Of a stretch of 37,311 nt of DNA, positions 1 through 37,311 are shown in pieces; the stretch's first letter is position 1; each line of letters opens with the position of its first letter. Under the pieces are notes generated by a model. The model had not been told where the DNA came from and searched no databases. It saw only the letters and a list, made by a program, of their open reading frames with translations. A program made the translations under genes and the position numbers. The DNA is from a virus. The stretch lies in IMG/VR virus record IMGVR_UViG_3300025889_000361, positions 1-37,311 of that record; one strand, 5' to 3'.

Positions 1-2
1 GT

Positions 3-1316
3 GCGTTATACTTTAACAGTGTTGATGAAGTCATGAAGGTGTACACAGGTAGCCAATGGGTTGCCGCATACGCTGACGTGTCTGGTGCGCTACTGGCTGT
101 CAACAACCTTTCTGATCTTAACAATGCAACATCTGCTCGTACTAACCTAGGCTTAGGCACTGCGGCAACGACAGCATCTACAGACTACGCTACTGCGGCA
201 CAGGGTACACTAGCTGACTCAGCAGTACAACCGGGTGATCTAGCTACTGTAGCAACCACTGGAGCCTACTCAGACCTCACAGGAAGCCCTACAGCAGTCT
301 CTAGCTTTACAAACGACTCAGGGTACATCACAGACTACACAGTCACTCAGGGAGACGTTACAGCGCATCAGGCGGCACTGTCGATTACTGAGTCACAGAT
401 TAGTGACCTGCAGAGTTATCTTACTAGCATCCCAGATAATTACATTTTAAATACAGGTGATGCGATTACCGGGGATTTGACCTTTGGTGATAACAATAAA
501 GCTGTCTTTGGTGCAGGATCGGATTTACAGATTTATCATGATCCTGTTAATGGTTCATTTATTTCTGATACTGGGTCAGGAAACCTTAGATTAAGAGGCG
601 CAAGCTACGTCATCTTGGAGTCTGATACCGGAGAGACTTATGCTCAAGGCGAAAAAGATGGGGCATTTTATGTTTATCACAACAATGCTCAGAAACTCGC
701 CACAACCTCCACAGGCATTGACGTAACAGGCACAGTCACGGCTGATGGATTGACGGTTGATGGTACTGCACCAGTAGCAAAAATTAGTGCAACTGGAGGA
801 GGCACAGCAGAACTTAATCTACATCGTGTAGCAGATGATGATATTTATACTGACTGGAAGATTAGAAACGAAGGCGGCCCTTTCCGCATAAGAAAAGACA
901 ACACATCTCAAAATGATTACCTGATGATTCAGGCTGATACAGATGTAAAACTGTATTACGACAATGCTGAAAAATTCACCACAGCATCAGCAGGAGTCGC
1001 TGTCACTGGACGAGCAACTGGTACGCTCACCACAGACAACGATCTGTCATTCGACATGAACGCATCTAACTACTTCAAATGCACACCAACAGGCAACGGC
1101 ACACTGACGTTCACGAACATCACAGCAGGACAGTCTGGCAACATCTGGCTAGACAACTCTGGCGGTCATACTATCTCAGCCGCTTCAAGCACATACATTG
1201 CCAGTGCAGACCTCACTACCATCTCAACAGCAGGTGTTTACTTCCTGTCGTACTACTCTGATGGTACGAACGTGATGGTCAGTGCGACTCCGGCAGTCAC
1301 AAGCGCAGGAGCATAA
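3..1316 (+). CDS. Tail fibre-like protein, 5'-truncated by the window edge
   Basis: The frame is open to the window edge (read from base 3: ALYFNSVDEVMKVYTGSQW), so the ATG at 33 is probably internal. The peptide before and after it aligns with the region near residue 45-70 of the gene at 36473 (LWYDSTTDILKVRNADNDAW). The protein is low-complexity, rich in Thr, Ala, Ser and Gly. It carries a module around bases 470-560 (FGAGSDLQIYHD) and a C-terminal beta domain (bases 979-1288) that recurs in the last gene of the window. Such modules are common in marine phage tail fibres, which trimerise and bind the host surface. The protein ends in SAGA. The adhesin gene at 1318 follows one base after the stop. 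Confidence 0.75.
   Translation, partial: ALYFNSVDEVMKVYTGSQWVAAYADVSGALLAVNNLSDLNNATSARTNLGLGTAATTASTDYATAAQGTLADSAVQPGDLATVATTGAYSDLTGSPTAVSSFTNDSGYITDYTVTQGDVTAHQAALSITESQISDLQSYLTSIPDNYILNTGDAITGDLTFGDNNKAVFGAGSDLQIYHDPVNGSFISDTGSGNLRLRGASYVILESDTGETYAQGEKDGAFYVYHNNAQKLATTSTGIDVTGTVTADGLTVDGTAPVAKISATGGGTAELNLHRVADDDIYTDWKIRNEGGPFRIRKDNTSQNDYLMIQADTDVKLYYDNAEKFTTASAGVAVTGRATGTLTTDNDLSFDMNASNYFKCTPTGNGTLTFTNITAGQSGNIWLDNSGGHTISAASSTYIASADLTTISTAGVYFLSYYSDGTNVMVSATPAVTSAGA
979..1288 (+). repeat. Fibre C-terminal repeat, copy 1
   Basis: About 310 bases matching 37002-37311 at a constant offset of 36023, with roughly 14 differences by my hand count, none of which shifts the frame. The last 99 bases (1190-1288) are identical to the last 99 bases of the window. 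Encodes the C-terminal beta domain of the fibre. Confidence 0.9.
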
Positions 1317-1317
1317 C

Positions 1318-3642
1318 GTGGCAGTATTGCAAGGTAATGCAAAGCAAGGCTCTACACGAGGCTTCTATCCTAAGACTATTGAAGGATCGCTACGGTTTAA
1401 CGATGATGACACTGCGTACCTGAGTTGGACTCCTGCGTCTGCGGGTAATCGTAAGACTTGGACTTGGAGTGGGTGGGTTAAACTAGGTGGCGCCATTTCG
1501 GGCAATACTGCCTTGTTTGTTGGCGGTTCTTCTGGAAGCAATTTTTGTTCTATTGCCTTAGACGGGAACAGCAACATTTCTTTGTTTTGGTATGTTTCAT
1601 CTAGCGTTGTTGCAAATGTTACTACTTCTGCAAAACTACGTGACCCATCTGCTTGGTATCATTTACAGATTGCGGTTGATACTACTCAAGCAACAGCTTC
1701 TAATAGAATGATTGTTTACTTAAACGGTATTCAGCAGACATCGTTTGTTTCAACAACTTATCCTAGTCAAAATTATGATGGACTCATTAACAATACGAAT
1801 GCCCATTATCTAGGTCAATTTGCTTCTGCGGGTTATAACTACCTCGACGGCTACCTAGCCGAAGTCTTCTTCATTGACGGTACAGCCCATAACGCTGACG
1901 CTTTCGGTGAAACCAAGAACGGTGTGTGGGTTCCGAAGAACATTACAGCCACAGACTTCACAATGGGTACGAATGGGTTCTACCTCAACTTCCAAGACGA
2001 TACAGCGGTTGAGGCGTTCAACACGGTTTTGTATCGGGGTACTCAGTCAAAACAATCCATTACTGGCTATGGATTTTCTCCGGATTTAGTCTGGATAAAA
2101 AACAGAAGTAGTGCGGTCAATCATTATTTATTAGACCAAGTGCGTGGAGCTACTAAAGCCTTATTTAGCAATTCAACTGCCGCAGAAGATACTGATCCTC
2201 AGTCGTTACAATCTTTTGATTCAGACGGTTTTACATTAGGTAATTCGTATGGATTTAACGCTAGTGGCGACTCCTACGTTGCTTGGGGTTGGAAAGCAGG
2301 AGACTCCAACGTATCCAATACTGATGGCTCGGTAACCTCCACAGTACGGGCTAACCAGACCTATGGCTTCTCGATTGTTTCTTATACTGCCAATAACACT
2401 AACAACGCAACGGTAGGTCACGGGCTAGGGGCTGTGCCGGATTTCGTCTTGGTTACCGCAAGAAATTTTCCTACCGCTACCAATTGGGCTGTTTGGCATT
2501 CAAGTTTAGGAAGCATTGAATATTACCTTAGATTGAATACTACTGATGCGGTTGTAACAACTGACAACACTAACTTTGGTACTGTCGATCCAACATCTAC
2601 TGTTATGAACTTAGGTTATGCAGGATCAACAAACTCAAGTACTTACAACTACATCATGTACTGTTGGACAGAGAAGGCTGGCTACTCTAAGTTTTCTAGC
2701 TATGAAGGGACAGGAAATCCAAATCTATCTGTTACTGGTCTTGGGTTTGCTCCTGCATGGATTATGATCAAAAACATAGACGATACAGGTGGCGCACAAT
2801 GGATGATCTACGACAATACAAGAGACACAACAAATCCAATTAGTGCTTATTTACAAGCAGAATCAACTAACACTGAAAGCGCAATCGGAACTAACGAGAT
2901 TAGTTTTGATTCAGACGGGTTTACCGTTAATTCAACAACTGACCGACTAAATAGAAATGGCGACACAATGATCTATGCCGCCTTTGCAGACACAAGAGAA
3001 GCGGCCTTCTGGTTAGATCAGTCTGGTAATGACAACGATTGGCAACCAGTCAACCTAGACCATAACGATACGTTGTTGGATAGTCCTACTGATAACTTCT
3101 GCACTTGGAATCCACTGAACAAAGGGACAAACTTAGTTACTTCTGACGGCAATTTAAGTTTTAACAATTCAACAACAGAAACCAACCATCGTACTTGTGT
3201 AGCTACTCATGGTATGACTTCTGGAAAATACTATTGGGAAGTTCAAGTTGACTCAACGAGTAACGTGGACATGATTGGAATTGTCGGGCAAAACGCAAAT
3301 CTGCAAACTCATGTAGGAGGAAGCGGTTTTGGTTACGGTTACAGCACTGCTAATGGAAATTGGTACAAAGCCTCTGGATGGGCTGATGACGGGACAACTC
3401 CTCCTGCATTTCCTTCTGGCGGTACAATTGGTATAGCGTTTGACGCTGACAATAAAAAAATATACTTCCATAGGGATGGACAGTGGATTAACAATGCAAA
3501 CCCAACAGCAGGAACAGGAGCCAATGGTACATATACAGGATCAGAGACTGTGTTTTTCCCTGCGGGAAGTAGGTACTACAACACAGGAAAGTGGACTGCA
3601 AACTTTGGCCAACAACCATTCAAATACGATCCACCTGCGTAG
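1318..3642 (+). CDS. Large tail adhesin with LamG-like, repeat and SPRY-like domains
   Basis: A 774-residue protein. I chose the GTG at 1318, with AGGAG six bases upstream, over an in-frame ATG at 1282 that lies inside the previous gene. Residues ~20-190 look like a concanavalin/LamG jelly roll (GSLRFNDDDTAYLSW ... YLDGYLAEVFFIDG). Residues ~230-590 hold two copies of a module of the form 'GYGFSPDLVWIKNRSS ... FDSDGFTLG ... YVAWGWKAG'. The C-terminal ~140 residues resemble a SPRY/B30.2 fold (GKYYWEVQV ... GIAFDADNKKIYFHRDGQW). Proteins built this way are frequent in marine phages and are presumed to bind host-surface glycans. The 3652 gene carries the same module. Family assignment is by eye. 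Confidence 0.75.
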   Translation: MAVLQGNAKQGSTRGFYPKTIEGSLRFNDDDTAYLSWTPASAGNRKTWTWSGWVKLGGAISGNTALFVGGSSGSNFCSIALDGNSNISLFWYVSSSVVANVTTSAKLRDPSAWYHLQIAVDTTQATASNRMIVYLNGIQQTSFVSTTYPSQNYDGLINNTNAHYLGQFASAGYNYLDGYLAEVFFIDGTAHNADAFGETKNGVWVPKNITATDFTMGTNGFYLNFQDDTAVEAFNTVLYRGTQSKQSITGYGFSPDLVWIKNRSSAVNHYLLDQVRGATKALFSNSTAAEDTDPQSLQSFDSDGFTLGNSYGFNASGDSYVAWGWKAGDSNVSNTDGSVTSTVRANQTYGFSIVSYTANNTNNATVGHGLGAVPDFVLVTARNFPTATNWAVWHSSLGSIEYYLRLNTTDAVVTTDNTNFGTVDPTSTVMNLGYAGSTNSSTYNYIMYCWTEKAGYSKFSSYEGTGNPNLSVTGLGFAPAWIMIKNIDDTGGAQWMIYDNTRDTTNPISAYLQAESTNTESAIGTNEISFDSDGFTVNSTTDRLNRNGDTMIYAAFADTREAAFWLDQSGNDNDWQPVNLDHNDTLLDSPTDNFCTWNPLNKGTNLVTSDGNLSFNNSTTETNHRTCVATHGMTSGKYYWEVQVDSTSNVDMIGIVGQNANLQTHVGGSGFGYGYSTANGNWYKASGWADDGTTPPAFPSGGTIGIAFDADNKKIYFHRDGQWINNANPTAGTGANGTYTGSETVFFPAGSRYYNTGKWTANFGQQPFKYDPPA

Positions 3643-3651
3643 GAACTAGAC

Positions 3652-4752
3652 ATGGCATATTTACCACTCAGCACAGCCAACCTACCCGATCCTGCGATCA
3701 ACCCTGCACAGGGAAGCAGTCCAGAGGATTACTTTAATACGGTGTTGACCACATCAACAGGTTCTACATTGAGCGTTGACGTAGGGTTTGCCGCTGACTT
3801 CTTATGGACTAAAGCGAGAAACTTTGCTCGCAGTCACGAACTACATGACAGAGTGCGTGGCGATAATAAACGGCTAAAGTCAGATGCTAATACTGCTGAG
3901 GAATCTTATGCTAACTACGTTGTATTTGACGCTGATGGTGCTGACTTAGGAACTAACCATAACCTTGGTTATCATGCGGGTGGAACAACTACTGGTGTGG
4001 TTTGGGCGTGGAAAGCAGGAACATCATTCAGTAATTCAGCAGGAACTAATGGAGCATCAATTGCAAGCTCTGGTTCTGCAAGCACCGATAGCGGATTCAG
4101 TATCGTAAGTTACACTGGAGATTCAACAGGCACAGACGGTACTGCAAGCACTGTTTATCACGGGCTTTCTCAAGCTCCTGAAATGATAATGTTCAAGCCA
4201 TTGGATACTTACGATGGTGCTGTTTATCACAGCGGATTAACTTCTGCGTCATACCGATTGATTTTATTCTCTGCTAGTGGAACTACGACACAAGCGTCTG
4301 ACAACGGATTCTTTAATGGAACAGCACCGACAAGCTCTGTGTTTTCTATTGGCTCACGCAAGCACACCAACTCTAATGGCGGAATGATCGCCTACTGCTT
4401 CCACAGTGTCGAAGGCTTCTCAAAGTTTGGCTCATACACCGGCAACGGTAATGCAGATGGCCCATTTGTGTACACAGGGTTTAGACCTGCTTTCGTGATG
4501 ACAAAGAAGTCATCAGGTACTTCTAACTGGAACATAATAGACGATCATAGACCTTCAGAATACAATCCTGCTGATAACGCCCTTCTTGCAAACGCGGCTT
4601 ATGCAGAGACGATAATTACAGGTAATCCTGTTGATTTGTTGTCTAATGGTTTCAAAATACGAACTACCGAAGGTGGTTTTAACACATCAGGCCAAACATA
4701 CATCTACATGGCCTTTGCCGAAAACCCATTTAAGTACAGCAACGCTCGCTGA
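3652..4752 (+). CDS. Tail adhesin, repeat-module paralogue of the 1318 gene
   Basis: A 366-residue protein starting nine bases after the upstream adhesin. It shares that protein's middle module: FAADFLWTKARNFARSHELHD, a FDADGADLG turn, VVWAWKAGTSF, then GFSIVSYTGD, VYHGLSQAPEMIMFK and FSKFGSYTGNGN. A second copy begins FRPAFVMTKKSSG and ends near the C-terminal AFAENPFKYSNAR. The C-terminal 'PFKY' matches the QQPFKYDPP end of the neighbour, which suggests duplication or domain exchange. There is no signal peptide or membrane segment. A role as a tail-associated host-binding protein is inferred from its neighbours. Confidence 0.7.
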   Translation: MAYLPLSTANLPDPAINPAQGSSPEDYFNTVLTTSTGSTLSVDVGFAADFLWTKARNFARSHELHDRVRGDNKRLKSDANTAEESYANYVVFDADGADLGTNHNLGYHAGGTTTGVVWAWKAGTSFSNSAGTNGASIASSGSASTDSGFSIVSYTGDSTGTDGTASTVYHGLSQAPEMIMFKPLDTYDGAVYHSGLTSASYRLILFSASGTTTQASDNGFFNGTAPTSSVFSIGSRKHTNSNGGMIAYCFHSVEGFSKFGSYTGNGNADGPFVYTGFRPAFVMTKKSSGTSNWNIIDDHRPSEYNPADNALLANAAYAETIITGNPVDLLSNGFKIRTTEGGFNTSGQTYIYMAFAENPFKYSNAR

Positions 4753-4767
4753 TAGGAGATAGAAACA

Positions 4768-5319
4768 ATGTGGACTTACTTAGGTAGAGTCATCAAGCAA
4801 GGCAGGGCGTGGACTGACGCTGAAGGTACACAGCATCCTGCTCAGTGGAATCGTTGGACAGACGAGGAGAAAGCCGCTAAGGGTCTGGTGTGGAATCAGG
4901 ACTTACAGCCTGTACCATTCGACAATCGCTTCTACTGGAGTGCAGGAGTTCCAAAGGCACTGGATGATGTCAACGAAGTAGACGAGGACGGCAATCCTGT
5001 ACTGGATGAAGACGGTGTGCAGATCGTCACCAAAGGACTCAAGAGCAATGCCATTGCACAAACGAAAATGACTGCTAGCGGTTTGCTTGCTCCGACTGAT
5101 TGGATGGTCATCAAGGCGGCTGAGGTATCTGGATACACTGTCCCTGCTGATATCACAACCTATCGTGCGGCAGTGCGTACAGCGAGCAACACGATCGAGA
5201 CTGCGATCACAGGCGCGGCTGACCACGCAGCGTTCATGGCGTTGTATAATGCGCCAGTAGATGCTGACGGTAATCCTACCGGAAACGCACCAATTAACGA
5301 TTGGCCTGATGAGGTTTAA
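4768..5319 (+). CDS. Tail fibre assembly-like protein
   Basis: A 183-residue acidic protein preceded by a good ribosome site (TAGGAGATAG before ATG). The C-terminal half has the pattern seen in tail-fibre assembly/attachment proteins: LLAPTDWMVIKAAEV, then a Pro turn and TTYRAAVRTASNTIE, which corresponds to 'TDW...YR..LR' in that family. The N-terminal half has Trp-rich segments and a 'DEDGNPVLDEDGVQI' acidic stretch. Its place directly after the fibre/adhesin genes fits a chaperone or fibre tip. It could instead be a minor structural protein. Confidence 0.55.
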   Translation: MWTYLGRVIKQGRAWTDAEGTQHPAQWNRWTDEEKAAKGLVWNQDLQPVPFDNRFYWSAGVPKALDDVNEVDEDGNPVLDEDGVQIVTKGLKSNAIAQTKMTASGLLAPTDWMVIKAAEVSGYTVPADITTYRAAVRTASNTIETAITGAADHAAFMALYNAPVDADGNPTGNAPINDWPDEV

Positions 5320-5321
5320 CA

Positions 5322-5516
5322 ATGGACAAGCGTACCGTTCAGTCGGCTCATACCCGTATCGATAACTTGGAGAAAGAAGTCGTGGCGATCAAAACTGAAG
5401 TAAAGATTCAGTTCAAGGACTTGTTCGGTCGCGTAAAACGATTAGAAACCATACTGATAGCCGCAACAGGAACGATCCTCGTGATGCTCCTGACGGTGCT
5501 GTCTAAGATGCCCTAG
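5322..5516 (+). CDS. Small coiled-coil membrane protein, XhlA-like
   Basis: A 64-residue protein. Residues ~5-42 form a heptad-like amphipathic helix (RIDNLEKEVVAIKTEVKIQ), followed by one membrane segment (ILIAATGTILVMLLTVL) near the C-terminus. This layout, coiled coil then a single C-terminal membrane helix, matches XhlA-type haemolysin/lysis accessory proteins. It starts two bases after the preceding stop. A lysis role is plausible but not proven, since true holin and lysozyme genes lie further downstream. Confidence 0.55.
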   Translation: MDKRTVQSAHTRIDNLEKEVVAIKTEVKIQFKDLFGRVKRLETILIAATGTILVMLLTVLSKMP

Positions 5517-5518
5517 CT

Positions 5519-5968
5519 ATGATCTTTGAAGCCATAGCCGCAATTAAGATCGCAAATGAGGCTATCGGCGCGATCAAGGAGTTTGCCGGTCACGTTTCAT
5601 CAGTCGGTGAAATGGGCAAAGACCTAACCAAACTAGCAGATGCCAAAGATGATATCGAGAAAGCGGCCAAGGATGGCGATATGGAGGCTTTCTGGGCGTT
5701 AGAAGACATCAAACGCCATGAGGCTGAAGTCAAACAGCAGTTCATCTATGCAGGACGCGCAGGACTCTGGGATGATTACTGCAAATTCATCGCAAATCGT
5801 AAGCAACTACGAGAAAACGAGCGTAAACGTGCAGAAGCTAAGAGATTGGCTAAGAAAAAAGCCATACAGAATGGATTTTTGTATGTGGCTATTGGCATTG
5901 CTGTTATCGGTGTGGTGGGCGGGGCTGTGGCCTTTATCCTTTGGCTTATATCTCTTAAAGGAAAGTAA
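5519..5968 (+). CDS. Membrane-anchored helical protein of unknown function
   Basis: A 149-residue protein with a mainly alpha-helical, charged body (LADAKDDIEKAAKDGDMEAFWALEDIKRHEAEV in pieces), a basic stretch at ~105-122 (RKQLRENERKRAEAKRLAKKK) and one strong C-terminal membrane helix (VAIGIAVIGVVGGAVAFILW). Similar proteins are, to my memory, common next to tail and lysis genes of marine phages without a known function. The C-terminal anchor and neighbours suggest an envelope role around lysis or DNA entry. This is inference only. Confidence 0.6.
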   Translation: MIFEAIAAIKIANEAIGAIKEFAGHVSSVGEMGKDLTKLADAKDDIEKAAKDGDMEAFWALEDIKRHEAEVKQQFIYAGRAGLWDDYCKFIANRKQLRENERKRAEAKRLAKKKAIQNGFLYVAIGIAVIGVVGGAVAFILWLISLKGK

Positions 5969-5971
5969 ATT

Positions 5972-6703
5972 ATGAGCATGATCCAAGACATCATCCGGCT
6001 TCCGATGGGTCTGCTAGGCGTTTCCGCCAATCACTATGATGGACTGTCGCACGTTCACAAGTTCGGTGCTGTTCCGGCAATGTCTACGAACAATACAGGG
6101 ACGATCTGGGACGTAAATGACACAACCTATCCTTGGTCAGCATTCGCGTCAGCAACCACACTGACTGTGGATCGAGCATCGGCATCAGATGCAGATAAGC
6201 AAGTTCTGATCACTGGGCTTGATAGTGCCTACAACGAGATTAACGAAACAGTCACGCTAGCTTCTGCTACCGGAAACGCAACTACCAAGTCATTTATTCG
6301 TGTTTACCGTGCCTATATGACCAATGGATCAGCAACGAACGTAGGGAATGTCACTATAAAGGCTTCTACGACTGTTGTAGCGCAGATCACGGCTGGGAAA
6401 GGGCAAACCCTTATGGCGATCTATACCGTCCCTGCTGGGTACTCTGCGTACATCCTCAAGGGTGCGGCTACTTGTCAGGATGGTGCTGATGCCACTGGCG
6501 ATATGTTTGTGCGTTATTTTGGTGAATCAGCATTTCGCGTAGGGCATTCTTTCGAGGTTTGTGGTGATGGTGGTCAATATATGTACGATTTCGGTATACC
6601 TCTGCGAATACCAGAAAAATCTGATATTGATATACGAGCTAGTGTGCGTTCCAACAATGCTCGTGTGACTGCCGCATTCGATCTACTACTAGAAAGAGAA
6701 TGA
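5972..6703 (+). CDS. Probable virion-associated beta-rich protein
   Basis: A 243-residue protein with AAGGAAAG upstream of its ATG. No signal peptide or membrane helix. After ~30 residues it is rich in beta-forming Thr/Val/Ala stretches (ATTLTVDRASASDADKQVLI; TTVVAQITAGKGQTLMAIYT), followed by a segment with two Cys and aromatic residues (YFGESAFRVGHSFEVCGDGG). This looks like a virion surface or fibre-like protein. I know similar hypothetical virion proteins in marine phages but cannot name a family. It sits between the membrane protein at 5519 and the lysis block. Confidence 0.5.
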   Translation: MSMIQDIIRLPMGLLGVSANHYDGLSHVHKFGAVPAMSTNNTGTIWDVNDTTYPWSAFASATTLTVDRASASDADKQVLITGLDSAYNEINETVTLASATGNATTKSFIRVYRAYMTNGSATNVGNVTIKASTTVVAQITAGKGQTLMAIYTVPAGYSAYILKGAATCQDGADATGDMFVRYFGESAFRVGHSFEVCGDGGQYMYDFGIPLRIPEKSDIDIRASVRSNNARVTAAFDLLLERE

Positions 6704-6909
6704 GTGACTTATTTATCAGTCCTTTTCATCCCGCCTATCGAAAGCCAGACGTTGTGTCGCCGGTTACTCCGGCTCAAATGAACTCAAAGGAACATCCATA
6801 TATCGATTGGCAGAAGCAGTCGAGTCAATACAAAATAGAATCAATAACTTACAATTATATGGGCAGGATTATCATAGCGTCAGGGAATACACTGGAGGTA
6901 ATTGCATGA
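6700..6909 (+). CDS. Small protein of unknown function
   Basis: A 69-residue frame joined by ATGA overlaps to the genes on both sides (6700-6703 and 6906-6909), which supports real translation. It has no Cys, no membrane helix and no motif I recognise; the start is MSDLFISPFHPAYRK. Translational coupling into the EF-hand membrane protein is likely because the strong GGAGG site for that gene lies within this frame's end. Confidence 0.5.
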   Translation: MSDLFISPFHPAYRKPDVVSPVTPAQMNSKEHPYIDWQKQSSQYKIESITYNYMGRIIIASGNTLEVIA

Positions 6910-7223
6910 CGGAGCTAGAAAAATATGACACGAACGGGAATGGGGTTCTTGATCCGGACGAACTTGCTCTTATTGAGCTTGAGGATCGCCGCCGTAAGAT
7001 GCTGGATGATGACGCTCAAAGAGATTCGATCAGGAAGATGGCGTGGTTTGCGCTATTTGGCCTACTGCTGTATCCCTTTGGTATTTTTTTATGTGATCTG
7101 TTCGGACTTGCTACGGCGGCGAGCTTGATCGCTGATATCGCTCCGACATATTTCGCATCGATCGCGGTACTGGTATCTGCATTCTTTGGCAGTACAGCAA
7201 TCGCATCGAAGAAGGCCAGCTAA
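6906..7223 (+). CDS. EF-hand protein with two membrane helices, holin-like
   Basis: The ATG at 6906 follows a strong GGAGG and overlaps the previous stop, giving 105 aa; an upstream in-frame start at 6807 would lie inside the previous gene. Residues 8-19 form a canonical EF-hand calcium loop (DTNGNGVLDPDE) with all the usual oxygen-ligand positions. A charged helix follows, then two membrane segments (WFALFGLLLYPFGIFLCDL; IAPTYFASIAVLVSAFFG). The topology resembles small holins or pinholin-type proteins. An EF loop on the soluble side could sense calcium. The next three genes are also lysis-type. Confidence 0.6.
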   Translation: MTELEKYDTNGNGVLDPDELALIELEDRRRKMLDDDAQRDSIRKMAWFALFGLLLYPFGIFLCDLFGLATAASLIADIAPTYFASIAVLVSAFFGSTAIASKKAS

Positions 7224-7300
7224 TGGAATTTGTAGCCGCACTGATTTTAGCAGTCTTGGCTATTTGGGCAATTATGAATATTCCGCCCAAGGATGACTGA
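7223..7300 (+). CDS. 25-residue membrane peptide
   Basis: A very short frame with TAATG coupling to the previous stop and a TGATG junction to the next gene. The peptide is almost entirely one hydrophobic helix (FVAALILAVLAIWAIMNI) ending in PPKDD. The tight coupling on both sides and the membrane-helix composition argue that it is translated. It may be a small lysis or membrane-modulating peptide. Confidence 0.45.
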   Translation: MEFVAALILAVLAIWAIMNIPPKDD

Positions 7301-7452
7301 TGAAAGTCTGCGAGTACGTCTTTAAGGAAGGGATGTACCACACAGATTGCGGGTCAAAGTTATTATTTCGCCCTACCGCTAGGTGCGATAAATGCGGCAG
7401 AAAGCCGAAGGAGAAGCGCGATGTTGCAGATGCTACTAGGTCCAGCTCTTGA
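7300..7452 (+). CDS. Small zinc-ribbon-like protein
   Basis: A 50-residue basic frame starting on the stop of the upstream peptide (TGATG). It has four cysteines (residues 4, 17, 29 and 32), the last pair as CDKC followed by GRK, the layout of a small zinc ribbon. Its 3' end overlaps the holin gene by 32 bases. Similar tiny Cys4 proteins are common in phage lysis and accessory regions; no function can be assigned. Confidence 0.4.
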   Translation: MKVCEYVFKEGMYHTDCGSKLLFRPTARCDKCGRKPKEKRDVADATRSSS

Positions 7453-7801
7453 GCTAGGCAAGGACTTTATCAAAGGGAAGGCCGAAGAAAAGAAGGCCAT
7501 CCAACAGCGGAAGATCGATCAGATCAACAACGATTCTCAATGGGAAGCAAAGATGGCTGACGCTACAAAGTCATCTTGGAAGGATGAATGGTTCAGTTTG
7601 ATCCTCAGTGCGCCTCTGATCGCTGTGGCCTATTCTGTGGCGATGGACGATCAAGCAATCATCACTCGCATGGATGAGGCGTTCAGCGCACTCAATTCTT
7701 TACCGGAATGGTATCAGTATCTCTTATTTATCGCGGTCAGCGCGTCATTCGGCGTTAAAGGCGCAGACAAACTCATGGCAATGAAGAAGGGCAAGCAATG
7801 A
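7421..7801 (+). CDS. Holin of the GTA_holin_3TM type
   Basis: A 126-residue protein with an AAGGAGAAG ribosome site. A charged helical N-terminus (FIKGKAEEKKAIQQRKIDQI) precedes hydrophobic segments FSLILSAPLIAVAYSVAM and WYQYLLFIAVSASFGVKGAD; the C-terminus is basic (AMKKGKQ). This order, N-terminal coiled region, 'DEWFSLILS' and 'LPEWYQ', fits the holin family first seen in gene transfer agents. It overlaps the endolysin gene by four bases, the classic holin-endolysin arrangement: it would permeabilise the inner membrane so the lysozyme can reach the wall. Confidence 0.7.
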   Translation: MLQMLLGPALELGKDFIKGKAEEKKAIQQRKIDQINNDSQWEAKMADATKSSWKDEWFSLILSAPLIAVAYSVAMDDQAIITRMDEAFSALNSLPEWYQYLLFIAVSASFGVKGADKLMAMKKGKQ

Positions 7802-8244
7802 TGAATCTCGATCAACTGCGCATGGAGCTGGAATACGATGAAGGCTGTAAATACGAAATCTACCTAGATCATCTCGGTCTACCTACGTTCGGTATCGGTC
7901 ATCTGGTGACAGAGGATGATCCAGAACACGGGCAGGAGGTAGGCACTGCTGTCTCTGAGGAGCGTGTCATCGAGGTATTCGAGAAAGACGTTCAGGTTAC
8001 GATCGACGAGTGCAAGAAGCTCTATGACGATTGGTTCGATCTGCCGGAAGAGGCTCAACTGATTATCGCTAACATGATGTTCAATATGGGACGGCCTCGC
8101 CTGAGCCAGTTTAAAGGCATGAAGGCCGGCATAGATGCCCGTGATTGGAATCAGGCCGCAGACGAGATGGTCGACAGCAAGTGGTATCGTCAGGTCACCA
8201 ATCGGGCGGATCGGCTCGTTACTCGGATGAGAAACATAGCTTAA
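7798..8244 (+). CDS. Endolysin, T4-type lysozyme (glycoside hydrolase 24)
   Basis: A 148-residue protein that cleaves the peptidoglycan glycan strand at the end of infection. The catalytic triad of T4 lysozyme is visible with identical spacing: Glu15 (YDEG), Asp24 (YLDHLG) and Thr30 (LPTFGIGH). The downstream 'ANMMFNMG' and 'KWYRQVTNRADRLVTRM' segments also match the family. There is no signal peptide, so export depends on the holin just upstream. It is the last gene before the 8245-8318 module and so closes the lysis operon. Confidence 0.9.
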   Translation: MMNLDQLRMELEYDEGCKYEIYLDHLGLPTFGIGHLVTEDDPEHGQEVGTAVSEERVIEVFEKDVQVTIDECKKLYDDWFDLPEEAQLIIANMMFNMGRPRLSQFKGMKAGIDARDWNQAADEMVDSKWYRQVTNRADRLVTRMRNIA

Positions 8245-8318
8245 AAGCAACGAAAGGGTTTTTTTCTTTCTCGTTTTGGTGTTTAATGCTCCTGTTTTGT
8301 ATTGAATAGGAGCAAGAC
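8245..8318 (+). promoter_or_regulatory. Intergenic module A: terminator-like element then promoter/leader
   Basis: The gap between the lysozyme and recombination genes. Near its 5' end AACGA..AAAG can pair with CTTTCTCGTT around a T-rich loop, like a weak intrinsic terminator. Further on, TGCTCCT (8287-8293) is perfectly complementary to AGGAGCA (8308-8314), which contains the ribosome site of the next gene, so the leader could mask its own start. The 3' end (GGAGCAAGACATGAA) resembles modules B (11468) and C (15683). A promoter is inferred; no strong -35/-10 pair is visible. Confidence 0.5.
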
Positions 8319-8954
8319 ATGAACCAGCAAACTAAGACGTCACTCGCGGAAAGCGTTTGGCAAAATCTATATTCCATCAACGTGTCACAGCACATCGAGA
8401 AGAAAGGCAACCTGTCTTATCTATCTTGGACTTGGGCTTGGCAAGCTCTGATGGAGGAATATCCTCAAGCAATGTATTCGGTCGATGACCGGACATATCC
8501 TGACGGCTCTATGGAAGTTCGCGTGACTGTTTCGATCGAGAGGCATGGCGAGAAACTGGAGCGCATGATGTGGTTGCCTGTGATGAACCACAAAAACCAA
8601 GCAATCATAAGCCCTAATGCTCGTGACATTTCAGACGCTCGTATGCGCTGTCTGGTGAAGTGTATCTCTATGCTCGGCTTAGGTTCGTACATCTACGCCG
8701 GTGAAGATATCCCTAAGGCCGAAAAAGAAGCTCTCAGCCAGCCGATCACAGACGATCAGGTAGAAACCCTAGCGCAACTGATTAAGGCCACAGCAACGGA
8801 TATAGACAAGTTCCTGTCTTTCTATGAGATCGGCCATATCGAGGAGCTCAAAGGTCATATGTTTGAGCAGGCGTATGCAATGCTCCGCCGGAAGCTAGAA
8901 GAAGCTGAACGCTCTGCGGCTCAAGAGGAGGCGATTCCTGATGAGAGCCTTTAA
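8319..8954 (+). CDS. Single-strand annealing protein, DUF1071/Sak3-like
   Basis: A 211-residue protein. Residues ~15-130 carry the pattern of DUF1071-type annealing proteins: NVSQHIEKKGNLSYLSWTWA, AWQALMEEYP, a beta stretch with RVTVSIE, WLPVMNHKNQAI, then SDARMRCLVKCISMLGLGSY and IYAGEDIP. These proteins anneal complementary single strands at phage replication and recombination forks. The C-terminal tail is helical and acidic. The exonuclease gene overlaps by 14 bases, making the usual exonuclease plus annealing protein pair. Confidence 0.8.
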   Translation: MNQQTKTSLAESVWQNLYSINVSQHIEKKGNLSYLSWTWAWQALMEEYPQAMYSVDDRTYPDGSMEVRVTVSIERHGEKLERMMWLPVMNHKNQAIISPNARDISDARMRCLVKCISMLGLGSYIYAGEDIPKAEKEALSQPITDDQVETLAQLIKATATDIDKFLSFYEIGHIEELKGHMFEQAYAMLRRKLEEAERSAAQEEAIPDESL

Positions 8955-9546
8955 GCATGAGCAAGGCACTCAGCCGTGGCTAATGTCGCGCCTCGGCTGT
9001 CCTAGTGCATCTAACTTCCATAAATTGATTTCGCCTACCGGCAAGCCATCGACGCAGGCAAATTCCTATGTCTGCGAGATGATTTCTCAGTGCTTCACCA
9101 TGGAGATACCGGAGACTTTTTCTAACGAATGGATGGAGCGCGGAAACGAGCTTGAACCAAGAGCTCGCCAATACTACGAAATGGCGCGAGGCGTCACAGT
9201 TCAGGAAGTCGGCTTCTGCAAGCACGATACTCTGGAGTGTGGAGCTTCACCTGACGGTCTAGTCGGCGATCAGGGAGGCTTAGAAATCAAGTGTCCTGCG
9301 CCCGCTACGCACTGCCAATACCTGATGGATGGGACTGTACCGTTAAAGTACATCCCGCAAATCATGGGCTGTCTGTGGATAACTGGCCGCCAGTGGTGGG
9401 ATTTCGTTTCGTATCACGAGACGATGCCGGCCTTACTAGTGCGCGTTGAGCGCGATGAAGAATACATCGGCAAATTAGCTGATGCAGTAGAGAAAGCCTG
9501 CAAAGAAATCGAAGCAGGCGTTAACGCAATAAGGAAAATGAAATGA
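8941..9546 (+). CDS. YqaJ-type viral exonuclease (PD-(D/E)XK)
   Basis: A 201-residue nuclease. Motifs: ERGNELEPRARQYYE at ~63-77, GASPDGLV with Asp105, LEIKCP with Glu115 and Lys117, then YIPQIMGCLWITGR. These are the metal-binding and catalytic residues of the lambda-exonuclease/YqaJ fold. It would resect DNA ends so that the upstream annealing protein can load. A GAGGAGG site lies about nine bases before the ATG, inside the upstream gene. Confidence 0.88.
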   Translation: MRAFKHEQGTQPWLMSRLGCPSASNFHKLISPTGKPSTQANSYVCEMISQCFTMEIPETFSNEWMERGNELEPRARQYYEMARGVTVQEVGFCKHDTLECGASPDGLVGDQGGLEIKCPAPATHCQYLMDGTVPLKYIPQIMGCLWITGRQWWDFVSYHETMPALLVRVERDEEYIGKLADAVEKACKEIEAGVNAIRKMK

Positions 9547-9821
9547 GCTATCAACACAAACCAAACTCAGGTTCATTGTTTAAGAACAAAGAGAAAACGC
9601 AAGATAAACAACCAGACTACAAAGGCGATGGAATCGTAAACGGAAAAGAGGTTTGGCTCTCTGGCTGGATCAATAAAAAGAAAGATGGAGAGGTTTATCT
9701 CGGCATCAAGTTTGAAGAAAAGCAACCAAAGAGAGCAGAAGAAACTCCGCCAAGCCAGAATACATCTATCGATGTAAATACGCTTGATCCAGATAAGATC
9801 GATGAAGTGCTTCCTTTCTAG
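9543..9821 (+). CDS. Small conserved-looking protein, possible ssDNA-binding helper
   Basis: A 92-residue protein overlapping the exonuclease stop by four bases. It begins MSYQHKPNSGSLFKNKEKT and continues with DYKGDGIVNGKEVWLSGWIN and YLGIKFEEK, then a polar tail ending EVLPF. The compact beta pattern (G-I-V...W-L-S-G-W...Y-L-G-I-K-F) is typical of small phage proteins placed next to recombination genes. An acidic tail with a terminal hydrophobic tip is reminiscent of single-strand-binding proteins. Function is inferred from context. Confidence 0.55.
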   Translation: MSYQHKPNSGSLFKNKEKTQDKQPDYKGDGIVNGKEVWLSGWINKKKDGEVYLGIKFEEKQPKRAEETPPSQNTSIDVNTLDPDKIDEVLPF

Positions 9822-9828
9822 CAAAAAA

Positions 9829-9851
9829 AGACCCTATGAGGGATAGGGTCT
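9829..9851 (-). terminator. Hairpin oriented as a minus-strand terminator
   Basis: AGACCCTAT (9829-9837) and ATAGGGTCT (9843-9851) form a perfect 9-bp stem with a five-base loop. The run of A directly before the left arm would be a U-tract for a transcript on the minus strand; the + side lacks a T run (AAGAGGG follows). It would therefore stop antisense transcription, or simply end the upstream mRNA with a stable hairpin. Confidence 0.55.
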
Positions 9852-9866
9852 AAGAGGGTGTCTCAG

Positions 9867-9936
9867 ATGAAGATACCAAACATGAGTCTGGCCGGTTCAG
9901 TATAACGCGATAGGCCAGAGAGATATAGGGAAACGC
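9867..9936 (+). promoter_or_regulatory. Leader/operator-like region before the HTH gene
   Basis: The gap before the regulator at 9937 contains an inverted repeat TCTGGCC (9887-9893) / GGCCAGA (9913-9919) and, between the arms, TATAAC (9901-9906), a good -10 match without a clear -35. A 12-codon frame starts at 9867 (MKIPNMSLAGSV) after GAGGGTG and could be a leader peptide. Autoregulation by the HTH protein is a reasonable guess. Confidence 0.35.
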
Positions 9937-10152
9937 ATGAAACCAATCAAAGCAGGAAAATGCTTACGGATCGCTCAAGAGATGCATGAGGTAAGCAACA
10001 AGAAGATGGCTGAAGATTTAGGTATTGCCGCACAGCAAGTTCAGCGGTGGCGCAATATGGATAATATGAAGATTCAGCAAGTTCAGCGCATTGCGCGTTA
10101 TTTCGATATGACCATCGGTCAGTTTGTAAAATTAGGTGGATACGATGAATAA
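9937..10152 (+). CDS. Small XRE-like helix-turn-helix protein
   Basis: A 71-residue protein. Residues ~16-60 form a helix-turn-helix: NKKMAEDLGIAAQQVQRWRN, then QVQRIARYFDMTIGQFVKL. This matches the Cro/CI-type DNA-binding fold in minimal form with no dimerisation or cleavage domain. It is probably a regulator of middle genes; the inverted repeat just upstream could be its site. Without a CI-like partner or integrase nearby it does not by itself imply lysogeny. Confidence 0.7.
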   Translation: MKPIKAGKCLRIAQEMHEVSNKKMAEDLGIAAQQVQRWRNMDNMKIQQVQRIARYFDMTIGQFVKLGGYDE

Positions 10153-10411
10153 ACCACATTGGACTAAAGCAGAAATAGAATCACTGGTTTTTATGTACAA
10201 AGCCGGTACACCAGTAGCACAGATCTCGCAGAGCCTTCAACGCTCTGAGAAATCTGTTCAGAACTACATTTACAGGAATCGAGACAAACTAGGCCTCGGT
10301 CGGCGGAAACAGCCGCCTGTAACGCTAGAGACGGCTATAATGCCTACCAAGCGTAATCAATCGTTCTGGGAGCGCATGATCGATGGCGTGATTGGCGCAA
10401 TCAAGAAATGA
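10145..10411 (+). CDS. Helix-turn-helix protein, Myb/GcrA-like
   Basis: I chose the ATG at 10145 because AGGTGG sits six to seven bases upstream; an ATG nine bases earlier (10136) is worse placed. The 88-residue product starts MNKPHWTKAEIESLVFMYKA, followed by GTPVAQISQSLQRSEKSVQN and YIYRNRDKLGLG. This is a DNA-binding trihelical domain of the SANT/GcrA kind. The basic C-terminus contains an amphipathic end (FWERMIDGVIGAIKK). It is probably a transcriptional regulator. Confidence 0.65.
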   Translation: MNKPHWTKAEIESLVFMYKAGTPVAQISQSLQRSEKSVQNYIYRNRDKLGLGRRKQPPVTLETAIMPTKRNQSFWERMIDGVIGAIKK

Positions 10412-10887
10412 GGGACTCAGTCAAGCTCACAGTCACATCAGAGCCTATGGCAATTCAGGCGCATCGAGATATCGTTGCCATGATGAAAGACCATGGTTAT
10501 GTGACTGTCGAGATCAAGGCTGGGACTAGAACCCTAAGCCAGAACGCTTTGTACTGGATATGGGTTCGCCAGATCACTCAGTTCTGGAATGAAACTGTTC
10601 CGCCAGAATCTCGCGTCTGCATAGAGACAGGTGAAATCATCGATTTCGATGAGGATTACACTCACGCTCGTTTGCGGAAGCGTTTTCTTGGCGAGGACAA
10701 TCCAATCACGGTTGGCGGTATCACTATCGCCGGCCAACTGAAATCGACAGCCAAGTTAACGAAACACGAGATGATGGATTATATGACTCAGATTGAAGTC
10801 TATGCGGCTAACGCAGGAATGGAACTGACCATGCCAGCAGATTCTCAGTACTGGAAGCTCAAGCAAGCCCATGAAATCGGCGAATAG
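10408..10887 (+). CDS. ninB: NinB-like recombination protein
   Basis: A 159-residue protein whose layout follows lambda NinB (Orf family): RTLSQNALYWIWVRQITQFW, then DFDEDYTHARLRKRFLG, and a C-terminal TAKLTKHEMMDYMTQIEVYA followed by 'NAGMELTMPADSQYW'. NinB/Orf acts in RecF-type mediated recombination and binds single-stranded DNA. Together with NinG downstream and the annealing protein and exonuclease upstream, it completes a lambda-like recombination set. ATGA coupling to the preceding gene. Confidence 0.8.
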   Translation: MRDSVKLTVTSEPMAIQAHRDIVAMMKDHGYVTVEIKAGTRTLSQNALYWIWVRQITQFWNETVPPESRVCIETGEIIDFDEDYTHARLRKRFLGEDNPITVGGITIAGQLKSTAKLTKHEMMDYMTQIEVYAANAGMELTMPADSQYWKLKQAHEIGE

Positions 10888-11467
10888 ACGTTGCTCAAAC
10901 TGCCGGAAGAAATGCCCTGCTGATGAGGCGATCGTGTCGCATCTCAGGGCTTTTTGCTCGTTCGACTGTCTAAAAGCATTTACTGCAAACAACAAACCTA
11001 AGCTGGAACGCAAGATCAAGACCGAAAAGCGGCAAGAGCTCACGAGGCGCAAAGAGAAGCTCAAGACTCGATCTGACTACATCAAGGAGGCGCAACAAGC
11101 CTTCAATGAATATGTCCGGTTCAGAGATGCTAATTTACCCTGCATATCCTGCAATCGATGGAATGGCGGTGATATGTATGGCGGAAATTGGGACTGTGGA
11201 CACTATCGATCGATAGGATCGGCTCCGCATCTTAGATTCAATCTATGGAACGCTCACAAACAATGCGTCAAATGCAATCGGTATCTATCAGGCAATATCG
11301 CTGACTATCGCGTCTCACTGGTCTGGAAGATCGGCCAGCCGAAGGTCGATGCTCTGGAATCGATGCAGGATGGATCAAGGATAACAGTAGAATATGCCCA
11401 AAGGATCAAGGCTATCTTCCGGCGTAAAAAGCGCATTAAAGAAAGAATAAGAAAAAAAAGAGAATAA
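10871..11467 (+). CDS. ninG: NinG/Rap-like recombinase
   Basis: A 198-residue basic protein. An N-terminal zinc-type cluster (CSNCRKKCP ... FCSFDCLKAF) precedes a long Lys/Arg helix, then CISCNRWNGGDMYGGNWDCG, HYRSIGSAPHLRF and NAHKQCVKCNRYLSGN, the signature of lambda NinG (Rap), a Holliday-junction endonuclease. The tail is extremely basic (RRKKRIKERIRKKRE). Start overlaps NinB by 17 bases. It is the last gene before intergenic module B. Confidence 0.87.
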   Translation: MKSANRRCSNCRKKCPADEAIVSHLRAFCSFDCLKAFTANNKPKLERKIKTEKRQELTRRKEKLKTRSDYIKEAQQAFNEYVRFRDANLPCISCNRWNGGDMYGGNWDCGHYRSIGSAPHLRFNLWNAHKQCVKCNRYLSGNIADYRVSLVWKIGQPKVDALESMQDGSRITVEYAQRIKAIFRRKKRIKERIRKKRE

Positions 11468-11546
11468 AAAACAACAAAAGGGTTTTCTTTTTGGTTTAGA
11501 TGCCCCATACTAAGCGTGTCGAATAAATGCACAGGAGCAAAAAGAC
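11468..11546 (+). promoter_or_regulatory. Intergenic module B: terminator-like element then promoter/leader
   Basis: Closely related to module C (15683): both have an A-rich AACAACAAAA stretch, GGTTT with T-runs, CATACTAA, GTGTCGAATAA or ATGTCGAATAA, and end GGAGCAAAAAGACATGAA. An A/T-rich hairpin can form at the 5' end (AAAAG/CTTTT). CATACT is a fair -10 candidate. The GGAG ribosome site and start context of the next gene are kept in both. Best read as an operon boundary: stop of the NinG operon and start of the next. Confidence 0.55.
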
Positions 11547-11951
11547 ATGAAAAATTTCAAAATCACTTCAGACTTCAACTCAGCAGTCGCGATGGCTTCA
11601 GAGATTCTTGGCTATCCAATGTTTGAGTGCTACGAAAACGTGCAGGCTGAGAAAGCCAAGCGCCACGAGAAGTACGGCACTGAAAAGTTCTACGTCACTG
11701 AGTCTGGCAAAATCCTTTGGGTCTTCAATTACGAAGGCGAGCGCGTCCTTAACATCACTACTGGCCCATCAGGCTCTTGCTTGTCTGCCGGAAGTCTTGG
11801 TCTCGTGATGATTCAAGATGATTCTATCGATGTCATCATGGAAGAATTTGTCGCTAAAGATGATCGTGCTACTCGCATACACGCTATGCGGAGTTTGGAA
11901 TCTAAATTCGTTTTCGCAGATCGCGATGTTTTACGGGAGATTGCGGCGTAA
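11547..11951 (+). CDS. Protein of unknown function, first gene after module B
   Basis: A 134-residue protein, start context GGAGCAAAAAGACATG. Soluble, mixed alpha/beta, with no motif I recognise (MKNFKITSDFNSAVAMASEI; GKILWVFNYEGERVLNI). It ends REIAA with the codon order GCG-TAA, and the stop codon lies in the loop of a hairpin (11943-11956). The gene at 15764 occupies the same place after module C but I see no sequence similarity between the two products. Confidence 0.6.
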   Translation: MKNFKITSDFNSAVAMASEILGYPMFECYENVQAEKAKRHEKYGTEKFYVTESGKILWVFNYEGERVLNITTGPSGSCLSAGSLGLVMIQDDSIDVIMEEFVAKDDRATRIHAMRSLESKFVFADRDVLREIAA

Positions 11952-11956
11952 GCCGC
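11943..11956 (+). other. Stop-codon hairpin 1 (GUAA tetraloop)
   Basis: GCGGC-GTAA-GCCGC: a perfect 5-bp stem closed by C-G around a GUAA (GNRA class) tetraloop. The UAA at 11949-11951 is the stop codon of the 11547 gene. The ribosome site for the next gene (GGAGGAG) begins eight bases after the stem. Confidence 0.7.
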
Positions 11957-11976
11957 TTTCTCTGGAGGAGATAGTC

Positions 11977-12141
11977 ATGAGAATCGGAACATATTTCGTT
12001 TATCCAAAGGGTCAGAAGTCTAAGGGCTTCAAGATTGATGCAGTTAGCTTTGATGCCGCTAAGTCGATCTTCAATCAGGTTGAAGGCATCGCGGACACCA
12101 ACCAGAATCGTTGGAAACTTTGGGCAGACAGGGTCGCGTAA
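11977..12141 (+). CDS. Small protein of unknown function
   Basis: A 54-residue protein. I chose the ATG at 11977 with GGAGGAG seven bases upstream; longer in-frame starts lie inside the previous gene. The product begins MRIGTYFVYPKGQKSKGFKI and ends WKLWADRVA. The compact basic fold has no recognised motif. It ends GCG-TAA in a second tetraloop hairpin followed by a T run. Confidence 0.55.
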   Translation: MRIGTYFVYPKGQKSKGFKIDAVSFDAAKSIFNQVEGIADTNQNRWKLWADRVA

Positions 12142-12152
12142 GCGGCCTTTTT
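12132..12152 (+). terminator. Stop-codon hairpin 2 with T-tract, terminator-like
   Basis: GGTCGC-GTAA-GCGGCC: a 6-bp stem with one G-U wobble around a GUAA loop that contains the UAA stop of the 11977 gene. TTTTT follows at 12148-12152, so this copy also has the form of an intrinsic terminator and may act as a partial one, since the small-gene operon continues. Confidence 0.65.
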
Positions 12153-12179
12153 GCGTTTACAGCAAATAAGGAACCAGAA

Positions 12180-12404
12180 ATGAAAACAATCGATATCACT
12201 CCTACTTGGCAAACGATCGTCTCAATCGGTTGCGAGGTAATCGCTAATCCGAATGCAGACCAAGAGGCGAAGGAATCCTTCAAAGAGGAGCTGATGAGGC
12301 TCGCAAAGATCGTTGATGATCAGAACGCTGAAGCGAAAAAGGATCGGTGGACGACACTCGATGTGATCGTCGCTGAAGAAAGAGCCAAAGGCAATCTCAT
12401 TTAA
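12180..12404 (+). CDS. Small helical protein of unknown function
   Basis: The ATG at 12180 follows AAGGAACC; an in-frame ATG at 12111 would overlap the previous gene and its hairpin. 74 residues, mainly helical: IVSIGCEVIANPNADQEAKE then FKEELMRLAKIVDDQ and TTLDVIVAEERAKGNLI. No family recognised. Probably one of the host-takeover or accessory proteins typical of such small-gene runs. Confidence 0.55.
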   Translation: MKTIDITPTWQTIVSIGCEVIANPNADQEAKESFKEELMRLAKIVDDQNAEAKKDRWTTLDVIVAEERAKGNLI

Positions 12405-12418
12405 ACAGGGAAATTGAA

Positions 12419-12694
12419 ATGAAGTTAATTAAGCAAGCAAACAGCGCACACGTTCTGGATACGGATGATATCCAGATCTTGTTCAGCTACGAGACTCCAG
12501 TGGCCGTCTGGATCGTTGGCAGTCACTTCTTAGTCACTGAGACTGATTACAGCCGGACGACTACCGGCCATATCAACCACTTCGTTCGCGATCGTACATA
12601 CAAGCAGAATGTCGGTCTGACGTTAGCTAAAAACGATCAGGTTGAGTTCGTTCCACAAGAGCGCATCAATGACGCGCTGAAGGAAACTGTATGA
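12419..12694 (+). CDS. Small phage protein with TTGHIN motif
   Basis: A 91-residue protein. The stretch FSYETPVAVWIVGSHFLVTE followed by YSRTTTGHINHFV resembles a small widespread phage family of unknown function with 'SYxTPVA ... TTxHIN' (I believe DUF8033-like; not checked). Soluble, beta-rich. The next gene overlaps by four bases (ATGA). Confidence 0.6.
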   Translation: MKLIKQANSAHVLDTDDIQILFSYETPVAVWIVGSHFLVTETDYSRTTTGHINHFVRDRTYKQNVGLTLAKNDQVEFVPQERINDALKETV

Positions 12695-12891
12695 GACAGA
12701 AGTTCATCATTCAGGAAATCGAATACAAGGGTCAGGCTTACACTGTCACGCGCAAAGTCGTAGGCAGTAATGAGCTTGAGCCTAGTGAAGAAATCGTTAC
12801 AGAGGTTGTCGGTCACGACAGCGTATGTTTCGATGATGAAGAGGTCGCCTCTAAAGGCGATGTAATATCTGAAACTTGTGAATATCACTGA
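12691..12891 (+). CDS. Small acidic protein of unknown function
   Basis: A 66-residue frame coupled by ATGA overlap. It starts MRQKFIIQEIEYKGQAYTVT and continues with an acidic beta segment (EEIVTEVVGHDSVCFDDEEV). No recognised motif. The coupling and good composition support expression. The following gene's AGGAACC ribosome site overlaps this gene's stop. Confidence 0.5.
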   Translation: MRQKFIIQEIEYKGQAYTVTRKVVGSNELEPSEEIVTEVVGHDSVCFDDEEVASKGDVISETCEYH

Positions 12892-12901
12892 GGAACCAGC
12901 A

Positions 12902-13132
12902 ATGGCAGTTAAGAAACTTGAGGAAGTCGTTAAGACTAAAGAAGAACTAAAGCAGTTATGTACTGATCATCTGATCGATATGGTCGTTCGCAGGGAGCTA
13001 CGCGATGAACTGAAATTGCGTTTTAAGCGTATGCAGGCGAACAACTGCAATCAGATGGTGCGCTTAGATAAGGCTTGCGAGTTAATCGGATACGCAGAGC
13101 TCAATCAGGCGATGGAGGAGGATTGCCGATGA
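12902..13132 (+). CDS. Small helical protein of unknown function
   Basis: I chose the ATG at 12902, with AGGAACC eight bases upstream, over a GTG at 12878 inside the previous gene. 76 residues, very helical and charged (VKTKEELKQLCTDHLIDMVV; LRDELKLRFKRMQANNCNQM). It may form a coiled coil. Overlaps the HTH gene at 13129 by four bases. Confidence 0.5.
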   Translation: MAVKKLEEVVKTKEELKQLCTDHLIDMVVRRELRDELKLRFKRMQANNCNQMVRLDKACELIGYAELNQAMEEDCR

Positions 13133-13353
13133 GCAGTCAGAAGCTAGAGATCCTAAGCCATCTTAGGCAGTTTGGCTCTATCGATTTCTTTACGTCACTG
13201 CGTAAGTTTCATTGCGCAAGGCTAGCGGCGCGTATCCTAGACCTCCGGCAGTCAGGGCATAGGATCGAGACAGTCATGGAGAAGAATACCGAAGGGAAAC
13301 GATTCGCTCGATATATTTATCGCGGTGAAACATTGCAGGGAGGAAAAAGTTAG
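13129..13353 (+). CDS. Phage-type winged helix-turn-helix protein
   Basis: The ATG at 13129 overlaps the upstream stop and has GGAGGA upstream; the longer frame from 13075 lies in the previous gene. 74 residues: KLEILSHLRQFGSIDFFTSL, then CARLAARILDLRQSGHRIET and RFARYIYRG. This is the small HTH seen in many phages next to replication genes ('...LAARIxDLRxxGHxIET...'). It probably binds DNA near the large gene-free stretch that follows. Confidence 0.7.
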   Translation: MSSQKLEILSHLRQFGSIDFFTSLRKFHCARLAARILDLRQSGHRIETVMEKNTEGKRFARYIYRGETLQGGKS

Positions 13354-13803
13354 GGCATAGTTAAAAGCAGTGCCGGACGGGGTGTGAGAAGCCCCTAGCG
13401 AACCGGACTGAAACTAAGGAAAAGACCCAAGCCGCACTCCGGCACTGGTTCATAGTTTAACAACACTAAGTGTTGCATTTCAAACGATTTCCCTTCTTTT
13501 CAGTCCATTCGCGCCCGTTGAAACTGTCGCATGGCGCAGTAGCACCAGAAAGCCAGATTGCAGTCCAACCTATGAGGACGGGACAAACAGCGTTAGAGGT
13601 GATCCGCCGATTGTCGGAATAAAAAGTGGTTTTATTCGGATGAAATTTTAGGCAGGGACGGTTGAGCTACCGGATGGAGACACCCACCATCGAAAGCACT
13701 GCTGATTACTGTGACTGCATGGACTAGCATTGAACGACGAGAGATGGACAGGGATCACCCTACGTCCTCTAAATGACAACTATTGCCATAAAAAGGGAAG
13801 GCC
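13354..13803 (+). other. 450-nt gene-free stretch rich in inverted repeats; candidate structured RNA or origin
   Basis: The only long gap in the window. Visible pairings: a perfect 10-bp stem CAGTGCCGGA (13368-13377) / TCCGGCACTG (13438-13447) enclosing GGGG/CCCC (13379-13382/13392-13395); CAACAC-TAA-GTGTTG (13461-13475); CCGA/TCGG (13607-13617); GAATAAAA/TTTTATTC (13617-13637); CGGT/ACCG (13659-13672); and GGACAGGG/CCCT..GTCC (13746-13767). The longest + frame without a good start is ~50 codons. No tRNA, tmRNA, RNase P or known riboswitch signature is recognised. A structured RNA, a long helicase leader or a replication origin all remain possible. Confidence 0.5.
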
Positions 13804-15285
13804 ATGGAGCTCAGACCACATCAGATCAAAGCGATAGAAATGCTCAGAGCATCGATCGCATCAGGCAAACGCAGACCGATACTGGCCGCGCCTTGCAGTT
13901 TCGGCAAAACAATAACAGCGGCGGCGATCCTTAAATCAGCAGTCGAGAAGGGTAAACGAGCCATCTTCATCTGTGACCGGATCAAACTGGTTCAGCAAAG
14001 CCTTGAGGCTTTCGACAGCCATAATCTCGATTTCGGCGTCATTCAGGGCAACCATGAACTGACCGATATTTCCAAGCCTATCCAGATCGCCAGTATTCAG
14101 ACGATAGCTAGGCGCAAGGTTTATCCTGAGTTCGACATTGCAATCGTTGATGAGTGCCATACGCACTACGAGACTCTAACGAACATGATGGAGGCTTACT
14201 CGGCAGTCCCATTCATCGGCCTTAGCGCAACGCCATTCAGCAAAGGCCTCGGTCAGCACTATGACGATATTGTGGTTCCGATCACGCCAGAGGAATTGCT
14301 AGAGCAAGGCTACCTCACTCCGGTGGAGTATTTCGGAGGCCGTCAGGTAGATACGACAGGGATTAAACGCCGGCAGTTATCCACAGGAGGCTCAGATTTC
14401 GATCCTGAAGCCTTATCAGAGCGCATAGAGAAAGATGCGGCTCTGGCCGGAGACATCGTTAAGAACTGGCTAAAATATGCGCAGGGACGGCAAACGATCG
14501 CGTTCAGTCCATCGATCAAGCACAGCAAGTATCTGGTCGAGATGTTTCGAGAGGCTGGCATTACAGCAGAGCACATTGACGGCTATATGGATGACGAGAT
14601 GCGTCAGGAGCTTTACGAGGCTCACGATGATGGCGAGTTCATGGTTCTATCCTGCTCACGACTGCTGAACACCGGCTACGATGCGCCGACAGTCTCTTGT
14701 CTGATCGATGCTTTCCCAACAGCAAGCCTAATCAGTTTCGTTCAGCGAGCCGGCAGAATTATGCGTACAGCAAACGGCAAAGAGAACGCGATTTATCTCG
14801 ATCACGCCGGTAACGTGCGTAGGCATGGATTCGCTGAGTCTGTGGTTCCAGAGCTACTCGATGACGGCTTACATCGGTTCAGTGAGCGCAAACTGGTTAA
14901 AGAGAAGAAACAACCCAAGGTTCAGCAGTGTCCAGAGTGCTATCACGAGATGGTCGGCGTTCGATGCAAATGCGGTTACGAGCTTCCGATCCATAAACAG
15001 ATCAACACTGACGATCAGATACTAGAGCGTCTCACGGCGGCTAAGAAAGCCAATCTGACGTATTCGCCAGAGCGTAAGGCCGAATGGCTCGGCGAGCTCA
15101 CGTTATACGCTCAGGAGCGCGGCAAATCGAAAGGATGGATCATGCACCGCTACCACAGTAAGTTTGGCGTATGGCCGAATCGTATTGAGCCAACCAGAGT
15201 CAGCGGCGTATCTGACGAGGTACATAACTGGATCAAGAGGGAAAATATACGTCACGCACATATGAGGATGAAAAATGCCGGTTAA
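13804..15285 (+). CDS. SF2 DNA/RNA helicase (SSL2/DEAD-like) with C-terminal zinc ribbon
   Basis: A 493-residue helicase that would unwind nucleic acid using ATP. RPHQIKAIEML is the Q-like motif. Motif I is APCSFGKT (29-36), close to the usual PCGxGKT but with Phe before GKT. Motif II is DECH (116-119), motif III SATPF, and motif VI QRAGRIMR. Residues ~370-395 add a zinc ribbon (CPECYHEMVGVRCKCGYE). AGGGAAGG sits before the ATG. With the CHC2-type gene downstream it looks like the replication-initiation core of a phage that borrows the host DNA polymerase. Confidence 0.87.
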   Translation: MELRPHQIKAIEMLRASIASGKRRPILAAPCSFGKTITAAAILKSAVEKGKRAIFICDRIKLVQQSLEAFDSHNLDFGVIQGNHELTDISKPIQIASIQTIARRKVYPEFDIAIVDECHTHYETLTNMMEAYSAVPFIGLSATPFSKGLGQHYDDIVVPITPEELLEQGYLTPVEYFGGRQVDTTGIKRRQLSTGGSDFDPEALSERIEKDAALAGDIVKNWLKYAQGRQTIAFSPSIKHSKYLVEMFREAGITAEHIDGYMDDEMRQELYEAHDDGEFMVLSCSRLLNTGYDAPTVSCLIDAFPTASLISFVQRAGRIMRTANGKENAIYLDHAGNVRRHGFAESVVPELLDDGLHRFSERKLVKEKKQPKVQQCPECYHEMVGVRCKCGYELPIHKQINTDDQILERLTAAKKANLTYSPERKAEWLGELTLYAQERGKSKGWIMHRYHSKFGVWPNRIEPTRVSGVSDEVHNWIKRENIRHAHMRMKNAG

Positions 15286-15682
15286 TAACATTCTAAATCG
15301 TCTCGATAAAGTGGTTACAGCAGGCGAATCTAAATGGCGGTGCGCTTGTCCTGTCCATAACGGCAAGGACAGGAACATGATGATCAGCGAGCGTGCTGAC
15401 GGCTCGGTAGGCGTTCACTGTTTCGTTTGCGGTGCTACCGGCACAGAGTTGATGGAAACGCTCGGCCTTCCGATGAAGGAGCTATTCTCGCCAGACTCAA
15501 CTTACATCAGGCCGACAGTCACAAAGAAGATGGAGCAAGAGTTATTAGAGGATGAACTGGTTCTGATGATGGCTCAGAGAGCAGACGAGGATGGCACTAA
15601 ACTATCTCTGGAAGATCGCAGACGAGTTCGGCTCGCTCGGCATCGTGCATCATCAATTCAGGCGATGAAGCAAGAAACATAA
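15275..15682 (+). CDS. Stand-alone CHC2-type (primase) zinc-binding protein
   Basis: A 135-residue protein overlapping the helicase by 11 bases. Residues ~20-60 show the primase zinc-binding domain: WRCACPVHNGKDRNMMI, then VGVHCFVCGATGTELMETLG, i.e. Cys/His ligands CP-x-H and C-x-x-C with the conserved 'G....L'. The Toprim catalytic part of a primase is absent; the C-terminal half is helical and charged. It may recruit or regulate a host primase/helicase, or act as a DNA-binding cofactor of the SF2 helicase. Confidence 0.75.
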   Translation: MPVNNILNRLDKVVTAGESKWRCACPVHNGKDRNMMISERADGSVGVHCFVCGATGTELMETLGLPMKELFSPDSTYIRPTVTKKMEQELLEDELVLMMAQRADEDGTKLSLEDRRRVRLARHRASSIQAMKQET

Positions 15683-15763
15683 AAAAAACAACAAAAAGGT
15701 TTGTTTTCTTGTTTTATTGAGGCATACTAACCATGTCGAATAACTGCTAGGGAGCAAAAAGAC
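15683..15763 (+). promoter_or_regulatory. Intergenic module C: terminator-like hairpin then promoter/leader
   Basis: AAACAACAAAA can pair with TTTTCTTGTTT (one C-C mismatch) around AGGTTTG, then T-rich sequence: a weak intrinsic terminator for the helicase operon. Downstream lies TTGTTT, a 16-base spacer and CATACT, a plausible sigma70-type promoter. The block CATACTAA...TGTCGAATAA...GGAGCAAAAAGACATGAA is shared with module B (11468). A short hairpin TGCT/AGCA flanks the ribosome site. Confidence 0.6.
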
Positions 15764-16036
15764 ATGAATAACGTAGATTACTCTTTAATTGTTCGGAACC
15801 ACGGCCTTCTAATTGGCGCGAAGTTTGATCCTTCTGTCATCGAAGTAATTGTTCTCCGCGATGGTGAGGTTTTTAGTAACTTCAGCCGTTGCGCTGTCAA
15901 AGAATCTAACGCCCCGTATCACGAAGCTTCAATGTGTCATCTTCATTGGCCAGAACGCCATTGGCAAACTTGGGTTCTTTATTCTCACGGTTGGGAAAAA
16001 GTTGTCGACAATGGTTTTTTGAGTGAGTCGGCGTAA
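15764..16036 (+). CDS. Protein of unknown function, first gene after module C
   Basis: A 90-residue protein with the GGAGCAAAAAGACATGAA start context. Soluble, with Trp/His-rich C-terminal half (HLHWPERHWQTWVLYSHGWE) and ending FLSESA. No family recognised; no cysteine cluster. It ends GCG-TAA inside a tetraloop hairpin. Position and expression signals parallel the 11547 gene. Confidence 0.6.
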   Translation: MNNVDYSLIVRNHGLLIGAKFDPSVIEVIVLRDGEVFSNFSRCAVKESNAPYHEASMCHLHWPERHWQTWVLYSHGWEKVVDNGFLSESA

Positions 16037-16044
16037 GCCGGCTC
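16025..16044 (+). other. Stop-codon hairpin 3 (GUAA tetraloop)
   Basis: GAGTCGGC-GTAA-GCCGGCTC: an 8-bp stem with one G-U wobble around a GUAA loop. UAA (16034-16036) is the stop codon of the 15764 gene. The next ribosome site, AGAGGAG, begins three bases after the stem. Confidence 0.75.
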
Positions 16045-16061
16045 TCAGAGGAGATTTTATT

Positions 16062-16946
16062 ATGAGTCAAGCAGTTCAATTCCTTCAGAGAGAGCTTCAG
16101 ACAGCTAGTCAGCGTAAAACATACGTCTACATCAGCACTGGCGAGGAAACCGGCTTTTACACGTTGCGTAAGGTTACGTTCGTTCCTGTCTACGATGGTC
16201 TCGGCGTATTCAATGGCGAGTTCACAGAACACGATCACTACGTTCAGAATCTTTCGACTGAGCCTAAGCTGGCAGAGCAGAAGTGTGCTGAGTTCGCTAA
16301 GAAGCATGGCTACGAGAATCGTGGTATCGCTGATTTCACTCTTGAGGAGTGGTATCACTCTTTCGCTTATAACAACGATATGATCGATTCGATCCGTAAA
16401 GACGGCGTCATCATTTTCGGCGAGAAGCATTTCCACAAATCGTTCAAGGATGTCATCGATTCTGATTATCGCTACATCCACTGGATGCTGAACACAGCAG
16501 ACTTCATCCTCAAAGATGTTGAGGCCGCTAAGAAGTCTCGTCGTTTAAATCGCATGGAGCTTACAGCAATCGTTATTCAGCAGATGATCGCTGACGGTGA
16601 ACTGTATCTTCCAGAGGAGCCAGTGGTTGTTCCTGTTGTCGAAAAGCCATCAGTCTGGATCGGTGAGATCGATGAAAAGATCGAGTTTCAGGGTACTTGT
16701 GTATTCGCTAAATCATTCGAGACTCGTTTCGGTTACAACACGATCTATATCGTTAAGTCTGATGACGATGTTGTCGTGAAGTTCTTTTCTACTTCAGCCA
16801 CGCTCGATGACGTCAGCCGTGGCGATTGGGTTCAGATCAAGGGGACTGTCAAGTCTCACGATCTTGATGAGTATCGTAATAATAATAAGGTCACTCAATT
16901 GACTCGCGTCAAGTGTGTCGATCATGTAGCAAAGGAGGAGGCGTAA
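16062..16946 (+). CDS. Unknown protein with a C-terminal OB-fold-like domain
   Basis: I chose the ATG at 16062 with AGAGGAG upstream; an in-frame start at 16023 lies in the previous gene. 294 residues. Residues ~5-190 are unassigned (TYVYISTGEETGFYTLRKVT; a helical core with HWMLNTADFILKDVEAAKKS). Residues ~205-290 look like a small OB fold: WIGEIDEKIEFQGTCVFAKS, FGYNTIYIVKSDDDVVVKFF, RGDWVQIKGTVKSHDLDEY, LTRVKCV. Such domains bind single-stranded nucleic acids in related phage proteins. It ends EEA with the fourth stop hairpin. Confidence 0.6.
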   Translation: MSQAVQFLQRELQTASQRKTYVYISTGEETGFYTLRKVTFVPVYDGLGVFNGEFTEHDHYVQNLSTEPKLAEQKCAEFAKKHGYENRGIADFTLEEWYHSFAYNNDMIDSIRKDGVIIFGEKHFHKSFKDVIDSDYRYIHWMLNTADFILKDVEAAKKSRRLNRMELTAIVIQQMIADGELYLPEEPVVVPVVEKPSVWIGEIDEKIEFQGTCVFAKSFETRFGYNTIYIVKSDDDVVVKFFSTSATLDDVSRGDWVQIKGTVKSHDLDEYRNNNKVTQLTRVKCVDHVAKEEA

Positions 16947-16953
16947 GCCTCCT
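16936..16953 (+). other. Stop-codon hairpin 4 (GUAA tetraloop)
   Basis: AGGAGGC-GTAA-GCCTCCT: a perfect 7-bp stem around a GUAA loop. UAA (16944-16946) is the stop of the 16062 gene. The next ribosome site AGGAG (16954-16958) abuts the stem. Confidence 0.75.
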
Positions 16954-16964
16954 AGGAGATAATA

Positions 16965-17111
16965 ATGGAACTGTTAGATATTCTCGTTTACATCGCGGCG
17001 TTCAGCTTCTTATGGCTGTTCTGCTGTTTCTTAGGTGCGGTGATCGATTGGTCGTTACGCCGTTTATTTGGTTTCGGAATATTCCCTAAGGGATACTGGA
17101 GTTCGAAATGA
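16965..17111 (+). CDS. Small membrane protein
   Basis: A 48-residue frame with AGGAG upstream of ATG. It is one long hydrophobic segment (ILVYIAAFSFLWLFCCFLGA) followed by a basic amphipathic part (SLRRLFGFGIFPKGYWSSK). The orientation is probably N-out/C-in by the positive-inside rule. Stop overlaps the next start (ATGA). Function unknown. Confidence 0.5.
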   Translation: MELLDILVYIAAFSFLWLFCCFLGAVIDWSLRRLFGFGIFPKGYWSSK

Positions 17112-17308
17112 CACAGGAATATACTCACTGCCCGCGCTGTGGCGATAGCTTGCCTGATCGTAACTTCTGCCGTCATTGCGGCGATATCGGCGATCTGGAT
17201 GAATATAAAGATGACCAGAAGAAGCAGGAGCCGCCTGTTCAGCCGATGACTCAGGCTCAGTTTGGCAAGGCCGCTGTGGATTTCGCATTCAGGAAGATAT
17301 TCGGATGA
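17108..17308 (+). CDS. Zinc-ribbon protein
   Basis: A 66-residue protein. N-terminal zinc ribbon CPRCGDSLPDRNFCRHCGD, with four Cys ligands as CxxC pairs, then an acidic linker, Pro-rich segment and a short C-terminal helix (FGKAAVDFAFRKIFG). Such proteins are typical of phage early regions as adaptors to nucleic acid or host proteins. No specific role can be assigned. Confidence 0.6.
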   Translation: MTQEYTHCPRCGDSLPDRNFCRHCGDIGDLDEYKDDQKKQEPPVQPMTQAQFGKAAVDFAFRKIFG

Positions 17309-17511
17309 TGCCTAATATTGTTTATCTCAGACAGAATCATCCAACGGCGACATTGAACGAGCATGATGTCTATCTGATCAAAGGGTTGATCCATCACGGT
17401 TTGCCGATCGGCGAGATTGCGGAGAAGTTCGAAGTAACTAAGAGCTGTATCTCTAGGATCAGTACCGGAAAGATCTGGAAACACGTTCCCGACTATGTAG
17501 AGGAAGCATGA
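17305..17511 (+). CDS. Small helix-turn-helix protein
   Basis: A 68-residue protein; ATG-ATG at 17305/17308 leaves the exact start open by one codon. LNEHDVYLIKGLIHHGLPIG, then EIAEKFEVTKSCISRISTGK and IWKHV form a helix-turn-helix like those found at the ends of homing endonucleases and in small resolvase-type DNA-binding domains. No nuclease domain is fused here. Coupled to the next gene by ATGA. Confidence 0.65.
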   Translation: MMPNIVYLRQNHPTATLNEHDVYLIKGLIHHGLPIGEIAEKFEVTKSCISRISTGKIWKHVPDYVEEA

Positions 17512-17690
17512 ACCAATATATCGAAAATGCCGTAGAAGCATTAACCAAAGCCAGAAAGTTCCTACAAGGAAACACCAGACCACACGTATTGATCGGCAGA
17601 ACTCCAAAAGGGTATCTGCTGATCGATCCAAGACACAAAGGACAGCATTACTGCCAAATCGTTGGCAAGCTCTACCGTCAAATAACATAA
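17508..17690 (+). CDS. Small protein of unknown function
   Basis: A 60-residue basic frame starting in ATGA overlap with the HTH gene: MNQYIENAVEALTKARKFLQ, then HVLIGRTPKGYLLIDPRHKG and a short C-terminus. No motif recognised. Its stop lies in the loop of an A/T-rich inverted repeat AATAAC (17681-17686) / GTTATT (17694-17699), without a T run after it. Confidence 0.45.
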   Translation: MNQYIENAVEALTKARKFLQGNTRPHVLIGRTPKGYLLIDPRHKGQHYCQIVGKLYRQIT

Positions 17691-17769
17691 TCGGTTATTC
17701 TGTTAATCATTGGTCGCTTCTGGGTTGCGGCCTTTGATACCGTCTGGGACGGGAAACGGTGGAGCCGAT

Positions 17770-18384
17770 ATGACCAGCATTACGAATCTTGAGGTCGTCT
17801 ATCTAAAGACGGCTGACATAATCCCCTACGTTAATAATCCTCGCGAACACCCTGAAGAACAGATCACGCATATTGCATCCAGCATCAAGGAATTTGGATT
17901 CACCAATCCTATCCTAGTGGACGAGACAAGTAGCGTTATCGCAGGGCATGGCCGTCTCATGGCCGCTAAGAAGCTCGGGCTAGAGGAAATCCCTACAATC
18001 ACGTTAACAGGACTCACAGAAGCGCAGAGAAAGGCGTATGTGATCGCTGACAACCAGATGGGATTAACGTCTGAATGGGATGACGATCTATTGAAGCTCA
18101 CGTTGCAAGAGCTATCTGACATGGAATTCAATCTTCAGCTTCTCGGCTGGGGAGACAACATACCTGAGTTCGTTGAGGCTCCTGATTACGGGATTCTCGA
18201 TGATGAAGATTTAGACGATCAGCTAGATGAAATGGCTGGCGGAGTGAAAAAGGCTATCCAAATCGAATTTGAGCCAGAACACTACGAAGAAGCGCAGGAG
18301 CTCGTCAAATTCTGGCGAGAGCAAGGCGGCTACATCGGAATGTTCCTGATTGATAAGCTCAGAGACGAAAAGGATAAGCTATGA
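17770..18384 (+). CDS. ParB/Srx-fold nuclease-like protein
   Basis: I chose the ATG at 17770 with GGTGGAG five bases upstream; the longer frame from a TTG at 17710 lacks a ribosome site. 204 residues. It has the ParB N-terminal fold: LKTADIIPYVNNPREHPEEQ, ASSIKEFGFTNPILVDE, then GHGRLMAAKKLG (59-70) and AYVIADNQMGLTSEWDDDLL. In phages this domain often precedes DNA methylase or other base-modifying genes; here it precedes a methyltransferase and an oxygenase. The C-terminal ~80 residues are acidic. Confidence 0.82.
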   Translation: MTSITNLEVVYLKTADIIPYVNNPREHPEEQITHIASSIKEFGFTNPILVDETSSVIAGHGRLMAAKKLGLEEIPTITLTGLTEAQRKAYVIADNQMGLTSEWDDDLLKLTLQELSDMEFNLQLLGWGDNIPEFVEAPDYGILDDEDLDDQLDEMAGGVKKAIQIEFEPEHYEEAQELVKFWREQGGYIGMFLIDKLRDEKDKL

Positions 18385-19076
18385 AAACAGAGCGCGGCGC
18401 ACTGAGGGGCATCGAATTTATCCACAGGGTTGGATTCTCTGATCTGAAGACATTTGAAGAAGTCATCGGCAGAGATACGTACCAGAAACGAGGCCTAAAG
18501 ATCGAGGCCGGCGAATCATGGCTAGACTGTGGCGGTAACGTAGGCGCATTTGCATTACTGGCCTGTTCGCTCGGTGCTAAGGTCAAAGTATTCGAGCCTG
18601 ATCCGTATAACTGCGAGATGATCGAAAAGAATCTCGATCTGAACGGCTTCAAAGCTGAGATCAAGCAAGCCGCACTGGTGCATAACGACACTAAAGAAGT
18701 CACGCTATTCATCGGCAACAACAATAACGTCTGGCGCAACTCGATCGTCAAGAAATGGAATAAGCTCGGCCTCAAGGTTCCGGCAGTCAATTTCGATCAG
18801 GAGGCTTTCGGATGGGATTGCTGTAAAATGGACATCGAAGGCGCAGAGATGCCAATCCTTGAGACGACAGAGACTCGATTCAAGAAACTGGTATACGAAT
18901 GGTCGTTCGACATTGATCCAAGCCTGACGCGCCTATGGGACGTCCTAGACCAGCAGAAAAAGAAATATCGGGTTGAAGCACCATGGCATTCAATCTGTTA
19001 TGACGACAAACGCGAGACGCAATGGCAGAAATCATGGTTTCCTGCTTGCGCCAACATATTCTGTTTCGAGAAATGA
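18381..19076 (+). CDS. FkbM-like SAM-dependent methyltransferase
   Basis: A 231-residue protein coupled by ATGA overlap to the ParB-like gene. SAM-binding motif I is WLDCGGNVGAFALL (47-60) and the acidic ribose-binding end of the next strand is FEPDP (71-75). Motif CKMDIEGAEMPIL near residue 151 is typical of FkbM enzymes, which usually methylate hydroxyl groups of sugars or small molecules. No cytosine-C5 (PCQ) or adenine (DPPY) signature is present, so classic DNA base methylation is not supported. Substrate unknown. Confidence 0.8.
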   Translation: MKTERGALRGIEFIHRVGFSDLKTFEEVIGRDTYQKRGLKIEAGESWLDCGGNVGAFALLACSLGAKVKVFEPDPYNCEMIEKNLDLNGFKAEIKQAALVHNDTKEVTLFIGNNNNVWRNSIVKKWNKLGLKVPAVNFDQEAFGWDCCKMDIEGAEMPILETTETRFKKLVYEWSFDIDPSLTRLWDVLDQQKKKYRVEAPWHSICYDDKRETQWQKSWFPACANIFCFEK

Positions 19077-19846
19077 AGACAGTAGAGCTAAAGCGCATAG
19101 CGCATAACGTCAAGATCGGCGACAAGCCTAAAGAGCTCCAGCCGACACTTTTTGAGGATTCACTGTTCGTAGAGAACGGCGAACCAGTAGGCTTTTACAT
19201 CGCAAAAATCCCTGAGAAACTTCAGAAGCTCGTAGACATCGCAGACTATGAGCTAAACAGCAAACGTGTACCGAAGTCAGAGATGAAGCGATCCAGTGGT
19301 CTAAGAGACGATGCCATGGATGTACGACAGTACTCCTGTATCATCGGATCGATTCCACCAAAGCCTCATATGCGGCGAGCCTATGCAACCAAGTCATCTG
19401 TCCATGCTGTTGATTCTGCTAGGGTTTTTGTCAAGGCGATGACTCTGGCCGGTATCGAAGGATTGAAGATAATCGATGCTGTCAGTCCAGAACTCTACAA
19501 GGTTCACAAGGAATCGGTCGAAGGAAAGGTTCCAGAGAAATGGCGATTCGCTGATCTGTTCACGAGCTCGATCAGCAACTACAACATTAGCGCAGGAATC
19601 CATCAGGACAATCTCAACGTGAAAGGCGCATTGAACGTCATTATCACGAAGCGTAAGAACTCTACTGGCGGAAACCTGTATATCCCTGATTACGAAACAA
19701 CGCTCAATAGCGCAGACAACTCTATGCTGGTCTATCCGGCATGGCGGAATATGCATGGCGTTACACCAATCATTCCAACTCACAAAGGCGGCTATCGTAA
19801 TAGCTTAGTCTGGTACGCATTAGACTCGTTCAGTAAGGCAGGATGA
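19073..19846 (+). CDS. 2-oxoglutarate/Fe(II) dioxygenase-like, possible TET/JBP-type
   Basis: I chose the ATG at 19073 (ATGA overlap); the frame stays open to 19022 inside the methyltransferase gene. 257 residues. The iron triad is visible: His177-x-Asp179 (GIHQDN) and His228 (MHGVTP), with Arg242 (GYRNSLVWY) as likely 2-oxoglutarate anchor. The order 'GIHQDN ... TGGNLYIPDY ... MHGVTP ... YRNSLVWY' resembles TET/JBP-type base hydroxylases, but a protein hydroxylase cannot be excluded. Its gene lies between the methyltransferase and the small terminase. Confidence 0.75.
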   Translation: MKTVELKRIAHNVKIGDKPKELQPTLFEDSLFVENGEPVGFYIAKIPEKLQKLVDIADYELNSKRVPKSEMKRSSGLRDDAMDVRQYSCIIGSIPPKPHMRRAYATKSSVHAVDSARVFVKAMTLAGIEGLKIIDAVSPELYKVHKESVEGKVPEKWRFADLFTSSISNYNISAGIHQDNLNVKGALNVIITKRKNSTGGNLYIPDYETTLNSADNSMLVYPAWRNMHGVTPIIPTHKGGYRNSLVWYALDSFSKAG

Positions 19847-19847
19847 T

Positions 19848-20225
19848 ATGGCAAAGAATGGCAGACAAGGTGAAGGCGGAGGCCGTCCAATAGTCGTATT
19901 CGATGATCGTGATATCGCTCAATGCGAAGCTCTAGCGGCTGTACTGAATAAAGAGCAGATCGCAGACTATTTCGGCATCGATCAGAACACTTTACGAGCC
20001 GTAGAGAAGCGACAGCCGGAAGTATTTCATGCGCTAAAAAAAGGAAAGGCCAAAGCAGTAGCGGGCGCAGGCATGAATTTGATACAGCAGAGCAAACGTG
20101 GAATCACCACAGCGACGATCTTTTACCTGAAAACACAAGGTGGACCGCAGTGGAGAGAGAACCAGCAGGGCGGCTCTGGCGGTAACGTGGTACTGCAAGT
20201 AGTGAATCCGAATGAAGTGGATTGA
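19848..20225 (+). CDS. Terminase small subunit-like protein
   Basis: A 125-residue protein. It begins MAKNGRQGEGGGRPIVVFDD and has an N-terminal helix-turn-helix region (LAAVLNKEQIADYFGIDQNT; LRAVEKRQPEVFHALKKGKA), then helices and a Gly/Asn-rich tail. This HTH plus oligomerisation layout and the 14-bp overlap with the large subunit are standard for small terminases, which recognise phage DNA and form a ring that loads the motor. Confidence 0.8.
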   Translation: MAKNGRQGEGGGRPIVVFDDRDIAQCEALAAVLNKEQIADYFGIDQNTLRAVEKRQPEVFHALKKGKAKAVAGAGMNLIQQSKRGITTATIFYLKTQGGPQWRENQQGGSGGNVVLQVVNPNEVD

Positions 20226-21510
20226 AGTAGACGAGCCTGAGATCTGGGAACCATCGGAAGTCGATGAGATCAAACGCATCAATCCGACTATCCCGCAATG
20301 GCAGTATATTTACAGCAAAGCACAGTTTCCGGCGTTCGTGGCAGGGTTCGGAGCCGGCAAGACTGAAGCCGCTATCCTGCGCTGTATCTTTGGGCTGTTA
20401 GAGAACCCGAAATGTAACAGGGGATTCTACGAGCCTACCTACGATTTGATCCGCATGATCGCATGGCCTCGATTTGAGGCAACGCTGACAGAGCTTGGAC
20501 TACCTTACAAGCTAACCAAGAGCCCACAGAACCAGATCGAGATTGAAGGCTACGGTACGATCTTCTTTCGATCGATGGATAACGCAACCAGAATCATCGG
20601 TTATGAGCACGCAGACGCTGACATTGACGAGCTAGACACTCTGAAACGTGACGATGCGGCATACGTCTGGCGTCAGATACTTTCTCGTAATCGTCAGCAC
20701 AAACCGAATGGACAGCACAACACCATCGGAGTGACTACAACGCCTGAAGGCTTCCGGTTCGTTTACGAGACGTGGAAACGTGACCCAAAGAACGGCTACG
20801 AGATCATCCAAGCTCCAACCTACTCCAATCCGCATTTGCCAGAGGGATACGTCAAGTCGCTACAAGACGTCTATCCTGCTAACCTGCTAGATGCGTATCT
20901 GGAAGGCAGATTCGTGAACCTAATCTCAGGAACGGTCTACTCTAGCTATGACAGAACAGCGCACAATTCGCAGGAGACGATCAAGGAAGGGGAGCCGCTT
21001 TTCATCGGCTGTGACTTCAACGTCACCCAACAAGCCGCAACAGTCTACGTCCAACGAGAAGGCGGAGCCGTCTGGCACGCAGTCGACGAGCTAGTCAATA
21101 TGTACGACACGCCGGATATGATCGAAATCATCAAAAGCCGATATCAAAACCACAAAATCTATGTTTATCCTGACGCTTCAGGCGGCGCGAGAAAGACTGT
21201 CAATGCGAGCCTTTCGGATATTGCGCTTTTACAGCAAGCAGGATTTACCGTCAGAGCTAAGAAATCCAATCCGATGATTCGCGATCGGGTCATGTCGACT
21301 AATGCCGCTTTCGAGGCCGGCAGGATCAGAGTCAACGCAGTTAAGTGTCCGACAGTAGCGTCCTGCTTAGAGCAACAGGTTTATCGTAATGGTGAGCCAG
21401 ACAAGACTAGCGGTAACGATCACCAGAACGATGCCACTACCTATCCGATCGCCTACGAGATGCCGATCATCAAGCCGGTAGCCAATGTTGATTTCAATTT
21501 TGCGCTGTAA
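20212..21510 (+). CDS. Terminase large subunit
   Basis: A 432-residue DNA-packaging motor. ATPase: Walker A GFGAGKTE (45-52), Walker B and catalytic Glu in DADIDELD (Asp139, Glu140). C-terminal RNase-H-like nuclease: Asp268 in GCDFN, Asp321 in YPDAS, and Asp403/Asp407 in GNDHQNDA. Coupling-like motif GVTTTPEGF lies between them. Cuts concatemeric DNA and pumps it into the portal with ATP. The packaging type (headful or site-specific) cannot be told from the sequence alone. Confidence 0.93.
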   Translation: MKWIEVDEPEIWEPSEVDEIKRINPTIPQWQYIYSKAQFPAFVAGFGAGKTEAAILRCIFGLLENPKCNRGFYEPTYDLIRMIAWPRFEATLTELGLPYKLTKSPQNQIEIEGYGTIFFRSMDNATRIIGYEHADADIDELDTLKRDDAAYVWRQILSRNRQHKPNGQHNTIGVTTTPEGFRFVYETWKRDPKNGYEIIQAPTYSNPHLPEGYVKSLQDVYPANLLDAYLEGRFVNLISGTVYSSYDRTAHNSQETIKEGEPLFIGCDFNVTQQAATVYVQREGGAVWHAVDELVNMYDTPDMIEIIKSRYQNHKIYVYPDASGGARKTVNASLSDIALLQQAGFTVRAKKSNPMIRDRVMSTNAAFEAGRIRVNAVKCPTVASCLEQQVYRNGEPDKTSGNDHQNDATTYPIAYEMPIIKPVANVDFNFAL

Positions 21511-21528
21511 CCTGTTAAAGCCTACAAT
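21500..21528 (+). promoter_or_regulatory. Candidate promoter before the portal operon
   Basis: TTGCGC (21500-21505), a 17-base spacer and TACAAT (21523-21528): the -10 matches five of six consensus positions and the spacing is ideal; the -35 matches three. It overlaps the end of the terminase gene and lies 33 bases before the portal ATG, in one of the few gaps in the structural region. Confidence 0.45.
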
Positions 21529-21560
21529 ACAAGCTATTACCATTAGTTGAGACCGAGACA

Positions 21561-22976
21561 ATGCCGATAGACACTCAACATCCCGAATATCAGAAGTACG
21601 TTCCTGTCTGGACACGCACACGCGATGCTGTGAAAGGCGGTCGAGCGGTCAAGGAAAAGAAACACGAATACTTACCTGTTCCTGACAACTCATCAGGCGA
21701 TGAGCGCAAAGGCACAGAGACAATCAGATACCGTCAATACATCAAACGAGCTGTATTCACTAACTTCACTGGCCGGACTAAGAACGCCCTAGTCGGTGCG
21801 GCATTTCGAAAGAACCCTAACTACGAGATTCCTGAAGGCGTCGAGTATCTGCTTGAAGATGCAACTGGTGACGGCCTTTCACTGATTCAGGTAGCAAAAG
21901 ACGAGCTATCGAACCTGTTAGAAACTGGTCGCTCTGTATTGCTAGTCGATTACCCGCCAGCACCGGAAGGTCTGACGGTAGAGCAAGTTCAGATGCTAGA
22001 CCTAAGAGCCGCTATCATCCCTTACACGGCTGAAGCAGTCATCAACTGGAAAACTGATACGATCGCCGGCAGAAAGATGCTGACTCTGTGCGTCCTAGCT
22101 GAAACCTATCTCGAACCAGAGGATGAGTTCGGTCACGAGAGCAAGACGCAATATCGAGTCCTGCGCCTCAGAGACGATGGCTACACCCAACAGCTATATC
22201 GAGATGATGTTGCAGTAAGCGATGAAATCTATCCTCGTAAGGCAGATGGATCGGTTTGGGACGAGATTCCACTAGCGTTTATTGGGGCTAAGAACAACGA
22301 TTCAACTATCGATGAAGCTCCACTAGCCGATATTGCAGACGTCAACATGGCGCATTACCGCAACTCGGCCGATTACGAGGAATCCTGCTTCCTGACTGGT
22401 CAGCCATCACTATTCATCACACATAGCTTATCGCCAGAGCAGTTCAGAGAATACAATCCTCAAGGCATCAAGCTCGGCTCACGCGCAGGACACGTTCTAG
22501 GCGAAACAGGCGGAGCGAATCTGCTTCAGGCTGATCCGAATAACATGGTCGCAGAAGCGATGAAGGCGAAAGAAGCCGCCATGATTATGATCGGCGCAAG
22601 GATTATCACTGACAGAACAGGAAACGAGACAGCAGAAGGAGCTCGTATTCGCTTTGCATCTGAGAACTCTGTACTCGGCGATCTGGTCGGAAACCTAAGC
22701 CAAGGCTTAACCAAGGCGATTGAGTGGGTCTGTGAGTTCATGGGCGCACCAGCAGAAGATATCGAGTTCCAGATCAACGATGAGTTCTACGATAAGTCAG
22801 TCGATCCTCAGCTAATCATGTCCATGGTGACACTGCTTGATCGTTCTATCATCGCAGAGAAAGACATCTTTGACCGGCTGAAGTCTGCCGGAGTGATCGA
22901 TCCTGAGCGCACATTGGAGGAAATCCAAGATGAGCGAGGCGTAGTGAATCCGCTGTTAGGAGCAGTCGATGCCTAA
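21561..22976 (+). CDS. Portal protein, DUF4055-type
   Basis: A 471-residue protein that would form the dodecameric head-tail portal. The N-terminal part follows the DUF4055 family: HPEYQKYVPVWTRTRDAVKG, EYLPVPDNSS, YRQYIKRAVFTNFTGRTKNA, LVGAAFRKNPNYEIPEG. The body continues with LEDATGDGLSLIQVAKDELS and, later, MIGARIITDRTGNETAEGAR, typical for these portals. Position between terminase and MuF-like genes fits. Confidence 0.85.
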   Translation: MPIDTQHPEYQKYVPVWTRTRDAVKGGRAVKEKKHEYLPVPDNSSGDERKGTETIRYRQYIKRAVFTNFTGRTKNALVGAAFRKNPNYEIPEGVEYLLEDATGDGLSLIQVAKDELSNLLETGRSVLLVDYPPAPEGLTVEQVQMLDLRAAIIPYTAEAVINWKTDTIAGRKMLTLCVLAETYLEPEDEFGHESKTQYRVLRLRDDGYTQQLYRDDVAVSDEIYPRKADGSVWDEIPLAFIGAKNNDSTIDEAPLADIADVNMAHYRNSADYEESCFLTGQPSLFITHSLSPEQFREYNPQGIKLGSRAGHVLGETGGANLLQADPNNMVAEAMKAKEAAMIMIGARIITDRTGNETAEGARIRFASENSVLGDLVGNLSQGLTKAIEWVCEFMGAPAEDIEFQINDEFYDKSVDPQLIMSMVTLLDRSIIAEKDIFDRLKSAGVIDPERTLEEIQDERGVVNPLLGAVDA

Positions 22977-23256
22977 GAAAGACCCTAGACTTGAGCGTGT
23001 AGGCGTTATTGGCTACAACAAGCCAAAGCGCACTCCTAAGCATCCGACTAAATCTCATGTGGTCGTTGCCAAAGAAGGCGACAAGATCAAGACCATTCGA
23101 TTCGGCGAGCAGGGCGCAAAGACGGCAGGGAAACCAAAGGCAGGCGAATCAGAAGCGATGAAGAAGAAACGAGCTTCATTCAAGGCTCGCCATGCTAAGA
23201 ACATCGCTAAAGGCAAGATGTCTGCGGCTTATTGGGCTAACAAGGAGAAGTGGTGA
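22969..23256 (+). CDS. Small basic head-region protein, DUF6321-like
   Basis: A 95-residue very basic protein overlapping the portal gene by eight bases. It reads GVIGYNKPKRTPKHPTKSHV, KIKTIRFGEQGAKTAGKPKA and SFKARHAKNIAKGKMSAAYW, a pattern I associate with DUF6321, found next to portal genes of many phages. The Lys/Arg content suggests DNA or nucleic-acid contact inside the capsid. Role unknown. Confidence 0.7.
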   Translation: MPKKDPRLERVGVIGYNKPKRTPKHPTKSHVVVAKEGDKIKTIRFGEQGAKTAGKPKAGESEAMKKKRASFKARHAKNIAKGKMSAAYWANKEKW

Positions 23257-23384
23257 TGGCGAAACTAACTCCACAGCAGAAGGCTAGAGCTAAGGCGATG
23301 TCGAGAAGGAAAGGCGTCAAATATCCTAACGCTTGGTCTAATTTGGCTGTCGCTCGCGGCAAAAAGCCAAAGAAAAAGAAATGA
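23256..23384 (+). CDS. Tiny basic protein
   Basis: A 42-residue frame starting on the stop of the upstream gene (TGATG) and ending directly at the MuF-like start (TGAATG). Sequence MAKLTPQQKARAKAMSRRKG, then YPNAWSNLAVARGKKPKKKK. Short Lys/Arg-rich frames of this kind are conserved in phage head operons. Possibly an ejected DNA-condensing peptide. Confidence 0.5.
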   Translation: MAKLTPQQKARAKAMSRRKGVKYPNAWSNLAVARGKKPKKKK

Positions 23385-25154
23385 ATGGCGAAAGAAGATC
23401 TACTCGATAAGCTAACGCGCCACCAAATATTCGTTCAGCGTATCGGAGCGCGGGAAGCTAACAAAGCAAAAGGCCGCCTCAACAGCCTGATGGCTCGCGT
23501 TCGCGATGCACTGGATACTGACCTCACGATCGTTCAACGAGCTCGCTATCAGTCGATTCTCTATGATCTTCAGAACTACGCCAGAGAAACCTACACAGCA
23601 GTCGGAGCGGATTATGATGAGTTCGCAGGAGATTTCCTGAATTACGAGTCCGAGTTCAGTGCCAACGCTTTCGAGCAGGCGACAGGCATATCATTCGATC
23701 TACCGAATCCTGTGCAACTGCAATCAGCCTATCGCACCAATATCATGGATCTAGTTCCTACTCAGGCAGGACGATCTATTGGCGAGACAATCGCTCGATT
23801 CGGCATTCAGGCTCAGAATCAATTCAGTCAGGTTCTAAGGGATGGATTCGCACTGGGCATGACTAGCGGTCAGATGATCCGAAACGTCAGCGAGCATATC
23901 AGCCTGAAGCGTAATCAGGTTGAGACGCTGATCAGGACTAGCACCAATCATCTGGCAACTCAGGCCAGAAACGAGACGATGAAAGAGAACGAGGACGTTC
24001 TGGATGGCTACGAATGGGTTGCCACTCTGGATAGCAGGACATCTCTGATCTGCGCCAGTCGTGACGGTATTATCTATCCAGTATCAGACGATCCAGTGAA
24101 ATCACCTAAGCCGCCGGCTCACTACGGCTGTCGATCTACGATCGTTCCTGCTGTAAAGCCTGAGTTCGATCTACTGGCGGATGAGGATGAGAGAAGGCCG
24201 TTTGTTGGACCGAATGGCAAGAAAGGCGTAATCGACGGAAAGATCACTTACGAGAAATGGCTACGCAAACAGCCGAAGGACTTCCAGATTCAGGTTCTCG
24301 GTCGAGCTCGGCAGGAACTATTCGCCAAGAACAAACTACCTCTATCTCGATTCATTGATCCTGAAGGTCGGACTCTAACGCTTCAAGAACTGAGAGAGCT
24401 AGACGTTCAGTTTAACGGCATGAAGCCTCAAGAGGTCGCACAGCAAACGATCGCGGCTCCTCCGGCTCCTGTGTTAAGCCTGAAGGGAGTTAAAGGCAAT
24501 AAGATCGATCAAGCAGAACGAATCCTGAACGAAGGCCTCGATCCTCTGACTCTTAAAGTCGCTCAGAGATTGCAAAAGCCTAAATTTATCGACTCTAAGC
24601 CAGAGGGACAGGGAGCTTATTATAGTCGGCGAGATAAGTATCTCAGGACGAATATCAAGGCTGACGGTACAGATGTTCATGCAGTTACTGCACACGAATA
24701 TGGACATCATATCGATGCCGAAATAGGTCAATTATTTAATATGTCGAAACCATGGTCGGAATCAGATCCTCGTTTTATAGAGGCGTTTAAGCTCGACAGG
24801 AAGGCACTCGGACTAGTCCCTACCAAGACAAGAAAGTCAGTGTCCTACAATCTGATGAAAGATTTATTTAAGATCAAGCAGGTGAATGGCAAGGGTCGCT
24901 GGGATTTTGACGAGACTCCGACGAAAGGAAACCTATGCGACATTCTTGATGGCATGACGGGCGGCATCTGTCGTGGTGATCTAGGTGGGTTCGGCCATGC
25001 AAAGAGTTACTGGGCTACCAAAGGCAACAAAGAGAGTGAATCCTTTGCGAATATGTTTTCTATCTATGGAACGCCAGATTGGAAAAATGTCGAGAAGATT
25101 TCACCGAATATGGCTAAACGATTTGTTCAGATTCTCGAGGAGATAGCGAAATGA
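23385..25154 (+). CDS. MuF-type minor head protein fused to an HExxH metallopeptidase-like domain
   Basis: A 589-residue fusion. Residues ~140-260 carry the MuF/SPP1-gp7 head morphogenesis domain: RTSTNHLATQARNETM, EWVATLDSRTSLICASRDG and HYGCRSTIVP (Cys249). Residues ~385-589 hold HEYGHHID with the zinc-binding HExxH at 437-441 and a possible third ligand in ESESFANMF (Glu550 or Glu552), a gluzincin-like arrangement. MuF proteins are packaged, and their C-terminal extensions are often toxin or enzyme domains delivered to the host. The 3' third looks richer in A/T than the 5' part. Confidence 0.83.
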   Translation: MAKEDLLDKLTRHQIFVQRIGAREANKAKGRLNSLMARVRDALDTDLTIVQRARYQSILYDLQNYARETYTAVGADYDEFAGDFLNYESEFSANAFEQATGISFDLPNPVQLQSAYRTNIMDLVPTQAGRSIGETIARFGIQAQNQFSQVLRDGFALGMTSGQMIRNVSEHISLKRNQVETLIRTSTNHLATQARNETMKENEDVLDGYEWVATLDSRTSLICASRDGIIYPVSDDPVKSPKPPAHYGCRSTIVPAVKPEFDLLADEDERRPFVGPNGKKGVIDGKITYEKWLRKQPKDFQIQVLGRARQELFAKNKLPLSRFIDPEGRTLTLQELRELDVQFNGMKPQEVAQQTIAAPPAPVLSLKGVKGNKIDQAERILNEGLDPLTLKVAQRLQKPKFIDSKPEGQGAYYSRRDKYLRTNIKADGTDVHAVTAHEYGHHIDAEIGQLFNMSKPWSESDPRFIEAFKLDRKALGLVPTKTRKSVSYNLMKDLFKIKQVNGKGRWDFDETPTKGNLCDILDGMTGGICRGDLGGFGHAKSYWATKGNKESESFANMFSIYGTPDWKNVEKISPNMAKRFVQILEEIAK

Positions 25155-25351
25155 CGCTAGAAGAATTTATAGGTGATTTGAAAGAAACAGAAACGGAGTT
25201 AAAGGCTGAGTATACGAAGAAATTCGGTCTTGATCCGCCTGATCTAGATGAATTGGCTTTCTTAGGATCAAAAATCGATATCTTGAAGCAGGCAATAGAT
25301 GAAAATACTGTGATTCAGGATATAATCATCCCTGATGGTGCTAAGATTTAG
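25151..25351 (+). CDS. Small acidic protein after the MuF fusion, possible partner/immunity
   Basis: A 66-residue acidic, helical protein coupled by ATGA to the fusion gene. MTLEEFIGDLKETETELKAE, DPPDLDELAFLGSKIDILKQ and a short tail. Such a small acidic gene right behind an enzyme-tipped MuF gene is where an antidote or chaperone would be expected, but there is no family match that I can name. It may equally be a head-assembly helper. Confidence 0.5.
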   Translation: MTLEEFIGDLKETETELKAEYTKKFGLDPPDLDELAFLGSKIDILKQAIDENTVIQDIIIPDGAKI

Positions 25352-25358
25352 CACTCTA

Positions 25359-25373
25359 TGTAGCAGGGCTACA
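25359..25373 (+). other. Small hairpin before the scaffold gene
   Basis: TGTAGC-AGG-GCTACA: a perfect 6-bp stem with three-base loop in the 46-base gap before the scaffold. No T run follows. A TATAAT (25319-25324) without a good -35 lies just upstream in the previous gene, so a weak capsid promoter is possible. Confidence 0.35.
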
Positions 25374-25397
25374 ACCATTGCAAACTAGAGGTGACGC

Positions 25398-26072
25398 ATG
25401 GAATTTTTGAATGAAGTAGAACTTGATGAGACTGTTAAGGCACAGTTAGCAGAAAAGTTTAACCAGACACTTCAGAAGACTTTAGACGAGAAGCTCGCCG
25501 AAGAAGTCTCTGGACTGAAGGCTAAGAATGATGAGCTTCTAGCTGAAAAGAAGGCCGCACAGCGCGCCAAGGAGGAACTCGATGCCAAGGCAAGAGCTGA
25601 AAAAGAAGAAATTGCTAAAAAGCAAAATGACTTCCAACAACTCTACGAGTCGCAAAAAAATGAAGCCGACTCCTTACGGAAGAAAATCGAAGAAATGAAT
25701 CATGCTGTGCAACGGCAGACAATCACTGGAGAAGCCGCTAAAATAGCTTCAGCATTGACAAAAGACGTTGCAAAGGCAAAACTTCTCGAAAAGGAGATTA
25801 GCCAGAGGCTATCCCTAGTCGAAAATGAAATCCGAGTAGTCGACGATTCAGGACAACTGACCGTTAGCACTCTGGATGACCTGACAGCACAGATCAGAGC
25901 GAATTACCCGTTCTTGATCGATGGCATTCAGGCTCAAGGCGGCGGAGCCGCACGTTCACAAGGCAGGGCTGACGTGGGCGGCAAAGAAATCAGCCGTAGT
26001 CAATTTGACGAGATGAATCAAGCTCAAAGAGCGCGTTTCTTTCGTGATGGCGGCAAAGTAATCAATGATTAA
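25398..26072 (+). CDS. Scaffolding protein
   Basis: A 224-residue protein with AGAGGTG before its ATG. Residues ~25-110 are a long charged coiled coil (AKNDELLAEKKAAQRAKEEL; QNDFQQLYESQKNEADSLRK). The C-terminal part has a Gly/Ala-rich stretch and a basic helical end (SQFDEMNQAQRARFFRDGGK). Such proteins guide procapsid assembly and leave before maturation; the gene directly before the coat gene is the standard place. Confidence 0.82.
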   Translation: MEFLNEVELDETVKAQLAEKFNQTLQKTLDEKLAEEVSGLKAKNDELLAEKKAAQRAKEELDAKARAEKEEIAKKQNDFQQLYESQKNEADSLRKKIEEMNHAVQRQTITGEAAKIASALTKDVAKAKLLEKEISQRLSLVENEIRVVDDSGQLTVSTLDDLTAQIRANYPFLIDGIQAQGGGAARSQGRADVGGKEISRSQFDEMNQAQRARFFRDGGKVIND

Positions 26073-26092
26073 GTCACGTTAAGGAGCCCATC

Positions 26093-27238
26093 ATGGCGAA
26101 CGTATTAACTGATCTTGCGGCAGATATCTACAAAGCCGCCGATGTTGTAGGACGGGAGCTTGTAGGCTTCATTCCTGCTTCTACTATCAACGCGAACGGT
26201 TCAGAGCGAGCGGCAAAGGGTGACGTAGTTCGCGCCTCTTTCACACGCGAAGCAGCAGCCGTTGACGTATCAGAGTCTATGACTATTCCGGAAGGAACGG
26301 ATCAGACTGTCGACAACAAGACGCTGACGATCAGCAATGCTCGCGCAGTTCAAATCCCTTACACTGGTGAAGATGTACTGCATCTGAACAACGGTATCGG
26401 GTTCGAGACTGTATACGGCGATCAGATCGCTCAAGCGATGCGTACTCTTACCAACGAAATGGAGCAGGACTTGTGGGAAGAAGCCTACACGAACTCCTCA
26501 CGTGCGTTCGGTACAGCAGGTACAACTCCATTTGGCTCTAACTTCTCTGAAATCGCTGAAATCCGCCAGATTCTGGTTGATAACGGTATGCCACAGAACG
26601 ATGGTCAAGTGTCATTGGTCTTGAACACGCTCGCAGGAACTAACTTGCGTCAGCTAGCTCAGTTACAGCAGGCTAACACTGCCGGCGGTACTGATCTTCT
26701 GCGTCAGGGCATCTTGCTTGACCTTCAAGGTCTTGGTATCCGCGAGTCGGCTCAAGTCGGCCTCCACACCAAGGGTACTGGTACTGGCTACTTGTTGAAC
26801 GATGCTTCTTCAGCTATCGGCGACACAGTAATCGCAACTGATACTGGTTCAGGAACTATCCTTGCAGGTGACATCGTTACCTTCGCAGGTACTTCTGACA
26901 AGTATGTTGTCAACACAGCTCTTGCTGGCGGTTCATTCACTATCGGTGGAACTGGTCTGGTAGCGGCTGAGGCTGACAACGATGCAATCACTGTCGGCAA
27001 CAACTACACAGCGAACATCGCATTCCATCGTCGTGCTTTGGAATTAGCGGTTCGTGCGCCAGCAGTGCCAGAAGGCGGAGACATGGCAGACGATGCTATG
27101 ACAGTCCAAGATCCAGTTTCAGGATTGGTATTCGAAGTTCGTGTTTACAAGGGCTATCGTAAGACCATGATCGAGGTTGCGGCTTCTTGGGGTGTTAAGG
27201 CGTGGAAGTCTGACTTCATCGCTACACTGGTCGGCTAA
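26093..27238 (+). CDS. Major capsid protein, P22 coat-like
   Basis: A 381-residue protein with AAGGAG upstream. It starts MANVLTDLAADIYKAADVVG, followed by RASFTREAAAVDVSESM, VQIPYTGEDVLHLNNGIGFE and ELAVRAPAVPEGG near the C-terminus, the pattern of the P22-type coat family (HK97 fold). A Gly/Thr-rich segment near residues 215-300 (GTGTGYLLNDASSAIGDTVI) may be an inserted surface domain. It is followed by a strong terminator, typical for highly expressed coat genes. Confidence 0.85.
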   Translation: MANVLTDLAADIYKAADVVGRELVGFIPASTINANGSERAAKGDVVRASFTREAAAVDVSESMTIPEGTDQTVDNKTLTISNARAVQIPYTGEDVLHLNNGIGFETVYGDQIAQAMRTLTNEMEQDLWEEAYTNSSRAFGTAGTTPFGSNFSEIAEIRQILVDNGMPQNDGQVSLVLNTLAGTNLRQLAQLQQANTAGGTDLLRQGILLDLQGLGIRESAQVGLHTKGTGTGYLLNDASSAIGDTVIATDTGSGTILAGDIVTFAGTSDKYVVNTALAGGSFTIGGTGLVAAEADNDAITVGNNYTANIAFHRRALELAVRAPAVPEGGDMADDAMTVQDPVSGLVFEVRVYKGYRKTMIEVAASWGVKAWKSDFIATLVG

Positions 27239-27244
27239 GACCAC

Positions 27245-27269
27245 AACGGGAGCTACGGCTCCCGTTTTT
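27245..27269 (+). terminator. Strong intrinsic terminator after the coat gene
   Basis: AACGGGAGC-TACG-GCTCCCGTT: a perfect 9-bp GC-rich stem closed as C(UACG)G, the extra-stable UNCG tetraloop, with T to 27269. A smaller pairing, TGGTC (27228-27232) / GACCA (27239-27243), flanks the stop codon just upstream. Probably partly read through, because tail genes follow without an obvious strong promoter. Confidence 0.9.
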
Positions 27270-27328
27270 ACTGAAGCCCATTCATCCAAGCTGGTTCGGG
27301 TGAGTGGGTTTCACTAAAGGAGATTCAA

Positions 27329-27490
27329 ATGGCAGAGACTAAAACAACAGCGAAAAAGGCTCCGGCTAAGAAGGCTACGGCTAAGAAGGCCACAGGATTA
27401 GTTAAGATGGTGCATGAGGATGGACGCAAAGCAGACGTACATCCAAGCATGGTCGATGCATACCGTTCAGGCGGTTACAGAGAGGCTTAA
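27329..27490 (+). CDS. Small protein with Lys/Ala histone-like N-terminus
   Basis: A 53-residue frame with AAAGGAG upstream of the ATG. AKKAPAKKATAKKATG forms three AKK(A/T) repeats like histone-H1 tails, followed by a conserved-looking C-terminus (DVHPSMVDAYRSGGYREA) found in many small head-region phage proteins. It may contact DNA at the head-tail junction. Confidence 0.55.
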   Translation: MAETKTTAKKAPAKKATAKKATGLVKMVHEDGRKADVHPSMVDAYRSGGYREA

Positions 27491-27493
27491 ATC

Positions 27494-27967
27494 ATGGCAC
27501 TTGTCGTTGAAGATGGTTCTGTCGTAGCGGGCGCGAACACTTACGTTACGCTTGCTGAGTTCAAGGCATGGGCAGATGACCGTGGCATTACCTACGGCAC
27601 AGATGCGGCAGTGACACAGCAAATCTATCGTGCGATGGATTATTTCGAGCGTTTGCAGTTCATCGGCAATAAGGCTAACGAAAATCAGCCTTTGCAGTGG
27701 CCTCGCACAGAAGCCTTAATCGATGGCTACTACGCAGACGCCACAGAAATCCCTGCGCCGGTCAAGACGGCACTCTATGAGTCGATCGTTGTTGAGGCCG
27801 CAGGAAATAGTGAGCTAGAAGTCCAAGATCGTAAGACGATCCGCGAAAAGATCGGCGATATCGAGGTTCAGTACGCTGATAACAGCGAGAATCGAAAGAT
27901 CACTCCTGCATTGCAGTATTCGCTGAATAAGATCGTACAGCCGGCCTTTCAGGTATTGCGCGTATGA
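27494..27967 (+). CDS. Head-tail connector (adaptor), DnaT-like/gp6-like
   Basis: A 157-residue protein. MALVVEDGSVVAGANTYVTL, AEFKAWADDRGITYG, IYRAMDYFERLQFIGNKANE and LQWPRTEALIDGYY match the phage head-tail adaptor family often annotated as 'DnaT-like' in databases. It should form the ring below the portal. Four-base overlap with the next gene. Confidence 0.8.
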   Translation: MALVVEDGSVVAGANTYVTLAEFKAWADDRGITYGTDAAVTQQIYRAMDYFERLQFIGNKANENQPLQWPRTEALIDGYYADATEIPAPVKTALYESIVVEAAGNSELEVQDRKTIREKIGDIEVQYADNSENRKITPALQYSLNKIVQPAFQVLRV

Positions 27968-28314
27968 GCTTCAACTACACCGGACTGAAAAGCTCTGCTA
28001 CGGCCTTGCTAACTAAGTTCGGTCGTCAGTTAACATTTACTCGCACCACCAAAGGCGCGTATTCGGCCGCAACCGGCAAGACATCAGATACGACAGCTAC
28101 ATTCGACAAGTATTGTTGCGTATTCGATTATCTAGCCTCTGAGGTCAACGGCGGAACTATCCAGCAAGGTGATCGTCGTATTCTGTCAGAGGCGCATGAG
28201 TACGAATTAAACGACTCAGTGAGCCTCGATGGAAAAATCTATCGAGTTATCAGCATCTCAGAGAATAAGCCGGCAGGCACTCTGATGAGCGTAGATTTAC
28301 AGGTGAGATCATGA
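27964..28314 (+). CDS. Head closure / stopper-like protein
   Basis: A 116-residue beta-rich protein in ATGA overlap with the connector. FNYTGLKSSATALLTKFGRQ, TFTRTTKGAYSAATGKT and the C-terminal YRVISISENKPAGTLMSVDL resemble stopper proteins (SPP1 gp16-type) that close the portal channel and join the tail. Position in the head-tail operon supports this. Confidence 0.7.
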   Translation: MSFNYTGLKSSATALLTKFGRQLTFTRTTKGAYSAATGKTSDTTATFDKYCCVFDYLASEVNGGTIQQGDRRILSEAHEYELNDSVSLDGKIYRVISISENKPAGTLMSVDLQVRS

Positions 28315-28688
28315 GCGTTGAAGATGACTTGATCAGAACGTCGATCAATTTCGCAGGCTTCCATGAGAAGGTTATTCGCGGAACGCTTCTCAGTTTCACC
28401 AGTCGAGTCATCAAAGAGACGCCGGTAGATACGGGCAGACTGCGCGGAAACTGGCAGGCTAGCTTGAATGTCCCTGAAAACGCGCCAGTAGAAAGAGTTC
28501 AGGCATCGCCAGAAGGCATCGCCAACTCAGATGCAAACTCTGCACTCAGCAACCTGAAGATCGGGGATATCTTCTGGTTCACCAATAACTTGCCATATGC
28601 GAGACGCATTGAGGAAGGTTATTCGTTGCAAGCTCCTCAGGGTATGCTACGTCGAAACGTGGCCTTATTAGCGAGTAAGTTCCGATGA
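28311..28688 (+). CDS. HK97 gp10-like neck/tail component
   Basis: A 125-residue protein. LIRTSINFAGFHEKVIRGTL, RVIKETPVDTGRLRGNWQAS and a C-terminal YARRIEEGYSLQAPQGMLRR fit the HK97-gp10-like family ('TPVDTGRLRxSW ... YAxxxExG'), which connects the head completion ring to the tail. ATGA overlaps on both sides. Confidence 0.82.
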   Translation: MSVEDDLIRTSINFAGFHEKVIRGTLLSFTSRVIKETPVDTGRLRGNWQASLNVPENAPVERVQASPEGIANSDANSALSNLKIGDIFWFTNNLPYARRIEEGYSLQAPQGMLRRNVALLASKFR

Positions 28689-29092
28689 GCACCATATTCA
28701 ACGATATACAGGCCGCTTTGGATACTCGATTGGTTTCTATGTCCGGCGGGTATGCGATCGCTTTCCCTAACATTCCATACGAGCCAGAGGCCGGCACAAC
28801 ATATCTGAGGCCTACATTCCTTCCGGCCGATACAAGTCAGGCCGCATTAGGCGATAACGGAAAGGATATAACAGTCGGCATATATCAGGTTGATGTATTC
28901 AATCCGGCTGGCTCTGGCAGGACGTCCATACCAGATACTATTGCGGATCACTTCAAGCGCGGCACTAATCTGGCTTATAATGGCATAACATTGCGGATAC
29001 AGTCGGTTTCGATTCTATCTGCTACGATTGATGGCTCATGGCAGATCGTGCCGGTATCCATCAGCTTTTACACATATACTGACGCGAGGTAA
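28685..29092 (+). CDS. Tail terminator-like protein, DUF4128/gpU-type
   Basis: A 135-residue protein. IFNDIQAALDTRLVSMSGGY, AFPNIPYEPEAGTTYLRPTF and GIYQVDVFNPAGSGRT correspond to DUF4128 (lambda gpU-like) tail terminators, which cap the tail tube at the head end. It sits between the gp10-like and tail-tube genes, as expected. Confidence 0.78.
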   Translation: MSTIFNDIQAALDTRLVSMSGGYAIAFPNIPYEPEAGTTYLRPTFLPADTSQAALGDNGKDITVGIYQVDVFNPAGSGRTSIPDTIADHFKRGTNLAYNGITLRIQSVSILSATIDGSWQIVPVSISFYTYTDAR

Positions 29093-29098
29093 CGCAAA

Positions 29099-30016
29099 AT
29101 GGCTATCGCAAACGGCGCACAACACTCACTGCATTACATCGCAGAGAGTACCTATGGAACCACTCCGGCAACTCCAACTTGGACACCATTGCCGCACACA
29201 GGCACAACTCTGGCAATGTCGAAAGACGGCATCGAGTCTGAAAAGCTGAGAGGCGATCGTCAGGTTGAAGATTTCCGCCATGGCAACAAGTCAATCGGTG
29301 GTGATGTAACATCAGAGATGGAATATGGCGCATTTGACGACATCCTTGAAGCCGTCATGTGTGGCACTTGGGCAACCAATGTTCTGAAGTCTGGTACAAC
29401 TCGACGCTCGTTTACGCTAGAGCGTAAGTTTGCTGACTTGGATACTCCTGAGTTTCATCGATATACAGGCGTAGAGTTCAACACTCTTTCGCTTTCTATC
29501 TCGCCAAACGCGATGGTCGGAGCTACATTCTCGGTCGTAGGCAAGGATTTATCATTGGCAACAGCTGAAGTAGCCTCGTCAACCTATTCGGCGGATATCG
29601 GCAACACGCCATTCGATTCATTCACTGGCTCAATCACTGAAGGCGGTTCATCTATCGCGACAGTCACTAGCTTGGAGATCACAATCGAAAACGGACTAGA
29701 GCCATTATTCTCAGTCGGCGCAGACACAACTAATCGTCCATCGATCGGTAAGTCTCGCGTGACAGGAAGCCTGACTACATATTTCGACAGTAAGGCTCTA
29801 TACGAGAAATTCATCAACGAGACTGCATCTGAAATCGTCTGTACTCTGACTGATACAGCAGGGAATGACATTCAGATCGACATCCCTAACGTGAAGTACA
29901 ACTCAGGCCAGCCGGATGTATCTGGTGAAGGTGCTGTGACAATCGCGATGGATTTCGTTGCTCTGTACAGCTCTAGCGATGCTTCACAGCTTGTGATTAC
30001 ACGCACACCGGCATAA
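29099..30016 (+). CDS. Major tail tube protein
   Basis: A 305-residue beta-rich protein. MAIANGAQHSLHYIAESTYG, GIESEKLRGDRQVEDFRHGN and DDILEAVMCGTWATNVLKSG match the tail tube family with an N-terminal barrel; the remainder is Thr/Ser/Asp-rich and ends in SSDASQLVITRTPA. It polymerises around the tape measure. The chaperone gene follows after 21 bases. Confidence 0.82.
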   Translation: MAIANGAQHSLHYIAESTYGTTPATPTWTPLPHTGTTLAMSKDGIESEKLRGDRQVEDFRHGNKSIGGDVTSEMEYGAFDDILEAVMCGTWATNVLKSGTTRRSFTLERKFADLDTPEFHRYTGVEFNTLSLSISPNAMVGATFSVVGKDLSLATAEVASSTYSADIGNTPFDSFTGSITEGGSSIATVTSLEITIENGLEPLFSVGADTTNRPSIGKSRVTGSLTTYFDSKALYEKFINETASEIVCTLTDTAGNDIQIDIPNVKYNSGQPDVSGEGAVTIAMDFVALYSSSDASQLVITRTPA

Positions 30017-30037
30017 ACGTAAAGGAACCAGCAAACA

Positions 30038-30421
30038 ATGGATATCAACAAGCTACAAACAGTAGGTGACCATGAGGAAGGCGCAGAATGTAATATTCTG
30101 TCGCCTGTTGATGGAATGCCAACAGATGTCTACATCAAGATCAAAGGCTCTGACTCCAAATCGTGGAGAAAGGCCAAGAAAGATCAGATGACCAAGATCA
30201 TCGAGGCTCGTCAAAAAGACAAGATGGATCATCTCGATTACGAAGGAATGGATGCAGAGGCATTAGCCAGTGTCACCATTTCATGGAGAGGTATTACCAA
30301 GGATGGTAAGCCTTACGAGTTCAGCAAGGAAAATGCACTCAAGCTATACCAAGAGTCACCAGCAGTTTCTAGTCAGCTTCTTGGGTTTATTGAGCAAAGA
30401 GAGAATTTTACCGACGACTGA
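30038..30421 (+). CDS. Tail assembly chaperone, short form (gpG-like)
   Basis: A 127-residue protein immediately after the tail tube, as in lambda G. It contains AECNILSPVDGMPTDVYIKI and a 'KSWRKAKKDQMTKIIEARQK' helical part, ending QRENFTDD. The gene has AAGGAACC upstream. It is expected to bind the tape measure while the tube grows. The -1 frame continues beyond its stop (see the frameshift product). Confidence 0.8.
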   Translation: MDINKLQTVGDHEEGAECNILSPVDGMPTDVYIKIKGSDSKSWRKAKKDQMTKIIEARQKDKMDHLDYEGMDAEALASVTISWRGITKDGKPYEFSKENALKLYQESPAVSSQLLGFIEQRENFTDD

Positions 30422-30750
30422 TTGACGAGTTCGTCACTTATGGTCGGTGGTGCTTCTGGATCAATGGTTATCCTGAAGGCTCAAAGATCAGTCGATACGA
30501 AACTCTAAAGCAAGTCGAGAAGGCCAGAGGCGTATTACCGCCTGATTTGCAAAACGCGCCAAAGCTATCTGAATATCACTCAGACGTTTGGCAGACATAT
30601 ATCTTGCTGAAAGAGTATACTTACAGCGAGATAGAAAGTTATATGCGGGTCACGGGCTTCATACTTCATCAATGGGAAATTGAGGCCATAATGACTCTGA
30701 GCAGATACAGGGATCAAGAACCGATATGGCCACTGAATATGCAACCCTAG
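30038..30750 (+). CDS. Tail assembly chaperone, -1 frameshift product (gpGT-like)
   Basis: A second frame from 30394 to 30750 has no ATG or GTG start before the coat-side stop, yet encodes a good protein (FYRRLIDEFVTYGRWCFWIN; SKISRYETLKQVEKARG; WQTYILLKEYTYSEIESYM). It overlaps the short form by only 28 bases and is in the -1 frame. TTTT at 30406-30409 is the likely slip site (weaker than a standard XXXYYYZ), and GACGA (30413-30417) / TCGTC (30431-30435) can form a downstream stem. The fusion would be about 237 aa. Frameshifted G-GT pairs precede the tape measure in most siphoviruses. Confidence 0.75.
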
Positions 30751-32519
30751 TCTTTAAGGCCGACACCAAAGAGCTTGGTCAGGCCTACAATCAGCTGAAG
30801 AAACTCAACCAGCAAGGCAAGATCACAGACAAAACCCTGAAATCGTTTGAAACTCAAATGAAGGGTATTCGTGGTGCGGCAGGCGATGCTAGCAAGGGAC
30901 TCCAGAATATGGGTCGCGGTGCTGGTCAGGCCGGTGTTCAGATTCAGCAATTCGTAGGACAGGTTCAGGCCGGCACAAATCCAATGCTGGCTTTCTCACA
31001 GCAAGCGGCTGACTTAGGTATCGTCTTAGGCGCACCAATGCTCGGGGTGATTGCCGCGCTCGGTGCTTCACTCGGAATGGTTCTTCTGCCACAGTTATTT
31101 AAAGGCAGTCGAGCATTAGAGGATTTCGATGAGGTAGCCAAAGAGCTCGATATATCTCTCAGGACTGACGCTCCAGCCTTGTATGCGGCTCGCCTGAAGG
31201 AGCTAGAGAAAGCAGAGCGAGAAGCTAGAGAGGAGATACAAGAAAGCGAGCTCGCTCTAATCAAGAAACAGAAATTCTTAGCGATGCAACAAGGCTTCTA
31301 CGATGCCAATACTATCTCAGCGAAGCGATTGGCGTTCTTCACGAAGCAGTATAACCAAGAAGAAACAGAGCTACTTGTAACGCTCGATCAGCAGAGAATT
31401 GCTTTGAAGGAGGCGATGACTGCAACCAGAGATTTTGCCACTGCGAAAACAGAAGCAGAGATAGCGGCTGAAAATCAAGCTGAAGGAATACGCCAACTCG
31501 TATTAGATCTGACTCTGCAAGAGCAGAAGCTGAGGATGAATGAGGTTGCATTTGCAGTCTATGAAGCGCAGTTAAAAGGCGCAAATGCGGCAGTTTCAGA
31601 ATTCATCAGAACTACGATGATGAGCATCGAGGCTCTAAAAGAGCAAGAGAAAGCTAGCCAAGCAGCTGACAGGTTCCTAGAGAAGCTCGAAAAGCAAGCC
31701 GGAACATTCAAACTATCAAGGTCTGAAGCTTTGCTTCTTGAGTCTGCAACTCACAGTTTAAGCATTGCAGAACAAGAGCGAGTAGCGATCCTGATTCAGC
31801 AGATAGCGGCAGAAGAACAGCGCACAGAGAAAATGAAGCAAGCGCAGGCCGCGCAGAAAGAATTAGTGCAGATGGGTCTACTTGATGCTGAACGCGATGA
31901 AATCGATTCTTTGATGAGGCGAGAGCAGAAGCTAGAGGAGTTCAGAGCGAAAGATCTGATATCTGAACGGCAATACCAAGAGGCTAAAAAAAATCTTGAG
32001 CAAGAGATGCAAAAACAAGCAACTGATCAGCTTGGTAAAGGGTTGAATGATCTTGCTCAATACAATAAAACAGCATTTAAGGCGGCGAAAGCATATAACA
32101 TCGCGAACGCCATCATGAACACTTATACAGGGGCAACCAAGGCTCTTGCGGCTTATCCGCCACCATATAACTTTATTGCGGCGGCTGGTGTTGTTATGTC
32201 CGGTATGGCGCAAGTTCAATCGATCAGATCACAGCAATATCAAGGTCGAGCTCTCGGCGGTCAAGTTCGTTCTGGCGAATCGTATGTTGTTGGTGAGAGA
32301 GGTCCAGAAGTTTTGACCATGGGTTCTGGTGGACGCATTACGCCAAACGATAAGCTCGGAGGCCAGCAACAGGTCGTTAATAAGGTGGCGAACGTGAATT
32401 TCCAGATCACCACAGTAGACGCTCGCGGGTTCGACAGTCTGTTACAATCGCGTAGAGGCCAGATTATCAATATGGTCAATACAGCGATGAACGATAAAGG
32501 CAGGAGAGGCGTAGTCTAA
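30726..32519 (+). CDS. Tape measure protein
   Basis: A 597-residue protein that sets tail length. N-terminus ATLVFKADTKELGQAYNQLK, a Gly-rich hydrophobic stretch at ~80-125 (GIVLGAPMLGVIAALGASLG), a long coiled coil (residues ~150-430) and another hydrophobic region (YNFIAAAGVVMSGMAQV) near 490. At roughly 1.5 angstroms per residue the tail would be about 90 nm. It overlaps the frameshifted chaperone end. Confidence 0.87.
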   Translation: MATEYATLVFKADTKELGQAYNQLKKLNQQGKITDKTLKSFETQMKGIRGAAGDASKGLQNMGRGAGQAGVQIQQFVGQVQAGTNPMLAFSQQAADLGIVLGAPMLGVIAALGASLGMVLLPQLFKGSRALEDFDEVAKELDISLRTDAPALYAARLKELEKAEREAREEIQESELALIKKQKFLAMQQGFYDANTISAKRLAFFTKQYNQEETELLVTLDQQRIALKEAMTATRDFATAKTEAEIAAENQAEGIRQLVLDLTLQEQKLRMNEVAFAVYEAQLKGANAAVSEFIRTTMMSIEALKEQEKASQAADRFLEKLEKQAGTFKLSRSEALLLESATHSLSIAEQERVAILIQQIAAEEQRTEKMKQAQAAQKELVQMGLLDAERDEIDSLMRREQKLEEFRAKDLISERQYQEAKKNLEQEMQKQATDQLGKGLNDLAQYNKTAFKAAKAYNIANAIMNTYTGATKALAAYPPPYNFIAAAGVVMSGMAQVQSIRSQQYQGRALGGQVRSGESYVVGERGPEVLTMGSGGRITPNDKLGGQQQVVNKVANVNFQITTVDARGFDSLLQSRRGQIINMVNTAMNDKGRRGVV

Positions 32520-33097
32520 TGGCTGGCACATATCCAACCACACCAGAGTTTCAGGCAATCAATCTCGAATCACGCCACAACAACGTGATGTCTGAAACTG
32601 TCTCAGGCCGGATGCAAGTTCGCACGTTAGGCGGGCAGAGATGGTCGTTTACTGCAAAATATAATCCAATGACTCGCGAGGAGTTTCAGCCTGTCTTTGC
32701 GTTCGTGATGAGCCAGCAGGGTCGATTCGGCACGTTTACTATCGTACCGCCAGTGATCGGTGATGCTAGTGGTGACGTATCCGGTACGGCTTTGGTCAAT
32801 GCGACAACAGCGGCAGGAGCTACATCTGTTGCGATGGACGGGATTACAGGCACGATCAAGGCTGGAGATTTCATTAAGTTCGCTAGTCATTCTAAAGTCT
32901 ACATGGTCACGGCTGATCGGGCGGGTGCGGGAAGCGTATCTATCGAGCCTCCATTGGTATCCGGCGTCACCGACAACGAAGCAATTACATACGACAGTGT
33001 TCCATTCTTGATGCGCCTAGCTAACGATGTGCAGTCGTACAATCTTGCATCAAACGAATACTACGAATACGAACTGGATATGATTGAGGTGCTTTAA
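32519..33097 (+). CDS. Minor tail protein after the tape measure
   Basis: A 192-residue beta-rich protein starting on the tape-measure stop (TAATGG). TYPTTPEFQAINLESRHNNV, RTLGGQRWSFTAKYNPMTRE and FGTFTIVPPVIGDASGDVSG resemble lambda gpM-like or distal tail proteins. The central Ala/Gly-rich part (ATTAAGATSVAMDGITGTIK) forms an inserted surface domain. Probably part of the baseplate ring. Confidence 0.65.
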   Translation: MAGTYPTTPEFQAINLESRHNNVMSETVSGRMQVRTLGGQRWSFTAKYNPMTREEFQPVFAFVMSQQGRFGTFTIVPPVIGDASGDVSGTALVNATTAAGATSVAMDGITGTIKAGDFIKFASHSKVYMVTADRAGAGSVSIEPPLVSGVTDNEAITYDSVPFLMRLANDVQSYNLASNEYYEYELDMIEVL

Positions 33098-33651
33098 TGC
33101 CACGCACCGTCAACGCATCAACACTGACTGCCCTACAAGCTGACTCGGTACGTCTTGCTCACTTGGTACGGATTGGATTCGATACAGAGCTTTTCCTGAC
33201 CGATTACGGCCATCAGATCACCTATGACTCTAATGATTACTTAGCCGCATCACACTTTCTGAGCTTAGGCACATCACAAGAGACTCAGGATTTGCGTGTA
33301 GGATCGTTAAGTTTAAGCATTTCAGCAGTCGATCAGTCGTATGTCTCGATCTTCTTGAATCAGGAATATGTGAATCGTCGAGTTAGAATCTGGCTTGCTG
33401 TACTAGACAGCAGTGCGGCTATCGTCGGCGATCCGATCAAGACATTCGATGGCGAGATTGTCGGCTACTCGCTCCAGAACTCCGCAGATTCGGCAGTCAT
33501 CAATATGGAGATGGCATCGCATTGGTCTGACTTTGAACGGAAGAATGGTAGATTCACCAATCAGAACAGCCAGCAATACTATTTCCCTAGCGACACTGGT
33601 ATGCGCTTTGCGGCAGAGTCGATCAAAGACATCAAGTGGGGTAAAGCCTGA
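33097..33651 (+). CDS. Minor tail/baseplate protein, DUF2163/gpL-like
   Basis: A 184-residue protein overlapping both neighbours by one base. LARIGFDTE-like segment HLVRIGFDTELFLTDYGHQI, LSLGTSQETQDLRVGSLSLS, VRIWLAVLDSS and KTFDGEIVGYSL are the pattern of DUF2163-like/gpL baseplate proteins (tail-tip 'hub'). C-terminus GMRFAAESIKDIKWG matches the conserved end of that group. Confidence 0.75.
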   Translation: MPRTVNASTLTALQADSVRLAHLVRIGFDTELFLTDYGHQITYDSNDYLAASHFLSLGTSQETQDLRVGSLSLSISAVDQSYVSIFLNQEYVNRRVRIWLAVLDSSAAIVGDPIKTFDGEIVGYSLQNSADSAVINMEMASHWSDFERKNGRFTNQNSQQYYFPSDTGMRFAAESIKDIKWGKA

Positions 33652-36473
33652 TGGGTTGGTTCAGTAATTTCATCAAGAACCCTATCGGAACGGTCAAAGA
33701 TACTGTCAGTGATGTCGTCGATACCGTTGTTGATGTAGTCGAGGACGTAGTTGATCTAGCCGTTGATATTGTTGGCGACATTATCTCTTGGGTCATCGAT
33801 ATTCCAGATGTACCGGATATAGATCAAGACGCTCAATCTGTACTGGTCAACAAGAACTCGAATATCGCTCAAATCCCTGTCGTTTACGGCACACGAAAGA
33901 TGGGCGGAACTAGAGTATTCGTTGAAACGTCAGGGGCGGAAAACAAATATCTCTACATCTGTCTGGTGCTTTGTGAAGGTGAAATCGATTCGATTGGAGA
34001 GATTTACATCAACGATGAAGCTCTTACCGGCTCTGCTTACGCTCCATACGTCACAGTAGATAAGAAACTCGGTACGGATAGCCAGACTGCATCGACTGTC
34101 CTGACAGCCGCGCCATCATGGAGTTCTACGGATACTCTTTCTGGCATCGCTTATCTAGGTATACGGCTAGAGTTTAATCAGGATGTATTCAGCTCGATTC
34201 CGAATATCAACGCGATTGTTAATGGCAGGAAAATATACGATCCGCGCACAGCAACGACAGCTCTTTCATCGAATCCGGCACTCTGTCTCAGGGACTACCT
34301 GACAGACACTCGATACGGCAAAGGATTAGACACATCATTGATAGACGATACATCAATATCGTCTGCCGCAAATGCCTGTGATACTGATGTGACTAACTAC
34401 GATGGCTCAGGCGAGACAGTGAAGCGATTCTCATGCAATGCAGTCATCAATACAGACAGAAAGATATTCGATAACGTCAAAATCCTGCTGACTGGTATGC
34501 AGGGGATGATGCCTTACCAGAACGGCACATACCGCCTTGTCATTGAGGACGACTATGACAGCACGTTCGATTTCGACACAGACAACATCATCTCAGGGTT
34601 CAAGATTCAAGGCTCGACTAAAGATCGGAAGTACAATAGGGTCACAGCTAAGTTCGTAAATCCTGATGCTAACTGGCAAGCAGACGCAGTGATCTGGCCT
34701 GAACCTGATTCATCGGACTACACCACATTCTTAACAGAGGACAACAACAAGCCTCTGGAGACTGAAATCGATCTGAACTGCACCACAAGCTATTATCAGG
34801 CTCGTAACATCGCTAAAACGCTTTGCCTAGCCTCGCGTAAGGCAGGACTGCAAATATCGTTTGTGGCGACTCCTGATGCGCTTAAATGCTCTGTCGGTGA
34901 CATCGTGACGGTCACGCATCCAACTCCTGCATGGTCGAGCAAGGAATTTCGGATTGTCGCACTCAGCATCAACTACGATGCAACGGTCAATGTGAGCCTC
35001 GCTGAACACAATGCGACTGTCTATCCTTGGGTTTCCGATAAAGAAGAGCCAGCTTCATTTGCGTCAAATCTACCTGATCCATTAACGGTAGCGGCTCCTG
35101 TCCTGACAGTAACGGATGAGGTAAGGGTTCATAACGAGGAAGCTATCTCGTTCCTGATTGCCAATGTATCGAGTACGGATCAGTTTACAGAGCGATTCGA
35201 GGTTCAATCTCGGTTAGAAGGCGAGACAAACTTTGTCACGATGGGTCAGGCTGGCGGTGGTCAGTTTGAACAGGTAAACATCGAGGATGGTCGCGTTTAC
35301 ACAGTCAGAGCTAGAGCGATCAACTCATTAGGCGTTCGCTCTGCATGGACATCAATAGATCATCAGGTAGTCGGTAAGACAGCTCCGCCATCAGATGTGA
35401 CTGGATTGACCGGAAACTTAATCGGAAACCAGTATTTCCTAAGCTGGAACGCCGTACCTGATGCTGACTTATCGCATTACCGTGTACGGTTTGCGGCAGA
35501 AGATGCCTCGCCTACCTATCAGAATGCAAACCCATTGGTTGATAAAGTATCCCGTCCTGCTACTTCTGTGTTCGTTCCTGCGCGGAATGGAACGTATTTC
35601 GTTAAGGCAATCGATAAGCTAGGTCTGGCATCTGAGAATCCGGCCACTGTGGTACTTAGTTCAAACATCGATGAATTGGATAACTTCACTGGAATTCAGA
35701 CTATCAATGAGCATCCTGACTTCAACGGCACGTTCGATGATGTAGTCGAAAACGATGCAGAAGATCGTTTGGTACTGGATACCTCGATCCTTTTTGATGC
35801 AGTTACAGGAGACTTTGATGACGCTCTTGGCCTGTTTGATGCGGGTTCAGGTAACGTCGATGCGGAAGGATTCTACTATTTCGGAAACGATGTAGACCTC
35901 GGTGCAACCTATCTCGTCAGAGCGACAGCAATCGTCAAATCTGTACGGGTAGACTATGTAAACCTGTTCGATTCATCTGAAGGCTTATTCGATGATCGTC
36001 AGGGTACATTCGATGGTGACGTAAACGCATTCGATGACGTAGGTGTAGAGGTACAGGCTCGATTCACCACGGATGATCCTGCTGGCACTCCTACATGGTC
36101 TGATTGGCAGACGTTCCAAGTCTCAGACTTCAAGGCGAGAGGATTAGAGTTCAGATGCCGGATGACTACGACAGACGATCAGGCAACTCCAGCAGTCTCA
36201 TTCTTATCGGTTCAATTAGATATGGGCGACAGGACAGAATCAGGCGATGATGTGGTATCTGGAGCTGGCGCAAAGGTCATCACATTCAATAAGGCATTCC
36301 AAGCAACTCCTGCTATCGGCATTGGCGCACAGGATTTACAGACAGGTGATTACTACACACTGTCGTCAAAAAGCCGTACAGGGTTTACAATTACATTCTA
36401 TAACAGCAGTGATACTGCTATTAGCCGCACGTTTGACTATGTGGCGAAAGGATACGGACGCGAGGTAACGTAA
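33651..36473 (+). CDS. Central tail tip protein, lambda J-like
   Basis: A 940-residue protein. Residues ~15-55 are an amphipathic hydrophobic/acidic repeat (TVSDVVDTVVDVVEDVVDLA). The hub region begins IAQIPVVYGTRKMGGTRVFV and continues with LYICLVLCEGEIDSIGEIYI, then LGIRLEFNQD and a 'GKGLDTSLIDD' segment. Residues ~490-670 look like fibronectin type III domains (APPSDVTGLTGNLIGNQYFL). A stretch near 710-795 repeats FD.. units (LFDAVTGDFDD; LFDSSEGLFDDRQGTFDGD), and the end (FNKAFQATPAIGIGAQDLQ) is an H-type-lectin-like tip. It should carry host recognition. Confidence 0.83.
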   Translation: MGWFSNFIKNPIGTVKDTVSDVVDTVVDVVEDVVDLAVDIVGDIISWVIDIPDVPDIDQDAQSVLVNKNSNIAQIPVVYGTRKMGGTRVFVETSGAENKYLYICLVLCEGEIDSIGEIYINDEALTGSAYAPYVTVDKKLGTDSQTASTVLTAAPSWSSTDTLSGIAYLGIRLEFNQDVFSSIPNINAIVNGRKIYDPRTATTALSSNPALCLRDYLTDTRYGKGLDTSLIDDTSISSAANACDTDVTNYDGSGETVKRFSCNAVINTDRKIFDNVKILLTGMQGMMPYQNGTYRLVIEDDYDSTFDFDTDNIISGFKIQGSTKDRKYNRVTAKFVNPDANWQADAVIWPEPDSSDYTTFLTEDNNKPLETEIDLNCTTSYYQARNIAKTLCLASRKAGLQISFVATPDALKCSVGDIVTVTHPTPAWSSKEFRIVALSINYDATVNVSLAEHNATVYPWVSDKEEPASFASNLPDPLTVAAPVLTVTDEVRVHNEEAISFLIANVSSTDQFTERFEVQSRLEGETNFVTMGQAGGGQFEQVNIEDGRVYTVRARAINSLGVRSAWTSIDHQVVGKTAPPSDVTGLTGNLIGNQYFLSWNAVPDADLSHYRVRFAAEDASPTYQNANPLVDKVSRPATSVFVPARNGTYFVKAIDKLGLASENPATVVLSSNIDELDNFTGIQTINEHPDFNGTFDDVVENDAEDRLVLDTSILFDAVTGDFDDALGLFDAGSGNVDAEGFYYFGNDVDLGATYLVRATAIVKSVRVDYVNLFDSSEGLFDDRQGTFDGDVNAFDDVGVEVQARFTTDDPAGTPTWSDWQTFQVSDFKARGLEFRCRMTTTDDQATPAVSFLSVQLDMGDRTESGDDVVSGAGAKVITFNKAFQATPAIGIGAQDLQTGDYYTLSSKSRTGFTITFYNSSDTAISRTFDYVAKGYGREVT

Positions 36474-37311
36474 TGAGCCAAAATGATTTCACCATAGCCA
36501 ATCAGGGCTTTCCGGCATTTCGGGCAGACCTAAACTCTGCTTTACAAGCGTTAGCCTCGCTCAGTGCAGGAGCGACAGAGCCTAGCACTACCTTTGCTTA
36601 TCAACTCTGGTACGACAGCACTACCGACATCCTGAAGGTTCGTAATGCGGATAATGACGCATGGATCAACCTGTTCAACTTTGACCAAGCGACAGACACA
36701 GTATCGGTCGAAGGTACTGATCTAGTAGACGACACCACTCCTCAGTTAGGCGGTGATCTGGCATCTAACGGAAACGATATTCTGTTTGCTGACAACGACA
36801 AAGCCATCTTTGGTACGGGGTCGGATTTACAGATTTATCACGATGGCACTAACAGCCAGATTAGAGATTTAGGTACTGGTGACTTATATATTCAAGCAAG
36901 TGCGGCTGTCAGCTTCACAAATACTAATGCATCTGAAACCTATGCTGTTTTGAATGAAAATGGTGCAGTATCCCTTTACTACGACAACTCCGCCAAATTC
37001 GCCACAGCATCAGCAGGAGTCGCTGTCACTGGACGAGCAACTGGTACGCTGACCACAGACAACGATCTGTCATTCGACATGAACGCATCTAACTACTTCA
37101 AATGCACACCAACAGGCACAGGTACGCTGACGTTCACGAACATTACAGCCGGACAGTCTGGCAATATCTGGCTAGACAACTCTGGCGGCCACACTATCTC
37201 AGCCGCCGCTACCACATACATTGCCAGTGCAGACCTCACTACCATCTCAACAGCAGGTGTTTACTTCCTGTCGTACTACTCTGATGGTACGAACGTGATG
37301 GTCAGTGCGAC
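36473..37311 (+). CDS. Tail fibre-like protein, cut at the 3' window edge
   Basis: TAATG coupling to the tip gene. The product begins MSQNDFTIANQGFPAFRADL and reads on to the last base (279 complete codons). It contains LWYDSTTDILKVRNADNDAW, FGTGSDLQIYHDGTN and the C-terminal repeat domain (AGVAVTGRATGTLTTDND) also present at the window start. The N-terminal ~60 residues are probably the tail-tip attachment part. It is a paralogue of the truncated gene at 3-1316, not its continuation. Confidence 0.78.
   Translation, partial: MSQNDFTIANQGFPAFRADLNSALQALASLSAGATEPSTTFAYQLWYDSTTDILKVRNADNDAWINLFNFDQATDTVSVEGTDLVDDTTPQLGGDLASNGNDILFADNDKAIFGTGSDLQIYHDGTNSQIRDLGTGDLYIQASAAVSFTNTNASETYAVLNENGAVSLYYDNSAKFATASAGVAVTGRATGTLTTDNDLSFDMNASNYFKCTPTGTGTLTFTNITAGQSGNIWLDNSGGHTISAAATTYIASADLTTISTAGVYFLSYYSDGTNVMVSA
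37002..37311 (+). repeat. Fibre C-terminal repeat, copy 2, reaching the window end
   Basis: Second copy of the 979-1288 repeat. Differences are scattered over the first 211 bases, mostly third-codon positions, and vanish in the final 99, where the window stops in mid-gene. This is the signature of a sequence assembly that broke at an exact repeat. Confidence 0.9.

Follow-up and report, generated by a model that had tools for sequence, protein, structure and literature searches.

Integron gene cassettes are single promoterless genes with a 3' attC hairpin that marks the boundary of exchange. Intercistronic C(UUCG)G hairpins of phage T4 were reportedly described by Tuerk and colleagues in 1988. 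In T4 gene 60, translational bypass involves a hairpin with a stop codon in or beside the stem-loop (PMC3014915). Cluster K mycobacteriophages carry short repeats, SAS/ESAS, before the starts of some non-structural genes; their function is unproven, and in about half of them 17-bp inverted repeats immediately precede the ribosome site (PMC3203893; PMC12699233). The SAS consensus is a fixed 13 bp, GGGATAGGAGCCC (PMC3203893), and the 17-bp repeats have a 4–13 bp spacer. For the mosaic lambdoid phages, boundary or linker sequences have been proposed, that is, short conserved junctions at which modules are exchanged by homology (cited in PMC3029335). Phage mosaics are made by Rad52-like recombinases together with Orf and Rap (PMC3945230).

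The window analysed here is a stretch of 37,311 nucleotides of viral DNA (IMG/VR record IMGVR_UViG_3300025889_000361) in which four genes end in a hairpin with the stop codon in its loop. These stop hairpins are mosaic boundaries where single genes were exchanged between phages. Like SAS/ESAS, they are short repeated elements that precede the starts of some genes; unlike them, they have a stem of variable sequence, mostly 5–9 bp without interruption across the family, and hold the upstream stop in a 4-nt loop. Neither the SAS consensus nor the 17-bp repeats were found, and leaders and stems deviate in every copy read. With the lambdoid boundary sequences they share a short conserved junction sequence where modules swap, and the same short junction does occur between different flanking genes, both in near-identical linkers and in the cassette at 11943–12147; here, however, the junction is formed by an RNA hairpin that covaries, carries stop and ribosome site, recurs in about 100 families and bounds single genes. 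The T4 hairpins are likewise extra-stable tetraloop hairpins between phage genes, but those of the C(UUCG)G type have another loop and lack the link to a stop within that loop and an adjoining ribosome site. In Escherichia phage CMS-2020a, a GNRA hairpin, GGGCGGCGAAAGCCGCCC, without a stop in the loop precedes GAGGAGAG..ATG. Such hairpins have the same stem and GNRA loop directly 5' of the Shine-Dalgarno sequence; their stop, however, lies mostly 3–22 nt before the stem, they belong to other phages, and almost no GCGTAAGC occurs in the same stretches. As in integrons, single genes each carry a 3'-end hairpin as exchange boundary, but here the hairpin also holds one gene's stop and the ribosome site of the gene that follows, and exchange is most simply explained by homology. 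An integron proper was given little weight because seven records including the window, possibly incomplete, contained no match to a tyrosine (integrase) or serine recombinase (PF00589, PF00239).

Results

Stop hairpins in the window

The UAA stops at 11949, 12139, 16034 and 16944 each lie inside a C(GTAA)G loop (Table 1). The earlier note, made from the letters alone, had placed four such hairpins at exactly these positions, and they are not due to chance; its statement that all four proteins end in Ala (GCG) agrees with the translations. The uninterrupted stems measure 5, 8, 8 and 7 bp for copies 1–4, and that of copy 1 reaches 10 pairs when extended across a 2+2 internal loop. In RNA form, C(GUAA)G, all four copies have a G-N-R-A loop on a stable stem and are GNRA tetraloop hairpins. 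Their folding energies (−18.3, −15.9, −13.9 and −12.6 kcal/mol) are the four lowest among the 54 gene ends of the window, the next most stable reaching −8.8 kcal/mol, and each ranks in the most stable 0.25% of all windows along the + strand. The + strand holds five GTAA hairpins with stems of at least 5 bp, four of them at gene stops, whereas in a shuffled-sequence control, of the kind proposed in the earlier note, each of 100 shuffles that preserved dinucleotides yielded between 0 and 3 such hairpins on the whole strand, at any position. An Rfam covariance-model search of the window at gathering cut-offs returned no match. A further candidate at 17086 (CTAA loop, 6-bp stem) was discarded, as the gene there uses another reading frame.

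Table 1. Stop hairpins, ribosome sites and neighbouring genes in the window
Feature	Position	Strand	Description
134-aa gene (...REIAA)	11547..11951	+	ends in hairpin 1
Stop hairpin 1	11936..11963	+	GGAGA..GCGGC(GTAA)GCCGC..TCTCT; core stem 11943-11956; terminates 134-aa gene
Exchanged single-gene cassette	11943..12147	+	first base of hairpin 1 core stem to hairpin 2 3' arm; one 54-aa gene
Shine-Dalgarno GGAGGAG	11964..11970	+	gene after hairpin 1; read from sequence
54-aa cassette gene (MRIGTYF...RVA)	11977..12141	+	ends in hairpin 2
Stop hairpin 2	12130..12149	+	AGGGTCGC(GTAA)GCGGCCTT; two G-U pairs; TTT next; terminates 54-aa gene
Shine-Dalgarno AAGGA (weak)	12168..12172	+	gene after hairpin 2; read from sequence
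74-aa gene	12180..12404	+	downstream of hairpin 2
90-aa gene	15764..16036	+	ends in hairpin 3
Stop hairpin 3	16025..16044	+	GAGTCGGC(GTAA)GCCGGCTC; one G-U pair; terminates 90-aa gene
Shine-Dalgarno AGAGGAG	16047..16053	+	gene after hairpin 3; read from sequence
294-aa gene (phrog_3628, unknown function)	16062..16946	+	ends in hairpin 4
Stop hairpin 4	16936..16953	+	AGGAGGC(GTAA)GCCTCCT; terminates 294-aa gene
Shine-Dalgarno AGGAG	16954..16958	+	immediately 3' of hairpin 4; read from sequence
48-aa gene	16965..17111	+	downstream of hairpin 4

At these four junctions the gap from stop to start is 18–38 nt; many other junctions of the window overlap by 1 or 4 nt. A next ribosome site 3–8 bases away, as had been claimed, describes copies 1, 3 and 4 roughly (0 to ~8 nt after the stem) but not copy 2 (~18–20 nt). 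The 54-aa cassette gene had no Pfam or PHROG match. Recombination genes of this phage include a Sak-type annealing protein, an exonuclease, NinB/Orf and NinG/Rap.

Distribution of the element

An IMG/VR search for the whole pattern (correct arm, GTAA loop with the UAA as in-frame stop, ribosome site within ~12 nt, ATG) retrieved at least 120 stretches of viral contigs, and the same search with a scrambled 3' arm retrieved 3. Of 140 pattern matches, 130 terminate an open reading frame in frame, and one gene-sharing group takes in 125 of the 140 loci. The genes upstream of the junctions fall into 102 protein families and those downstream into 77, so that about 100 unrelated gene families terminate in a stop hairpin. 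A Shine-Dalgarno sequence follows within 40 nt in 193 of 207 cases, a count that the search pattern itself forced in part, and in most copies the hairpin has its own ribosome site 0–12 nt past the stem. The mean folding energy over 152 structures is −15.8 kcal/mol. As most loci were retrieved by the motif, these frequencies are biased; only the unforced junction counts and the helicase relatives given below are free of that bias.

The carriers form a group of water-borne phages, most of them uncultured, in which many small genes are linked by this element. Cellular genomes (257 Gb) yielded 57 matches, largely a repeat in one Planctomycetota assembly and out-of-frame hits, and the element is therefore not a host feature. 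Among GenBank phages, a single stop hairpin was confirmed, in Variovorax phage VBv52 (312-codon frame), the other matches of the linker search being mostly chance; searches of GenBank phages with the window region at the DNA level, and with two cassette genes at the protein level, gave no match.

The T run at copy 2, recorded in the earlier note, is indeed present, though partly within the stem, and some members of the same gene families (L071, L188, L193, L215, L248) end in a C(TTAG)G stem with TTTTTTT behind it. Intrinsic terminators or attenuators overlapping the stop codons are nevertheless very improbable. A GC-rich hairpin with a U run, the mark of Rho-independent termination, is seen in the window at copy 2 alone, and that U tract is missing from the same cassette in two other contigs (L008 and L243). 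TTTT follows only 5 of 137 distinct copies, which leaves termination unsupported as a general role, and a ribosome site lies directly 3' of the stem in most copies. Moreover, terminators adjoining a stop codon are repressed by the ribosome (PMC4824070).

Conservation of pairing and loop

Base pairing is kept while stem sequence is not. In an alignment of 46 distinct hairpins, selected for stems of at least 5 bp, standard pairs occupy 88.3% of the 8-pair cells, against 30–57% in slid controls; 43 cells are altered on both sides, against a shuffled mean of 14.9, and the covariation score of 0.422 (shuffled, 0.170) was reached in none of 500 shuffles. Homologues lacking the pairing, named in advance as what would refute the element, are not the rule: 154 of 183 upstream-family members retain the hairpin. 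In a comparison of G-U with A-C cells as a test of RNA against DNA pairing, G-U pairs were not clearly above composition, and given that level the pairing could in principle be one of DNA strands.

The loop is likewise selective. At junctions unforced by the search pattern, a stem of at least 5 bp occurs at 24 of 87 GTAA stops, compared with 1 of 281 for TTGA, ATGA and CTGA loops; searches with the same arms and other loops gave 42 (GAAA), 16 (GTGA) and 18 (CTAA) matches. GNRA, the class named in the earlier note, is the preferred loop across the family but not an obligatory one, for CTAA, TTAG and ATAA versions exist that the note had missed. Its view of a deliberate RNA element is strongly supported, as the stems covary, the loop is specific and the hairpin recurs at the ends of about 100 unrelated gene families.

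Selection on the protein for a C-terminal Ala-Ala, which might serve as a protease tail, with the hairpin as a by-product, would account for the excess of Ala-Ala ends among hairpin-less genes (29 against 14.1 expected, about twofold) and for Glu-Ala-Ala being retained at ATGA overlaps in some members. It is a most improbable origin all the same: the 3' arm is untranslated and yet covaries, the scrambled-arm search found 3 matches against at least 120, and in the window the hairpin-bearing genes have VA, SA and EA termini besides AA.

Exchange of single genes

Exchange breakpoints lie at the hairpins, an aspect absent from the earlier note, which stopped at the RNA element. The cassette of the 54-aa gene recurs with 95–96% identity in L008 and L243, where its position differs and its neighbours are unrelated, whereas the helicase DNA of the window phage is only 70% identical to theirs. 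A relative of the 134-aa gene in L008 also ends in a stop hairpin and is followed by a different gene. At hairpin 3, another contig (L002) has an unrelated 65-aa gene in place of the upstream 90-aa gene; this gene, too, ends in a stop hairpin, whose stem is different but paired. Linkers of 44–48 nt can be nearly identical (scores up to 44 of 47–48) in phages whose DNA to the left and right of the linker is unrelated; eight different upstream families precede one and the same downstream family, and five different downstream families follow one and the same upstream family. Of 10 comparisons at hairpin junctions, 7 showed the junction broken, against 49 of 95 at other junctions, a small sample that is by itself no proof of a hot spot.

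Exchange at the hairpins is what would be expected of a pure recombination site, a short palindrome retained only as homology for cassette exchange and with no RNA role. Such a site is rather improbable, since stems that differ yet stay paired mean that homology is destroyed and structure kept, and a preference for UAA in a GNRA loop would be meaningless for DNA homology.

In some bacterial operons, intercistronic palindromes protect the 3' ends of cistrons from 3'-5' exonucleases. A comparable role in mRNA processing or stability, with the hairpin capping a cistron after cleavage of the linker and shielding it from such exonucleases, would suit stems that lie between cistrons, are compact and rich in GC and carry a stable tetraloop, and also a hairpin that keeps to its upstream gene where a different gene follows. 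We consider it unlikely: it predicts neither the tight link to a Shine-Dalgarno sequence (within ~12 nt) nor the retention of hairpins with downstream families, and protection needs no stop centred in the loop.

Discussion

The stop hairpin is conserved as a base-paired structure, sits at gene ends and coincides with the breakpoints of exchange. On balance, we favour the view that it is a modular gene connector in phage operons of small accessory genes. Such a connector would consist, in order, of the last codons of gene A (5' arm), the UAA in the GUAA loop, the untranslated 3' arm, a Shine-Dalgarno sequence and the start of gene B. We infer an effect on translation as follows. During termination on gene A the hairpin (~16–28 nt centred on the stop) would be inside the ribosome, and it would fold only when the ribosome has left. 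The folded form could prevent ribosomes from sliding on or reinitiating after gene A and hold the pyrimidine-rich 3' arm away from the next Shine-Dalgarno sequence, and gene B, thus uncoupled from gene A, would start independently on its own Shine-Dalgarno sequence. In E. coli, reinitiation coupling is reduced by 80–100% at 38 nt (PMC10666635), and structure right after a stop also reduces coupling (PMC12548453). When the 5' arm was barred from pairing, the predicted openness of the Shine-Dalgarno sequence fell from 0.51 to 0.40, with a drop in 104 of 137 cases, a modest effect. Some control over the ribosome on its way from one gene to the other, as the earlier note had suggested, is plausible.

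Stem unwinding at the mRNA entry tunnel precedes the arrival of the stop at the decoding site, so the stem would already be open by then. That ribosomes pause at the stop, read through it or bypass it is accordingly hard to credit, even with a tetraloop hairpin around the stop codon and the precedent of the stop-containing hairpin of T4 gene 60 (PMC3014915): the next start is a normal SD-ATG, whatever gene lies downstream and in any frame, and neither a landing site nor a fusion product is evident.

For a modular connector, the short homology that it provides would permit single-gene exchange. Phage-encoded annealing recombination could splice unrelated genes in at the connector with neither neighbour damaged, because stop, insulator and ribosome site would move as one short conserved block. 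More tentatively, this might amount to a plug-and-play operon grammar, in which cassettes are bounded by stop hairpins that serve both as translation insulators and as splice sites for the phage's own annealing recombinase, an integron-like arrangement without an integrase.

The stop hairpin is a recognisable and countable mark, by which exchange can be traced gene by gene across many contigs, and it is a simple marker for small accessory genes. If the uncoupling is true, it would also be a natural compact insulator of ~45 nt that ends and starts genes regardless of their sequence, useful in synthetic operons.

Results

The window (an IMG/VR virus record of 37,311 nt) comes from a siphovirus-like phage, its gene content comprising tail fibre genes, a Sak-type annealing protein, an exonuclease, NinB/Orf, NinG/Rap, a helicase, a ParB-like protein, terminase, portal, and head and tail genes. 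Four of its stop codons had been described in an earlier note as lying in the loops of C(GTAA)G hairpins, and all four were confirmed (see table); their folding energies are the four lowest among the 54 gene ends of the window. The shuffled-sequence check proposed in that note also favoured the element, since five GTAA hairpins occur on the window strand, four of them at gene stops, against 0–3 anywhere on the strand in 100 dinucleotide shuffles.

Coordinates of the features in the window and in compared contigs (L-numbers)
Feature	Record	Position	Strand	Detail
C(GTAA)G stop loop 1	window	11949	+	5-bp stem
C(GTAA)G stop loop 2	window	12139	+	8-bp stem
C(GTAA)G stop loop 3	window	16034	+	8-bp stem
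C(GTAA)G stop loop 4	window	16944	+	7-bp stem
54-aa gene with hairpins 1 and 2	window	11943-12147	+	single-gene cassette
Gene-free block	window	13354-13803		about 430 nt, directly upstream of helicase
FkbM-type methyltransferase	window	18381-19076		adjoins next gene
Possible base modification gene	window	19022-19846		274-aa product
TTAG terminator	L071	about 8573	-	GCGGC(TTAG)GCCGCTTTTTTT, TAG stop in loop
TTAG terminator	L193	about 1223	-	as above
TTAG terminator	L215	about 7426	-	as above
TTAG terminator	L188	about 4249	-	as above
GAAA-loop version	L386	about 300-330		Escherichia phage CMS-2020a

Pairing is conserved across copies. In 46 distinct copies, picked for stems of at least 5 bp and thus favouring the inner pairs, 88.3% of the 8-pair cells are paired versus 30–57% in slid controls, two-sided changes number 43 versus 14.9 in shuffles, and the covariation score was reached by none of 500 shuffles. 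Despite the stem selection, whole arms are replaced (GGTCGC/GCGGCC, GCAGGC/GCCTGC and AGGAGGC/GCCTCCT types). The stop loop is present in the minimum-energy structure at 152 of 157 junctions taken without a stem filter, yet many of these were retrieved by a motif containing the inner stem. Counts of G-U and A-C are compatible with either RNA or DNA pairing.

With the arms held constant and the loop swapped, GTAA gave more than 120 cases among the matches listed, GAAA (GNRA, no stop) 42, CTAA (UAA, not GNRA) 18 and GTGA (GNRA with UGA) 16. The GAAA cases, found in other phages, mostly have their stop 3–22 nt 5' of the stem, and the CTAA cases share the linker context of the GTAA copies. At junctions outside the pattern selection, stems of at least 5 bp occur at 24 of 87 GTAA stops and at near zero for other stop loops, bar a few TTAG, ATAA and CTAA. 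Taken together, these counts indicate that UAA within a GNRA loop is strongly preferred, GNRA not being obligatory. The GAAA-loop version lies directly 5' of ribosome sites in L386 and in the compared stretches L340–L381.

The helicase, used as bait, retrieved 40 related contigs. Where the helicase is more similar, the element recurs at in-frame gene ends ahead of GGAG-type sites and ATG; it is mostly absent from relatives with 51–60% helicase identity. A pattern of the commonest arm, ribosome site and ATG was found in more than 120 viral contig stretches among the matches listed and ends the reading frame in 130 of 140 matches; with the 3' arm scrambled, only 3 matches were obtained. Cellular genomes (257 Gb) gave only 57, mostly out of frame or repeats of one assembly. 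In assembly VGYV01, one Planctomycetota metagenome bin, many GGCGGCGTAAGCCGCCGGAAGGGGGATGCCATGGGCGCA copies, often near contig ends (L296 and other contigs), look like a dispersed repeat rather than the phage element. A covariance model matched 20 of 24 whole records, with at most seven matches per record, and one true case was found among GenBank phages, Variovorax phage VBv52.

In most copies the Shine-Dalgarno sequence begins 0–12 nt 3' of the stem, and the start codon is mostly 16–30 nt beyond the stop (18–38 nt at the window hairpins); overlaps of 1 or 4 nt are found at many other window junctions. The flanking proteins fall into 102 upstream and 77 downstream families, the upstream genes having a median of 114 codons. 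The suggestion that the hairpins terminate transcription is unsupported as a role for most copies, with TTTT following only 5 of 137.

Where a member of a hairpin family lacks the hairpin, its gene finishes either in a C(TTAG)G stem plus U tract, a terminator whose loop holds the stop, or in GAGGAGGCAGCATGA. The latter ends, seen in relatives of hairpin genes on contigs L250 and L183, keep Glu-Ala-Ala, and their GGAGG may be the ribosome site for an overlapping ATG start, a second junction type. These alternatives imply that, at a given gene end, the connector takes the place of other junction types and also gives way to them. A conserved CAATTTGACTTAGGATTA stretch, possibly a promoter, comes after most of the TTAG terminators.

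Genes are exchanged at the hairpins. With the hairpin kept, one upstream family precedes up to five families, and one downstream family comes after up to eight. The contig pairs L203/L255, L230/L211 and L271/L237 have linker scores of 42–44 of 47–48, and scores of 8–11, those of unrelated DNA, in the 200 nt on either side; in contig L146 the gene upstream is shared with L230 and the one downstream with L211. Upstream of hairpin 3 the window has a 90-aa gene; L002, a contig with a 98% identical helicase (L004), has an unrelated 65-aa gene in that place, which ends in AGAGCGGC(GTAA)GCCGTCTCT, different in sequence and still paired. The 54-aa gene between hairpins 1 and 2 forms a cassette of one gene with a stop hairpin at either end: over 11943-12147 it is 95–96% identical in contigs L008 and L243, it is unrelated outside, and it occurs in three different settings, the helicase DNA being only 70% identical.

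The gene-free block is 70–96% identical in more than 12 related contigs, including relatives without stop hairpins. RNAalifold predicted 74 pairs from 13 sequences, 14 of which show compensatory changes on both sides, and no Rfam match was found even at E 1; the block may be a new structured RNA or an origin of replication. Elsewhere in the window, the 274-aa protein matches phrog_6059 (queuine tRNA-ribosyltransferase) and, weakly, the Pfam Tet_JBP oxygenase.

Discussion

A search of seven records for tyrosine and serine recombinases gave no hit. Rad52-like recombinases, aided by Orf and Rap, are known makers of such mosaics (PMC3945230), and the window phage encodes such a set, with its Sak-type annealing protein, NinB/Orf and NinG/Rap. 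The element resembles Cluster K SAS/ESAS, lambdoid boundary sequences and T4 intercistronic hairpins, fitting none fully, and integrons in its cassette logic, again with an incomplete fit. Searches of the open-access literature found no description of gene connectors that hold the stop codon in a tetraloop, which is weak evidence of absence.

Judging from ribosome footprint size, the hairpin would be wholly covered by the terminating ribosome and would fold only after release. Reinitiation is nearly abolished at about 20–38 nt (PMC10666635), and coupling is lowered by structure 3' of the stop (PMC12548453). Barring the 5' arm from pairing lowers the predicted Shine-Dalgarno openness from 0.51 to 0.40. 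The main rival to insulation is a role in mRNA stability. The anatomy of the hairpins and the exchanges at them are directly observed, and the role they most likely point to is that of a translation insulator, which would let any gene follow any other and would have been selected together with exchange.
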